Source: Bacteroidota bacterium (GTDB lineage Bacteria > Bacteroidota > Ignavibacteria > SZUA-365). From it: a stretch of DNA of 52,254 nucleotides. The stretch lies in contig JACZJN010000091.1 in NCBI GenBank assembly GCA_014860565.1, positions 1-52,254 of the forward strand, read 5' to 3'. Below, piece by piece: positions 1 through 52,254 of the stretch (the stretch's first letter is position 1; each line of letters begins with the position of its first letter). Made by a program: the position numbers and the translations under genes. A model generated the notes under the pieces. It made no database searches. It saw only the letters and a program-made list of their open reading frames with translations, and was not told the DNA's origin.

Positions 1-554
1 CCACGGAACTGATTGATGGTTCTTCCCACTTGATCCATTGTATCCCCTTGGATCAGCAGATCCAGTTCCCATGTGAATGGCTGCGGGCCTTCCTTCTGCA
101 GGTAAATGCGCAACGCGCCTCGGAACTCCGGCGGGTATTCCCCTGGGGGGGCGTTTTCTATCGCAGTGACCAGATCCATCCTTCCATCGCGGTTGAAATC
201 CGCCGAGGCGATGCCCGCGCTGCCTCCGCGCACGATATACGCTTCCTGATGGTTGAAGGGATCGCCGCCAAGAAAGATAAAAGTTGTATCCGCGCGCGAT
301 GACACGGCGAGATCGTCGTAACCATCCCCGTTGATATCCCCCAACGGCGCCGAATACCAACCGAAATACCAGATATCGGTCCGGATCACATTGTCCCAGA
401 GCTGCACATGCCAGCCCGGGTTGTTGGCGGTCTTCGCGAACTCCTGCTGCGCACGCGCGGCCGCCGGGATCAGCAGCAGCAGTAACACGAAACGCACCAG
501 CCACACTGCGGCACGCCTCCCGGGCGGCGCCTTGCTTCGAAACCGGTTCTTCAT
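1..554 (-). CDS. Secreted FG-GAP/VCBS repeat protein, N-terminal part (cut by window edge)
   Basis: The frame begins at an ATG at 554 with a GGAGG five bases upstream and runs off the left edge without a stop, so about 184 residues are visible. Residues 1-36 form a signal peptide: a basic start, then the hydrophobic run LVRFVLLLLLIPAAARA before QQ. After it come two calcium-binding loops of the FG-GAP (integrin alpha/VCBS) type, DINGDGYDDL and DFNRDGRMDL, each followed by beta-strand sequence such as TFIFLGG. FG-GAP proteins of this group are exported beta-propellers, often with a C-terminal T9SS sorting domain, but that end lies outside the window. It diverges from the acyl-CoA ligase gene. 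The exact function cannot be read. Confidence 0.85.
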   Translation of the reverse strand, partial: MKNRFRSKAPPGRRAAVWLVRFVLLLLLIPAAARAQQEFAKTANNPGWHVQLWDNVIRTDIWYFGWYSAPLGDINGDGYDDLAVSSRADTTFIFLGGDPFNHQEAYIVRGGSAGIASADFNRDGRMDLVTAIENAPPGEYPPEFRGALRIYLQKEGPQPFTWELDLLIQGDTMDQVGRTINQFR

Positions 555-794
555 GTGAACCTCCAATGATGTTGAACATATGACACAGCCCGGCATGATG
601 CCGGTGATATTCAGGTCATGATATCCGCGATCCGTTCGGGTCAGGCGCGTCCTCCTCCGGCCCCGGTTGATTGTTTCGGCAATCATAGCTGTTTCCGATG
701 GCAATGTCAAGTACTGCCGATTGCCTTTCTCCCCCGCATGGTCGTATCTTCCGATGAACCGCTCCCGCATGCCCACCAACCACGGTTTTCCACC

Positions 795-2603
795 ATGAGT
801 CTTGCAGTGACATTCGCCACCGTCCCGGAGATGTTTCTCAATCTCACGGACAAGTACATGCATGATACGCGTCCGCTCTTTCTGCGAAAGATGGACGGTG
901 CGTATCGTCCTCTTCTCTATAGTGAAATCCGCGAACAGGTCGCATGCCTGCATCACGGACTCGCGCAGCTCGGCATCGCCCGGGGCGACCGCGTGGGATT
1001 GCTGGCGGAGAACCGTCCCGAGTGGGTGGTGACCGATCAGGCGGTGCTGTTCCATGGGGCGATGGATGTTCCGATCTTTCCGTCGCAGACGGCCTCACAG
1101 ATCGAGTACATCCTCAACGACGCGGGCGTTTCGATCATGTTCGTGTCCAACCGTTTCCAGCTTGCCAAGGTGCAGAAGATCCGTAAAAACGTGAAGACGC
1201 TCAGGTATGTCATCATGATGAGCGACATCGATGATCTTCCGCCCGATGTGCTGCGCTACAGCGTGGTGCTGGAATCGGGTCGCGCGGCGCATGCCGCTCA
1301 GCCGAACGCCCTGCGTGAGGCGTCGATCAAAATCAAACCCGAAGACCTCTGCACCATTATCTATACGTCGGGTACCACGGGAAATCCGAAGGGCGTGATG
1401 CTCACGCACAACAACTTCGTATCGAATGTCACATCCTCCGCGCAGGTGCTGCCCATCAGCGATACGGATCTCCTGCTCTCGTTCCTGCCGCTTTGCCATG
1501 TGTTCGAGCGCATGGCGGGGTATTACACGGCGATGTCCTGCGGCGCCTCGACCGCCTTCGCCGAGAGTATCGAGACGGTGGCCGAAAACATGGTCGAGGT
1601 CAAGCCCACCATCGTGATCGCGGTGCCGCGTCTGTTCGAGCGGATCTACAATCGGATCGCGCGGATGGTGGAAAAGGACTCCGGGGTAAAAAAGAAGATT
1701 TTCTATTCGGCCGTAGCCACGGGACGAAAATACGTGCAGGCACAGAAACACAAGGGCGCGGGGCTGCTGCTGCGCACACAGCACGGACTGGCCGACAAGC
1801 TGGTGTTCTCCAAGCTGAAAGCACGGACAGGCGGACGCATCCGCTACTTCGTTTCCGGCGGCGCCGCTCTGCCGCGTGAACTCGGCGAGTTTTTCGAGGC
1901 GGTGGGACTGCTGATCATCGAGGGCTACGGATTGACGGAAAGTTCGCCGGTTATCGCTGCGAACCGTCTTGACAATCACCGTTTCGGTTCGGTGGGGCCA
2001 CCAATTCCCGGCGTGGAAGTGAAGATCGCCGAGGACGGGGAAATACTCACACGCGGTCCCCACGTCATGAAGGGGTATTACAACAACAAGAAGGCCACGG
2101 ACGAGGCGATCGACAGCGAGGGCTGGCTTCACACCGGCGACATCGGCACGATGGACGAGCACGGCATGCTTTACATCACCGACCGCAAGAAGCATCTCTT
2201 CGTCAGCTCCGGGGGAAAGAACATCGCACCGCAGCCGATAGAAAGTCTGTTCGCCGGAGTCGAATACATCGATCAGTTCGTCCTCATCGGCGACAAGCGC
2301 ATGTTCCTCACCGCATTGATCGTCCCCGATTTCGACGCGCTCAAGGAATACGCCGATGCCCACGGCATCCCGTACAGCGACAAGGCAGAGCTGGTGAAAA
2401 ACGCCGAAATCAACAAGTTGATCGAGAAGACCATCCAGTCCGCCCAGAAAGACCTCGCCAATTTCGAGAAAGTCCGCCGCTTCACCCTGCTCGACCAGGC
2501 ATTCTCCATCGAAAACGAGCAGATGACGCCCAGCATGAAGCTCCGCCGCAAGGCCATCGAAGAGCGCTACGGCGATCTGATCGATTCGATGTACCGGACA
2601 TGA
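795..2603 (+). CDS. Long-chain fatty acid-CoA ligase (AMP-forming)
   Basis: This is a 602-residue ANL-superfamily enzyme that activates fatty acids to acyl-CoA through an acyl-adenylate. Visible motifs are the AMP-binding P-loop YTSGTTGNPKG (about 190-200), the adenine-contact motif GYGLTESSP (about 377), YITDRKKHLF, and the hinge/A10-like GGKNIAPQPIE (about 473). GGKNIAP and the length match the long-chain (FadD15-like) subgroup better than acetyl-CoA synthetase. The frame stays open upstream to 618. The ATG at 795 is preferred because family similarity (TVPEMFLNLTDKY) begins right after it and the upstream residues look random. The gene stands alone, diverging from the FG-GAP gene and followed by a repeat-rich spacer. 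Chain-length preference cannot be read. Confidence 0.93.
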   Translation: MSLAVTFATVPEMFLNLTDKYMHDTRPLFLRKMDGAYRPLLYSEIREQVACLHHGLAQLGIARGDRVGLLAENRPEWVVTDQAVLFHGAMDVPIFPSQTASQIEYILNDAGVSIMFVSNRFQLAKVQKIRKNVKTLRYVIMMSDIDDLPPDVLRYSVVLESGRAAHAAQPNALREASIKIKPEDLCTIIYTSGTTGNPKGVMLTHNNFVSNVTSSAQVLPISDTDLLLSFLPLCHVFERMAGYYTAMSCGASTAFAESIETVAENMVEVKPTIVIAVPRLFERIYNRIARMVEKDSGVKKKIFYSAVATGRKYVQAQKHKGAGLLLRTQHGLADKLVFSKLKARTGGRIRYFVSGGAALPRELGEFFEAVGLLIIEGYGLTESSPVIAANRLDNHRFGSVGPPIPGVEVKIAEDGEILTRGPHVMKGYYNNKKATDEAIDSEGWLHTGDIGTMDEHGMLYITDRKKHLFVSSGGKNIAPQPIESLFAGVEYIDQFVLIGDKRMFLTALIVPDFDALKEYADAHGIPYSDKAELVKNAEINKLIEKTIQSAQKDLANFEKVRRFTLLDQAFSIENEQMTPSMKLRRKAIEERYGDLIDSMYRT

Positions 2604-2658
2604 GGCGCCTTCGGCGCCGCAGGAGGCAGTAAGCAGGAGGCAGGAAGCGCACGTCATC

Positions 2659-2749
2659 CCGAGTAGCGATGCCCGTAGGGCAGCGCGTATCGAGGGAGCG
2701 TGTGCCGTTCTCCCGGTGCCTCGATACGGTCGCTTCGCGACCTACTCGG
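2659..2749. repeat. Imperfect inverted repeat, REP-like, in the spacer 2604-2874
   Basis: The left arm begins CCGAGTAG (2659) and ends GTATCGAGG (2695). The right arm begins CCTCGATAC (2719) and ends CTACTCGG (2749), the reverse complement of the left. Each arm carries its own short hairpin: GCCC-gta-GGGC on the left, GGTCGC-ttc-GCGACC on the right. A further GGCGCC-ttc-GGCGCC hairpin follows the ligase stop (about 2603-2618). No gene is seen in this 271-bp spacer. It is probably a dispersed palindromic element rather than a protein gene; it may also end ligase transcription. Confidence 0.6.
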
Positions 2750-2874
2750 CATGTCGAGAGCGAAATCCTCCTTTCCTGCATCCTGCGCGCGGCAAGGCCG
2801 CGCTCTCCCGTTGGTGATCTACGGACTTTTTCCTACATTGCCTTACTTAACGGTAACAACTTTCGTTACGAGAC

Positions 2875-3231
2875 ATGATCGAAAGCTACATCCCCATATT
2901 CCTTATCATCGGCGTGGCGGCGATTTTCGGCGTCGTGTCGGCCAATATGTCGTGGCTGCTGGGTCCCCAGCGTCCCTATCGCGAGAAACAGAGCACGTAC
3001 GAGAGCGGTGTCGACCCCGTAAGCACGGCGCATTACCGCTTCTCGGTCAAGTACTACATGGTCGCGCTTTCCTTCATCATCTTCGACATCGAAGTGGTGT
3101 TCATGTATCCCTGGGCCGTGCGCTTCCGGGAACTCGGATGGCCGGGCTTTGTGGTGATGCTCGTGTTCGTCATCGTGCTGGCCGTCGGCTTCATCTATGA
3201 ATTGAAGAAAGGAGCCCTGCAATGGGATTAG
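2875..3231 (+). CDS. nuoA: NADH-quinone oxidoreductase subunit A
   Basis: This 118-residue membrane subunit of complex I helps frame the quinone channel. It has three predicted helices: about 5-27 ([18 protein letters not shown]), 62-84 and 89-111. Between the first two lies the conserved loop YESGVDP, followed by [27 protein letters not shown] with the acidic residues FDIEVVF typical of NuoA. The gene opens the nuo cluster, and its 3' end overlaps the nuoB start by 10 bases, so the two are translationally coupled. About 50 bases upstream the DNA turns AT-richer and may hold the promoter, but I see no firm consensus. Confidence 0.96.
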
Positions 3232-3728
3232 AATCCGCTCTTGGTGAGGGGTATCTCACCACACAGCTCGACGCGCTCGTCGGCTGGGCGCGGAAGAATT
3301 CGCTCTGGCCTATGCCAATGGGACTTTCCTGCTGCGCCATCGAACTGATGTCCGCCGGCGATCCGCGGCATGACATTTCCCGCTTCGGCATGGAAGTCAT
3401 GCGATTCTCGCCCCGGCAGTCCGACGTCATGATCGTTGCAGGTACCGTCACATACAAGATGGCGCACGTGGTGCGCAAGATCTACGACCAGATGGCCGAA
3501 CCCCGCTGGGTGATCGCCATGGGCGCCTGCGCATCCTCGGGCGGCATGTTCCGCAGCTACTCGGTCGTGCAGGGCATCGACCAGTTCCTGCCCGTCGACG
3601 TGTTCACCGCCGGCTGTCCGCCGCGTCCCGAAAATCTATTCAACGCGCTGATCAAGCTGCAGGAGATCGTGCAGCAGTCCAGCGTGCTCGACTACCGCAA
3701 CAGCAACGAACCGATCATCGTCTCATAA
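3222..3728 (+). CDS. nuoB: NADH-quinone oxidoreductase subunit B (N2 cluster)
   Basis: This 168-residue peripheral-arm subunit carries the terminal 4Fe-4S cluster N2, which passes electrons to quinone. All four ligands are visible: the adjacent cysteines C37 and C38 in [11 protein letters not shown]103 in MGACASSGG, and C132 in AGCPPRPE. The length is normal for short bacterial NuoB. The ATG at 3222 lies inside the nuoA end. A 54-base gap separates it from nuoC. Nothing is missing or unusual. Confidence 0.97.
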
Positions 3729-3782
3729 CCCGCTCCTGCCGTCCGACTTCGTGACGGCGGTGCGCATGACTGCACGAACTCC

Positions 3783-4277
3783 ATGAACAACGTATTGCAA
3801 CAGACTGTCGACTCCCTTCGCGCGCGCTTCGGCGACGCGGTGGAAGAGGTGCGCGAGTTCCGCGACGACGTGATCGTCGTTGTCGGCCGCTCCGCGATCG
3901 TCGATGTGGCCACCTGGCTGCGCGACAATGAAACCTGCCCCTTCCCGCTGTGCGAGGATGTGTTCGGCATCGATGCCTGGACGCGGAAACAGCGTTTCGA
4001 GGTGAACTACCATTTCTTCTCCCTCACATGCAAGCAGCGCATCCATCTGAAGGTGCGCGTCGAGGAGAACGATCCCTCCGTGCCGTCCATCACCGGCGTC
4101 TATCCGGGTGCGGGCTGGTACGAGCGCGAAACGTTCGACATGTACGGGATCACCTTCCCCGGGCACCGCGATCTGCGGCGTTCCTACATGCCGGAGGACT
4201 TCGAGTATCACCCGCTGCGCAAGGATTACCCTCTCATGGGCATTCCGGGCGCACTGCCGCTGCCGAAGCGAGGTTAA
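3783..4277 (+). CDS. nuoC: NADH-quinone oxidoreductase subunit C
   Basis: This 164-residue 30-kDa subunit of complex I sits in the peripheral arm beside NuoD. The family signature appears as a run around residues 107-135, GVYPGAGWYERETFDMYGITFPGH, followed by DLRRSYMPEDFEYHPLRKDYPL. Here nuoC and nuoD are separate genes, unlike the fused nuoCD of enterobacteria. Three bases separate it from nuoD, so the two are in one transcript. Confidence 0.96.
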   Translation: MNNVLQQTVDSLRARFGDAVEEVREFRDDVIVVVGRSAIVDVATWLRDNETCPFPLCEDVFGIDAWTRKQRFEVNYHFFSLTCKQRIHLKVRVEENDPSVPSITGVYPGAGWYERETFDMYGITFPGHRDLRRSYMPEDFEYHPLRKDYPLMGIPGALPLPKRG

Positions 4278-4280
4278 CCT

Positions 4281-5585
4281 ATGAGCGACAAGACGAAAAG
4301 CACACAAGATTATTTCGACGCCCCCATTCTCACCGATCAACTGCCGCCAAAGGAAAAGCGCACCAAGCTGCTGCAGGCGCTGCTCGACATGGATCCCGAT
4401 CTGTCGTTCGACGATCCGCTCGAAAATGACATGATCCTCAACATGGGTCCGTCGCACCCGGCGACCCACGGCGTGCTGCGCATCCTCCTCCGCCTCGACG
4501 GTGAAACCATCGTCAGCGCAATGCCCGAACTGGGCTATCTGCACCGCGGATACGAGAAGATCGCGGAGAACGAAACCTACCACGAATTCATCACGCACAC
4601 CGACCGCCTCGACTACTTGCAGCCGGTGCACAACAACGTCGGCTACATCCTCGCGGTGGAAAAACTGCTCGGCATCGAAGCGCCGCCGCGCGCGCAGTAC
4701 ATCCGCACGCTGCTGGCGGAACTCGCGCGCATTTCCTCGCATCTCGTCGGTTTCGGCGTCATGGCAATGGATGTCGGCGCGATGACCCTGCTGCTCTGGT
4801 GCTTCCGCGAGCGCGAGAAAATCCATGACATCTTCGACCTGGTTGTTGGCGCGCGCTTCACGACCAGCTTCACGCGCATCGGCGGCATCGCGCAGGACAT
4901 CACCGACGAAGGACTCGCGGCCATCCGCGCCTTCACCGACCAGTTCCTCGCACGCCTCGACGAAGGCGAGCGTCTGCTCAACCGCAACCGCATTTTCTTC
5001 GATCGCTGCCGCAACGTGGGCGTGATTTCTGCGGAGGATGCGCTGGCTATCGGACTCACAGGTCCGAATCTTCGCGGCTCCGGCATTCCGCTCGATCTGC
5101 GCCGCGACAACCCGTATCTCATCTACGATCAGCTCGATTTCGACGTGATCACCGAGAACGAGGGCGATTCGCTCGCGCGGTATTTCGTGCGGCTGCGCGA
5201 AATGAAGGAAAGCGTGAAGATGGTGTACCAGTGCCTGGAGAAGTTGCCCGTGGGACCCGTGCACGCGCATGAGCCGAAGAAAGTGCTGCCCCGCAAGGAA
5301 CGCATCTACACGCGCATGGAAGAACTGATTCATGATTTCATGATCGTCAACCACGGCGTCAATCCGCCGTCTGGCGAAGTGTATCACGCTATCGAATCGT
5401 CGAAGGGACAACTGGGTTTCCACATCGTCAGCCGCGGCGAGGGACATCCCTGGCGGTTGAAGATCCGTTCCCCGTCATTCTGCAATCTGCAGGCGTTGCC
5501 CATGCTGTTGAAGGGACACCTGCTTTCCGATATCCTCGCCGTCCTCGGCAGCCTCGATCCCGTCATGGGCGAGGCCGATAAATAA
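4281..5585 (+). CDS. nuoD: NADH-quinone oxidoreductase subunit D (quinone site)
   Basis: This 434-residue 49-kDa subunit forms the quinone pocket together with NuoB. The conserved quinone-site loop NMGPSHPATHGVLR appears at about residues 55-68, followed by GYLHRGYEKIAE and TDRLDYL. The C-terminal part carries PPSGEVYHAIESSKGQLGF and the RSPSFCNLQALP end typical of the family. The N-terminal 50 residues (STQDYFDAPILTDQLPPKEKR and on) are a charged extension before the conserved core. NuoE follows 18 bases downstream. Confidence 0.97.
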   Translation: MSDKTKSTQDYFDAPILTDQLPPKEKRTKLLQALLDMDPDLSFDDPLENDMILNMGPSHPATHGVLRILLRLDGETIVSAMPELGYLHRGYEKIAENETYHEFITHTDRLDYLQPVHNNVGYILAVEKLLGIEAPPRAQYIRTLLAELARISSHLVGFGVMAMDVGAMTLLLWCFREREKIHDIFDLVVGARFTTSFTRIGGIAQDITDEGLAAIRAFTDQFLARLDEGERLLNRNRIFFDRCRNVGVISAEDALAIGLTGPNLRGSGIPLDLRRDNPYLIYDQLDFDVITENEGDSLARYFVRLREMKESVKMVYQCLEKLPVGPVHAHEPKKVLPRKERIYTRMEELIHDFMIVNHGVNPPSGEVYHAIESSKGQLGFHIVSRGEGHPWRLKIRSPSFCNLQALPMLLKGHLLSDILAVLGSLDPVMGEADK

Positions 5586-5603
5586 TCACCGTAACGCAAG
5601 CCG

Positions 5604-6077
5604 ATGTTTACCGAAGAAGAACTCCAGAAAGTCCAAGAGATCAGGTCCCACTACCCGACGAATCTCGCCGCGGTGATGGGCGTGCTGCACATGTACCAGG
5701 ACAAGGCCGGCATCGTCGACGAGAAGGGCGTCGCCTACGTGGCGAAGCTTATCGACGTCCCGGAAGAACATGTGCTCGGCGTGGCCACGTTTTACGAAAT
5801 GTATCATCAGCACCCGACAGGGAAGTACAAGCTGCAGGTCTGTACCAACGTCTCGTGCATGCTCTGCAATTCCGACATGGTGCTCAAGACCATCAAGGAC
5901 AGGATCGGCATCGGCATCGGCGAGATGACCGACGACGGGCTGTTCTCGGTGCACGAAGTCGAGTGTCTCGGCTCCTGCGGCACCGCCCCCGTGCTTTCGC
6001 TCAACAAACAGTATCACGAAAACCTGACTCCCGAAAAGATCAACGAACTCATCGACACGATGAAGGCGAAGGGCTGA
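5604..6077 (+). CDS. nuoE: NADH-quinone oxidoreductase subunit E (2Fe-2S N1a)
   Basis: This 157-residue 24-kDa thioredoxin-fold subunit binds cluster N1a next to NuoF. The four ligands are C80 and C85 (CTNVSC) and C121 and C125 (ECLGSCGTAP), with the expected x4 and x3 spacing. An extra Cys88 follows the first pair (CMLC) and is not a standard ligand. The N-terminal helical domain contains YPTNLAAVMGVLHMYQDK. The gene lies between nuoD and nuoF in the same direction, with 49 bases before nuoF. Confidence 0.96.
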   Translation: MFTEEELQKVQEIRSHYPTNLAAVMGVLHMYQDKAGIVDEKGVAYVAKLIDVPEEHVLGVATFYEMYHQHPTGKYKLQVCTNVSCMLCNSDMVLKTIKDRIGIGIGEMTDDGLFSVHEVECLGSCGTAPVLSLNKQYHENLTPEKINELIDTMKAKG

Positions 6078-6126
6078 GGGCCCCTCTCCACATCCGATCA
6101 GCATCCGCCGAATCAGAGTAGCAACC

Positions 6127-7416
6127 ATGATCGATTACCAGCCCGTCATTCTCCCCAATATTCCCGACCTGCACAAGATCGACGTGTACGAACAGCACGG
6201 CGGCTACGCACAGATCCGCAAGGCACTGGGCATGAAGCCCACCGACGTCATCGACATCGTCAAGGCCTCGGGCCTGCGCGGCCGCGGCGGCGCGGCGTTC
6301 CCCACCGGCCTGAAATGGTCGTTCATGCCGCAGCAGGGCGACAAGCCCAGCTACCTCTGCGTCAACGGCGACGAATCCGAACCCGGGTCGTTCAAGGACC
6401 GCCAGATCTTCGAGTTCAATCCGCACCTGATGATCGAAGGCATCCTGATCGCGGGCTACGCCCTGCGCATCAAGGCCGCCTACATCTATATTCGTGGCGA
6501 GTACGAGACCTGGGTGCGGATGGTGGAGAAAGCCGTGGCCGACGCCTACGCGAAAGGCTACGCGGGCGAGAGGATGAAAGAGACCTTCGGCACCGATTAT
6601 TCGGTCGAGATCTACGTGCATCGCGGTGCGGGTGCGTATATCTGCGGCGAGGAGAGTTCGCTGATGAACTCCATCGAGGGGAAGCGTCCCTATCCGCGCG
6701 TCAAGCCGCCGTTTCCCGCGCAGGTGGGATTGTGGGACTGTCCGACCACGATCAACAACGTCGAGACCATCGCCAACGTCCCGGTCATCCTCGAGAAGGG
6801 GGCGGACTGGTTCAAATCCATCGGCGCCGAGAAGCATCCCGGACCGATTCTCTACGGCATTTCCGGACATGTCAACAAGCCCGGCGTGTACGAGCTGCCG
6901 ACAGGCATGCTGCTTACCGAGTTGATTTTCGATGTGGCCGGCGGCGTGCCGGGCGGAAAGAAAATCAAGATGGTGATCCCGGGCGGATCGTCCATGCCCC
7001 CGCTGCGCGGCGACGCGCTCGAAGGCATCCGCATGGACGCCGACTCGCTGAAGGCCGCCGGTTCCGCCATCGGCACCGCGGGCATCATGGTGATGGACGA
7101 AGACACCGACCTCACGCGCATCCTCACGCGCATCACGCACTTCTACAAAGTCGAATCCTGCGGTCAGTGCACACCCTGCCGCGAAGGCACCGGCTGGATG
7201 CTCAAGGTACTCAACCGCATGCTCGCGGGTGAGGGCGAATCAAAGGACCTCGACCTCCTGCATTCCGTCGCCGGCAACATCGAGGGCAACACCGTCTGCG
7301 CGCTCGGCGATGCCGCCGCCTGGCCGGTGAAATTCGCCATCGAACGCTTCCGCGACGAATTCGAGGCGGAGTTGCGGCAGGAGCTTCCTCGAACCATTGT
7401 ACCAACGGTAACCTGA
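6127..7416 (+). CDS. nuoF: NADH-quinone oxidoreductase subunit F (NADH/FMN, N3)
   Basis: This 429-residue subunit oxidises NADH through FMN and passes electrons to cluster N3. Motifs in order: the FMN/NADH glycine-rich loop GLRGRGGAAFPTGLKWSF, NGDESEPGSFKDR, GAGAYICGEESSLMNSIEG, then the N3 cluster ligands C345, C348 and C351 (SCGQCTPCREG) and distal C391 (GNTVCALGD). It is full length. It is the last nuo gene here: nuoG-N do not follow, and a 260-bp spacer leads to an unrelated gene. The remaining subunits must be encoded elsewhere if the complex is whole. Confidence 0.97.
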   Translation: MIDYQPVILPNIPDLHKIDVYEQHGGYAQIRKALGMKPTDVIDIVKASGLRGRGGAAFPTGLKWSFMPQQGDKPSYLCVNGDESEPGSFKDRQIFEFNPHLMIEGILIAGYALRIKAAYIYIRGEYETWVRMVEKAVADAYAKGYAGERMKETFGTDYSVEIYVHRGAGAYICGEESSLMNSIEGKRPYPRVKPPFPAQVGLWDCPTTINNVETIANVPVILEKGADWFKSIGAEKHPGPILYGISGHVNKPGVYELPTGMLLTELIFDVAGGVPGGKKIKMVIPGGSSMPPLRGDALEGIRMDADSLKAAGSAIGTAGIMVMDEDTDLTRILTRITHFYKVESCGQCTPCREGTGWMLKVLNRMLAGEGESKDLDLLHSVAGNIEGNTVCALGDAAAWPVKFAIERFRDEFEAELRQELPRTIVPTVT

Positions 7417-7676
7417 ATTCCCTTCCCGGCGTTACAGGAACAAATATCGAATCCGCTTGAATGTGGGTTCGTCCTTCCCCGGTAGGTTTCAGGCAAGATG
7501 TCCGTTTTAATTTGAGCTTGACCTGAAACGTGGCGAGCGTCTCCGTTCCCATGCATACCGTGACAGTGCGATTCCCTGACCACCCCTTTCGCATGAACGC
7601 GGCGCCAGCTATATTTGCTTGCCGTCTCGGAGCAAACGGCCCGGTTAGCGGCGCGATCTTTCATCACAGATCATTC

Positions 7677-8117
7677 ATGAAAACCCTGTCTGTTGTCTTC
7701 CTCTTTTTGTTGTGCGCCGTCGCCGTGCGTGCGCAGGACGTCCCCGCCGCTGTGGAAACGGCATTCAACCAACGGTTTGCGAAAGCAGAAAGCATCGTCT
7801 GGGACGAGCTGGAAGAAGGCGAGTATACCGCGACGTTTATTCTCAAGGGTATCGAGATGAGCGCGCGCTTCGACGCGGCCGGTCAGTGGATGTCGTCGAC
7901 CTTCTACCTCGAAGACACCGACGTTCCCTCCGCCGTGCAGAAAGCCGTTGCGAAGCAGTTTCCCGAATACGACATGTACGATGTCGTACGTATCGAAAAT
8001 CCCGACGGCAAATACTACGAAATGACGCTCGAGAGCGAGGAAGATGCGCTCGTCGTGCAGGTCGGCGAGACGGGCAAGATCCTGAAGAAAGAACCCATTG
8101 CGATCGATATGGATTAG
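7677..8117 (+). CDS. Periplasmic PepSY-like (putative beta-lactamase-inhibitor-like) protein
   Basis: This 146-residue protein has a signal peptide MKTLSVVFLFLLCAVAVRAQ cut before DVPAA. The mature part shows two related segments, each starting with a short amphipathic helix (PAAVETAFNQRFAKAESIVWDE and PSAVQKAVAKQFPEYDMYDV) and followed by beta strands with EYTATF or YYEMTL. That layout matches the PF11396 PepSY-like family, common in Bacteroidota. The function is not established; such proteins are small periplasmic ligand-binding-like domains. The start at 7677 is chosen over an upstream in-frame start at 7530 because the signal peptide begins there. It is monocistronic, with a strong terminator behind it. 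Confidence 0.8.
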   Translation: MKTLSVVFLFLLCAVAVRAQDVPAAVETAFNQRFAKAESIVWDELEEGEYTATFILKGIEMSARFDAAGQWMSSTFYLEDTDVPSAVQKAVAKQFPEYDMYDVVRIENPDGKYYEMTLESEEDALVVQVGETGKILKKEPIAIDMD

Positions 8118-8141
8118 CACTCTCCTTGCACTATCAAGGAA

Positions 8142-8178
8142 AACGCCGTCCCGCGCTGTTTGCGGGACGGCGTTGTTT
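8142..8178. terminator. Bidirectional Rho-independent terminator
   Basis: A perfect 13-bp stem AACGCCGTCCCGC (8142-8154) pairs with GCGGGACGGCGTT (8162-8174) across a 7-base loop, followed by GTTTT on the plus strand and preceded by AA-rich sequence on the other. It sits between the converging PepSY-like gene and C1 peptidase gene and can serve both. Confidence 0.9.
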
Positions 8179-8232
8179 TATATCAGAGATAAAACTCCAG
8201 AATGAATCTGTCGATTCCCTTCGGGGGGCGCG

Positions 8233-9852
8233 TTATTTCACCAGGATCATCTTCTTCATGATACTGCCGCCTTCGGTGAGTAGCGTGCTCACGTACACAC
8301 CGGCGGGAAGATCGCTGGCGTTGAACACCGCGCGATGGGTCCCGGCGTCGAACACGCCTTCGGCGGGAACAGCGACAATTTCCCCATGCATGTTCGCGAC
8401 GCTCACGCGACACCACATCCGCCGCGGCAGTGTGAAGGGAATGAACGTGGAGGGATTGAAGGGATTCGGATAATTCTGATGCAGAACGGGCGTTGATGCC
8501 GAGGCAAGCGGGGCAACGGCGCTCGTACCGCTTTCCACCGCCAGTGCCTTGATGCAGAAGTTCGCCGTGTGCGCGGGCCAGGGCACGTCCTCCCATTCGT
8601 ACAGATCGGACCACATGCCGTTCACGCGATACATGCTCTCACCCGGGTGGGAGACGGACGGCACGATCGCCGCCCCCTGCAGAACGCCGAGTAGCACATC
8701 CACCGACGAAGTGCGGTCGAAAGCGTGTCCGCCGGCCGACAGCGTCACCGCGACGTAGAACGTATCGCCCGCCTGCACGTCGACGGGAGCGGGGAGATCG
8801 AATGTGTGGAGTCCGCGGAGTTCCGCGCTCCCGGTCACGCTGCCATGCGCCTCGAACAGCTCGGTGCCGTTGAAATGCCGGTACAGTGTTGCTGTGTAGT
8901 CCACCGCATCCGCCGCGGTGTAGAAGCTCACGGCGGAAATGCGCTGCGCACCGTCGGCGACGAAGCGGTTGAAGGCTTCGGACACGCCCGTGCGTGTCGC
9001 GCGCCAGCCGTGGTAATCGTGTGTGTAGATCTGGTCGTAGCGGAGGGGTTCGACGTCGCGGAAAGAGACCGCACCCATCTCACGGTGCCGGCAGGAGGTT
9101 TTATCGTAAAACGAAATCCAGAAGTATCCCTGTTCACCCCAGCCGGTTCCCCAGCTGTTCTTCACCAGCCATGCGCCGGGGAGCGGGGCCTGTGTCTGTT
9201 TTTCGTTGTCCCAGCCGATGATGGCGACGGCGTGGTTCGGGTCGTTCGTGTCCGTGGGAGGTTGATAGTGCACCGTGCCGTCCATGAAATTCGCGGCATA
9301 GCACATCGCCGTTCCCACGACGCCGTCTTCCATCACAGCGCGCTTGATGCGGTCGATGCCGTTGAGCTGATCGTCCATGGTCATCCAGAGAATTTCCCGC
9401 GCGTAGTAGCGGTGGTACCCGGGCAGCAGGCGTTCGGGCGCCGTGTCGAAGGACTGTCCGTCGATCTCGCGCACCGCACCCTCGCCGCGCGACATGTATG
9501 CCGCGGTGACGAGATAGTCGCCACCGTAATGCACGTCGAGTCCCTCGGTGCTTCCCGTGGCGTCGTCGTTGTTGAACTTGTTGAAGCCGTTCCACCAGTC
9601 GAGGTGGTATTCCGCCAGGTTCGGTTCCCCGACTTCCCCTGCGCGTTCCCACGCGCCCGTCATCAGAAGATTGCCCTCCGCGGCGGACCAGGCGCCGTGC
9701 GTCCAGCAGGTCCCGCCGCTCTGCGACTTCACCGGGGAGACATAATCCTCCCCGTTCACTTCACGCAGATCAAAGCGGGAGGGAAGGGGCGATTGTGCGA
9801 CGAGCGCTGTCGTGGTCAGTAAGAGGAGGGAGAGGAGGAATGGGAGGCGCAT
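8233..9852 (-). CDS. Secreted C1-family (papain-like) cysteine peptidase with T9SS sorting domain
   Basis: This is a 539-residue protein. Residues 1-19 are a signal peptide ending ALVA. The papain-like domain follows at once, with no propeptide: oxyanion Gln44 and nucleophile Cys49 in KSQSGGTCWTHGAW, then the catalytic His in PNHAVAIIGWDN and Asn in LVKNSWGTGWGEQGYFWI. A beta-rich middle region is followed by the linker HQNYPNPFNPSTF and a C-terminal T9SS sorting domain ending GGSIMKKMILVK. It is expected to be exported by the Sec and type IX systems and displayed or released. The start at 9852 is supported by GGAG eight bases upstream; the frame stays open further up only through the tandem repeat. 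Confidence 0.9.
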   Translation of the reverse strand: MRLPFLLSLLLLTTTALVAQSPLPSRFDLREVNGEDYVSPVKSQSGGTCWTHGAWSAAEGNLLMTGAWERAGEVGEPNLAEYHLDWWNGFNKFNNDDATGSTEGLDVHYGGDYLVTAAYMSRGEGAVREIDGQSFDTAPERLLPGYHRYYAREILWMTMDDQLNGIDRIKRAVMEDGVVGTAMCYAANFMDGTVHYQPPTDTNDPNHAVAIIGWDNEKQTQAPLPGAWLVKNSWGTGWGEQGYFWISFYDKTSCRHREMGAVSFRDVEPLRYDQIYTHDYHGWRATRTGVSEAFNRFVADGAQRISAVSFYTAADAVDYTATLYRHFNGTELFEAHGSVTGSAELRGLHTFDLPAPVDVQAGDTFYVAVTLSAGGHAFDRTSSVDVLLGVLQGAAIVPSVSHPGESMYRVNGMWSDLYEWEDVPWPAHTANFCIKALAVESGTSAVAPLASASTPVLHQNYPNPFNPSTFIPFTLPRRMWCRVSVANMHGEIVAVPAEGVFDAGTHRAVFNASDLPAGVYVSTLLTEGGSIMKKMILVK

Positions 9853-9915
9853 TTTATGATCTCCGGTTGCGGATGCAAACACGTGGGTAATATAGCACGA
9901 ATCGATCTCGATATC

Positions 9916-10113
9916 GAGATCGAGTTCGAGCCCGAGATCGAGTTCGAGCCCGAGATCGAGTTCGAGCCCGAGATCGAGTTCGAGCCCGAGATCGAGTTCG
10001 AGCCCGAGATCGAGTTCGAGCCCGAGATCGAGATCGAGTTCGAGTTCGAGATCGAGTTCGAGTCCGAGATCGAGTTCGAGTCCGAGATCGAGTTCGAGCC
10101 CGAGATCGAGATC
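9916..10113. repeat. Tandem repeat of GAG-NNC hexamers (18-bp higher-order unit)
   Basis: Thirty-three hexamers in a row fit GAG+(ATC, TTC, CCC or TCC). Six perfect copies of the 18-mer GAGATCGAGTTCGAGCCC fill 9916-10023. A 24-base variant block follows, then three 18-mers (two ending TCC, one CCC) and a final GAGATCGAGATC. The array lies in the 416-bp gene-free gap between the C1 peptidase start and the nucleoside phosphorylase. Read as protein it gives IEFEPE repeats (plus) or LDLGLE repeats (minus), but neither frame has a convincing start or partner domain. The rest of the gap holds a short GCCGC/GCGGC hairpin near 10190 and nothing else I recognise. Confidence 0.9.
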
Positions 10114-10268
10114 GTTGAGCGCGTCCGGGCCGTGAAGGTCGTTCAATGATCGGCGATCGCCGCCTATGTCCAACAGCCAACAGCCAAAGTCGCCGCTGAA
10201 GGCGGCAATCATTGCAAATCCCCCCGCCGTTTCTTACCATGAAATGAACTTCAGAGGCAAAGCAGCAC

Positions 10269-11615
10269 ATGCTCCCACAGGAAATCATACGAAAACGGCG
10301 CGACGGGGAAGAACTGGGCAGGGATGAACTCGAGCAGTTCTTCCGGGCGTACCTTGACGATATGGTGACCGATTACCAGATGTCGGCTTTCCTCATGGCG
10401 TCGTACTACTCGCCGCTGACGATGGATGAAACGCTGGCGATCACCGACATCTTTATCCGCTCCGGGAGCCGGCTCGATCTTGCGGCGGTGTCGGGAGTGA
10501 AGGTGGACAAACACTCGACCGGCGGCGTGGGCGACAAGACGTCGCTCTTGCTGGTACCGATCGTAGCGGCCGCGGGAGTGCGCGTGCCGATGATTTCAGG
10601 ACGCGGACTCGGCCATACCGGCGGCACGCTCGACAAGCTCGAAAGCATCCCCGGCTTCCGGGTGCGGCTCTCACCGATGGAAATACTGCATCTGCTCGGC
10701 GAGACAGGGATGGTCATGGCAGGACAAAGCGATGATATCGTGCCGCTCGATCGCCGTATCTACGCCTTGCGCGACGTGACGTCGACGGTGGAAATCCTTC
10801 CCCTGATCGCGGCCAGTATCATGAGCAAAAAAGTGGCAGGGGGGGCGGATGCCCTGGTGCTCGATATCAAAACCGGCAGCGGCGCCTTCATGCGCGAACG
10901 CGTGCAGGCAGAAGAACTCGCCCTTCTTCTCGCCGGCGTGGGGAGCCATTTCAACCTGCCGACGGTGGGCTTGATCACGGATATGAACGAACCGCTCGGA
11001 CTTGCCGTCGGCAACTGGCTCGAGGTCGTCGAGGTGATCGACTGCCTGCAGGGACGCGAAACGCCGGACCTGATGGAAGTCACCTATGCGCTCGCAGGAC
11101 TGATGATCCACCTCGGCCGAAAGGCCCAGAGCGTGACCGAAGGCATCGCCGTCGCCCGTGACGTCGTGCGGCGCGGACTTGCCTTCGAACAATTCATGCG
11201 GCTTGTGCGCGGCCAGGGAGGTGATACCTCGGTGGTGGAGGAAACCCTGCGTTACCGCAACGCCTCGGCCATCGTCGAAGTGACCGCACCGCGCTCCGGA
11301 TTCGTTCGCGCGATCGACGCGCGCAAGCTGGGGATGCTGGCCGGGGAACTCGGAGCGGGCCGACGGAAGGTGACCGATACCGTGGATCCCACCGCGGGCA
11401 TCGTTCTGGCGAAAAAATGCGGCGATCGGGTGGAAGAGGAGGAAGTGCTCTGCAGACTGTACAGTTCTACCGTCCCCGAGCTGGTTTCGTATCGTGCAGC
11501 CGCCATCCGGACCTTCACGATAAGCGACGCGGAATTCCCTCGCACAGGGAAGATTTTTTCGTATTTTGACTCTGATACCATCGTTCCCTGGGGCGACACT
11601 GCCTCTCCCTTCTGA
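10269..11615 (+). CDS. Pyrimidine-nucleoside (thymidine) phosphorylase
   Basis: This 448-residue enzyme splits thymidine, deoxyuridine or uridine with phosphate into base and (deoxy)ribose 1-phosphate for nucleoside salvage. The family signature is clear: an N-terminal helical domain (YLDDMVTDYQMSAFLMA), the phosphate loop VDKHSTGGVGDKTS (about 80-92), SGRGLGHTGGTLDKLES, and KTGSGAFM further on. The C-terminal alpha/beta PYNP domain (about 345-435) is intact. The length fits Pdp/DeoA. The name pdp or deoA depends on substrate range, which the sequence does not settle, so no symbol is given. It stands alone, with 78 bases before the next gene. Confidence 0.93.
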   Translation: MLPQEIIRKRRDGEELGRDELEQFFRAYLDDMVTDYQMSAFLMASYYSPLTMDETLAITDIFIRSGSRLDLAAVSGVKVDKHSTGGVGDKTSLLLVPIVAAAGVRVPMISGRGLGHTGGTLDKLESIPGFRVRLSPMEILHLLGETGMVMAGQSDDIVPLDRRIYALRDVTSTVEILPLIAASIMSKKVAGGADALVLDIKTGSGAFMRERVQAEELALLLAGVGSHFNLPTVGLITDMNEPLGLAVGNWLEVVEVIDCLQGRETPDLMEVTYALAGLMIHLGRKAQSVTEGIAVARDVVRRGLAFEQFMRLVRGQGGDTSVVEETLRYRNASAIVEVTAPRSGFVRAIDARKLGMLAGELGAGRRKVTDTVDPTAGIVLAKKCGDRVEEEEVLCRLYSSTVPELVSYRAAAIRTFTISDAEFPRTGKIFSYFDSDTIVPWGDTASPF

Positions 11616-11693
11616 CAACTTGCAGTCCCCGGAAACGGGTGACGCGGGCAACATGGTATTTCCTTCAGCGGAGTTTGTTGTCTTCAGCCTGAA

Positions 11694-14600
11694 ATGCATA
11701 TGAAGCGATTGCTTCCCTTCATCATAGCTGCCGGATTTCTCCTGTTCCATCAGGCATTTGCCCAGCCATGGAACGAGATTCGCATTCTTCACGTCGACAC
11801 GCAGAATTTTCCCACCGTGCACGTGAAGGTGCGCGCATTCTGTTCCGGCCAGCCCAGCAACAATATCAACCCGATCAACGTGCGCATCTTCGAAAACGGC
11901 GTGCAGCGATCGATGATGAATCTGAGCTGTCCCACACAGACCGTCCCTGTGTCCGTGGCCCTCGCGCTCGACCGCAGCGGTTCGGTGGCGGGTACGAGCA
12001 TCTACCGTATCAAGACGGGCGCGTGGCGTTTCGTGGAACTGTTCCAATCCCACAGCACCGGGGATGACGAAGGCGCGATCTTCAGCTTCGGTGACGACGT
12101 CACCAAACACGTGGGCATGACCACGAATCTGAACGCCCTGTTCAACGCGATCGACAAGATCTATCCCTTCGGCGTCACGACGATGTTCGACGCCGTGGTG
12201 GAGGCCCTGCATGAGGTCGCGAACAACGGCACGAACCCGGTGAAAGCCGTGGTGGTGTTCTCCGACGGCGATGACAACAACAGCTTCGCTTCGCTGCAGG
12301 ATGTGATCGCACTCGCGAATCAGCTGTCGATTCCCATCCACGCGATCGGTGTTTCGTACGAGGAGACGCAACCCGGCCTCGAGAACATGAGGAAACTCGC
12401 GGATTCGACCGGTGGGAAATTCATCGTGGTCGAACATCCGGACGACATTATCCCCGCATTTGACGCGATGGTGTCGATTGTTTCCGGGGGCGCGAACGAC
12501 TGCGACATGCAGTACCTCTCCAATTGTCCCGATGGGTCGTGGCGCGAACTGACGGTGATCGCGGAAGCCTGCGGACTCGCGGACACGATGCATGTGCGTT
12601 TTCGTGCGCCGCTCGATCCGAATCTTCCGGCGTTCAAGGTGTCGTTCGATTCCACGTTCGCATATGAAAATGGCGACCTGTATCTCCCGGTGACCGTCGA
12701 AGCCGAAGGGGGCGGCGGTATGGTCGACAACATCAAGTTCAAGGTGCTCGAGCGTCCCCCTCTGCAATTCAGAGAGATCATCACGCGGGGGTTCCTCGGG
12801 GAATCGATGCAGGTGCTGCACTCTCGCGTCGGCGATACGCTGTTCGTCGAGGCCGTCGGACCCGTTTTCATCAGCGGCCCGTCAACCCTGCTGCAAATCC
12901 GCTACACCACGCCGCCCATCAGCCGCGACACGACGTTCATCTATCCGGTGTTCTTTCTCGAGAAGCGGACGCAGGACTGCATGCAGCTCAAGGTGCGGAA
13001 CACCTATCTTGAGATTCTCAAGCGACCGGCGCTGGAAATCTATTGCGACGATACACTCTATGTGGACTGGGACGAGCAGACGGGCGACTTTTTCAATGAC
13101 GAGGTGACGGTCAGTGTTCACGTTCGGAACAACGGCGCGTTTCCTGTTGAAAATACACTGATCCGGCTGCGGGTTCCCGATGGCATGGTACTCCTTTCGC
13201 CCAGTGACAGCATCATGCTGCCGGTCAATCCACTCATGCCCGACATAACCGCCTCGGTTGAATTCAAGCTTCGGGTGCTGCCGAACGCGCAGGCCAGGAC
13301 CTATCAGCTTTGTGTTGAAGTACGGCCTGACAGCGGCGTTGTGACCACTTGTTGCCATACGGTCGTCGTCGAGCAGGCCCGCACGATACTCGAGGCGGAC
13401 TGCGAGATGATCTCGCGTATCGAATGGAGTGACAGCCTCAACAGTTTCGTGCCCGACCGTTTCCCCGTGACGGTGCATGTAACGAACCGGAGCGAACTGC
13501 GCGCGGAGAATATCTCGGCATGGATCCATGTGCCGCCCGGTTTCGTCGTCGACAGCCTCACGCCGGTCAATACATTCGTCAATCCGGCCCGCCTGGGACG
13601 GAACGATACCGGCTCCGTCACCTGGTGGGTGCGTCCCCTCGAACGCCCGACATCCGACCTTGTCCGTTTTTGCGTGAAGGTCGCGGCGGGTCTCGATACA
13701 GCCGTCTGCTGTCAGGATGTGTTTATCACGGCGTCGCCTGTGCGCGTTCTCATGCGCTGTGCCGATACACGTGTGATGGTATATGACGATGGCACCGGAA
13801 TGTACGATCCTGATCGCTTTCTGATTGCCACCACGGTCGTCAACGTCTCCAACCTGGTGATGTCGAACACGCGCGGGCACATTCAGCTTCCACCGTTCCT
13901 CTCCGTGGAGGCCGGTGATTTCCTTTCGAAGGATTTCCCGAACAGTGCGGTGATCCCGCCCGGAGACAGCGCGACGATAAAATGGGTAGTCAGGGCCAAC
14001 GGCTATCCAAAACTTCCGGCGGATATCTGCGTGAGCGTCACGGCCGAGAATTTCCCGGGCGCGCAATGTTGCACTCCGCTCGATATCGAAATGGTGAACG
14101 CGATTCCGGGATTGCAGTGTTCGCTCAGCGGACCCGATACCGTCCTTTATATCAGCAACGGCTACGTTCCCAACCCGATCGTGCTCAACCTCACGGTGCG
14201 CAATACGGGGAACACGCCGGCGAAGAAATTGTACGCAGCGCTACTGCAGGGCGAGGACCTTTCCATCGACCCGAGCGACCAGGCGCTGAAGTTGATCACC
14301 GACTCCCTTGCGTTCGGCGACAGTATCAGCACGACATTTCGTGTGCGCATTCTCGACCGCCCCGTCGCGCGGTACGATACCATCCGCATCACCACGTATG
14401 CGGAGAATGGCGGCGCCGTGGTATGCTGGCTGCCGGTATATGTGGAGGCGGTCCGGGGCCCCATACTCGAATTAGCCTGTAACGGACCCGATACTCTTGT
14501 ATTCTCCGACCAGCTCAACCGCTACCAGCCCGATCCCTTCATGATTCAGCTGACAGCGCGGAATATCGGGACCGCACAGGCGGATTCTGTCGTTGCGGAA

Positions 14601-16976
14601 TTTCTTCCCCCGCCCGATATCATTCTCGCCACGGGAGAAACAGCCGCGAAGCTGCTGACTCCTCCGTCGCTGGGAGTCGGACAATACGGCGATGCGTCCT
14701 GGATGCTGCGCGCCGTACCGCGCGATATCGCGCGCGTCGACACTATTTTCGTTCAGGTGAAATCGAAGGGGAAAACGCTGCAGCAAACCGCGCCCTGCGC
14801 GATCCCCGTCTATATCCCCGCTGCGCGGAAACCCGAATTGGAGCTGACCTGCTTCCTGGTGCAGAATGCCGGGGAAGGTGATACAGTGATCGTGGCCGCG
14901 GGCATCGTCAACAACGGCAGCGCGGCCGCATACGACGTCACAGTGCGCGTACAATTCCCCAGCAAGCTGCAGCTGGATCCGTCCACTCAGCCTCTGTTGC
15001 AGCGCGTTGATGTGATTCAGCCCGGTGAGGCGCTGCGCCTGTTCCCCTGGAGGTTCACGGTGCAGCGTGGCGCGAAGCTCGACAGCGTGGACGTATGCTT
15101 CACTGCCGAGGCAAATTTCGTTCCGCCGCAAACCTGCTGCACGAGCGTACTGATTCCCCCGGCCGACGCCGCGGCCTTCGACTATTCATGTACGCTTTCG
15201 CCCGATACGGCTCGTGTGGATGCCGCGAGTGGTGAATACGGTGGGGTGCTGTTCCGCAGCACGCTGAGCAATCCGACGAGCGTCGCGCTCGATTCCGTGC
15301 GCTGCACCATCGTTCTTCCCGCGGGCATCATTCTGGCAACGGGAGAACGGGAAGTCAAAATCGTGCGAAACCTGCTTCCCGGTATTCCCCAGAGCGTGGA
15401 GTGGCGTTTGACCGTTGTGCGCGATACCTCATCGGTGTACCGCGAACGCAGCATCCGGGTCGACCTTGTCGGTGCGGGCGCCGTCGAGCGATGCAGCCGA
15501 ACGATCATCCTGGAGCCGCCTCCGCGGCTTCCCGCTGATTTTATCATCGCCTGTTCCGCGCCCGATACGATCGTGTATCAGCGTGAGCTCAACGAATACA
15601 CGCCCGCACCCTTCCTGATCAGGGCCGCGATCACGAACACCGGTTCCACCACCCTCACGAACGTGCGCGGGACGCTCACGCTCGCTGCAGAGCTGGCGCT
15701 GGAGTCCGGCGAGGCCGTGACCAAATCGCTTGGCGTGGACCTGGGACCCGGACAGCAGGCTACACTGGCCTGGAACTGCCGGGGCATCCCGCAGTCCGGG
15801 ACCGTCACCGCGGTATCGCGCATCCGCGTCGAAGCCGACGAGGCCAATGCGCGCAGCTGCGATGCTGTGACGGTGATGCTGCGTCCGCCGACGAACGATT
15901 CTCTTGCCGCTGACATCGCCTGCCTTGCGCCGGATACGATCCGCTACTATGGTCGCAGTATCGGTTGGCGTCCCTCGCCCTTCACGTTCTCGGTGCGGCT
16001 TACCAATACCGGAAGTCTCGTACTCAACGGACTGCGCGGAACACTGCTCCTGCCCGAGGGCTTCACACTCGAGGAGGGCGAGCAGGGCATCAAGCAGTTC
16101 CCGTCCGACATTATTCCCGGCGAGACCGTGGCCGTCAACTGGACCGTGCGGGTGCTCTCTTCCGGTTCCGTGAACCCGTGTTTCGAGGCGCTTGTCACGA
16201 TCCCGGGGCTCGGTACCATCGCCTGCACGCAATGTGTGTATGTCGAACCGCCGTTCGACAACATTCAGCTGAGCATACCGGACGACAACGTCGGAATGAT
16301 GGGACAGACCGTTTCCGTGCCGATCGATCTGCTCAACCAGCTTGCCTTGCCGATGAAGGATTTCACCCTGACAATCGGATATGATCCGCAGCTTGTCGCG
16401 ATCGACGAGATCGACCAGATCGGGACGCTCACGCGCGCCTGGCCCGCGCCGGCAATATCGCATCCCGCAGCCGACCGGGTTCAGCTCCACTTCAGCGGCG
16501 ACACGCCTCTGCTGACCAGCGGCGTGCTGGCGTTCCTGCGATGCCGCCTGCTGTCGCTCGCAGGGCGTGACGGAAGCTTCGGCGTGTTCCAGAGCCGATT
16601 GGCCTTCATTCCCGCTGAATTGATATTCGAAGCAGGGATTGCGGCCATCACCATCGACGGACAGATTTTCACCTCAGGCAGCTGCGTGGTGCCGCTCGAC
16701 GCCACTGACGCGCTGCAGCTGAGCAACAGGCCCAATCCGTTCAACCCGCTCACCGTGGTCAGCTGGAGCATCCCTGCCTCGCTCGACGGGGAAGATGGCA
16801 CGCTGCTGGTACTCGATCTGCACGGGCGCGAGGTTGCGCGTCTGCATGAAGGCACTCTGCGCGCCGGTGCGCATCAGACGGTGTTCGATGCCAGCGCCCT
16901 GCCCAGCGGCATGTACCTGTACCGCCTGCAGGCAGGCAACCGGTCGCTGACGCGAAAAATGATGTTTGCGAAGTAA
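11694..16976 (+). CDS. Giant secreted VWA protein with nine ~125-residue repeats, cohesin-like domain and T9SS tail
   Basis: This protein has 1760 residues. The signal peptide ends near FAQ (about 24). A von Willebrand A domain (about 85-270) has an intact metal site: DRSGS (DxSxS), the Thr in GVTTMFDAV, and the Asp in VVVFSDGDD. After a linker come about nine related domains of some 120-135 residues, each opening with a hydrophobic-C-x-PDT-like strand (CDDTLYVDW, CSLSGPDTVLYIS, CSAPDTIVYQ, CLAPDTIRYY) and including VRNTGN- or ITNTGS-type strands as in CARDB/DUF11 folds. Most close with one or two cysteines (TCCHTVVVE, ICVSV...CC). A cohesin-like domain (IQLSIPDDNVGMMGQTVSVP, about 1520-1660) precedes the linker NRPNPFNPLTV and the T9SS domain ending KMMFAK. 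Probably a surface adhesin or matrix protein. A start at 11700 is equally possible. Confidence 0.88.
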   Translation: MHMKRLLPFIIAAGFLLFHQAFAQPWNEIRILHVDTQNFPTVHVKVRAFCSGQPSNNINPINVRIFENGVQRSMMNLSCPTQTVPVSVALALDRSGSVAGTSIYRIKTGAWRFVELFQSHSTGDDEGAIFSFGDDVTKHVGMTTNLNALFNAIDKIYPFGVTTMFDAVVEALHEVANNGTNPVKAVVVFSDGDDNNSFASLQDVIALANQLSIPIHAIGVSYEETQPGLENMRKLADSTGGKFIVVEHPDDIIPAFDAMVSIVSGGANDCDMQYLSNCPDGSWRELTVIAEACGLADTMHVRFRAPLDPNLPAFKVSFDSTFAYENGDLYLPVTVEAEGGGGMVDNIKFKVLERPPLQFREIITRGFLGESMQVLHSRVGDTLFVEAVGPVFISGPSTLLQIRYTTPPISRDTTFIYPVFFLEKRTQDCMQLKVRNTYLEILKRPALEIYCDDTLYVDWDEQTGDFFNDEVTVSVHVRNNGAFPVENTLIRLRVPDGMVLLSPSDSIMLPVNPLMPDITASVEFKLRVLPNAQARTYQLCVEVRPDSGVVTTCCHTVVVEQARTILEADCEMISRIEWSDSLNSFVPDRFPVTVHVTNRSELRAENISAWIHVPPGFVVDSLTPVNTFVNPARLGRNDTGSVTWWVRPLERPTSDLVRFCVKVAAGLDTAVCCQDVFITASPVRVLMRCADTRVMVYDDGTGMYDPDRFLIATTVVNVSNLVMSNTRGHIQLPPFLSVEAGDFLSKDFPNSAVIPPGDSATIKWVVRANGYPKLPADICVSVTAENFPGAQCCTPLDIEMVNAIPGLQCSLSGPDTVLYISNGYVPNPIVLNLTVRNTGNTPAKKLYAALLQGEDLSIDPSDQALKLITDSLAFGDSISTTFRVRILDRPVARYDTIRITTYAENGGAVVCWLPVYVEAVRGPILELACNGPDTLVFSDQLNRYQPDPFMIQLTARNIGTAQADSVVAEFLPPPDIILATGETAAKLLTPPSLGVGQYGDASWMLRAVPRDIARVDTIFVQVKSKGKTLQQTAPCAIPVYIPAARKPELELTCFLVQNAGEGDTVIVAAGIVNNGSAAAYDVTVRVQFPSKLQLDPSTQPLLQRVDVIQPGEALRLFPWRFTVQRGAKLDSVDVCFTAEANFVPPQTCCTSVLIPPADAAAFDYSCTLSPDTARVDAASGEYGGVLFRSTLSNPTSVALDSVRCTIVLPAGIILATGEREVKIVRNLLPGIPQSVEWRLTVVRDTSSVYRERSIRVDLVGAGAVERCSRTIILEPPPRLPADFIIACSAPDTIVYQRELNEYTPAPFLIRAAITNTGSTTLTNVRGTLTLAAELALESGEAVTKSLGVDLGPGQQATLAWNCRGIPQSGTVTAVSRIRVEADEANARSCDAVTVMLRPPTNDSLAADIACLAPDTIRYYGRSIGWRPSPFTFSVRLTNTGSLVLNGLRGTLLLPEGFTLEEGEQGIKQFPSDIIPGETVAVNWTVRVLSSGSVNPCFEALVTIPGLGTIACTQCVYVEPPFDNIQLSIPDDNVGMMGQTVSVPIDLLNQLALPMKDFTLTIGYDPQLVAIDEIDQIGTLTRAWPAPAISHPAADRVQLHFSGDTPLLTSGVLAFLRCRLLSLAGRDGSFGVFQSRLAFIPAELIFEAGIAAITIDGQIFTSGSCVVPLDATDALQLSNRPNPFNPLTVVSWSIPASLDGEDGTLLVLDLHGREVARLHEGTLRAGAHQTVFDASALPSGMYLYRLQAGNRSLTRKMMFAK

Positions 16977-17117
16977 GACGTCCTCTCCCTTCGCCGTTCC
17001 CGCCACCACTCCGAAAAAGGATCGCCGAATACACTTTTCCTCACTACTTGCACCCGGGGAGAGGACAGCGGCGGTCGGTGGTGGGGGAATGGTATTTTTA
17101 CGAAAGGTTGGATTTCC

Positions 17118-17750
17118 ATGCACGTCGTTTCTCCTGAACTCAACGAATACATGCTCGGACTTCTGCCCGCACGCGACGCAGTGCGGAAGGAACTCGAGGA
17201 ATATGCGCGAGAAAGAAATTTTCCCATCGTCGGTCCGCTGGTCGGGAATTTTTTCGCACAGATCGCCGCGCTTATCGGGGCAAGGCGGATCATGGAACTC
17301 GGATCCGGCTTCGGGTATTCGGCGCTGTGGTTCGCCGACGCCCTCCCGGAAGGCGGGGAGATCATCTGCACCGACGGAGACGGCGCAAACCGGGAACGCG
17401 CGGAAGAAGCATTCCGCCGCGCGGGCGTGGCGGACCGCATCCGATTCCACACCGGCGACGCACTCACGCTGTTTGCCGGCATCGAAGGGGATTTCGACCT
17501 GATATTCTGCGATATCGACAAACACGGCTATCCCGACGCATTCCACGCGGCCTGGCCGAGGCTGCGTCCCGGCGGCGTCCTGCTCTTCGACAATGCGTTA
17601 TGGTCGGGGCGCATGCTCGAAGGAGACGAAAGTCCCGATACCCGCGGAGTGGTCGAACTCAACCGCCTCGCTTTCTCAACGCCGCAATGCCGCGCCAGTC
17701 TCGTACCCATCCGGGACGGACTGCTTCTCTGCACGCATCAATCCGGATAA
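17118..17750 (+). CDS. Class I SAM-dependent O-methyltransferase (caffeoyl-CoA OMT-like family)
   Basis: This 210-residue protein shows the methyltransferase_3 layout. SAM motif I is RIMELGSGFGYSALWFA (about 54-70), followed by an acidic ribose-binding strand GEIICTDGD, the DFDLIFCDIDKHGYPDAF motif holding metal/substrate aspartates, and RPGGVLLFDNALWSG. Relatives include small-molecule O-methyltransferases and the tRNA 5-hydroxyuridine methyltransferase TrmR; sequence alone does not choose between them. Its stop lies five bases before the YgjP-like gene, so the two probably share a transcript. A 141-bp spacer separates it from the VWA gene. Confidence 0.88.
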   Translation: MHVVSPELNEYMLGLLPARDAVRKELEEYARERNFPIVGPLVGNFFAQIAALIGARRIMELGSGFGYSALWFADALPEGGEIICTDGDGANRERAEEAFRRAGVADRIRFHTGDALTLFAGIEGDFDLIFCDIDKHGYPDAFHAAWPRLRPGGVLLFDNALWSGRMLEGDESPDTRGVVELNRLAFSTPQCRASLVPIRDGLLLCTHQSG

Positions 17751-17755
17751 CCACA

Positions 17756-18478
17756 ATGCCGCACGTTCGTGTCAAGGGCACCGACATCGAGTATCGCGTT
17801 CTGAAAACGCGCCTCAACCGCTATATCCGTTTGACCGTTTCGGGGAAGGACGGCGTGCGCGTTTCCGCGCCCTGGGGTGTTCCCGAGCGGGATCTGCATG
17901 CCATGGTACGCGAAAAGGGAGCATGGATTCTTGATCGGCTCGAACATTTCCGACAGCTCGAGTTGCAGCAGCCGCGCTGGACCTTCTCCGACGGGCAGCG
18001 CGTGCTGATCATGGGAGAATGGCGCACGCTGCGGATCATCAGTTGGGAATGGAACGCTGGGAAAGTGGCGCTCGAAGGCGGGGAGGTGATCATCCGGGTG
18101 CCGTTCCGTTTCCTGCGCGATGAAAAAGTACTGTCGCAGCTTTTTTACAAGTGGATCCGTCGCTGGGCCGAACAGGAGCTGCGCCGGCGCGTCGGTCTTT
18201 TCTCCGGACAGATGAAGCTTGCGCCTGCCCGGATCACCGTGCGCGCGCAGCGGAGCAAGTGGGGAAGCTGCAACGCGGAAGGGAACATCAACCTCAACAT
18301 GCGCCTCATGCTCGCGCCGCCCGAAGTCATCGATTACGTCGTCATCCACGAACTCGCGCATCTGCGTGAACTCAACCACTCGAAGCGCTTCTGGGCGCTT
18401 GTCGAGCAGCACTGTCCCGATTCGCGTACACAGAAAAACTGGCTGCGCGAACATACTTGGCTGCTCGAAATGTCGTAA
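17756..18478 (+). CDS. YgjP-like (DUF45/SprT-related) zinc metallopeptidase
   Basis: This 240-residue cytoplasmic protein carries the PF01863 signature: an N-terminal beta domain (RLNRYIRLTVSGKDGVRVSAP), the RSKWGSCNAEGNINLNMRL strand, and the gluzincin motif H198-E199-LA-H202 followed by H208 (VIHELAHLRELNHSKRFW). Zinc ligands and catalytic Glu are present. Family members are often near restriction systems or stand alone, and their substrate is not well defined. The start at 17756 is chosen because the frame upstream overlaps the methyltransferase and reads as non-protein. Probably co-transcribed with the methyltransferase. Confidence 0.88.
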   Translation: MPHVRVKGTDIEYRVLKTRLNRYIRLTVSGKDGVRVSAPWGVPERDLHAMVREKGAWILDRLEHFRQLELQQPRWTFSDGQRVLIMGEWRTLRIISWEWNAGKVALEGGEVIIRVPFRFLRDEKVLSQLFYKWIRRWAEQELRRRVGLFSGQMKLAPARITVRAQRSKWGSCNAEGNINLNMRLMLAPPEVIDYVVIHELAHLRELNHSKRFWALVEQHCPDSRTQKNWLREHTWLLEMS

Positions 18479-18623
18479 GGCTGCCGGAGCGGTTCGGCTG
18501 TCGCCATCATCCTGCCCGTGCTGTCGTGCCTTGTGGTGTACCGCATTCCGGGGTGAATCGCACGAAAAAAAATCGTAATTTCAATAATCGACTGAATCAA
18601 ACGTTCGCGGACCGCATCACACC

Positions 18624-19202
18624 ATGAGTACCGAAGAAGAAACGCAAATCATCGAGAAGGCGAAGCAGGGCGACCCCCGCGCCATCAGTAAACTGGTGGA
18701 TGAGTACGCTCCGGTGATCTTCCGTTTTTCCTATTCGATATGCCGCAACCAGGATCGCGCTGAGCATGCCACCCAGGAGACCTTCCTGAGCATTCTCAAG
18801 AAGCTCGATCAGTTTGACAACCGTTCGAAATTCTCGACCTGGTTGTACACGATCGTCTCGAATCATTGCCTGATGCTGGCGCGCAGCGAGAAAACGAGGC
18901 GTACGGTTTCCCTCGACGACGAGGAGAATACCATCCCGGAGATCCCCATCGACCACTGGCAGCACGACCCGGGGGCGGCAGTCGAAAGTGCGGATCTCAA
19001 AGAGCATCTCGACGCGGCGATCGACAAACTGGCCCCGGACTACAAAGTGATTTTCGTGCTGCGCGACATCGAAGGTCTGTCGACGGAGGAAGTCGCGAAC
19101 ATCACCAACCTGAGCATTCCCGCGGTGAAATCACGACTGCATCGGGCACGGGCCTTCCTGCGCAATGAACTGTCACCGATTTTCAGCGAGCAAGAATCAT
19201 GA
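18624..19202 (+). CDS. ECF-family RNA polymerase sigma factor
   Basis: This 192-residue sigma-70 family protein has region 2 at about 25-95 (DEYAPVIFRFSYSICRNQDRAEHATQETF, then FSTWLYTIVSNHCLMLAR) and region 4 at about 130-182 (VFVLRDIEGLSTEEVANITNLSIPAVKSRLHRARAFLR). An acidic linker of about 35 residues lies between them, and regions 1 and 3 are absent, as in ECF factors. Its stop overlaps the start of a small zinc anti-sigma gene by four bases (ATGA), the usual arrangement. The 145-bp upstream spacer has a poly-A stretch (about 18565) that may hold its promoter. The signal it responds to is not evident. Confidence 0.94.
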   Translation: MSTEEETQIIEKAKQGDPRAISKLVDEYAPVIFRFSYSICRNQDRAEHATQETFLSILKKLDQFDNRSKFSTWLYTIVSNHCLMLARSEKTRRTVSLDDEENTIPEIPIDHWQHDPGAAVESADLKEHLDAAIDKLAPDYKVIFVLRDIEGLSTEEVANITNLSIPAVKSRLHRARAFLRNELSPIFSEQES

Positions 19203-19450
19203 GCGAGCAGATACAGCACTTCCATTCCTGCCAGGAAGTCATGGATTACATTTGCGCCCAATTCGGCGACGATGAAAGCTCCGCACGCTGCCGCGAACTC
19301 CAGCAGCACCTCTCCAAATGTCCCGACTGCAGCAGCTACTGCGATTCCATTGAAAAGATGATCGGGCTTTACCGGGCCACCTCTCCCTGCTTCACCGAAG
19401 AAGCGCGCCGCACGCTGCTCGAGTCACTCGGCATCTCCGAGCGAGACTGA
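19199..19450 (+). CDS. Soluble zinc-binding anti-sigma factor (zf-HC2 type)
   Basis: This 83-residue protein has the ZAS signature H37-x3-C41-x2-C44 (HLSKCPDC), with further cysteines at 11, 19, 31 and 48 nearby. There is no transmembrane helix, so it would act in the cytoplasm and might sense redox or metal state directly, as RsrA-type anti-sigmas do. The four-base overlap with the sigma gene implies coupled translation and stoichiometric control. The assignment rests on the zinc motif plus position; overall similarity to characterised anti-sigmas cannot be judged here. Confidence 0.8.
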   Translation: MSEQIQHFHSCQEVMDYICAQFGDDESSARCRELQQHLSKCPDCSSYCDSIEKMIGLYRATSPCFTEEARRTLLESLGISERD

Positions 19451-19596
19451 ATCGTCCCCCCCTTTCCCTGCATCACACTGGTATCGATCGAGGTTCGCTG
19501 AACCGTTCGACGCGAAGCGTCCAGCGCCGCATTGGCTCGACAACGCAGTGCCTGCGCAGAAATTATTTCACATCGATTATAAAAGGATACAGCATC

Positions 19597-19983
19597 ATGC
19601 AGCTCGATTATACGAAGACCACCACCAAGCCGTTTGACGAAGTCGTGCAGGCGGTAGAGGAAGCGGCGATGAAGCGCAGCTTCCGTACGCTCCATATCCA
19701 TAACGTGCAGGCAACGCTGGCGGACAAGGGGTTTGAAATTCCCCACTACAGCATCATCGAGGTCTGCAACGCCGGTTTTGCCTACAAAGCCATCAGCGCA
19801 TATTCTCCCATCGGAATGATGCTGCCCTGCCGCATCGTGGTGTTCGAGGAAGCCGGTGTGAACAAGGTGATGCTCATGAAACCGACTCTTATGTCTGAAA
19901 TCATGCCGGAAGCCGAACTGGGGTCGCTGCCGCTGGATGTCGAGGAAATTCTCAAGCAGGTCGTCGACGAGGTCACCGCGTGA
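19597..19983 (+). CDS. DUF302 family protein
   Basis: This 128-residue cytoplasmic protein starts with LDYTKTTTKPFDEVVQAVEEAAMKRSFRTLHIHNV and continues with IIEVCNAGFAYKAISAYSPIGMMLPCRIVVFEEAG. That is the DUF302 (PF03625) pattern, an alpha/beta fold with a conserved strand reading NP-like or YSPIGMMLPC before the VVFEE strand. Function unknown in the family; it often occurs with redox or sulfur genes. A purine-rich GGATAC lies ten bases upstream of the ATG. Its stop overlaps the GTG start of the DUF6132 gene, and glutaredoxin and GroES genes follow, so a four-gene operon is likely. Confidence 0.85.
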   Translation: MQLDYTKTTTKPFDEVVQAVEEAAMKRSFRTLHIHNVQATLADKGFEIPHYSIIEVCNAGFAYKAISAYSPIGMMLPCRIVVFEEAGVNKVMLMKPTLMSEIMPEAELGSLPLDVEEILKQVVDEVTA

Positions 19984-20150
19984 TCGTCGTCTCCGTCATC
20001 GGAGCCGTCGTCGGCGGAGGGCTCGGCTGGTTGATCAGCAAGAACCTCAGCCGCTTCACGGGTACCTGTCCGATCATGTGCAACTCAAAAATCGCCGTGC
20101 CGTATTTCGCCTTTCTCGGAATGCTGATCGCGGCACAATACCTGGGATAG
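19980..20150 (+). CDS. Small DUF6132-like membrane protein (GTG start)
   Basis: This is a 56-residue product starting at GTG 19980, which overlaps the DUF302 stop as GTGA. It reads MIVVSVIGAVVGGGLGWL, then FTGTCPIMCNSKIAVPYFAF and LGMLIAAQYLG: two membrane helices with a central TGTCPI motif and a second Cys three residues on. TGTCPI followed by a small-residue helix is typical of DUF6132, short membrane proteins found near rhodanese, thioredoxin or YeeE genes. Codon use and the tight overlap on both sides (five bases to the glutaredoxin ATG) support a real gene. The cysteine pair suggests a thiol or metal role, which is inference. Confidence 0.78.
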   Translation: MIVVSVIGAVVGGGLGWLISKNLSRFTGTCPIMCNSKIAVPYFAFLGMLIAAQYLG

Positions 20151-20155
20151 AAATC

Positions 20156-20401
20156 ATGTCCGTACCCGCTCGCGTGGTCGTGTTCTCCACGCCCACCTGT
20201 CCGCATTGCGTCAACGTCAAGCGCTACCTGAAGGAAAAGGGCATCCGTTTCAAGGATGTGGATGTCAGCCGCGATTCCCATGCCGCCAGTGAAATGGTAC
20301 GCAAAACGGGGCAGCAGGGTGTTCCGCAACTGTGGATAAATAACCGTCCCGTGGTCGGTTTCGACCGCGCCAAAATCGATTCTTTACTCAACCTGAAATA
20401 G
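20156..20401 (+). CDS. Glutaredoxin family protein
   Basis: This 81-residue protein has a thioredoxin fold: strand VVVFSTPTC, the active site C15-P-H-C18, helix VNVKRYLKEKGI, strand RFKDVDVSRD, the cis-proline loop QGVPQLWINN, and GFDRAKIDSLL. It resembles NrdH/YruB-type glutaredoxins, which reduce disulfides in the cytoplasm; the exact reductant is not shown. The ATG at 20156 follows the DUF6132 stop closely. The upstream in-frame extension overlaps that gene and is rejected. Confidence 0.9.
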   Translation: MSVPARVVVFSTPTCPHCVNVKRYLKEKGIRFKDVDVSRDSHAASEMVRKTGQQGVPQLWINNRPVVGFDRAKIDSLLNLK

Positions 20402-20416
20402 TACTGGAGTACATCA

Positions 20417-20686
20417 ATGAACATCCAACCCATTGACGATCGCTTGCTCATCGAACGTGTGGAGCAGGGGGAGGAGAAGGTCGGCAGCATCATCATTCCC
20501 GACACCGCCAAGGAAAAGCCCCAGATGGGCGTCGTTTCCGCGGTCGGAACCGATGAAACCATGCAGGAAACCTTCAAGGTCGGCGACACCGTCCTCTTCG
20601 CGAAATTCGCCGGCGACGAACTCAAACACGACGGCAGGGAATACCTCATCCTCTCCCGTTCCGACGTTCTCGCGATCCTGCGGTAA
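20417..20686 (+). CDS. GroES-family co-chaperonin
   Basis: This 89-residue protein carries the GroES signature: IQPIDDRLLIERVEQGEEKVGSIIIPDTAKEKPQMGVV near the N-terminus, with the mobile loop (about residues 15-30), and GDTVLFAKFAGDELKHDGREYLILSRSDVLAIL at the end. It is slightly shorter than the usual 95-97 residues. No groEL follows, so either the chaperonin partner is elsewhere or this is a second, specialised copy placed in the DUF302/glutaredoxin operon. A UUCG-loop terminator lies 100 bases downstream. Confidence 0.92.
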   Translation: MNIQPIDDRLLIERVEQGEEKVGSIIIPDTAKEKPQMGVVSAVGTDETMQETFKVGDTVLFAKFAGDELKHDGREYLILSRSDVLAILR

Positions 20687-20762
20687 CGCCTTCCCCTTTG
20701 ATCATCCACATGTGCGATCACATATGTGCGGCATATTGCCTGGGTGATAATTTCATTCGAAA

Positions 20763-20815
20763 GGGGTATCACGGGATACCCCGTGAAAAGAGGGCCTTCG
20801 GGCCCTTCTTTTTTT
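20763..20815 (+). terminator. Two hairpins, the second a UUCG-loop intrinsic terminator
   Basis: The first hairpin is GGGGTATC-acgg-GATACCCC (20763-20782). The second is AGGGCC-TTCG-GGCCCT (20791-20806) followed at once by TCTTTTTTT, a textbook intrinsic terminator on the plus strand. It probably ends the DUF302-DUF6132-glutaredoxin-GroES transcript. In the 427-bp gene-free stretch 20687-21113 the other visible items are an AT-rich part (20930-21110) and a promoter-like site at 21027-21055. Confidence 0.82.
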
Positions 20816-21026
20816 GGGGCCGAATGCACGCCTAAACCGCACAGAAACAAGTACCTGGGACAGGCATTTCGAAGACTGACAGCGGGGAGGACCAAGGGAG
20901 GGGAAACTCCGATAAACCTTGAAAACAGCCCATTTTCGCAAATTATTTCTGCTTCCAGGGAACGCAAACAGTCGAGCAGGGGTTGCTGAAATAAAAGAAA
21001 AAATCGCAGAAATATTTTAAACGCTA

Positions 21027-21055
21027 TTGACAGAAATTCGGACATGTCTTAGCTT
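21027..21055 (+). promoter_or_regulatory. Candidate promoter of the respiratory supercluster
   Basis: A perfect TTGACA (21027-21032), a 17-base spacer and TAGCTT (21050-21055) lie about 60 bases upstream of the cytochrome c ATG. The same DNA also partly fits the Bacteroidota pattern (TTG, about 20 bases, TAnnTTTG-like TAGCTTGT). The surrounding AT-rich stretch supports a promoter. The transcription start is not shown. Confidence 0.5.
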
Positions 21056-21113
21056 GTTTTGATTCACGTTGTGAGTATTTCTTTTTCGGCATCACAAAAG
21101 GTCCTGAGCTTCC

Positions 21114-21689
21114 ATGAACAATTGTGACGACCTCTCCTCATGTTCTCCGAGAAGTATACTTGGTCTACATAAAACCTACCGGTCAACTCTTCTCGTTCTG
21201 ACCGCGGTGTTTCTGTTTTCCGGGTGCAACGCGTTTGTCCATGACGGCACGCCCCCGGAGTGGACCGATCCGGCTGGGACGCAGCAGGACGTCGCGACAA
21301 TCGCCGCCGGAAGCGGCGGGCCGGGTGCCGCGGTGTTCAACGGCAAATGCGCCGTGTGTCATCAGATGACGGGCAAGGGCATTCCGAACGTGTATCCGCC
21401 TCTTGCAGGTTCCGCGATCGCGACCGGCGACCCCGTGCTGCCGATCCGCATCGTGCTGCACGGGTTCAACGGGCCCATCGAACGCGGCGGAAACAAATTC
21501 AATGGCGTCATGCAGCCGTGGCAGAACGACCTCACCGATCAACAGATCGCCGATGTGCTGACCTTCGTCCGCTCCAGTTGGGGCAACGCGGCGGAGGCCG
21601 TGACCGCCGATCAGGTGAAGGAGCAGCGCACCGCCACTAAAGGCAAAATTGGCGCCTATACTGAAGAAGAACTCAAATCGTCTCTGTGA
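21114..21689 (+). CDS. Cytochrome c (class I) lipoprotein
   Basis: This 191-residue protein has a hydrophobic stretch TLLVLTAVFLFSGC that ends in a lipobox cysteine near residue 38, so it is probably a lipoprotein anchored on the periplasmic face. One heme site C79-AVC-H83 is followed by PPLAGSA and the axial Met in FNGVMQPWQNDLTDQQIADVLTFVRSSW, the class I cytochrome c pattern. It lies just upstream of coxII, whose product lacks a fused heme-c domain. It may be the separate electron donor to the CuA centre (inference). The signal region is unusually long before the hydrophobic core; no better start is visible. Confidence 0.9.
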   Translation: MNNCDDLSSCSPRSILGLHKTYRSTLLVLTAVFLFSGCNAFVHDGTPPEWTDPAGTQQDVATIAAGSGGPGAAVFNGKCAVCHQMTGKGIPNVYPPLAGSAIATGDPVLPIRIVLHGFNGPIERGGNKFNGVMQPWQNDLTDQQIADVLTFVRSSWGNAAEAVTADQVKEQRTATKGKIGAYTEEELKSSL

Positions 21690-21772
21690 CCACGGACAAT
21701 CAGCGATGAACCCGAACCGAGAAAACGTGAATCCGTACGCACCGAACGCATCCGAACCGAGGCACGATCACA

Positions 21773-22591
21773 ATGCTTGACTGGCTTCCTGAAAACGTCT
21801 CCGTATTTGGCGAAGGAGTGGATCACCTCTTTACACTGATCTACTACATCTCCGTAGCCATATTCATTCTCGTCAACGTTATCTACGTTGCCTTCATCAT
21901 CCGCTACCGGCGGAAGCGCAAGGGCGACCGTGCCTACTACTACCACGGCAATAACCTGCTCGAGTTTTCGTGGACGGCACTGCCGTTCGTGCTCTTCCTC
22001 TTTCTCGCCTTCTACAGCGACGGTATCTGGGAAAGCATCAAGTACTCGGACAAGACACCGAATCCGGATCTCGTCGTGGAAGTGATGGGACAGACGTACA
22101 TGTGGCACTTCCGCTATCCGGGCTCCGACGGCATCTTCGGCCGACGGGAAGCCCGGTTCATGGGAACCACCAATCCCTTCGGCATCGACCCGGACGACCC
22201 GAACGGGAAGGACGATTACACGACGATTAATAATCTGACCATTCCAGTGAATAAGACCGTACTCGTCCACCTTTCGTCCATGGACGTGATTCACAGCTTC
22301 TTCCTCCCCAACATGCGCGTCAAGCAGGACGCCGTGCCGGGACAGTGGGTGGACGTCTGGTTCAACAGCGTCAAGACCGGGAAATATGAAATCGCCTGCG
22401 CCGAACTCTGCGGCAGCGGGCATTATCTGATGCGCGCCGTGCTTGAAGTGAAATCGCAGAGTGCATTCGACGGCTGGTTAGACGAACAGTACGGCGGTCT
22501 CCTGGCCGCGCTCAACGCACCCTCCGCAGTTCCGGCCACGGCGCCGGCCGCGCAGGATCAGTCCGCCCCCGCGGCGTCCCCAACTCATTAA
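21773..22591 (+). CDS. ctaC: Cytochrome c oxidase subunit II
   Basis: This 272-residue protein has two N-terminal helices (about 20-43 and 63-84), then a periplasmic cupredoxin domain with the binuclear CuA centre: a first His in VIHSFFLPNMRVKQDAVPGQ and ligands C209, C213, H217 and M220 in CAELCGSGHYLM. There is no Cys lipobox and no C-terminal heme-c domain; the tail is an Ala/Pro-rich linker. An inserted segment with NPFGIDPDDPNGKDDY lies in the cupredoxin domain. Followed by subunit I after 14 bases. Confidence 0.95.
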   Translation: MLDWLPENVSVFGEGVDHLFTLIYYISVAIFILVNVIYVAFIIRYRRKRKGDRAYYYHGNNLLEFSWTALPFVLFLFLAFYSDGIWESIKYSDKTPNPDLVVEVMGQTYMWHFRYPGSDGIFGRREARFMGTTNPFGIDPDDPNGKDDYTTINNLTIPVNKTVLVHLSSMDVIHSFFLPNMRVKQDAVPGQWVDVWFNSVKTGKYEIACAELCGSGHYLMRAVLEVKSQSAFDGWLDEQYGGLLAALNAPSAVPATAPAAQDQSAPAASPTH

Positions 22592-22605
22592 GGTATCCCT
22601 GACTC

Positions 22606-24438
22606 ATGGAAGCAGTACTGAGCACTGAAAAGCATGCACTCGCGGGAGGACACGCGCACAGCGAGTCCTTCATCCGCCATTACATCTTTTCCACCGATCA
22701 CAAGATGATCGCCAAGCAGTTCATGTTCACCGCGATCTTCTTCCTGTTCATCGGCGGCGCGTTCGCGCTGTTCATCCGCTGGCAGCTCGCGTATCCCGGA
22801 CAGCCCATTCCCCTCATCGGGAAGTTGCTGCCCTCGACCTGGGTAAACGGCCAAGGCGCGGTCACCGCGGAATGGTACACGCAGCTGCTGACGATGCACG
22901 GTACGATCATGATTTTCGCCGTGATCATTCCGCTGCTCGTCGGGACCTTCGGAAACTTCGCCATCCCGCTGATGATCGGCGCTGACGACATGGCGTTTCC
23001 CTTTCTCAACATGGTCTCATTCTGGCTGTTCCCGCTCGCCGGCATCATCATGATGAGCGGCTTCTTCATGGAGGGCGGCATGGCCGCCGCCGGGTGGACC
23101 AGCTATCCACCGCTCAGCGCCATCGCATCCACCGGACAGACGCTCTGGATCGTCGCGCTGTTTCTCATCGGTTTCTCGTCCATTCTCGGTGGGGTGAATT
23201 ATATCACCACAATCCTCAACATGCGTGCGCCGGGAATGAAGATGTTTGACATGCCGATGACCGTCTGGGCCGTGTTCATCACCGCCATCATCATTACCAT
23301 CGGAACGCCGGTGCTTGCATCCGCGCTCTCGATGCTGTTCATGGATAATTTCCTCAGCACGAGCTTTTTCATGCCCGCGCATCTGACCGTCGCAACGCGC
23401 GATATGTCGCGTACCGCGGGCGGGGGACAGCCACTGCTCTGGCAGCATCTGTTCTGGTTCTATTCGCATCCCGCGGTCTACATCATGATTCTCCCCGGCA
23501 TGGGTGTGGTATCCGACGTCCTGGCGACCTTCTCGCGCAAGCCGCTCTATGGCTACAAGGCAATGGTGTTCGCGATCATCGCAATCGCGTTCCTCGGCAT
23601 CATCGTGTGGGGACATCACATGTTCCAGTCCGGCATGAATCCCTTGCTCGGCACGACCTTCATGGTTTCAACCATGGTCATCGCCGTCCCTTCGGCCATC
23701 AAGACGTTCAACTGGCTGGGCACCATGTGGCGCGGGAAAATGGAGTTCGTCACCCCGATGCTCAACGCCGTCGCCTTCGTTTCGATGTTCGTCATCGGCG
23801 GACTCAGCGGCATCTTCATGGCGTCGACGCCGGTGGATGTGTTCATCCACGACACCTACTTCATCGTCGGCCACATCCACTACGTGCTTTTCGGCGGCAG
23901 TCTGTTCGCGATCTTCGCGGGACTCCACTACTGGTTCCCCAAGATGAGCGGACGCATGTACAACGAGCGCCTCGGCAAGCTCCATTTCTGGATTACCTTC
24001 ATCAGCTTCAACTGCACGTTTTTCCCGATGCACATTCTCGGGATCGGCGGCATGATGCGCCGCATCTACGATCCGACAGTGTACGATTTCCTCAAGCCCT
24101 TCCAACCGATGAACGAGTTCATCACCATCAGCGCCATCGTCCTCGGTTTCGCGCAGTTCATTCTCGTCTACAACCTGCTGCACAGCTGGTTCTACGGCAA
24201 GAAGGCGAAGCGCAATCCCTGGCGTGCGAACACGCTGGAATGGCAGGCGCCGTCACCGCCGCCGCACGGAAATTTCGACACGGAGCTCCGCGTGTATCGC
24301 GGTCCGTATGAATATTCATCTCCCGATTCCGTGCAGGATTATCTGCCGCAGACCGTCTCGCCGGAGGAACTGCAGGAGCAGAACGAACGCCATCGGCAGA
24401 GACTCGCACAACAGGAACACGCACAACCCGTCGCGTAG
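22606..24438 (+). CDS. ctaD: Cytochrome c oxidase subunit I, A2-type (YSHP)
   Basis: This 610-residue catalytic subunit reduces oxygen and pumps protons. It has twelve or more helices. Heme a and heme a3/CuB ligands are visible: His in LTMHGTIMIF, the CuB His and cross-linked Tyr in FYSHPAVYIMILPG, paired His in VWGHHMFQSG, and His residues in FIVGHIHYVLFGG. Helix VI reads YSHPAVY rather than GHPEVY, the mark of the A2 subfamily (as in Thermus and Rhodothermus caa3), where Tyr-Ser replaces the Glu of the D-channel. The C-terminal 80 residues are hydrophilic, ending with HRQRLAQQEHAQPVA. Confidence 0.97.
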   Translation: MEAVLSTEKHALAGGHAHSESFIRHYIFSTDHKMIAKQFMFTAIFFLFIGGAFALFIRWQLAYPGQPIPLIGKLLPSTWVNGQGAVTAEWYTQLLTMHGTIMIFAVIIPLLVGTFGNFAIPLMIGADDMAFPFLNMVSFWLFPLAGIIMMSGFFMEGGMAAAGWTSYPPLSAIASTGQTLWIVALFLIGFSSILGGVNYITTILNMRAPGMKMFDMPMTVWAVFITAIIITIGTPVLASALSMLFMDNFLSTSFFMPAHLTVATRDMSRTAGGGQPLLWQHLFWFYSHPAVYIMILPGMGVVSDVLATFSRKPLYGYKAMVFAIIAIAFLGIIVWGHHMFQSGMNPLLGTTFMVSTMVIAVPSAIKTFNWLGTMWRGKMEFVTPMLNAVAFVSMFVIGGLSGIFMASTPVDVFIHDTYFIVGHIHYVLFGGSLFAIFAGLHYWFPKMSGRMYNERLGKLHFWITFISFNCTFFPMHILGIGGMMRRIYDPTVYDFLKPFQPMNEFITISAIVLGFAQFILVYNLLHSWFYGKKAKRNPWRANTLEWQAPSPPPHGNFDTELRVYRGPYEYSSPDSVQDYLPQTVSPEELQEQNERHRQRLAQQEHAQPVA

Positions 24439-24447
24439 GTAAACGAT

Positions 24448-25443
24448 ATGACACAGTTCCCGACAGGCACTCCTTCAACAACCGCCCAGCGCTGGCTCCA
24501 TCGCATCGCCATCGTGCTTGCGGTGGGCACCGTATTGCTCATCGCAAAAGGTGGCCTGGTGCACAGCGCAGGCGCCGGACTTTCGGTACCCGACTGGCCC
24601 ACGACCTATGGTGAAAACATGTTCACCTTCCCGGTGGAAAAATGGACGGGAGGCATCGTTTACGAACACGGTCATCGCCTGCTCGCCTCTGGCATCGGCA
24701 TGCTGATGATCGTCGTCGCGGTGATGGTGTGGATGGTGGACCGCCGTCGCTGGCTGCGCTGGCTGAGCATCGCCGCGCTCGGAGCGGTGATCGTGCAGGG
24801 CGTACTCGGGGGGATAACGGTGTTGATGCAGCTGCCGACCGCCGTCTCTGTCAGTCATGCGATGCTCGCACAGTCCTTTATGATCGCGACCATGCTCATC
24901 GCAGCCGCCACGGCGCGGGGCTGGAAGCAGACGAAGCTGCCCGCGCCGGTCAGCGCGGACAGGGGACTGCAGAAGCTGCTGCTGGCGACCGTCGTCTTCA
25001 CCTTCGTGCAGATTCTTCTCGGCGCCATTACGCGCCATACCTACAGCGGTCCGGCTATCATCGACTTTCCGCTCAACAACGGGAAGGTGATTCCTGACTT
25101 CGTGAATTTCGGTGTCGCCATCCAGTTCGCCCACCGCGTGGGTGCGATGATTCTCTCGGTACTGATCTTCGTGCAGGGCATCCGCATCCTGCGCAACAGG
25201 GAACTCGCGGTACTGCGCACACCCGCGCTGCTGGCGATGATCATGGTGACGGTGCAGTTCCTTCTCGGCGCGACGGTGATCTGGACGCGCGAGGCCATCG
25301 TACCGAATACGCTCCATGTCATGGGCGGCGCAATGACATTCGCCGTCGTCTTTCTCACGTACGCACGCAGCGTGCATTTCTATCGATTTTCCGCTTCGCG
25401 TGAAAGCGCCGAGCACATTCAATTCCAGGGCATCAAGGCATGA
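24448..25443 (+). CDS. ctaA: Heme A synthase (COX15/CtaA)
   Basis: This 331-residue integral membrane protein oxidises the C8 methyl of heme O to the formyl group of heme A. It has eight predicted helices in two repeats. Conserved His positions appear in GGIVYEHGHRLLASGIG, AVSVSHAMLAQS, IQFAHRVGAMILSVL and NTLHVMGGAMTF, the four-histidine pattern of the family. It begins nine bases after ctaD and overlaps ctaB by four bases, so it is made together with the oxidase. Confidence 0.94.
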   Translation: MTQFPTGTPSTTAQRWLHRIAIVLAVGTVLLIAKGGLVHSAGAGLSVPDWPTTYGENMFTFPVEKWTGGIVYEHGHRLLASGIGMLMIVVAVMVWMVDRRRWLRWLSIAALGAVIVQGVLGGITVLMQLPTAVSVSHAMLAQSFMIATMLIAAATARGWKQTKLPAPVSADRGLQKLLLATVVFTFVQILLGAITRHTYSGPAIIDFPLNNGKVIPDFVNFGVAIQFAHRVGAMILSVLIFVQGIRILRNRELAVLRTPALLAMIMVTVQFLLGATVIWTREAIVPNTLHVMGGAMTFAVVFLTYARSVHFYRFSASRESAEHIQFQGIKA

Positions 25444-26357
25444 ACAACACGAAAGGCGATATCCTGACGGCACAGGGCGGTGCGCTGACGCGGCGCGACA
25501 CGCTCTCCGCATACTACGAGCTTACCAAGCCCGGCATCACGCTGATGGTTGTCATCAGCACCGCGGCGGGATTCTATCTCGCCCTGCCGAGGGACTTTCT
25601 CACGCTGGAGTATGCGCTGTTGTTCGTCCTGACCGTCGTGGGAACCGCGCTCGTCTCCGCTGGAAGCTGTGTGCTGAACCATGTGATGGAGCATGATCAT
25701 GACCGGGAGATGAAGAGGACGATGTTTCGTCCCATTCCCGCGGGCAAGATCAGCTACACCTCCGCGCTCGTGTACGGTATCGGACTCGCTGCCGCCGGAC
25801 TCGCCCTGCTGCTCTGGGCCCAGCCTCTCACCGCGGCGCTGGCGGCATTGACCGTCGTGCTCTACCTCGGCGTCTATACGCCGATGAAACGCAAGACGCA
25901 GTTGGCGACGTTGATCGGAGGCATCCCCGGCGCGTTACCGCCGCTCGGCGGGTATGCGACGATTTCGGGAGAAATCAGCATTGAGGCCTTCGTGCTCTTC
26001 ATGATTCTGTTTCTCTGGCAGATGCCGCATTTCCTTTCGCTCGCGTGGATGTATCGCAAGGATTACGAACGCGGCGGCTTTCCGATGCTGACCGTACTCG
26101 ACGGTTCGGGAATGGTCGTGGCGCGGCACATCATCAGCTACACGCTGATGCTGCTGCTTTTCAGCCTGATGCTGACGGTGCTTTCGGTCACCGGCGTCGT
26201 CTACTTCACCGGGGCGCTTCTTCTCGGTGCGGCGTTTGTCGCCATGGGGGTTCGCTTTTTCATCGATCGTTCGAACACCAATGCCCGGACAGTCCTTCTT
26301 TCCTCGTATTTCTATCTGCTCGCATTGATCACCCTGATGTTCATCGACAAGGCCTGA
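25440..26357 (+). CDS. ctaB: Protoheme IX farnesyltransferase (heme O synthase)
   Basis: This 305-residue UbiA-superfamily prenyltransferase converts heme b to heme O. Motifs: YYELTKPGITLMVVISTAAGFYL near the N-terminus, the first Asp-rich motif NHVMEHDHDREMKRTMFRPIPAGKIS (about 78-103), YTPMKRKTQLATLIGGIPGALPPLGGY, and WQMPHFLSLAWMYRKDYERGGFPML. It has nine predicted helices. The start overlaps the ctaA stop (ATGA). Subunit III follows after three bases. Confidence 0.96.
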   Translation: MNNTKGDILTAQGGALTRRDTLSAYYELTKPGITLMVVISTAAGFYLALPRDFLTLEYALLFVLTVVGTALVSAGSCVLNHVMEHDHDREMKRTMFRPIPAGKISYTSALVYGIGLAAAGLALLLWAQPLTAALAALTVVLYLGVYTPMKRKTQLATLIGGIPGALPPLGGYATISGEISIEAFVLFMILFLWQMPHFLSLAWMYRKDYERGGFPMLTVLDGSGMVVARHIISYTLMLLLFSLMLTVLSVTGVVYFTGALLLGAAFVAMGVRFFIDRSNTNARTVLLSSYFYLLALITLMFIDKA

Positions 26358-26360
26358 CGC

Positions 26361-26951
26361 ATGTCTACTCTCGCTACCACACAGCCACGATTCACTACCG
26401 GCATCTATCACGGCAAGCTCGGGATGTGGGTGTTCCTCGCATCCGAGATCATGTTTTTCTCCGGCTTCTTCGGCGCGTTCATCGTGCTTCGCAACCTCAA
26501 CATCGAGGTATTCACCGCCAGCGCGCATATGCTCGACAAGACCGTCGCCACGATAAACACCGCCGTGCTGATCACCAGCAGCCTGACAATGGCGCTCGCG
26601 CATCTTGCGCTTGAGCGGGGCGAGCAGTCGAAGTTCCGCCTCTTCCTGTTCATCACCATTCTCTGCGCGTTCGGCTTCCTCGGCATCAAGAGCTACGAAT
26701 ACGCCACGAAGTTCGGCCACCACATCTACCCGTGGACGAACACGTTCTTCGCGACCTATTTCACGATGACCGGTTTTCATGCGCTGCATGTGATCGGGGG
26801 AATCATCCCGATGATCTGGATGCTCGGTAAATCGCTGGTGAAAGGCTATCCGCAGGAAATGCATCATCGCGTCGAGGTGCTCGGACTCTACTGGCACTTC
26901 GTCGATCTCGTCTGGATTTTCCTCTTCCCGACGCTGTATCTGATTTTCTAG
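26361..26951 (+). CDS. ctaE: Cytochrome c oxidase subunit III
   Basis: This 196-residue protein is the short five-helix form of subunit III. Family features: GKLGMWVFLASEIMFFSGFFGAFIVLR at the N-terminus, ATYFTMTGFHALHVIGGIIPM with the conserved His pair, and the closing LYWHFVDLVWIFLFPTLYLIF. It sits between ctaB and subunit IV in the same transcript. Nothing is unusual. Confidence 0.96.
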   Translation: MSTLATTQPRFTTGIYHGKLGMWVFLASEIMFFSGFFGAFIVLRNLNIEVFTASAHMLDKTVATINTAVLITSSLTMALAHLALERGEQSKFRLFLFITILCAFGFLGIKSYEYATKFGHHIYPWTNTFFATYFTMTGFHALHVIGGIIPMIWMLGKSLVKGYPQEMHHRVEVLGLYWHFVDLVWIFLFPTLYLIF

Positions 26952-26969
26952 GACTGAAAGGAGAACACC

Positions 26970-27251
26970 ATGACTTCCGGAATGAGCTTTCAGGAAATAC
27001 AGAAATCGTACTTCAAGGTGTTTATTGCGCTTCTCGTTCTCACCGCGCTCACCGTTGCAGTCACGACCATCCACTTCGGCGACGTCGCAAACATCGTGAT
27101 CGGCGTATTCATCGCCCTTGCGAAAGCGGGACTGGTGGCATACATCTTCATGCATCTGAAATTCGACAACAAGCGCCTGCGCTATTTCGTCGGAGTTCCC
27201 GTCTTCTTTTTTGTCACCCTCGTTCTCACGCTTACAATGCTGGGTCTCTGA
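26970..27251 (+). CDS. ctaF: Cytochrome c oxidase subunit IV (small, CtaF-like)
   Basis: This 93-residue protein has three predicted helices: YFKVFIALLVLTALTVAVTTI, VANIVIGVFIALAKAGLVAYIFMHLKF and FVGVPVFFFVTLVLTLTMLGL. The middle helix with IALAKAGLVAYIFMHLK is the signature of the prokaryotic COX4-pro family. A GAAAGGAG sits ten bases upstream of the ATG. It closes the structural oxidase genes; the ABC transporter genes begin seven bases after its stop. Confidence 0.9.
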   Translation: MTSGMSFQEIQKSYFKVFIALLVLTALTVAVTTIHFGDVANIVIGVFIALAKAGLVAYIFMHLKFDNKRLRYFVGVPVFFFVTLVLTLTMLGL

Positions 27252-27258
27252 TATTCAC

Positions 27259-28188
27259 ATGCTGACCATCGACAACATATCGCACACATACCACCGTCGG
27301 AAAGGCGCGGCGACACGGGCCCTTGATGGCGTCTCTTTCGATGCCGCGCACGGCGAGGTCACGGCGGTGATAGGACCCAATGGAAGCGGGAAATCCACGT
27401 TGTTCCGTCTGGTCACCGGTGCGCTTCATCTGCAGCAGGGCGGCATTCAGCTCGACGGTCAGCATCCGGGCAGCGCCCGACTCGGAGTTGTGTTTCAGTC
27501 GCCGGCGCTTGATCGTCAGCTCACGGTGTTCGAGAATCTCTACCATCACGCGCTGCTCTACGGACGCCGCCTGAAGAAAGCCCAGCTGCCGGCGGAGCTG
27601 CTCGACGTGCTGGAACTCAATGGTCGGCTGGATAGCAAAGTCGACGAACTCTCGGGCGGATTCCAGCGGCGTGTCGAACTTGCGAAGGCATTGCTCACCG
27701 AACCGGAATTACTGGTGCTCGACGAACCCTTCACGGGGCTGGACATCAATGCACGGGATGCATTTTTCTCCGTACTCCAGCATGTCACCGCTGCGCGTGG
27801 ATTGACAACGCTGCTCGTGACGCACGAACTCTCCGTCGCCACGCGCTGCGACCGCGTCGTTCTGTTCGAGGAGGGGACCGTGATCGCCAACGAACGTCCG
27901 GGCGCCCTGCTCTCCGACTTCGGCCGCATGGTGGTCGTCATAAGGGGTGAGGATCTCGACACGCTCGCCGCACGCATTGCCGCATCGAGCGACATCGTTT
28001 CCCTCCGTATTGCAGACGATGCACTTCTGCTGAAAAACACGACACTGCAGGATGTGCTCATGATCGTGGACGAGCGCGACAGCCGTATTCACGACATCGA
28101 AGCGCGGCGTCCGACCCTCGAAGATTATTTTATCGCCCGCACCGGGCACGCACTGCAGGACGCGGTCGGGGAGCTGGAGGCAGCATGA
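27259..28188 (+). CDS. ABC transporter ATP-binding protein (in cox cluster)
   Basis: This 309-residue ATPase has a complete nucleotide-binding domain: Walker A GPNGSGKST (about 39-47), Q-loop VVFQSPALDRQ, signature ELSGGFQRRVELAKALL, Walker B LLVLDEPFTGLD and H-loop LVTHE. The last 90 residues form an extension common in DrrA/CcmA-like and NosF-like exporters. The start at 27259 is used because the family strand MLTIDNISHTY begins there; an upstream in-frame start would overlap ctaF. It overlaps the permease gene by four bases. Its place between subunit IV and SCO1 suggests a role in oxidase assembly, perhaps moving copper- or heme-related cargo as NosFY is thought to do; this is inference. 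Confidence 0.92.
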   Translation: MLTIDNISHTYHRRKGAATRALDGVSFDAAHGEVTAVIGPNGSGKSTLFRLVTGALHLQQGGIQLDGQHPGSARLGVVFQSPALDRQLTVFENLYHHALLYGRRLKKAQLPAELLDVLELNGRLDSKVDELSGGFQRRVELAKALLTEPELLVLDEPFTGLDINARDAFFSVLQHVTAARGLTTLLVTHELSVATRCDRVVLFEEGTVIANERPGALLSDFGRMVVVIRGEDLDTLAARIAASSDIVSLRIADDALLLKNTTLQDVLMIVDERDSRIHDIEARRPTLEDYFIARTGHALQDAVGELEAA

Positions 28189-28949
28189 CGGCGATTCTGC
28201 TTCCGACATACAGTCTCTGGATTCGCGATCTCAAGCATTTCATTCGTCAGCGCAGCCGCGTCATCGGGGCCGTCGGACAGCCATTTGTCATCTGGATCTT
28301 TCTCAGCGCGGGTTTCAAGAACAGCGTGAACGCGGGCGGTGCGGATTACGGAGCATATCTGTTTCCCGGCATCATCATGCTCATCGCACTGTTCGCCGCC
28401 ATTTTTTCGACGATCTCCGTGATCGAAGATCGGAAAAGTGGCTTCCTGCAGGGAGTGCTTACCTCGCCGGCGCCACGCGCGTCGATCGTGTGGAGCAAGA
28501 TGCTTGCAGGCACGACGATCGCGCTGCTGCAATCGGTGGTGTTCATGGTGCTGCTGCCGTTCACCGGACTCTCCCTCAGCTGGGAAGGAATCGGACTCAG
28601 CATTCTTATTCTCGCCGGCACGGGAATGACGCTCACGGGACTCGGGTTCCTGATATCCTGGAGCATGTCGTCCACGCAGGGATTTCACGCAATCATGAAT
28701 CTGCTGCTCATTCCGATGTGGATTCTGTCCGGTGCGTTCTTTCCCCCCGAGGGAACGGCATCCTGGCTTGGCGTCATCATTCATCTGAATCCGCTTTACT
28801 ACATCACCACGCTGTTTCAGAAAGCCTTTTTCGCGGGCAGCGGCGTGAGCGTCGCAGGTGGTCCATCCGTCGCCGTTTCGATTGCGGTGTTCGCCGCACT
28901 GTTTCTTCTGTTGTTCATTACCTCGCTGAGGCTCGTACGCAAATCATGA
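28185..28949 (+). CDS. ABC-2 type transporter permease (in cox cluster)
   Basis: This 254-residue protein has six predicted helices and no ATPase domain. The ABC-2 signature runs through GMTLTGLGFLISWSMSSTQG, then NLLLIPMWILSGAFFPPEG and HLNPLYYITTLFQKAFF. The N-terminal cytoplasmic part has WIRDLKHFIRQRSRVIG, as in DrrB/NodJ-like exporters. It pairs with the preceding ATPase (four-base overlap), and its stop overlaps the SCO1 start, so three different functions are translationally linked. The substrate is unknown. Confidence 0.9.
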   Translation: MTAILLPTYSLWIRDLKHFIRQRSRVIGAVGQPFVIWIFLSAGFKNSVNAGGADYGAYLFPGIIMLIALFAAIFSTISVIEDRKSGFLQGVLTSPAPRASIVWSKMLAGTTIALLQSVVFMVLLPFTGLSLSWEGIGLSILILAGTGMTLTGLGFLISWSMSSTQGFHAIMNLLLIPMWILSGAFFPPEGTASWLGVIIHLNPLYYITTLFQKAFFAGSGVSVAGGPSVAVSIAVFAALFLLLFITSLRLVRKS

Positions 28950-29536
28950 AGAAAGGCACGTTCGTCATCCCTGTTCTGATATTCGCGTTTCTTGCAGTCG
29001 CAGGTGGCTGTCAGTCGAAACGAGGCGGCGGCAGCGTCACATCCCTTCCGGAGATCAAGCCCGCCCCCGCGTTCTCCTTTACGAACTTCGACGGACGCAC
29101 GGTGACCAACGCCGATTTCAAGGGCAAAGTGTACATCGCATACTTTTTCTTTACCTCCTGCGGCGGTCCCTGTCCGGTCATGAATTCGAAAGCGAACGTG
29201 CTGCAGGCCGAATACGCGGATGAAGACGATTTCCGCATCGCGGGTTTTTCCGTCGATCCCGAGACGGACACGGTCGAGCGTCTGACCAAGTACGCCGAGC
29301 GCTATTCCGCCAAGCCGGGGAAGTGGTCGATGATGCGCAACGACAGGGAAGTCGTCGCCGCGCTCGCCTCGAAAGGTTTCATGATGGGCGACGCGAGTGT
29401 GCCCGCGCTGCACAGCACGCGCTTCGCGCTCGTAGATCGCCACGGTATGATCCGCGGCTATTATGACGGCATGGATGATGCGAAAGTCGAAGAATTGCGC
29501 GCCGCCATCGATTATCTCCTCGAGGAGAAGTCATGA
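28946..29536 (+). CDS. SCO1/SenC copper chaperone lipoprotein
   Basis: This 196-residue protein delivers copper to, or reduces, the CuA centre of subunit II. A lipobox VAGGC puts the lipid anchor at Cys22. The thioredoxin-like domain has the copper motif CGGPC (CxxxC) after YIAYFFFTS, the strand FRIAGFSVDPETDTVERL, and the distal ligand His in ALHSTRFALVD. The ATG overlaps the permease stop (ATGA), and its own stop overlaps the DUF420 start. The CxxxC here has GGP between the cysteines where many family members have an acidic or hydrophobic residue. Confidence 0.93.
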   Translation: MKKGTFVIPVLIFAFLAVAGGCQSKRGGGSVTSLPEIKPAPAFSFTNFDGRTVTNADFKGKVYIAYFFFTSCGGPCPVMNSKANVLQAEYADEDDFRIAGFSVDPETDTVERLTKYAERYSAKPGKWSMMRNDREVVAALASKGFMMGDASVPALHSTRFALVDRHGMIRGYYDGMDDAKVEELRAAIDYLLEEKS

Positions 29537-29955
29537 GCGTGAGCGATCTGCCGACACTCAATGCGTTCCTGAACGGACTCGCTTCGGTGTTCCTGATCAC
29601 GGGCTTCGTATTCATCCGTCGAAAGATGATTCCCCAGCATCGCGCGATGATGCTCGCGGCGTTTGTTACGTCCGGACTGTTCCTGATTTCCTATCTCACC
29701 TATCATTTCAGCGCGCATCTGATTACGCGCTTCCAGGGTGAGGGGCTGGCGCGGACCGTGTACTTCGCGATCCTGATATCGCATTCCGCGCTGGCGGTGG
29801 CCGTGCCGCCCATGGCGATCATCACGCTTTTCCGCGGCCTGAAAATGAACGTCGAAAAGCACCGCGCGCTCGCGCGCTGGACGCTGCCCATCTGGCTGTA
29901 CGTGTCCGTCACCGGGGTCGCGGTCTATTTCATGCTCTATCACATTTATGCGTGA
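29533..29955 (+). CDS. DUF420 membrane protein (CtaM-like oxidase assembly factor)
   Basis: This 140-residue protein has four predicted helices and the DUF420 pattern: LPTLNAFLNGLASVFLITGFVFIRR, PQHRAMMLAAFVTSGLFLISYLTYHF, FAILISHSALAVAVPPMAIITL and HRALARWTLPIWLYVSVTGVAVYFMLYHIY. Conserved His residues sit at helix ends. The DUF420 protein CtaM of Staphylococcus is required for an active heme-A oxidase, and the position next to SCO1 fits such a role. Four-base overlap with the SCO1 gene. Confidence 0.9.
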   Translation: MSVSDLPTLNAFLNGLASVFLITGFVFIRRKMIPQHRAMMLAAFVTSGLFLISYLTYHFSAHLITRFQGEGLARTVYFAILISHSALAVAVPPMAIITLFRGLKMNVEKHRALARWTLPIWLYVSVTGVAVYFMLYHIYA

Positions 29956-29961
29956 GGCACA

Positions 29962-30204
29962 ATGAAAAAGCGATGGATCACATATGCTGTTTTCGCTGCC
30001 GCCCTGCTGCTGCTGCCGGAATTGCTGTCGGCCTGTCCGAACTGCAAGGAGGCGTACATGAGCGACGGACAGACGCCCGTGTCCTCGGGTTTCAACACAA
30101 GCATTTATTTCATGATGGCGATGCCGTTTCTGGTATTCGGCGGTTTCACGCTTCGGCTCTGGCTGGCGCATAAGCGTCAGAAGGCCGAGGGCTCCCAGGT
30201 ATAA
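29962..30204 (+). CDS. Small CxxC membrane protein of unknown function
   Basis: This 80-residue protein has a signal-like helix ITYAVFAAALLLLPELLSA followed immediately by CPNCKEAY, then a second helix FNTSIYFMMAMPFLVFGGFTLRLWLAH and a basic tail. The CxxC would lie just outside the membrane, so a thiol, copper or heme-delivery role is possible. I do not recognise a named family. It lies seven bases after the DUF420 gene and 30 bases before actA, inside a long one-direction operon, and is therefore probably part of respiratory assembly. Confidence 0.75.
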   Translation: MKKRWITYAVFAAALLLLPELLSACPNCKEAYMSDGQTPVSSGFNTSIYFMMAMPFLVFGGFTLRLWLAHKRQKAEGSQV

Positions 30205-30233
30205 TCAACGCATTACAACGATCGACAGACAGC

Positions 30234-30845
30234 ATGTTTACTGCATCTCAGGATAGAACAATCAAACGGAGCATCGTCAGCATCCTCATACTGGCTGCGA
30301 TCGGCGCGGGATCGTTTTACTTTCTGCGTCACCCGAGCGTGATGGACGTCGGCTATCGTCCGCAGCAGCCGGTACCGTTTGACCACAGCGTGCATGCGGG
30401 CAACCTCGGTATTTCCTGTGTGTACTGTCACACCAGCGTCGAAACCTCGCCGCACTCCACGGTGCCGCCGACACAGACCTGCATGAACTGCCATGTCTCC
30501 GTCAAGCGCGACAGCCCGCGTCTGCAGCTCGTGCGAGAGAGCTATGAAAACAATACACCGATTCAGTGGGTGCGGGTACACCGCCTGCCCGACTATGCAT
30601 TCTTCAATCACAGCCGCCACATCACCGCGGGTATCGACTGTGCGTCGTGCCACGGGGAGGTGGAAAAGCAGGGCGTGATCGTGCAGAAGAAACCGCTCAC
30701 CATGGGCTGGTGCCTCGACTGCCACCGCAACCCCGACGAATACGTCATACGTACGCGTCCCATCACTGGAGTCGACGTGGATCCCGCCGTCCTGAGCCGA
30801 CCGCTCAGAAAGGGACCGCAGAACTGCTCGACCTGTCACCATTGA
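30234..30845 (+). CDS. actA: Alternative Complex III subunit ActA, pentaheme cytochrome c
   Basis: This 203-residue protein has an N-terminal anchor helix (IVSILILAAIGAGSFYFL) and five heme motifs in the periplasmic part: CVYCH, CMNCH, CASCH, CLDCH and CSTCH, the count expected of ActA. Additional His residues (FDHSVHAG, FNHSRHI) provide distal ligands. ACIII oxidises quinol and reduces cytochrome c or the oxidase directly, replacing the bc1 complex. First of six consecutive act genes, placed directly downstream of the oxidase cluster. Confidence 0.95.
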   Translation: MFTASQDRTIKRSIVSILILAAIGAGSFYFLRHPSVMDVGYRPQQPVPFDHSVHAGNLGISCVYCHTSVETSPHSTVPPTQTCMNCHVSVKRDSPRLQLVRESYENNTPIQWVRVHRLPDYAFFNHSRHITAGIDCASCHGEVEKQGVIVQKKPLTMGWCLDCHRNPDEYVIRTRPITGVDVDPAVLSRPLRKGPQNCSTCHH

Positions 30846-30901
30846 TCCGCTGATCGTCATGAATTACGGACACGAAGTCACTCACACTGCGAAACACCTG
30901 T

Positions 30902-33900
30902 ATGTCTGATACGGATACATCAACAAAAACGTACTGGAAAAGCTTCAGAGAACTGGGCAAAGACCCGGAAGTGCTGGAGCAGCTCAAGCACGAATTTCCT
31001 GCCGATTACGACGAGCCCACTACCGACGCTTCGTCGATAACACGGCGCACTTTTCTCGGACTGATGGCCGCTTCCGCCGCACTCGCGGCCACGAGCTGCC
31101 GCCGACCCGAGCAGCAGATTGTGCCGTACGTCAAGAAGCCGGAGTATCTCACACCCGGCATCGCCGATCAATTCGCCACGGCATTCACGCATCAGAATTT
31201 TGCGTCTGGTCTGCTTGTGCGCTCCCGTGAAGGGCGGCCGGTGAAGATCGAAGGGAACGATCTGTGCTCGATAAGCGCGGGCAAGGCAATGCCTCTTACG
31301 CAGGCGTCGCTGCTTTCGCTCTATGACCCCGAACGCATGCTGCGTCCCACGGTCAATAACAGCGATTCGACCCCGCTCAACGCGATGCGCCGCATGGCCG
31401 ACGCCATCCGCGAAGTGACGGCGAAGGGGAAGAGCGTGCGTATTCTTGTCGACGAACATGCGTCGCCCTCGCGTGCGCGGCTGTACGGCGAACTCGAACA
31501 GATGCTTCCGAACACGCGCGTCGTCACCTGGCCCGCGATTGTGGCCGGGGGCGCCGCCGAAGCCAACCGCCAACTGCTCGGCATCGACGCTGTGTTGGTG
31601 CCGGATCTTTCGCGTGCCGATGTGATTCTCGGTATCGAGTCCGATTTCCTCGGATCGGATCCGGAATCGCTTTACCACATCAGGAATTTCGCGAAGCGCC
31701 GCAAGCCCGAAACCGGATCGCCCGATATGAGCCGCTTCTATTCGGCGGAGGCGACGATGACCATGACGGGCTCGAACGCCGATACGCGCATCCGCATCAA
31801 GCCGGTGGAGATCGATGAGTTCCTGCTGGCGCTGCTCAATGAGATCGTCATCGTTCAAGGCCGCGGCGGGCTTGACGCATCGATCGTCTCACAGCTCACG
31901 GGCAGGGCAAACAGCCGCTTCCCCGCGATCAAGCGTATCGCTGCGGACCTTGCGGCGAAGCCTTCAGTGGTCATGGTCGGACGTCACCTGCCCGTGCACA
32001 CGCATGCGCTCGGCGTGCTGCTCAACAAGGCACTCGGTTCCATCGGTGAGGGACGCATCATCGACCCGCGTCACGCACTGCCGTTCAGCGGCGCCAAGAA
32101 TGCCGGCATCGAGTCCCTGAAACAGGAACTGGAAAGCGGCAGCGTGGGTGTCGTCATTTTTGCAGATGTCAATCCCGCCTATGCGCTTCCAGCCGATACG
32201 TTCCGTTCGATTGTTTCGCGCGTGCTTTATCGCTTCTCGCTCTCGCAATACGCCGACGAGACCTCGAAAGTCTGCTCCATCTTTGTCCCCGTCAACCACT
32301 TCCTCGAAACCTGGAGCGATGTGCGCATGCTCGATGGTTCCGAAGGAGTCGTACAGCCATTGATCGCGCCGCTCAACGACGGACAGCCCTCGCTTGCCGA
32401 TACGCTCATGGGCATCGCGCACGCTTTCGACGAAACGTTCTTCGCAACCACCCCGACCTTCTATAACTACGTGCAGAAGCGATGGCGTGAAGAACGCTAT
32501 CCAGCGAGCGGTCGTCCTTCCTTCGACGGCTTCTGGAACGACGTGCTTCGCAGCGGCCGCACCGATGCGGCTCCTGTCTCCCGTACCGTGAACTGGAGCG
32601 GCAGTGCGGCGGCGTCTCTTCTGCGCAAGGCCGCGACCGCTGCCTCGGCGCAGCCGACGGGGATGATGCTCGGGGTGCTGCCGAGCAACACGCTGTATGA
32701 CGGACGCTACGCGAACCTCGGTTGGTTGATGGAATTGCCCGACCCGGTGACAAAGGTGACCTGGGACAATGTGGCGATCATGAGTAGAACCACTGCCGTG
32801 CGACTCGGCGTTGAAACCGGCGGCATGCTCAACGTGAAGACAAAGGCGGGCACGGTGAAGCTGCCTGCGTTCATTCAACCGGGCGTCGCCGACGACACGG
32901 TCTTTACCCAGACAGGTTTCGGCCGCACGGAAGGGGGACGCGTTTCCGCGGATAAAGGCGTGAATGCCTTCGCGCTTCTGCACAGCACCGACACCATCGG
33001 GTACCTCCCTGTGACGATTGAAGCCACCGGGGAGAAATACGCGGTGGCCACGACGCAGGATCACCATTCGCTTTCCGGCGATGAACTGTACGACATCGAT
33101 CGCAGCGAAATCGTGAAGGAAGGCACTCTCGCTGCGTTTCTGAAGGATCCCGCATCGCTGTACGCGAAGGATCTCCCGCTGTACGGAACCGAGAAGAATA
33201 CCGACCGACCGATCAGCATCACGACGCCGCACGATTACAGCAAGGGACATCGGTGGGGCATGACCATCGACACCTCCGCATGCGTTGGCTGCAATGCCTG
33301 CGTGATCGCCTGCGTGTCGGAAAACAATATTCCCGTCGTGGGCAAGGATCAGGTGCTGCGCGGACGCGAAATGCACTGGATTCGCATCGACCGCTATTAC
33401 GTAGGGCCTGATGAAAGTCCGGAAACCCTGCTGCAGCCCATGCTCTGCCAGCATTGCGAAAAGGCGCCATGCGAGAACGTGTGCCCCGTCGCGGCCACGA
33501 CGCACAGTCCCGAAGGACTCAACGAAATGACCTACAACCGCTGCGTGGGTACGCGGTACTGTTCGAACAACTGTCCCTACAAGGTGCGCCGCTTCAATTA
33601 TCTCAATTACCACAAGGACGAGCGCGAGCCGGTGAACATGGTGTTCAATCCCGACGTCACTGTCCGGATGCGTGGTATCATGGAGAAATGCACCTTCTGC
33701 GTGCATCGCATCAACGAAGCGAAATACCACGCCAAGAACGAGGGGCGCGACATGCTGCGTGACGGAGAAGTCGTGACCGCATGTCAGCAGGCCTGTCCGG
33801 CCGACGCCATCGTGTTCGGCAACACCAACGACCCCGACAGCGCGGTGTCAAAGCACCGCACTTCGGATCGCGGATATCACGTGCTGCGCGAGCTCAATGT

Positions 33901-33958
33901 TCTTCCCTCGATCACCTACAAGGCCAAGATCCGCAATACGAACGGAGGAAACGCATGA
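30902..33958 (+). CDS. actB: Alternative Complex III subunit ActB, molybdopterin-like/Fe-S protein
   Basis: This 1018-residue protein combines a molybdopterin-oxidoreductase-like domain (known to lack cofactor in ACIII) with a C-terminal ferredoxin domain. A Tat-like segment [20 protein letters not shown] (about 46-65) ends in a likely lipid-anchored Cys. The Fe-S cysteines are grouped at [12 protein letters not shown] (about 790), [28 protein letters not shown] and CTFCVHR...CQQACP, fitting three 4Fe-4S clusters plus one 3Fe-4S cluster as known for ActB. Its stop overlaps the actC start by four bases. Confidence 0.95.
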
Positions 33959-35385
33959 GGACTGTGACTGACAAGCATCGTCAGGACAGCTGGAATATCG
34001 AAGGCGGCGGTACGCTGGCGGTCGATCCGAAAGAGCTGCGCGAACCGCTGGTCGAAGGCAAACCCGTCGCGGCCGACGTCACCGAAACCGTATCGCGGGT
34101 CGTCGAAAGCAAACCCACAAAACTGTGGTACGGCACCGTAACCGTCACCAGCGCAGTTGCAGGCTGGGGCATTCTCACCATTCTCTACACCGTGTTCACC
34201 GGCATCGGCGTGTGGGGCAACAACCAGCCCGTCGGTTGGGCCTGGGACATCACAAACTTCGTGTTCTGGATCGGTATCGGCCACGCCGGCACGCTCATCT
34301 CTGCCATCCTCTTTCTCTTCCGGCAGAAATGGCGCACAGCCATCAACCGCGCCGCCGAGGCGATGACGATATTCGCGGTTATCTGCGCCTTGATCTTCCC
34401 GATCATTCATACCGGTCGTCCGTGGGTCGCCGTGTACTGGCTGCTGCCGTTGCCGAATCAGATGCAGATGTGGGTGAACTTCCGTTCGCCGCTGTTATGG
34501 GACGTCTTCGCCGTCTCCACCTACTTCGCCGTTTCCGCGATGTTCTGGTTCGTCGGCCTCGTCCCCGATTTCGCCACGCTGCGCAACCGAGCGAAGAACA
34601 AGATTGCCAAGATGGCGTTCACCTTTTTCAGCATGGGATGGACCGGCGCCAACCGCCACTGGCACCGCTACGAAAAGGCATACCTGATCATGGCCGGCAT
34701 TTCCACGCCGCTGGTGCTGTCCGTGCATACGATCGTGTCGTTCGATTTTGCCGTGTCGGTGATTCCCGGATGGCACACGACGATCTTTCCGCCGTACTTC
34801 GTGGCCGGTGCGATTTTCTCCGGCTTCGGCATGGTGCTGACGCTGATGATTCTCGCGCGCAAGCTGCTGAATCTCGAGCAGTTCATCACGATCAAGCACA
34901 TCGAAAACATGAGCAAAGTGCTGATGGCGACCGGACTCATGGTGGGCTACGCCTACGGCATCGAGTTTTTCATCGCCTGGTACAGCGGCAATCCCTACGA
35001 GCGCTTCGTGTTCATCAACCGCGCGTTCGGTCCCTACAGTTGGGCCTACTGGACCATGGTCAGCTGCAATGTCTTCATCCCGCAGCTGTTCTGGTTCCGG
35101 GGCATCCGCCGCAACCTGCTGATCACCTGGATCATCTCGATCTTTGTGAATATCGGGATGTGGTTCGAGCGCTTCGTGATCATCGTCACGTCGCTGCATC
35201 GCGACTTCCTGCCGTCGAGCTGGGGCATGTTCACGCCGACCTGGGTCGACGTCTCCATTTTCGCAGGTACGGTGGGACTGTTCCTGACCCTGTTCCTTGT
35301 CTTCGCGAAATATCTCCCCGTGCTGGCAATCTCCGAGGTGAAGGGCATCCTTCCCGGAGCGCAGCCGAAGCACGGGCATCATTGA
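33955..35385 (+). CDS. actC: Alternative Complex III subunit ActC, NrfD-like quinol-site protein
   Basis: This 476-residue integral membrane protein of the NrfD/PsrC family has about ten helices and is thought to hold the quinol site of ACIII. Recognisable parts are [34 protein letters not shown], the [37 protein letters not shown] run, and [36 protein letters not shown]. The start at 33955 follows GGAGG and overlaps the actB stop; a longer frame from 33781 is a shadow of actB. About 60 hydrophilic residues precede the first helix. Confidence 0.95.
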
Positions 35386-35400
35386 GGAGGTATGTGAGAA

Positions 35401-35940
35401 ATGAAGAAAACGGCCGGAATCTCCGGAATATTCCAGGATCCTGATCGCGTGCTCGCGGCCGCCGCGGAAATACGCCGCGCGGGCTACCAGCGCTTCGATT
35501 TCCACACCCCGTATCCGCTGCATGGTCTCGATCAGGCCATGGGCATCAAGCGCACGGTGCTGCCGTGGATCTCGCTCGGGGCCGGGGTGATCGGCGCTGC
35601 TGCCGCGCTGCATCTGCAGTGGTGGACGGGCGCGGTGGATTATCCACTGGTGATCGGCGGTAAACCCTTTTTCGCTTTCGAACCGTCCATTCCCATCACT
35701 TTCGAACTGACGGTGCTGCTGACGGCCATCGCGACGGTGGTGGGGATGTTTGCCCTCAACGGACTTCCAAAATGGTTCTCGAAATGGCAGAACGATCCGC
35801 ATTTCCTGCGCTCAATGGACGACGCCTTCGTCGTCACGGTCGACGCGGAGGATCCCCTCTATCATGCGGAAAAGACCCGCAGCCTGCTCGAATCCCTTGG
35901 TGCTGAACACGTACGAATCGTGGATTATGATGAAGAATAA
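35401..35940 (+). CDS. actD: Alternative Complex III subunit ActD (DUF3341)
   Basis: This 179-residue protein has two central helices (about 57-80 and 98-120) and a cytoplasmic alpha/beta region. Family features: GISGIFQDPDRVLAAAAEIRRAGYQRFDFHTPYPLHGLDQAMGIKRT at the N-terminus and DDAFVVTVDAEDP at the end, which match DUF3341. It is a structural subunit with no cofactor. A GGAGG lies about ten bases upstream of the ATG. The 3' end overlaps the actE start. Confidence 0.93.
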   Translation: MKKTAGISGIFQDPDRVLAAAAEIRRAGYQRFDFHTPYPLHGLDQAMGIKRTVLPWISLGAGVIGAAAALHLQWWTGAVDYPLVIGGKPFFAFEPSIPITFELTVLLTAIATVVGMFALNGLPKWFSKWQNDPHFLRSMDDAFVVTVDAEDPLYHAEKTRSLLESLGAEHVRIVDYDEE

Positions 35941-36583
35941 ACGCGCCCTCTATTTCACGCTGGCCGCGGCCGGCATCGTCGTCGTCGTGCTTTTTGTCAT
36001 GTGGGCCGGAAACGATTTCCAGGCGCTGCGTTCGACGGAACCGCCGATTCAGATACGCTACGACATGCAGTATCAGACCAAGGTCGGCGCGCAGCAGACC
36101 AGTACGTTTTTCGCGGACCGGAAGTCCATGCGCGACCACGTTCCCGGCACGGTGCCGCGTCATGGCAGCATGTATCCATACACGACATTCCAGGAAGCGG
36201 AAGCCGAGCTGACAAACCCTGTGGCGGGGAACACCTCGGTTCTTGCCCGCGGGAAAAACCGCTTCAACGCATTCTGCTCCCCCTGCCACTCAGTGACGGG
36301 ACAGGACACCACGGAGGTCGTGCGCAAGGGATTGCAGAAGCCGCCCAACCTCGCCGGTGCCAACGCGAAGAGCTATTCCGACGCACATATTTTTCACGTG
36401 ATCAGCGCGGGACAGAATATCATGCCGGGCTATGCCGACAAGCTCAAGCCCGAGGATCGCTGGGCCATCGTCAATTACGTGCGCGAGCTGCAGAAGGCGC
36501 CGCTGAAATACGCGGATGCCTCCGTTCCTTCCGCCGCCGCCGCGGATACCGCATCAACCGCCAAAGTGAACACGGGAAAATAG
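35927..36583 (+). CDS. actE: Alternative Complex III subunit ActE, monoheme cytochrome c
   Basis: This 218-residue protein has an N-terminal helix (YFTLAAAGIVVVVLFVMWA) and one heme site CSPCH in RFNAFCSPCHSVTGQD, followed by PPNLAGANAKSYSDAHIFHVISAGQNIMPGYADKL, where the Met of NIMPGY is the expected axial ligand. It has an Ala/Thr-rich tail. Two adjacent ATGs (35927 and 35930) can start it, both inside the end of actD. It passes electrons out of ACIII. Confidence 0.93.
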   Translation: MMKNKRALYFTLAAAGIVVVVLFVMWAGNDFQALRSTEPPIQIRYDMQYQTKVGAQQTSTFFADRKSMRDHVPGTVPRHGSMYPYTTFQEAEAELTNPVAGNTSVLARGKNRFNAFCSPCHSVTGQDTTEVVRKGLQKPPNLAGANAKSYSDAHIFHVISAGQNIMPGYADKLKPEDRWAIVNYVRELQKAPLKYADASVPSAAAADTASTAKVNTGK

Positions 36584-36584
36584 G

Positions 36585-37754
36585 ATGAACACCAGTACGA
36601 CATTACTTGCGGAAACCACGTTCGTCAAGCGCCTGCAGATGATCGGCGCCGCCACGGCGGTGGTCGGAATCGTGCTCAGCATCATCGGCGCGATGACGGA
36701 TATGCACCGCTTTCTGTTCGATTACCTGACCGCCTTCGTATTCTGGGGCGGCATCGGCGTGACCAGTGTGTTTTTCAGTATGCTGCAGTTTCTGACGCGT
36801 TCGGGATGGAGCACGGCGGTCCGTCGCATTCCCGAGCTCACCGGCGGCTTTACGCTGCTGCTCGCGGTGCTGCTGCTGCCGATCGTCTTCGGTGTCGGCG
36901 ACCTCTACCATCACTGGGTACATCCCGAGCCCGGCGACGTTGTGCTGGCGGGAAAGCAGGCTTGGCTCAACGTGCCGTTCTTCATCACGCGCCTTTTCGT
37001 GTACGTGGGCATCTGGGTGCTGATGTATTTCGTCATCGTCGGAAATTCATTTCGGCAGGACAAGCGCAATGACATCGTGCCCACGCGCCGCAACTGGATG
37101 CTCAGCGCCCCGCTCACGATTTTCTATGGTGTGACGATCACTTTCGCAGCATTCGATCTGCTGATGTCGCTGTATCCGCACTGGTTCAGCACCATCTTCG
37201 GCGTGTACTACTTCTCTGCCTCGCTCGTCGGGACGTTGGCCGTGATCACGATCATCGCGGTATTTCTCGTAAAAGCGGGTCTGCTTACGGATTGGCTGAC
37301 ATCCGACCGTATGCACGACCTCGGCAAGCTGCTGTTCGCCTTCAACGTTTTCTGGGCCTACATCGCTTTCTCGCAGTACATCCTGATCTGGTACGCGGAT
37401 CTTCCGGAGGAGACGATCTTTTTCGCCCATCGTTTCGCGCATGGGTGGGGAGTCGTGTCGCTGCTGCTTCTGGTGATTCACTTCATCGTGCCCCTGATGC
37501 TGCTGCTGTCCGAGGATGCCAAGCGCAATCTCAACACGCTGCTCACCGGTGCGTTCATTCTCCTCTTCGCGCATCTGCTGGACATGTTCTGGCTGGTCAT
37601 GCCGAACTACAGTCACGACACGGTCACCATCGGATGGATGGAATTCGCTCCCGTGATCGCACTCGGCGGCATCTTCATGCTCATGACCGCGGTGCAATTC
37701 CGTCGGCACCATGCCATCCCGATCAACGATCCCTTCCTCCCCGAAGCGCAGTAA
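36585..37754 (+). CDS. actF: Alternative Complex III subunit ActF, membrane protein
   Basis: This 389-residue protein has about ten helices and is related to ActC without a proven quinol site. Visible features: FLFDYLTAFVFWGGIGVTSVFFSMLQFLTRSGWSTAVRRIPE, RNWMLSAPLTIFYGVTITFAAFDLLMSLYPHWFSTIFGVYYF, WAYIAFSQYILIWYADLPEET and a C-terminal QFRRHHAIPINDPFLPEA. It starts one base after the actE stop and closes the respiratory cluster; a dispersed inverted repeat follows. Confidence 0.94.
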   Translation: MNTSTTLLAETTFVKRLQMIGAATAVVGIVLSIIGAMTDMHRFLFDYLTAFVFWGGIGVTSVFFSMLQFLTRSGWSTAVRRIPELTGGFTLLLAVLLLPIVFGVGDLYHHWVHPEPGDVVLAGKQAWLNVPFFITRLFVYVGIWVLMYFVIVGNSFRQDKRNDIVPTRRNWMLSAPLTIFYGVTITFAAFDLLMSLYPHWFSTIFGVYYFSASLVGTLAVITIIAVFLVKAGLLTDWLTSDRMHDLGKLLFAFNVFWAYIAFSQYILIWYADLPEETIFFAHRFAHGWGVVSLLLLVIHFIVPLMLLLSEDAKRNLNTLLTGAFILLFAHLLDMFWLVMPNYSHDTVTIGWMEFAPVIALGGIFMLMTAVQFRRHHAIPINDPFLPEAQ

Positions 37755-37763
37755 GAAGCTTTC

Positions 37764-37881
37764 GGACACAAAGACACGAAGAAAGGCACGAAGCTTATTT
37801 TTGATGTCGCTCCCGATTGGAGGGGGGTGCGATGTCGAAAATAGCCTTCGTGTTTTTCTTTGTATCCTGGTGTTTTTGTGG
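37764..37881. repeat. Dispersed inverted repeat, ACACGAAG type (after actF)
   Basis: The left arm, rich in ACAAAGACACGAAGAAAGGCA followed by CGAAGC (37768-37796), and the right arm, CTTCGTGTTTTTCTTTGT with a trailing GGTGTTTTTGTGG (about 37845-37881), are largely complementary, and about 50 bases lie between them. The element fills most of the 197-bp gap between actF and the AbgT-type gene. No gene is seen. The same purine-rich idiom recurs at 39491 (with a counterpart near 39590), and a related CAGAGG form at 42405 and 44856. Confidence 0.6.
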
Positions 37882-37951
37882 TTTATGAACTATTCGGGCG
37901 GGGGAGGGGTTAGGTAGGATCACGCAATCGCAACGCATTGAAAGGATCGGC

Positions 37952-39478
37952 ATGGCTCGGAAACACACCGGGACCCGGATGATAGAACGGTTTTTATCAC
38001 TCGTGGAGAAGGTCGGCAACGCGCTGCCGCATCCGGCGACGCTGTTCGCGGGTTTCGCCGTGCTGGTCATCCTGCTGTCGTGGGTGTTCGCCCAGTTCGA
38101 TCTCGCGGTGACGCATCCGGGAACGGGGGAGACGGTCCGTCCGGTGAACCTGCTGTCGATCGACGGGCTGCATCGCATTCTCATGACCATGGTCACGAAC
38201 TTCACCAGCTTCGCCCCGCTCGGCACGGTGTTTGTTTCCATGCTGGGTATCGGCATCGCCGAAAGCAGCGGACTGATCGGCACGGCTCTGCGCCGCCTCG
38301 TCCTGGCAGCGCCGCGGCGGCTGCTCACGTTCGTCATCGTTCTTTCCGGTATTCTCAGCAACACGGCCAGCGAGGTGGGGTATGTTCTTCTCGTCCCGCT
38401 CGGCGGGGTGATATTCCAGGCCGTCGGCCGCCATCCCATCGCGGGCATGGCCGCCGCCTTTGCCGGCGTGTCCGGCGGCTACTCCGCCAACCTGCTCCTG
38501 GGCACCATCGATCCACTCCTGGCCGGACTCTCGCAGGAGGCCGCGCATATCATCGCGCCGGGGTACGAGGTCAGCGCCGCCGCGAATTACTATTTCCTTT
38601 TCGTCTCGACCTTCGTCATCGCCGTTGCCGGCACCTGGGTGACGGAGAAGATCGTCGCGCCCCGGTTGGGCGATTACACCGGCGACGTCGAGGCGGAAGA
38701 ACTGCGTCCGCTTTCCGGCGACGAGAAGCGCGGCCTCCGTTTCGCCCTCTGGGCCGGCCTGGCTTCTGCAGCCGTCATCGCCGCGGGCCTGGTCCCGGAA
38801 CACGGGTTTCTCCGCAGCACGGACGGCGGCGTGCTCAACTCGCCGTTCCTCAAGGGTATCGTGGCGTTCATCTTCCTCGGCGCCGTGGTGCTCGCCGTCG
38901 CCTACGGCATCGGGGCGCGCACCATCCGCAGTGACGGCGACGTGGTCAAGGGCATGGGCAAGTCCATCGAGACGCTCGGGATCTACACGGTGCTGGTGTT
39001 CTTCGCCGCGCAGTTCGTGGCGTATTTCAACTGGACGAATCTCGGGCTGATCTTCGCCATCGAGGGCGCGGACCTGCTGCGCAGCTCGGGACTCGGTCCG
39101 ATACCGCTCATGATCGCTTTTGTCCTGGTGACCGCCCTCATCAACCTGGTGATGGGCAGCGCATCGGCGAAGTGGGCCATCATGGCGCCGGTGTTCATCC
39201 CGATGTTCATGCTGCTCGGGTATTCCCCCGAACTCGTCCAGGCCAGCTATCGCGTTGGCGACAGCGTGACCAACATCATCTCCCCCATGATGTCGTACTT
39301 CGCGTTGATCGTCGCCTTCGTCGCCAAATACGATCCCAGGGCAGGCATCGGCACGGTCATCGCCACCATGCTCCCGTATTCCGTGGTGTTCGGCATCCTC
39401 TGGACCATCATGCTCGTCGCCTGGTTCCTGCTCGGCCTCCCCGTCGGACCCGGCGCAGGCCTCTACTACGAGGGCTGA
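37952..39478 (+). CDS. AbgT family transporter
   Basis: This 508-residue protein has about a dozen predicted membrane segments. Family features are an N-terminal [75 protein letters not shown] with its re-entrant loop character, and the second repeat [46 protein letters not shown]. AbgT proteins were first linked to p-aminobenzoyl-glutamate uptake, and several export sulfonamides. The substrate here is unknown. It is monocistronic; a strong bidirectional terminator lies 55 bases downstream. Confidence 0.92.
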
Positions 39479-39533
39479 AGGAAAGCCGCCAAGACCCGGA
39501 ACACGAAGAAATACACGAAGGACTTATAGGAAA

Positions 39534-39575
39534 AGAGAAACGCCCTGCAAAAATGCCGGGCGTTTCTCTTTATTA
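39534..39575. terminator. Bidirectional intrinsic terminator with dispersed repeat around it
   Basis: A perfect 12-bp stem AGAGAAACGCCC (39534-39545) pairs with GGGCGTTTCTCT (39558-39569) over a 12-base loop, followed by TTATT and preceded by AAA. It lies between the converging AbgT and M1 peptidase genes. On either side are arms of the ACACGAAG-type element: ACACGAAGAAATACACGAAG (39501-39520), and TTTCTTTGTGGCTTTGCG with CCTCCGTGG (about 39591-39618). Confidence 0.85.
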
Positions 39576-39625
39576 CACTATCCTCGTGCTGTTTCTTTGT
39601 GGCTTTGCGCCTCCGTGGTTTTTTA

Positions 39626-42331
39626 CTACTCCACGATGACCATCAGGCGCGAGGCGCTCTGCATGCCCTGAGTGAGAGTGAGCGAATAGACGCCGGCGGG
39701 GAGGCCGTTGCTGTCGAAACGGACACTGTGCGTGCCGGCAGGGTAGTAGCCGGCTGCGACTTCTCGCACGAGGCGTCCGAGCATGTCGTACACGCGGAGG
39801 GCGACAGGCGCACTGTTCCGGGATGCGACACTGAATCGGAGGGTGCCGGGTTCTCCGCTCCGCAGCGGATTCGGATACCCTGATGCGAGAGCCAGGCCGC
39901 TTGCCGCGGCGGAGAGTTCATCCACATCATTGACGGCAACACAGGGCAGTTCCTTCAGAAGAGTCGCCATGTTGAGCTTGAGTATATCGCGGTCGATGCG
40001 GTAGGGACGCAATCCGATATACATCATGTGGCCGCTTTCGCCTTCCTCGAACATCGCGGGTTTCGCCCAGATGCCGAGTCCGCGCGGCTGCGCGAAGGAC
40101 TGCGTTTCGGTGAACAGCAGTTGATTCTCGGGACGCAGGAGTGTCGTGCTGATCGTGTTCACCAGATTCTGGTCGCCGGTAAACGTCATGTCGAGAAGCG
40201 ACGCCATGTTGGCCTTGCAGTCCTGCGCAGAAGTGTAGTTCCCTGCCCAGGTGATGCCGAGGAACTGGCGAAAATCTTCGTTGATAAAGGAAGTGCCCAT
40301 GCGCGTAACGAGCAGGACGTTGCCGCCTGCCTTCAGGTATTCCATCATCGAAGTGTTACTCCACACGCTCTCGTCGCCGTTGTATGCGTTGCCGAGCCAC
40401 ACGATGGTGCAGTACTGTCCGAGCACGCTCGCTGGTATCGCACCGTTGCCGATGGGATCCGGCACACCGGCGGGATAATTGCCCGTGCCCTGCGGGAAGA
40501 TGTCCCACAGCGTGTAGGGCAGTCCGCCGCTGAAGACACTGTCGGCGAATGCAGCTTCAAGATCCGCGGTGTACGCTGCTTCCCCCCAGTCCACGCCATT
40601 GACGACAAGAATGCCCTTGTCGAACGTGGGGTTCTTCACCTTCTCCGACACGCGCTTGAGAATCCAGTTGTCGGGATCGATCTGCACGGATTGTGGTTTG
40701 GATGCAAAGCTGTACGTCCACTGCTGCGCTGCCTGATCGTTCCACACCGTAAGGGTGGTGTCGCCACCGTCGGCAAAGCGGATGAAAACAGGAACAGGCA
40801 TGGTGAAGAGTTGACGCGTTCCCTGGTATAGCTGCTCGAGATTCAAGGTGAAATCATAGCCGCTGCCGTTATCCGCGGCGTCCCAGTCCACCTGGTAGGT
40901 CGGAAAATATTCGCCATAAATCCATTCCTGGAAGAACCAGTCCAGGCTCGCGCCGTATTCGGCTTCCATGAATCCCTGGAATTCCTCGGTGGTGACGCTG
41001 CGGTAGGTGGAGAGGTCCTCGCCGCCGAGATATTTGCGTACGGCCGGGAAGAACTTGTCGTCTCCCATGACGCCGCGCAGCATATGCACGACCCAGGATC
41101 CCTTGTTGTAGCTCAGTGAACCGCTGAAAATCAGGTTGGGATTATTCTCGGGGTCGTGGACAAAGATGGTGCCCGGACCGAAATACATCGTCGTCGCCAT
41201 CGTCGCCTTGAGCGCTTCGAGGCCGCCCTGCGATTCATAGAACAGCGCTTCGCCGTATGTCGCCCAGCCTTCGTTGAGCCATATGTGCTCGAAGGTCGCG
41301 CACGTGACCTTGTCTCCGAACCACTGATGCATCAATTCATGCACCACGACGCCGGTGCCGTAGAAACCCATCGACGTGACGGTCTGATGTTCCATCGCGC
41401 CGCCCCACTCGTACTCGGCCATGCCGTACTTCTCCTTGATGAAAGGGTACGGAATGAAAAGATCGGAGTAGACGCGCAATCCTTCAAGCGCGTCCATTTC
41501 ATTCGGTGTCATGTTGGCCGCGGACATGCCGTACCACCAGCTTCCGAACGGCATGTCATATCCGCCGTAGGAGAAGGTGCGTTCGCGGAAATTGTACTCA
41601 GCCGCTGCGACCATCACCAGGTAGGTGACGATCGGGTAGCGCGTCTTCCAGGTCACGGTATGCGTGCCGTCGCCGTTGTCCACGTCGCTTTCCTTGAGAC
41701 CGTTGCCGACCGGGAATACGTTTTCTACGGTCGTGTAGACCATGTCGACCGAATCGGCCTTGTCCGCCGGATCGTCCTTGCAAGGCCACCAGTTGCGCGC
41801 GTCATAGGGCTCGGCCTGCGATGCGATGCTGAGGATCTGTTTGCCGAGTTCCACGTTGTTGACGCTGGTCACGTCAATGGCGCTGCCGGAGTAGGGGAAG
41901 GAATAGTAGGTCGTGACGTCGAGCATGTCCCCCTTCTGCAGGGAAAACGGAAGCGTGACCGCGAGCACATCGCCGCTGCGATTGAGTGCGGACGCGTCGA
42001 TCTTGCTGCCACGCACCACCACGCTGTCGAGTCGTGCGGTGGTTCCCAGATTGTATTCGAGCATGTTGAGTCCGTCGACAAGACTCGTGAGTCCCATCAC
42101 CACATTGCCGCCAAAGCGCGCGACGGGATCGTACGGGAGGTTCACATCGAGGCGATAATAATGCACGTCGTACTGTTCGGCGGCGGCGGAAACATGTTCC
42201 GCCCGTTTTGCCAGCATGGAGTATCGGCGCAGCTCTATTTCGTGTATGGACTGATGTTCGGCGTCCTGTGCCCACGCGGACACCGCAGGCAGGAGCATCG
42301 CGAGAACGATAACGGTTCGGAACAGCTTCAT
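39626..42331 (-). CDS. Secreted M1-family aminopeptidase with extra GATase-like domain and T9SS tail
   Basis: This 901-residue protein has a signal peptide ending AWAQ (about 17) and an M1 domain with WGGAMEHQTVTSMG (GAMEN-like) and the gluzincin site H331-E332-LM-H335 with E354 in LNEGWATYGEAL. The beta-domain is followed at about 585-800 by a class I glutamine-amidotransferase-like region (ILVVNGVDW, CTIVWLGNAYNGDE, MMEYLKAGGNVLLVTRMG) that lacks an obvious catalytic triad. A T9SS sorting domain ends it (SGYPNPLRSGEPG, MLGRLVREV, LMVIVE). The start at 42331 has GGAG seven bases upstream; a longer frame up to 42424 reads as noise. Probably a secreted or surface protease in peptide uptake. 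Confidence 0.9.
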   Translation of the reverse strand: MKLFRTVIVLAMLLPAVSAWAQDAEHQSIHEIELRRYSMLAKRAEHVSAAAEQYDVHYYRLDVNLPYDPVARFGGNVVMGLTSLVDGLNMLEYNLGTTARLDSVVVRGSKIDASALNRSGDVLAVTLPFSLQKGDMLDVTTYYSFPYSGSAIDVTSVNNVELGKQILSIASQAEPYDARNWWPCKDDPADKADSVDMVYTTVENVFPVGNGLKESDVDNGDGTHTVTWKTRYPIVTYLVMVAAAEYNFRERTFSYGGYDMPFGSWWYGMSAANMTPNEMDALEGLRVYSDLFIPYPFIKEKYGMAEYEWGGAMEHQTVTSMGFYGTGVVVHELMHQWFGDKVTCATFEHIWLNEGWATYGEALFYESQGGLEALKATMATTMYFGPGTIFVHDPENNPNLIFSGSLSYNKGSWVVHMLRGVMGDDKFFPAVRKYLGGEDLSTYRSVTTEEFQGFMEAEYGASLDWFFQEWIYGEYFPTYQVDWDAADNGSGYDFTLNLEQLYQGTRQLFTMPVPVFIRFADGGDTTLTVWNDQAAQQWTYSFASKPQSVQIDPDNWILKRVSEKVKNPTFDKGILVVNGVDWGEAAYTADLEAAFADSVFSGGLPYTLWDIFPQGTGNYPAGVPDPIGNGAIPASVLGQYCTIVWLGNAYNGDESVWSNTSMMEYLKAGGNVLLVTRMGTSFINEDFRQFLGITWAGNYTSAQDCKANMASLLDMTFTGDQNLVNTISTTLLRPENQLLFTETQSFAQPRGLGIWAKPAMFEEGESGHMMYIGLRPYRIDRDILKLNMATLLKELPCVAVNDVDELSAAASGLALASGYPNPLRSGEPGTLRFSVASRNSAPVALRVYDMLGRLVREVAAGYYPAGTHSVRFDSNGLPAGVYSLTLTQGMQSASRLMVIVE

Positions 42332-42404
42332 GGTAATCTCCGATGAGGGCGAAAGTATATCCATGCAATCTATTGTGATGTTTGATGCCGAACAATGGGA
42401 AAAG

Positions 42405-42510
42405 GCGCAGAGGCACAGAGGCACAGAGGGAACGGAGTCCGGCAGAGGAGGATGAGCCTTCAGGCTCGTCCGCGTGCGAACAGAATGGAGGATGGGCCTT
42501 CAGGCTCGTC
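42405..42510. repeat. Repeats in the divergent promoter region (CAGAGG motif and paired 24-mers)
   Basis: The 293-bp gap between the M1 gene and the porin gene holds tandem GGCGCAGAGGCACAGAGG (42406-42432), then two copies of GGATGRGCCTTCAGGCTCGTC, each preceded by GGA (42447-42470 and 42487-42510), exactly 40 bases apart. Each copy contains a GAGCCT-tc-AGGCTC type hairpin. No gene fits. Downstream of them the DNA becomes AT-rich (42540-42600), a likely site for the porin promoter. Confidence 0.6.
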
Positions 42511-42624
42511 AGTACTGTCGAGGAAGGAAAATATTCGGGCAAAGGGGTTGTGTATTTTTATGGGGCGCCCTATCTTTATTTATACCAAATCTAATTAACT
42601 GAAGTTTGGTTTACGGAGCATCTC

Positions 42625-43734
42625 ATGACACGATCCATTCTCATTTTTTCAGTCTTTCTCTTCGCGGCCGTTTTCGCAGTGGGAACTGCATACGGACAGG
42701 ACTCGGGCACCAATATCGGCGGGTACGGCGAAATTCATTACAACGAACCGGAAGGCAGCGGCAAGGGCGTGCTGGATTTCCACCGTTTCGTACTCTACGT
42801 CAATCATCAGTTCGATGACTGGGTGAGCTTCACTTCGGAACTCGAGGTCGAACACACCTTCGTCGGCCCTGAAGAAAATTCCGGTGAACTTTCACTCGAA
42901 CAGGCGTTTATCGAATTGCGTCCTTCCGACGCCATAGGTGTTCGCGCCGGCATCCTCCTGGTGCCTGTGTCGCTGATCAACGCGTATCACGAACCTCCGA
43001 CCTTCCACGGCGTCGAGCGTCCGAATTATCATCGCAACCTGATTCCGACGACCTGGCGCGAAGCGGGTGTGGGGATATTCGGTTCTCCCGTTCATGATCT
43101 CAACTATCAGGTCTACGTGATGAGCAGTCTTACGGCGGAAGGTCTTTCCGGTTCGAGCGGACTTCGCGGTGCCCGCCAGAAGGGGATTCTGTCCTCCACT
43201 GCGGACATTGCGGTGACAGGACGCATAGAGTATCTGCCGCTCCTCGGACTTTCCGTCGGCGGGTCGTTTTTCACAGGTGCGACGACCGGGGGAAACGCCT
43301 CCCTCGGCGACGGTACCGTGACCCTTCTGTCCGGCGACGTGCGATACGGTATCGGCAACCTGGCCCTGCGCGGCGAGGCGGCGATGATCAGCATCGCCGA
43401 TGCGGATAAACTCAACGCGGCGTTCGACAAGGGTGTCGCCGACAATCTCAACGGCTGGTACATCGAAGCCGCGTACAATATCCTCCCGCACCTGACGGCG
43501 GAGACCGAACAGCAGATGTACCTCTTCGGCCGCTACGAAAGGTATAACACGCAGGCGAAGGTGACCGGATTCACCGCGAACGATGCCTACGACCGCACGG
43601 AAATAACCGCGGGCATCACTTACAAACCCGTACCGGATGTCGCCTTCAAAATCGACTACCAGCTGTTCGACGATGCGCGCGACGCGGATGCGAAGGGCCA
43701 GTTCAACGCCGGCGTCGGGTATGCGTTTTTCTAA
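42625..43734 (+). CDS. Outer-membrane beta-barrel porin
   Basis: This 369-residue protein has a signal peptide ending TAYGQ (about 25) and alternating beta-strand sequence to a C-terminal Phe (FNAGVGYAFF), the usual last strand of outer-membrane barrels. The opening strands IGGYGEIHYN and DFHRFVLYVNHQFDDWVSFTSELEVEH, then FIELRPSDAIGVRAGILLVPVSLINAYHEPPTFHGVERP, resemble phosphate-selective porin O/P-like or DcaP-like barrels. The ATG follows GGAGCATCTC. Its end overlaps the next gene by 14 bases, tying it to the FMN-binding protein. The solute is unknown. Confidence 0.85.
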   Translation: MTRSILIFSVFLFAAVFAVGTAYGQDSGTNIGGYGEIHYNEPEGSGKGVLDFHRFVLYVNHQFDDWVSFTSELEVEHTFVGPEENSGELSLEQAFIELRPSDAIGVRAGILLVPVSLINAYHEPPTFHGVERPNYHRNLIPTTWREAGVGIFGSPVHDLNYQVYVMSSLTAEGLSGSSGLRGARQKGILSSTADIAVTGRIEYLPLLGLSVGGSFFTGATTGGNASLGDGTVTLLSGDVRYGIGNLALRGEAAMISIADADKLNAAFDKGVADNLNGWYIEAAYNILPHLTAETEQQMYLFGRYERYNTQAKVTGFTANDAYDRTEITAGITYKPVPDVAFKIDYQLFDDARDADAKGQFNAGVGYAFF

Positions 43735-44266
43735 AAACATCGCAGCAATTTTTCTTCTGTGTGCCGGGACCGTCTTCGGGCAGTCCCGGCAGCAGCTTGA
43801 AGACCTTGCCGTCAGTCTGTACGGACCGGGCAGTGCGATTCGAGAGATCGAACTCTCACTCTCTGCCTCGGATCTCGGGAAGCTGAACGAATCCAACGGC
43901 GCGATGCATCCCTGGGAGAAAGTGCGGGTCTATCCCATCACGAAAGCGGGGAAGTCCCTGGGCGCGATACTGGTGGATAATGTGAAGGGGAAGGCGCGTC
44001 CCATCACCTATGCCGCGGCCTTCGACGGGAAAGGCGACATCCTCGCACTTGAGATCCTTGCCTATCGCGAGTCGCATGGCGGAGAAGTTCAGTCCGAGGC
44101 GTTCCGGAAGCAGTTCGAGGGCAAGAGGCATGGTGATGCCATCGCGGTGGGACGCGACATCCGCAACATCAGCGGCGCCACCATCAGCAGCCGGTCAGTC
44201 ACCAAAGGCGCGCATGCGCTCGCAACGCTTCACCATTATCTGCAGGCACAAGGAAAGCTCGAATAA
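43721..44266 (+). CDS. FMN-binding domain protein (ApbE-type flavinylation site)
   Basis: This 181-residue exported protein has a signal peptide ending TVFGQ (about 21). The FMN_bind domain ends in the flavinylation motif DIRNISGATISSRSV, where T154 in SGAT is the residue that ApbE transferases link to FMN in RnfG/NqrC-type proteins. The middle has ILALEILAYRESHGGEV, also family-typical. It would be a periplasmic covalent flavin carrier. The ATG at 43721 lies inside the porin 3' end, and a four-helix membrane protein gene follows after 11 bases. No apbE is seen in the window. Confidence 0.88.
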   Translation: MRFSKNIAAIFLLCAGTVFGQSRQQLEDLAVSLYGPGSAIREIELSLSASDLGKLNESNGAMHPWEKVRVYPITKAGKSLGAILVDNVKGKARPITYAAAFDGKGDILALEILAYRESHGGEVQSEAFRKQFEGKRHGDAIAVGRDIRNISGATISSRSVTKGAHALATLHHYLQAQGKLE

Positions 44267-44277
44267 TCAGGAATGGA

Positions 44278-44808
44278 ATGAATCCGATAACCGCTTCACG
44301 CACCACGTTCCCCACCGTACGCGACTTGCCGCGTCCCCTGCGTCATCTTCTCGCGGCGTTCCTGATCACCGGGATGATCGGCTTCACCCTTGGCGCGTTC
44401 TTCGTCGATCATACGACGGGTACGGCGCCTTCCGGAATCGCCGAACGCTTTCGCGGCAGTGAAGGCATCGGCGTTGATCTCGAACAGATGCCGGCGGAGC
44501 GCGAAATCCAGTACGAGAAGTCCCCGAGCGAAATGCTCAACGTCACGCACACGCATATCCTCGCCCTGTCGATGCTCTTCCTGCTCACCGGGGGCATTTT
44601 CTCCCTCGCCACCGGCATTCCTCCCCGTCTCAAAGCCTTCCTCATCATCGAACCTTTCGTCAGTCTCATCGTCACCTTCGGCGGCATGTGGCTCGTGCGT
44701 TATCACCATCCCGGATGGGGATATGTGATCGCCGCAAGTGGGCTGCTGATGGCCGGCTGCTATTACGTGATGGTATGCGTTGGGGTGTACCAGTTGATGA
44801 GGCGATAG
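44278..44808 (+). CDS. Four-helix membrane protein with histidines at helix ends, unknown
   Basis: This 176-residue protein is predicted to have helices at about 24-43, 94-113, 118-140 and 148-174. A periplasmic-looking loop (44-92) joins the first two. Histidines cluster at the membrane borders: H45, H91 and H93 (VTHTHILAL), H143 and H144 (RYHHPGWGY), positions that could ligate heme b or a metal. I do not recognise a named family. It is co-transcribed with the porin and FMN-binding protein and could be the membrane electron donor of that module; this is inference. Confidence 0.75.
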   Translation: MNPITASRTTFPTVRDLPRPLRHLLAAFLITGMIGFTLGAFFVDHTTGTAPSGIAERFRGSEGIGVDLEQMPAEREIQYEKSPSEMLNVTHTHILALSMLFLLTGGIFSLATGIPPRLKAFLIIEPFVSLIVTFGGMWLVRYHHPGWGYVIAASGLLMAGCYYVMVCVGVYQLMRR

Positions 44809-44855
44809 AGGAGTAAGGGAGAGGAGGACGGGGAGTACACGGAGAATGCGTTTAC

Positions 44856-45007
44856 CGCAGAGGCGCACAGAGGCGCACGGAGGGTTTTGGGAAATCGCTT
44901 TGAGTTTTACCCGGGGTAAATTCTCTGATGCAAGTCAGCAATGATCCGAAGACGGATGACCCCCGCAGAGGGAAAAATCCTCTGTGCGCCTCCCACGCCT
45001 CCGCGGT
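44856..45007. repeat. Dispersed inverted repeat, CAGAGGCGCA type, in gene-free stretch 44809-45122
   Basis: CGCAGAGGCGCACAGAGGCG followed by CACGGAGGG (44856-44884) is mirrored by CCTCTGTGCGCCTCCCACG followed by CCTCCGCGG (44978-45006), about 95 bases apart. A smaller dyad (GCAGAGG/CCTCTG) lies inside at about 44964-44984. More CTCTCC tracts continue to 45050. The 314-bp stretch otherwise holds only the operator-like dyads just before the Lrp gene. It belongs with the elements near 37768, 39501 and 42405. Confidence 0.6.
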
Positions 45008-45079
45008 GAAATCCTCTCCGTGGCCTCCCTACCCTCCTCTCCCTTTCTACTACAATCCCTACTTGCGCGGCCTTATTTA

Positions 45080-45117
45080 ATATCATATATTGCATGATAT
45101 ACCTTACTAATTAAGGT
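45080..45117 (+). promoter_or_regulatory. Two dyads upstream of the Lrp gene, probable autoregulatory operator
   Basis: ATATCAT-7 bases-ATGATAT (45080-45100) and ACCTT-7 bases-AAGGT (45101-45117) lie back to back in an AT-rich block ending five bases before the Lrp ATG. Lrp/AsnC regulators commonly bind AT-rich dyads at their own promoters, so these are good candidate sites for it. Confidence 0.5.
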
Positions 45118-45122
45118 CTCCG

Positions 45123-45590
45123 ATGCTCGATGAATTAGATATTCTTGTCCTTGATGCCCTGCAGAAGAATGGCCGTGTGAAGCGGAACGAGCTGGCAGAG
45201 CTGGTGGGATTGTCGCTTCCGGCGACGAGCGACCGTTTGCGCAAGCTTGAAGAGCGCGGGTATATCCGTGGATACGCGGCGATTCTGGATCCGGCGCAGT
45301 TCGGGAAGGACATCACGGCCTTCGTGCAGGTCTCTGTCGACACCTCGCTGCATTACGATAATTTCCTCAAGCACGTGCAGCAGAGTCCGGAAATTCTCGA
45401 ATGTCACGCCATCACCGGAGAGGGCTCGCATCTTCTGAAAATCCGCACCGACAACACCGCCGCACTCGAGCATGTCCTTTCCCAGATACAGTCGTGGAAG
45501 GAAGTGCAGCGCACGCGGACAAGCATTGTGCTCTCGACGACGAAAGAAACGCTGAACATCAATCTCAAACCATCATCCACCCAATCATAG
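45123..45590 (+). CDS. Lrp/AsnC family transcriptional regulator
   Basis: This 155-residue protein has an N-terminal winged HTH ([53 protein letters not shown], residues 2-58) and a C-terminal RAM/AsnC effector domain (about 68-145) with [20 protein letters not shown]. The family senses amino acids. It lies 13 bases before glnA in the same direction, so it probably controls glutamine synthetase and itself in response to nitrogen or amino-acid supply (inference from position). Confidence 0.94.
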
Positions 45591-45603
45591 AGGAACACAC
45601 GCC

Positions 45604-47034
45604 ATGAGCGACGCGCGCAAGGACGCTATTCGCAAGGTTTTCGAGACGATCAAGGACAACGACGTCACGATGATCGATTTCAAATTCATGGACTTCCCCG
45701 GCCAGTGGCAGCACTTTTCGGTGCCCAAGCATCAGCTGAGCGAAGACAGCTTCGCCGAGGGCTTCGGCTTCGACGGCTCGAGCCTTCGCGGCTTCAAGGC
45801 CATTCATGAAAGCGACATGGTCATCATCCCCGATCCCGCGACGGCGATGATAGATCCGTTCGTGAAGGAACCCACGCTCAGCCTCATCTGCGACATCTAC
45901 GAGCCGCTGACGATGGAGAAATACGAACGCTGTCCGCGCAACATCGCGCAGAAAGCCGAGCAGTACCTGCAGTCCACCGGATTGGCCGACACCGCGTTCT
46001 TCGGTCCCGAAGCCGAGTTCTTCATCTTCGACGACGTGCGCTACTCCAGCGGCGAGAATCATTCGTATTATGAAGTCGATTCCATCGAAGGTGGCTGGAA
46101 CACCGGCCGCGACGAAGGTCCCAACCTCGGATACAAGCCGCGTTACAAGGAAGGCTATTTCCCCGTTCCCCCCACGGATCACTTCAACGACCTGCGCAAT
46201 GAAATGGTGCGGGTTCTGATGGAATGCGGACTCGAGGTCGAAACACAGCATCACGAAGTCGCCTCCGGCGGACAGTCCGAAATCGACCTGCGCTTCGCGC
46301 CGCTGCTCAAGGCCGCGGACGATCTTCTGCTTTTCAAGTACATCATCAAGAACGTCGCCCATCGCAACAACCGTACGGCGACCTTCATGCCTAAGCCGAT
46401 TTTCGGCGACAACGGGTCAGGCATGCACGTGCACATGAGCCTGTGGAAAGAAGGCAAGCCGCTGTTTTATGGTGACCGTTACGCCGGTCTGAGCGAGATG
46501 GGACTGCACTTCATCGGCGGTCTTCTCAAGCACGCGCCCGCCCTCTGCGCCATCACCAATCCCACGACCAACAGCTACAAGCGCCTGGTGCCCGGGTTCG
46601 AGGCGCCGGTGAATCTCGCGTACTCGCAGCGCAACCGTTCCGCTTCCGTTCGCATCCCGATGTATTCGTCCTCGCCCAAAGCCAAGCGCGTCGAATTCCG
46701 TACGCCCGATCCCAGCACGAATCCGTACCTCGCCTTCTCGGCGCTGCTCATGGCCGGACTCGACGGCGTCATCAACCGTATCGATCCGGGCGAACCACTG
46801 GACAAGGACATCTACGACATGGCCCCCGAGGAACTGAAGAATGTGCCGTCCACTCCGGCCACGCTCGAAGAAGCCCTGATGGCGCTCGAACGCGACCACG
46901 ACTTCCTGCTCAAGGGCGGCGTCTTCACCGAGAGCGTCATCCAGACCTGGATTGACTACAAGATGAACCGCGAAGCCAGGCAGATCGCCCTGCGTCCGCA
47001 TCCCTTCGAATTCGGCCTGTACTTTGACGTGTAG
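45604..47034 (+). CDS. glnA: Glutamine synthetase type I
   Basis: This 476-residue enzyme makes glutamine from glutamate, ammonia and ATP. The beta-grasp domain contains [16 protein letters not shown] and [12 protein letters not shown]. The catalytic domain has [16 protein letters not shown], the HNR-like [21 protein letters not shown] with [14 protein letters not shown], and the ATP-site [17 protein letters not shown], then RSASVRIP. Near the C-terminus [11 protein letters not shown] holds a Tyr at the position adenylylated in GSI-beta enzymes (NLYDLPPEE in E. coli), so adenylylation is possible. Expressed with the preceding Lrp gene. A short GCGGCGC-ttc-GCGCCGC hairpin follows (47055-47071). 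Confidence 0.97.
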
Positions 47035-47135
47035 CTTGCGGTGGATCGCCGCAAGCGGCGCTTCGCGCCGCGATATAGGATATAGGATGTAAGACATAGG
47101 ATTGCTCAAGGGAGCGGGACAAGTATCGATACCGC

Positions 47136-47206
47136 TGTAGGGGCGCAGCATGCTGCGCCCCTACAAATTTGTGCATGCTGCGCCCCTACAAATTTGTGCA
47201 TGCTGC
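47136..47206. repeat. 30-bp perfect palindrome with adjoining direct repeat
   Basis: The palindrome 47136-47165 has arms TGTAGGGGCGCAGCA and TGCTGCGCCCCTACA with no spacer. Part of it is repeated directly after AAATTTG: TGCATGCTGCGCCCCTACAA, then AAATTTGTGCATGCTG. A near-copy with one mismatch lies at 49559-49588 on the far side of the hip operon. The block abuts a HicB remnant. Upstream, 47073-47102 is a degenerate GATATAG-type simple repeat. The 392-bp stretch 47035-47426 holds this palindrome, the HicB remnant and the hip operators. Confidence 0.8.
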
Positions 47207-47291
47207 TGTTGCAATTGCCGTGGAATCGAGCGGAAAGGACATCAACCAGTGGGCGGGAGAGGTTCTCAACGAGGCCGCGCATTCGAAGTGA
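47196..47291 (+). pseudogene. C-terminal remnant of a HicB-type antitoxin
   Basis: A frame ending at TGA 47289-47291 reads LHAAV-like VHAAVAIAVESSGKDINQ, then WAGEVLNEAAHSK. That matches the ribbon-helix-helix C-terminus of HicB antitoxins, where LHAAIA...SGKSLNQW..EAL is typical. Everything upstream is lost: the frame runs straight into the palindromic repeat at 47136-47206. No hicA toxin is visible. About 31 residues remain and there is no convincing start, so it is a dead fragment that marks an older toxin-antitoxin site. Confidence 0.65.
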
Positions 47292-47292
47292 T

Positions 47293-47390
47293 TATATCAG
47301 AACGGGTATAATGCAGCCGTGATATTAATAAATATATCAGAACGGGTATAATATTATGAAAACAGTTGATATTATACCCGATATGGTATA
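47293..47390 (+). promoter_or_regulatory. Operator/promoter region of the hip operon
   Basis: Two direct copies of TATATCAGAACGGGTATAAT (47293-47312 and 47333-47352), 40 bases apart, are followed by an inverted half ATTATACCCG (47371-47380) and then ATGGTATA. CGGGTATAAT and ATTATACCCG are exact reverse complements. The TATAAT within each copy could also serve as a -10 box. The array lies 35-135 bases before hipB, whose HTH product is the likely binder, as HipB autoregulates in other bacteria. Confidence 0.7.
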
Positions 47391-47426
47391 TATTTGTGCA
47401 TTCGAAGGAACATGAATGGATGAGCC

Positions 47427-47630
47427 ATGAATCTGCCCGATTTTGTCAAGGAGCGTCGGAAGCGGCTTGGGATGACTCAGGTGCAGTTGGCGGCCGCGGC
47501 TGGTGTGGGTCTGCGTTTTGTGCGGGATATCGAGCAGGGCAAGCATTCTCTTCGAATGGACAAGGTGAACCAGGTACTTTTCCTGTTTGGCCACGAACTG
47601 GCGGCCGTGCCGATGGAGCGTGAATCATGA
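47427..47630 (+). CDS. hipB: HipB-like XRE-family antitoxin/repressor
   Basis: This 67-residue protein is almost entirely an HTH_3 domain: DFVKERRKRLGMTQVQLAAAAGVGLRFVRDIEQGKHSLRMDKVNQVLFLFGHELAAVP, the y4mF/HipB pattern. It would bind the repeated sites upstream and, as part of the toxin complex, repress the operon. No strong ribosome site is visible (GGATGAG five bases before). Its stop overlaps the hipS start by four bases (ATGA). Confidence 0.9.
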   Translation: MNLPDFVKERRKRLGMTQVQLAAAAGVGLRFVRDIEQGKHSLRMDKVNQVLFLFGHELAAVPMERES

Positions 47631-47995
47631 CGCTGCGTTCGGGTATCGTGCGCATCGCTTCCTCCGACGCAGGTGTGATCTGGGAAGACGAGTACGGCAT
47701 CCACTTCCGGTATGAAAGTGAATGGCTCGGTCGTCCGGAAGCCGACGCGGTAAGTCTGACTCTCCCTTTGCGTCAGGAGGCGTATCACGACGAAAACATG
47801 CTGCCGTTTTTCGACGGACTCATACCCGAAGGATGGCTGCTCGACATCGCCATGAAAAATTGGAAGCTGGATGTCCGCGACCGGATGGGCCTGCTGCTCG
47901 CATGCTGTACCGACTGCATCGGTGCGGTGAGCGTGCATCCGGTTCGGGATGGAGATTTGCTTGTCCCGCACTCCCGGGAGGTCGGCGATGTCTGA
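47627..47995 (+). CDS. hipS: HipS-like protein (separate HipA N-terminal subdomain)
   Basis: This 122-residue protein corresponds to the N-terminal subdomain that precedes the kinase core in full-length HipA (the couple_hipA/HipA_N region): GVIWEDEYGIHFRYESEWLGRPEADAVSLTLPLRQEAYHDENMLPFFDGLIPEGWLLDIA. Here it is a gene of its own between hipB and the kinase gene. In the E. coli O127 HipBST system this small protein, HipS, is the antitoxin that neutralises HipT. A GGAG lies eight bases upstream; the 3' end overlaps hipT by eight bases. The HipS role is by homology and order. Confidence 0.87.
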   Translation: MTLRSGIVRIASSDAGVIWEDEYGIHFRYESEWLGRPEADAVSLTLPLRQEAYHDENMLPFFDGLIPEGWLLDIAMKNWKLDVRDRMGLLLACCTDCIGAVSVHPVRDGDLLVPHSREVGDV

Positions 47996-48950
47996 CTGTC
48001 TTGGCTGCTGTCTTCCCATCGAAGATCCATCGATGGAGTATCATCCCGCATGTGCGCACACTCTCTTCGGAAGCGATGCACCGCCGATCCTTCCGTATGC
48101 AATCAAGGACATCAATCGGCTCGCGAAGGAGAATGTCCTGCAGCGCGTCGCGGTTGCGGGTGTTCAGAAGAAATTGTCGCTGCATCTCCAGGGCGAACAG
48201 GGAAGCGCACAGCGCCTGACCATCGTCGGACTCTGGGGAGACTACATCCTCAAACCACCGACGGAAGAGTATGCCGAACTGCCGGAGCTGGAGCATGCGA
48301 CGATGCGGATGGCCGAGATCTGCGGGATCCAGATCGTGCCGAACGGACTTATCCGCATGAAATCGGGCGAACTCGCGTTCATCACGCGCCGCATCGACAG
48401 GCAGAAAGGCGGGGGCAAGCGCGCGATGGAGGACTTCTGCCAGCTCAGCGAGCGTCTCACCGAACACAAGTACCGTGGCTCGGTGGAGCAGGCGAGTAAG
48501 CTCATTCTTCGTCATACGGTAAATCCGGGATACGACCTCCTCCGGTTTTTCGAGTTGCTGGTTTTCTGCTTTCTTACTGGGAACGCCGACATGCATCTCA
48601 AGAATTTCTCGCTCTATCGACTGGCGGACGGCTATTCCCTCACGCCGGCGTATGATCTGCTGCCAAGCACCCTGCTGCTGCCTGATGATCCAGAAGAAAG
48701 CGCATTGACCATCAACGGGAAGAAGAATCGTCTGACGCGCGGAGATTTTCTTTCCGCTGCCTCGACGATGCGTATACCCGAACGTGCCGCGCTCAACAGT
48801 CTTGAGCGAATTATTGCTGCCGTGCCGGAATGCCGCACCTTCATCAAACGGAGCCGAGTCTCAGCACCAATGAGGAAACGCTACACGGCACTCATTGCCG
48901 CAAGGACCAAGCGACTTGTAAACACAGCGGAAGGAGCATCGCATGGCTGA
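47988..48950 (+). CDS. hipT: HipT-like serine/threonine kinase toxin (HipA C-terminal domain)
   Basis: This 320-residue kinase has an N-terminal CxxC...HxxC cluster (C4, C7, H19, C22) that may bind zinc. The Gly-rich loop follows (RVAVAGVQKKLSL, 53-65), then the nucleotide Lys K89 in DYILKPP, the catalytic D201 in GNADMHLKNFSL, and the metal-binding D223 in PAYDLLPS. HipT kinases phosphorylate a tRNA synthetase and halt translation. Autophosphorylated Ser residues of HipT/HipA lie two positions apart just before the loop Gly; here both positions (A55, A57) are Ala. The active-site residues are intact. The start at 47988 has GGGAGG seven bases upstream. Confidence 0.88.
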   Translation: MSDCLGCCLPIEDPSMEYHPACAHTLFGSDAPPILPYAIKDINRLAKENVLQRVAVAGVQKKLSLHLQGEQGSAQRLTIVGLWGDYILKPPTEEYAELPELEHATMRMAEICGIQIVPNGLIRMKSGELAFITRRIDRQKGGGKRAMEDFCQLSERLTEHKYRGSVEQASKLILRHTVNPGYDLLRFFELLVFCFLTGNADMHLKNFSLYRLADGYSLTPAYDLLPSTLLLPDDPEESALTINGKKNRLTRGDFLSAASTMRIPERAALNSLERIIAAVPECRTFIKRSRVSAPMRKRYTALIAARTKRLVNTAEGASHG

Positions 48951-49464
48951 ACTGAACACAGCAGAAGAAGTGAATTCCGCTGCGAATCATTCCGACCCTG
49001 TCTTCGCTCTGCGTCTGCGTCGCTACGACTGGATCGGGACCTCGTCGGGAGCGTTCGTGTTGCTGCTGGGGCTGTCTCTTGTCGTGCACGGATTCGGCTG
49101 GAGTCCGCGTCCACTTCCCTACGTGTTTTTCGGCTTCATCCTCGCTGATGCAGGTGGGGCATTCATCCTGTTCTTTCGCCGCACCAGTACACGGCAACAG
49201 TGGATACTCCGGCATTGTCCCGCCGTGGCGATGCGCCTTCGCATCGTGGTCGATGACAGAGGGGAGGGCCATTTCGCGAGACTGTATGCTGAAAGCGGTG
49301 ACGTCGTAGAAAGATCTGCGCTGTTTGTCCTCCCCGTTCAGGCTCCTGCTGATGAAGTCCCGTCGACGGGAGAATTGATCCCGTGCTCAGTGTATTTCGA
49401 CCCTGAATCCGGTTCCCCTGCCGCGATCCAGACCGAGGATACGGTGTATTGGGTGAGGGGATGA
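48943..49464 (+). CDS. Two-helix membrane protein, fourth gene of the hip operon
   Basis: This 173-residue protein has about 30 soluble N-terminal residues, two helices (TSSGAFVLLLGLSLVVHGF and LPYVFFGFILADAGGAFILFF), and a C-terminal soluble domain of about 90 residues rich in beta strands (MRLRIVVDDRGEGHFARLYAESGDVVERSALFVLPV). I recognise no family. The ATG overlaps the hipT stop by eight bases and is preceded by AAGGAG, so it is translated with the toxin. It may be an accessory part of the toxin-antitoxin module or an unrelated passenger. Confidence 0.72.
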   Translation: MAELNTAEEVNSAANHSDPVFALRLRRYDWIGTSSGAFVLLLGLSLVVHGFGWSPRPLPYVFFGFILADAGGAFILFFRRTSTRQQWILRHCPAVAMRLRIVVDDRGEGHFARLYAESGDVVERSALFVLPVQAPADEVPSTGELIPCSVYFDPESGSPAAIQTEDTVYWVRG

Positions 49465-49558
49465 CGGGTGACCGTGCGAAGTGATTGTGTGTGACCGGCG
49501 GGGGAGAAGGCGTGTGACGCTGTGAGCGGATGACCTATGACCGTCTGAAGGGACAATC

Positions 49559-49588
49559 TGTAGCGGCGCAGCATGCTGCGCCCCTACA
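49559..49588. repeat. Second copy of the 30-bp palindrome
   Basis: The arms TGTAGCGGCGCAGCA and TGCTGCGCCCCTACA differ from the perfect copy at 47136-47165 by one base. It follows a degenerate GTGACCG/ATGACC simple repeat (49463-49545). Together the two copies bracket the HicB remnant and hip operon. No transposase gene is near either copy. Confidence 0.8.
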
Positions 49589-49618
49589 ATACACGAAACA
49601 TGGGATTTCGATTATGAC

Positions 49619-50245
49619 CTAAAACCGGAATTGCATTCCCAAACCGTTCGGGTTCGGCATCAGCATGATCCCCGATTCGTCCGAGACGTCGAAATTGAAC
49701 AGCGCCGCGTCGACATACGCGTCGGCGAGCTGGAGGAGGTAGGTCACGAGCAGCCACCACCCGTAGGTATCGCGGCGGTCGCGGTAGAATTCTCGATAGC
49801 GCTTGTAGAGCAGATCACCATTCGGCTTTTCATCCGTGATCGTTTCCGCATACCACCCTTCGTATTTCTTGAACGTGTTGTGTTCGGTGACGATGCCCCA
49901 GACGAGGAAACCGGTGAGTCCCATCACCACCGGGACCTTCAGATACGATCTGTTGTACAATTGACCCCAGCCCGGGATCACCGCCGACCGCAGCACGGCT
50001 CCCAGCCCGGATCTGGTCTCGGGCTCTTCCACGACCGGCGCGCCCATCCCGTCCTTCAGGGTGATGCGCATGGAGTCGTCGGCGGACGCGGGCTGCCTTC
50101 GGATCATGATGCTCAGGGAATCCTTCGCCCCCAGCGGAGGGGCGACGTAGTCTTCCCGCAGTTTGACGCGCACGGAATCATCCTGCGCACGCAGGGGCAG
50201 TATGCAGACGATCAGCAGCAGCAACAATGGGAGTACTCGTCTCAT
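49619..50245 (-). CDS. DUF5683 family membrane protein
   Basis: This 208-residue protein has a signal peptide ending LPLRAQ (about 21), about 60 charged residues, then the DUF5683 core: SGLGAVLRSAVIPGWGQLYNRSYLKVPVVMGLTGFLVWGIV, the loop YRDRRDTYGWWLLVTYLLQLADAYVDAALFNFDVSDE, and a C-terminal beta strand. PGWGQLYN and DAYVDAHLFNFD-like motifs define this Bacteroidota family, whose function is unknown. The frame starts at an ATG at 50245. The gene is separate from its neighbours on both sides. Confidence 0.88.
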   Translation of the reverse strand: MRRVLPLLLLLIVCILPLRAQDDSVRVKLREDYVAPPLGAKDSLSIMIRRQPASADDSMRITLKDGMGAPVVEEPETRSGLGAVLRSAVIPGWGQLYNRSYLKVPVVMGLTGFLVWGIVTEHNTFKKYEGWYAETITDEKPNGDLLYKRYREFYRDRRDTYGWWLLVTYLLQLADAYVDAALFNFDVSDESGIMLMPNPNGLGMQFRF

Positions 50246-50344
50246 TCGATCAAATTAGCATGCATCGGTGGGACAAACAATATACTGTGCCGGGGCCAGG
50301 AGTGCGTTAACGTGGCCTGCGTGTGACTCGGTGTGGGACAAGCA

Positions 50345-51541
50345 TCAATCGATCCAGTGTTCGACGGGTTGCTGGAGAAACTCCTCCACAGGGATTCCGT
50401 CCCCGCCCACGAGAAGCATGCGGTCGGGATGGAAGGATGTGTTGAAGCGCGCCATTCCCGGTTGCGCGTCGCGGGTACGTCCGCTTTTCACTTCAATGGC
50501 GACAAGGCGCCGTTTTGTGCGCACAATAAAGTCCACCTCTTTTCCACCATCGCGCCAGTAATAGACATCGCAAAGCCGGGCAGCGGCAGCATTGACCAGA
50601 TGCGCCCCCACGGCGGATTCCACAAGTCGTCCCCAGTACGCCGGTGTTTTGCGCGCTGCCTCGAGCGTATATCCTGATTGTGCAGAGATGAGAGCGTTGT
50701 TGAAGACCTGGAATTTCGGACTCGATCCACGCTGACGGACGGTTTCGCCAGCGAATTTCTTCAATCCGGCGAGCAGTCCTGAAACCTCGAGCAAATCAAG
50801 ATAATGCGCCAGGGTTGTGGTGTTTCCCGCATCCTGCAGCTGACCGAGAATTTTAGTGTAGGAGAGAATCTGTCCCGAATACTGGCAGCCGATTTCAAAG
50901 AGCCGACGAAGGAGCGCGGGTTTATCGATTCGTGTGAGAAGCAGAACATCCCGTGAAATGGAGGTCTCGATCAGCGCATCACGCACGTAACTGCTCCAGC
51001 GTGAAGGATCGCTGACGAGCGGTGCTGATCCCGGATAACCACCGAAGAAAATGTATTCATCGATAGTCCAGCCGAAGGCCTCGGCCATCTCGGCTGCGGT
51101 CCAGTGCGGGAGGTGAATCACTTCGAATCTCCCGGCGAGGCTTTCCGTCATCCCCCGCTGCATAAGGAGGGGAGCGGAGCCCAGCAGCACGACCTTCAAT
51201 CGCCGCCGCGCACGGGTGTCTTCATCCCAAAGGCGTTTGACCGTTTCCGGCCAACCACTGATTTTCTGCACCTCATCCAGCACGAGCAATGCATCACCTT
51301 TTTCCGCACGGATTCGGGCCGTTTCCCACTGCTGCGCAATCCATGTATCCCCCCGGATCGCCGGTTCATCAGCGCTTGCGAAGTGCACGGGAGTCTTGAT
51401 CTCCCCCATGACCTGCTGCACCAGCGTTGTTTTCCCAACCTGGCGAGCGCCTGCAACGACCTGGATGAATCGTCGGGGCTCCCCGAGCCGCATCAACAGC
51501 TCCGCGAACATTGGACGACGATAGACTTTGGACATGATCAT
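50345..51541 (-). CDS. AAA ATPase with DUF4143 C-terminal domain
   Basis: About 398 residues. The P-loop is VVAGARQVGKTTLVQQV, followed by Walker B GDALLVLDEVQKISGW, the sensor strand KVVLLGSAPLL and the arginine-bearing ESLAGRFEVIHLPHW. The DUF4143 part has ALLRRLFEIGCQYSGQILSYTKILGQLQDAGNTTTLAHYLDLLE and ends in a PD-(D/E)xK-like core (YYWRDGGKEVDFIVRTKRRLVAIEVKSG). These two-domain proteins are widespread and of uncertain role. The ATG at 51541 is favoured; 51535 is also possible, and a TTG at 51568 would put the start inside the palindromic operator. Confidence 0.88.
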   Translation of the reverse strand: MIMSKVYRRPMFAELLMRLGEPRRFIQVVAGARQVGKTTLVQQVMGEIKTPVHFASADEPAIRGDTWIAQQWETARIRAEKGDALLVLDEVQKISGWPETVKRLWDEDTRARRRLKVVLLGSAPLLMQRGMTESLAGRFEVIHLPHWTAAEMAEAFGWTIDEYIFFGGYPGSAPLVSDPSRWSSYVRDALIETSISRDVLLLTRIDKPALLRRLFEIGCQYSGQILSYTKILGQLQDAGNTTTLAHYLDLLEVSGLLAGLKKFAGETVRQRGSSPKFQVFNNALISAQSGYTLEAARKTPAYWGRLVESAVGAHLVNAAAARLCDVYYWRDGGKEVDFIVRTKRRLVAIEVKSGRTRDAQPGMARFNTSFHPDRMLLVGGDGIPVEEFLQQPVEHWID

Positions 51542-51559
51542 CTGGAACGATGTAAATAA

Positions 51560-51603
51560 TTTACTCAATACACTGAGTAAATTTACTCAATATGTTGAGT
51601 AAA
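51560..51603 (-). promoter_or_regulatory. Paired TTTACTCA palindromes before the DUF4143 ATPase gene
   Basis: TTTACTCA-6 bases-TGAGTAAA (51560-51581) and TTTACTCAA-tatg-TTGAGTAAA (51582-51603) abut each other directly, 19 bases upstream of the favoured ATG. Two matching 22-bp palindromes in tandem look like operator sites for a dimeric regulator, or for the ATPase product itself. Confidence 0.65.
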
Positions 51604-51688
51604 AACAAGAATGTCGGCTAAGCGGCGTCCTCGTCGAATTTCTGCGGACGCCGATCTCTGTACCACGTCCGAAACACCTGCAACGCAC

Positions 51689-52150
51689 TTATACGTCATC
51701 GTCCGTGTTCTTTTTCCGGCGTACTATTAAAAACCACCATGTCATACCAACGACAGAGGTGACCACGAGCGTCGTAACGAGATCGTCCTGCAGAGTGGAG
51801 GGATCATGACTGAACACACCGGATCGTCTGATAAGAAACATGACGACGGCGAAGAGCGAGACCATGATGATGAACCGGAGTCTTGATTCCTTCAACGCCG
51901 CCCTTGATCTCGTTGACTCATCCCGCATTGTCGAGTAGATTCCTCCGGACCAGGCCGCGATCACGAAGGCCATTGTCCCTACGATCCATGGGATAAAGAG
52001 TGTGAAAGCCGGGTCCCGTAATGGAGCAATCTCTGTCACCTGCCATAGCACCATCATCAGAAACACGACGATCCACATGGAGTAAAATGCTGTCGCTGCG
52101 GCTTTGTGCTGGACCAGTTTCAGCCGCTCATCTTTTGTCGGATCAAACAT
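51689..52150 (-). CDS. Four-helix membrane protein of unknown function
   Basis: This 153-residue protein starts MFDPTKDERLKLVQHKAAATAFYSMWIVVFLMMVLWQ. Helices lie at about 18-38, 46-66, 89-107 and 119-138, with a basic C-terminus RRKKNTDDDV. The ATG at 52150 has GGAGG seven bases upstream; a TTG six bases earlier would sit at that ribosome site. The gene follows an XRE regulator gene by two bases. Pairs of a small XRE regulator and a DUF3796/DUF6773-like membrane protein are common in bacteria, and this looks like one, but the family match is by general resemblance only. A GGCGTCC/GGACGCC hairpin lies downstream (51623-51653). Confidence 0.72.
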   Translation of the reverse strand: MFDPTKDERLKLVQHKAAATAFYSMWIVVFLMMVLWQVTEIAPLRDPAFTLFIPWIVGTMAFVIAAWSGGIYSTMRDESTRSRAALKESRLRFIIMVSLFAVVMFLIRRSGVFSHDPSTLQDDLVTTLVVTSVVGMTWWFLIVRRKKNTDDDV

Positions 52151-52152
52151 CT

Positions 52153-52254
52153 TCAACCCTCCTGGTCTTTCAGGAAAAACAGTTCTTCGAACGGAACTCC
52201 GAGTTCGCGGGCGAGACGGAGGGCGAGGTAGGTGGAAGGACAGTACGTCCCGTT
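52153..52254 (-). CDS. XRE-family transcriptional regulator, C-terminal end (cut by window edge)
   Basis: The last 33 residues before TGA (52153-52155) read NGTYCPSTYLALRLARELGV then PFEELFFLKDQEG. This is the third and last helices of a short XRE HTH domain in which Y-C/N-P-S-L...A..LA..F.V.IEEIF is the common end. The start lies outside the window. It is two bases upstream of the membrane protein gene and would be co-transcribed with it. Confidence 0.72.
   Translation of the reverse strand, partial: NGTYCPSTYLALRLARELGVPFEELFFLKDQEG

Follow-up and report, generated by a model that had tools for sequence, protein, structure and literature searches.

Many flavinylated proteins are without a known partner or role. 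The main text of a survey of flavinylation (PMC8238504) describes NapH-like, MsrQ-like, PepSY, DsbD and Rnf/Nqr-like proteins as membrane partners of flavinylated proteins, and the main text of PMC11334425 adds DUF4405/FezC. According to the main text of the survey, a link between flavinylation and iron reduction has already been proposed for PepSY and MsrQ systems, and the PepSY-like systems that are tied to iron reduction are repressed by Fur in two species. The term "porin" is absent from the main texts of both papers, in whose supplementary tables a cluster such as the one described here may be listed unnamed.

The operon studied here lies in a window (i.e. the whole stretch of DNA that was analysed) of 52,254 nucleotides, contig JACZJN010000091.1 of a Bacteroidota bacterium (assembly GCA_014860565.1). 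A sequence-only reading of this DNA knew of no named system with the same set of genes, and indeed none is described in the main text of PMC8238504 or PMC11334425; a literature search returned nothing direct on this gene set. We consider it fairly probable that the trio is a periplasmic reductase module, induced by iron starvation, that reduces Fe(III) to allow its uptake. Its features are as follows:

42576 to 42598, strand not assigned: iron-box operator TTATTTATACCAAATCTAATTAA (21.4 bits), located 26 bases 5' of the start codon (ATG) of the porin
42625 to 43734, plus strand: Porin_O_P-like outer-membrane porin of 369 amino acids with an apparent signal peptide (Pfam, 21.8 bits; homologue in place in 43 of 47 loci)
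43721 to 44266, plus strand: periplasmic FMN_bind protein of 181 amino acids with an apparent signal peptide (Pfam FMN_bind, 38.4 bits; beside the four-helix gene in 46 of 46 assessable loci)
44180 to 44182, plus strand: codon of T154 in SGATIS, the predicted ApbE flavinylation site (GAT in 44 of 44 homologues; coupling to ApbE)
44278 to 44808, plus strand: four-helix inner-membrane protein of 176 amino acids, of no named family (AF2 model; no family over cut-off)
44548 to 44556, plus strand: codons of H91-T92-H93, an HxH motif at the start of helix 2 that is invariant (47 of 47 homologues)

Layout and conservation of the gene trio

According to the sequence-only reading, the porin and FMN_bind genes overlap by 14 bases and the gene of the membrane protein follows after 11 bases. 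Both distances are borne out by the coordinates of the open reading frames (overlap at 43721-43734, gap at 44267-44277). Upstream of the trio lies a divergent gene for an M1-type peptidase (39626-42424, minus strand), while genes for an Lrp/AsnC regulator and glutamine synthetase are found downstream. Elsewhere in the window, two open reading frames of 122 and 333 amino acids (47627-48950) resemble, by eye, a HipA-type pair.

Genome searches were centred on Bacteroidota, the phylum of the window. Homologues of the four-helix protein were detected in 29 of 296 genomes of the phylum by a single-sequence search, in 41 of 395 genomes by a profile search (including a fragment), as well as in 8 of the 12 genomes within the window's own family. 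A scan of genome contigs gave two close relatives, and a tblastn search of plasmids with the four-helix protein gave no match. We read the surroundings of 47 four-helix loci from 12 Bacteroidota families. The contigs of 46 of these loci permitted judgement of the adjacent gene, and in all 46 an FMN_bind gene adjoined the four-helix gene (44 by HMM, 2 by tblastn). A homologous porin came first in 43 of the 47 loci; its position was taken by DUF6607 in one locus and by a different outer-membrane-like protein in two. Hence, the three families that the earlier reading had placed together form one conserved operon, and their grouping across 12 families is far beyond chance.

The porin passes the Porin_O_P cut-off of 20.9 bits only marginally. 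Its AF2 model was too poor for use (pLDDT 38.5), and a PDB sequence search with the porin found nothing. Six residues (E72, E74, E76, E92, H122 and R132) are invariant in 43 homologues, with glutamates alternating in one stretch. A porin sequence with alternating glutamates would be unusual for the OprP-type anion porins, and might serve the passage of cations or metals.

An operator shared with ferrous-iron uptake genes

Alignment of the upstream regions in the window's family revealed a strongly conserved block directly before the porin. We built an operator matrix from the regions upstream of fur genes that stand beside feoAB in 21 genomes, leaving out the copies of the operon itself. A palindromic Gibbs sampler (best of six runs) yielded the palindrome TTATTTAGATTAAATCTAAATAA, of which every one of the 21 training promoters has a site. 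One of these promoters (G255) belongs to the same gene cluster as a copy of the operon; the other 20 do not. The box was also present in 7 of 10 held-out feo promoters, and absent from most promoters of lone fur-family genes.

The operator at 42576-42598 scores 21.4 bits, has four mismatches to the consensus and is the best site in 16 kb. In the 300 bases 5' of the first trio gene, 32 of 46 loci have a site scoring 12 bits or more, whereas dinucleotide shuffles give an expectation of 0.65. In 30 loci the operator was the top site of the whole locus (6-16 kb). Elsewhere, the box precedes another gene that opens the operon, i.e. fur (G255), apbE (four genomes of genus g61), DUF6607 (G158) or fbpA (G359 and G375), and in two more box-bearing loci the start of the porin had been miscalled. 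With these other openers and miscalled starts counted, the 5' end of the operon carries the box in 42 of 46 loci, covering ten of the twelve families; families f2 and f39 have no box. Outside these positions, the 537 kb of loci contain only about five sites of at least 15 bits, of which two lie 5' of genes for TonB receptors. In the window's genome, fitting a pattern to both known sites gave matches at the operon, at fur-feoAB and at one other place, on contig 181, which had no convincing gene adjoining it.

These results show that the operon shares its operator with ferrous-iron uptake genes. Judged from the sequence, the regulator that binds it is probably Fur; a literature search returned nothing direct on a published Fur box for these lineages. 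The operator of the iron regulon, directly 5' of the trio, is the strongest clue and escaped the sequence-only reading; it suggests that the acceptor is Fe(III). The consensus is proposed as the iron box of these Bacteroidota lineages, and could be used to map iron regulons. In this respect, further sites before TonB-dependent receptor genes near the operon (L096, about position 3419; L103, about position 11360) are useful for defining the iron regulon.

Genes for Fur, FeoB or FbpA adjoin the operon in four families. The operon is preceded by fur-feoA-feoB in G255, by feoB in G004 and G228, and by fur in G164. In three genomes of family f31, the gene before the porin encodes a ferric-binding FbpA similar to TtFbpA (PDB 3WAE/4ELO, E 1e-91), a gene found in no other of the 47 genomes. 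There are about 70 copies of FeoB in the 47 genomes, of which three lie near the operon, in two lineages. The adjacency of FeoB alone is therefore modest evidence, much weaker than the operator. Beside the copy in the window there is no iron gene, and the same holds throughout the window's family; two FeoB genes and a fur-feo cluster, the latter on contig 197, are located elsewhere in the window's genome.

Several other arrangements were observed in single genomes, genera or families. In G158, the DUF6607 gene (L047, 6644-7570) replaces the porin before the FMN_bind and four-helix genes, with an iron box 132 bases 5', which suggests that DUF6607 is also part of iron physiology. In G152, a TonB receptor, with heme/zinc receptors as nearest models, precedes the operon, and a gene for a NusG domain II protein lies between the four-helix gene and apbE (L028, 1988-2719). 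The operons of genus g61 have apbE as first gene, and a PCuAC-type copper chaperone is encoded directly 3' (L042, 3971-4474; cluster c13 in L041, L045 and L118). Four genomes of family f3 have MsrB/SelR upstream of the operon (L037, 8551-8949; cluster c11 in L100, L115 and L117), with an apparent signal peptide in L100; a link to periplasmic methionine sulfoxide repair is possible. In family f39, whose loci are without an iron box, the gene order has changed: the four-helix gene precedes FMN_bind, followed by a small CxxCH protein (L108, 4794-5699 and 6947-7342; L054, 4785-5354), and in L108 a gene of the ethylbenzene-dehydrogenase type (EB_dh) comes first. A link to phosphate, seen by eye in PstS/PstC-like genes near the operon, was dropped as it concerned one genus only.

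Regulation by iron is no proof of iron reduction, and an iron-sparing role fits it too. This is the main rival explanation: a flavin chain would replace a periplasmic carrier with heme or Fe-S, passing electrons from quinol to a periplasmic reductase whose substrate is admitted by the porin. An iron operator predicts induction by starvation rather than the substrate, the flavoprotein has no obvious set of iron ligands, and flavinylated proteins and cytochromes can be functionally redundant between species according to the main text of PMC8238504. However, no terminal reductase is a constant neighbour of the operon, and the neighbours that do recur, in four families, are the iron-uptake genes for Fur, FeoA, FeoB and FbpA. 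We consider the iron-sparing role unlikely.

The predicted flavoprotein and its membrane partner

The FMN_bind domain is well above the Pfam cut-off of 22 bits with its score of 38.4 bits. The motif SGATIS begins at residue 151, which makes its threonine T154. A GAT acceptor site was present in all 44 FMN_bind homologues that we read. ApbE is encoded in 46 of the 47 genomes with the four-helix protein, the lone exception being an assembly of about 440 contigs, compared with 7 of 24 sampled genomes without this protein (Fisher p 5e-10, an optimistic value as the genomes are related). In 17 of 47 cases, ApbE is encoded inside the same locus (confirmed by Pfam for the three tested). Moreover, in 14 genomes the FMN_bind protein of the operon and the adjoining ApbE were the sole ones found, so that this ApbE would have few other targets, apart from any substrates outside FMN_bind.

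The genome of the window has one ApbE, on contig 30 (L055), in an apparent Rnf cluster that also holds the genome's second FMN_bind protein. This single ApbE would thus need to serve both RnfG and the FMN_bind protein of the operon. An Asp often occurs three residues before the S of SGAT. The flavinylation site in the window is without this Asp, which is absent too in 13 of the 14 single-pair genomes. The protein scored 32.0 and 35.6 bits against NCBIfam models of RnfG with cut-offs of 102 and 205, respectively, no other Rnf/Nqr subunit genes were recognised at the locus, and a PDB sequence search with the FMN_bind protein found nothing. Taken together, the sequence comparisons support well that ApbE would flavinylate T154, as had been suggested from the match of SGATIS to ApbE-type sites.

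The four-helix protein did not reach any Pfam or NCBIfam cut-off, and 28 relatives scanned individually gave no convincing family match. At E 0.1, none of the Pfam matches obtained for 29 members of the family was to NapH, MsrQ, PepSY, DsbD, NqrB/RnfD or DUF4405. The AF2 model of the four-helix protein (mean pLDDT 71.7) has long helices at residues 19-46, 83-108, 116-142 and 147-174. Hydropathy, charge and this model suggest a topology in which the N- and C-termini face the cytoplasm and helix 2 has its HxH at the end towards the periplasm. Foldseek gave no match to the PDB with E < 1, and a family profile against PDB sequences gave only an irrelevant match (E 0.03). VIA-align gave Z scores of at most 8.8, mostly with soluble helical bundles, for which such scores are common.

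The sequence-only reading had assigned a possible heme to two His pairs at helix ends, of which only one stood up. H91 and H93 are invariant in all 47 homologues, as is G60, and K81, F101, E125, P126 and F134 are nearly invariant. In contrast, the position of H143 is mostly V, I or L, and H144 is a His in 14 of the 47, by which a heme site at H143/H144 was ruled out. H91 and H93 are two residues apart on helix 2, and the conserved residues hence provide no pair of His on facing helices of one chain, as an ordinary bis-His heme site would need. Heme binding is possible only via a partner chain or dimer, or with another ligand.

The four-helix protein might instead be only a membrane anchor or assembly factor, with electrons coming from elsewhere, for instance from the Rnf of the same genome. 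Its sole invariant His pair lies on one helix and no cofactor is proven, and the ApbE of the window's genome sits in the Rnf cluster. This explanation seems improbable, however, since an invariant HxH and nearly invariant K81, E125 and P126 are beyond the needs of an anchor, while the 14 genomes with a sole FMN_bind protein speak against an RnfG or NqrC there.

Proposed electron path and comparison with known systems

The reduction of Fe(III) for uptake could proceed as follows. Scarcity of iron would release the operator at 42576-42598 from its probable regulator. The porin would let small ferric complexes into the periplasm. Near the HxH on the periplasmic side, the four-helix protein may draw electrons out of the membrane, with menaquinol as the likeliest donor, since the operon has no NAD-binding or other cytoplasmic domain that suggests another. 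Electrons would then pass to an FMN that ApbE would have attached at T154, and the reduced flavin would convert Fe(III) to Fe(II). Finally, Fe(II) may enter by FeoB, whose gene lies elsewhere in the genome of the window, and next to the operon in two further families. A single conserved His pair speaks against this scheme, as it offers no evident route from quinol to flavin.

The neighbours in family f39 would suit a respiratory role too, in which electrons from quinol pass via the flavin to an extracellular or periplasmic acceptor and the porin is part of an outer-membrane conduit. The genes of the porin and the flavoprotein overlap, and the f39 loci have their CxxCH protein, one with the EB_dh gene adjoining the pair. 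Yet, the loci contain no multiheme cytochrome, a single FMN domain of about 160 amino acids is probably too small to span the outer membrane, and an operator of iron starvation is the wrong switch for respiring iron. Such a role is therefore very unlikely. It is more doubtful still that the chain reduces another metal or oxidised periplasmic targets, such as Cu(II) or methionine sulfoxide, with iron regulation being secondary, because PCuAC after the operon in one genus and MsrB/SelR upstream in four f3 genomes are each confined to one genus or family, whereas the iron box extends to ten of twelve families.

Iron uptake in Bacteroidota is mostly discussed in terms of TonB receptors. If the proposed reduction of Fe(III) is true, Bacteroidota gain a reductive, porin-fed iron route. 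The operon provides a widespread, uncharacterised FMN_bind family with a porin and a partner in the membrane, along with a likely function in reducing iron during starvation. More tentatively, the four-helix HxH protein could found a new class of membrane oxidoreductases that carry electrons from quinol to flavin, with the operon being a porin-fed, non-TonB system of reductive iron uptake, under an iron box, in at least twelve Bacteroidota families.

The PepSY-like systems (DUF2271; VciB homologue) in the main text of PMC8238504 likewise combine a membrane protein, a flavinylated periplasmic protein and ApbE. As described there, however, their membrane partner has three transmembrane helices and a PepSY domain, compared with four helices, one HxH and no Pfam family here, and their flavin carrier is DUF2271 rather than FMN_bind; the porin is new here. 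MsrQ-like and DUF4405/FezC proteins are also small, multi-helix proteins with conserved His beside flavinylated proteins, some with links to iron (main texts of PMC8238504 and PMC11334425), but they have no sequence match to the four-helix protein, in which the sole invariant pair of His lies on a single helix. RnfG and NqrC share the FMN_bind domain and a Thr of the SGAT type, and the RnfG models of NCBIfam are the nearest curated matches; nevertheless, the score is far under the RnfG cut-offs, and a separate Rnf cluster is found elsewhere in the window's genome. The P19-FTR1 clusters in the main text of PMC8238504 also tie an FMN_bind protein to iron assimilation, whereas the operon has another membrane partner and no P19 or FTR1 was recognised here. 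Porin O/P (OprP-type) shares a weak Pfam match with our porin, which differs in its invariant acidic residues E72, E74, E76 and E92. Hence, flavinylation-linked iron reduction is of a known kind; the novelty here lies in the membrane partner and the porin, and in an operator shared with iron-uptake genes.
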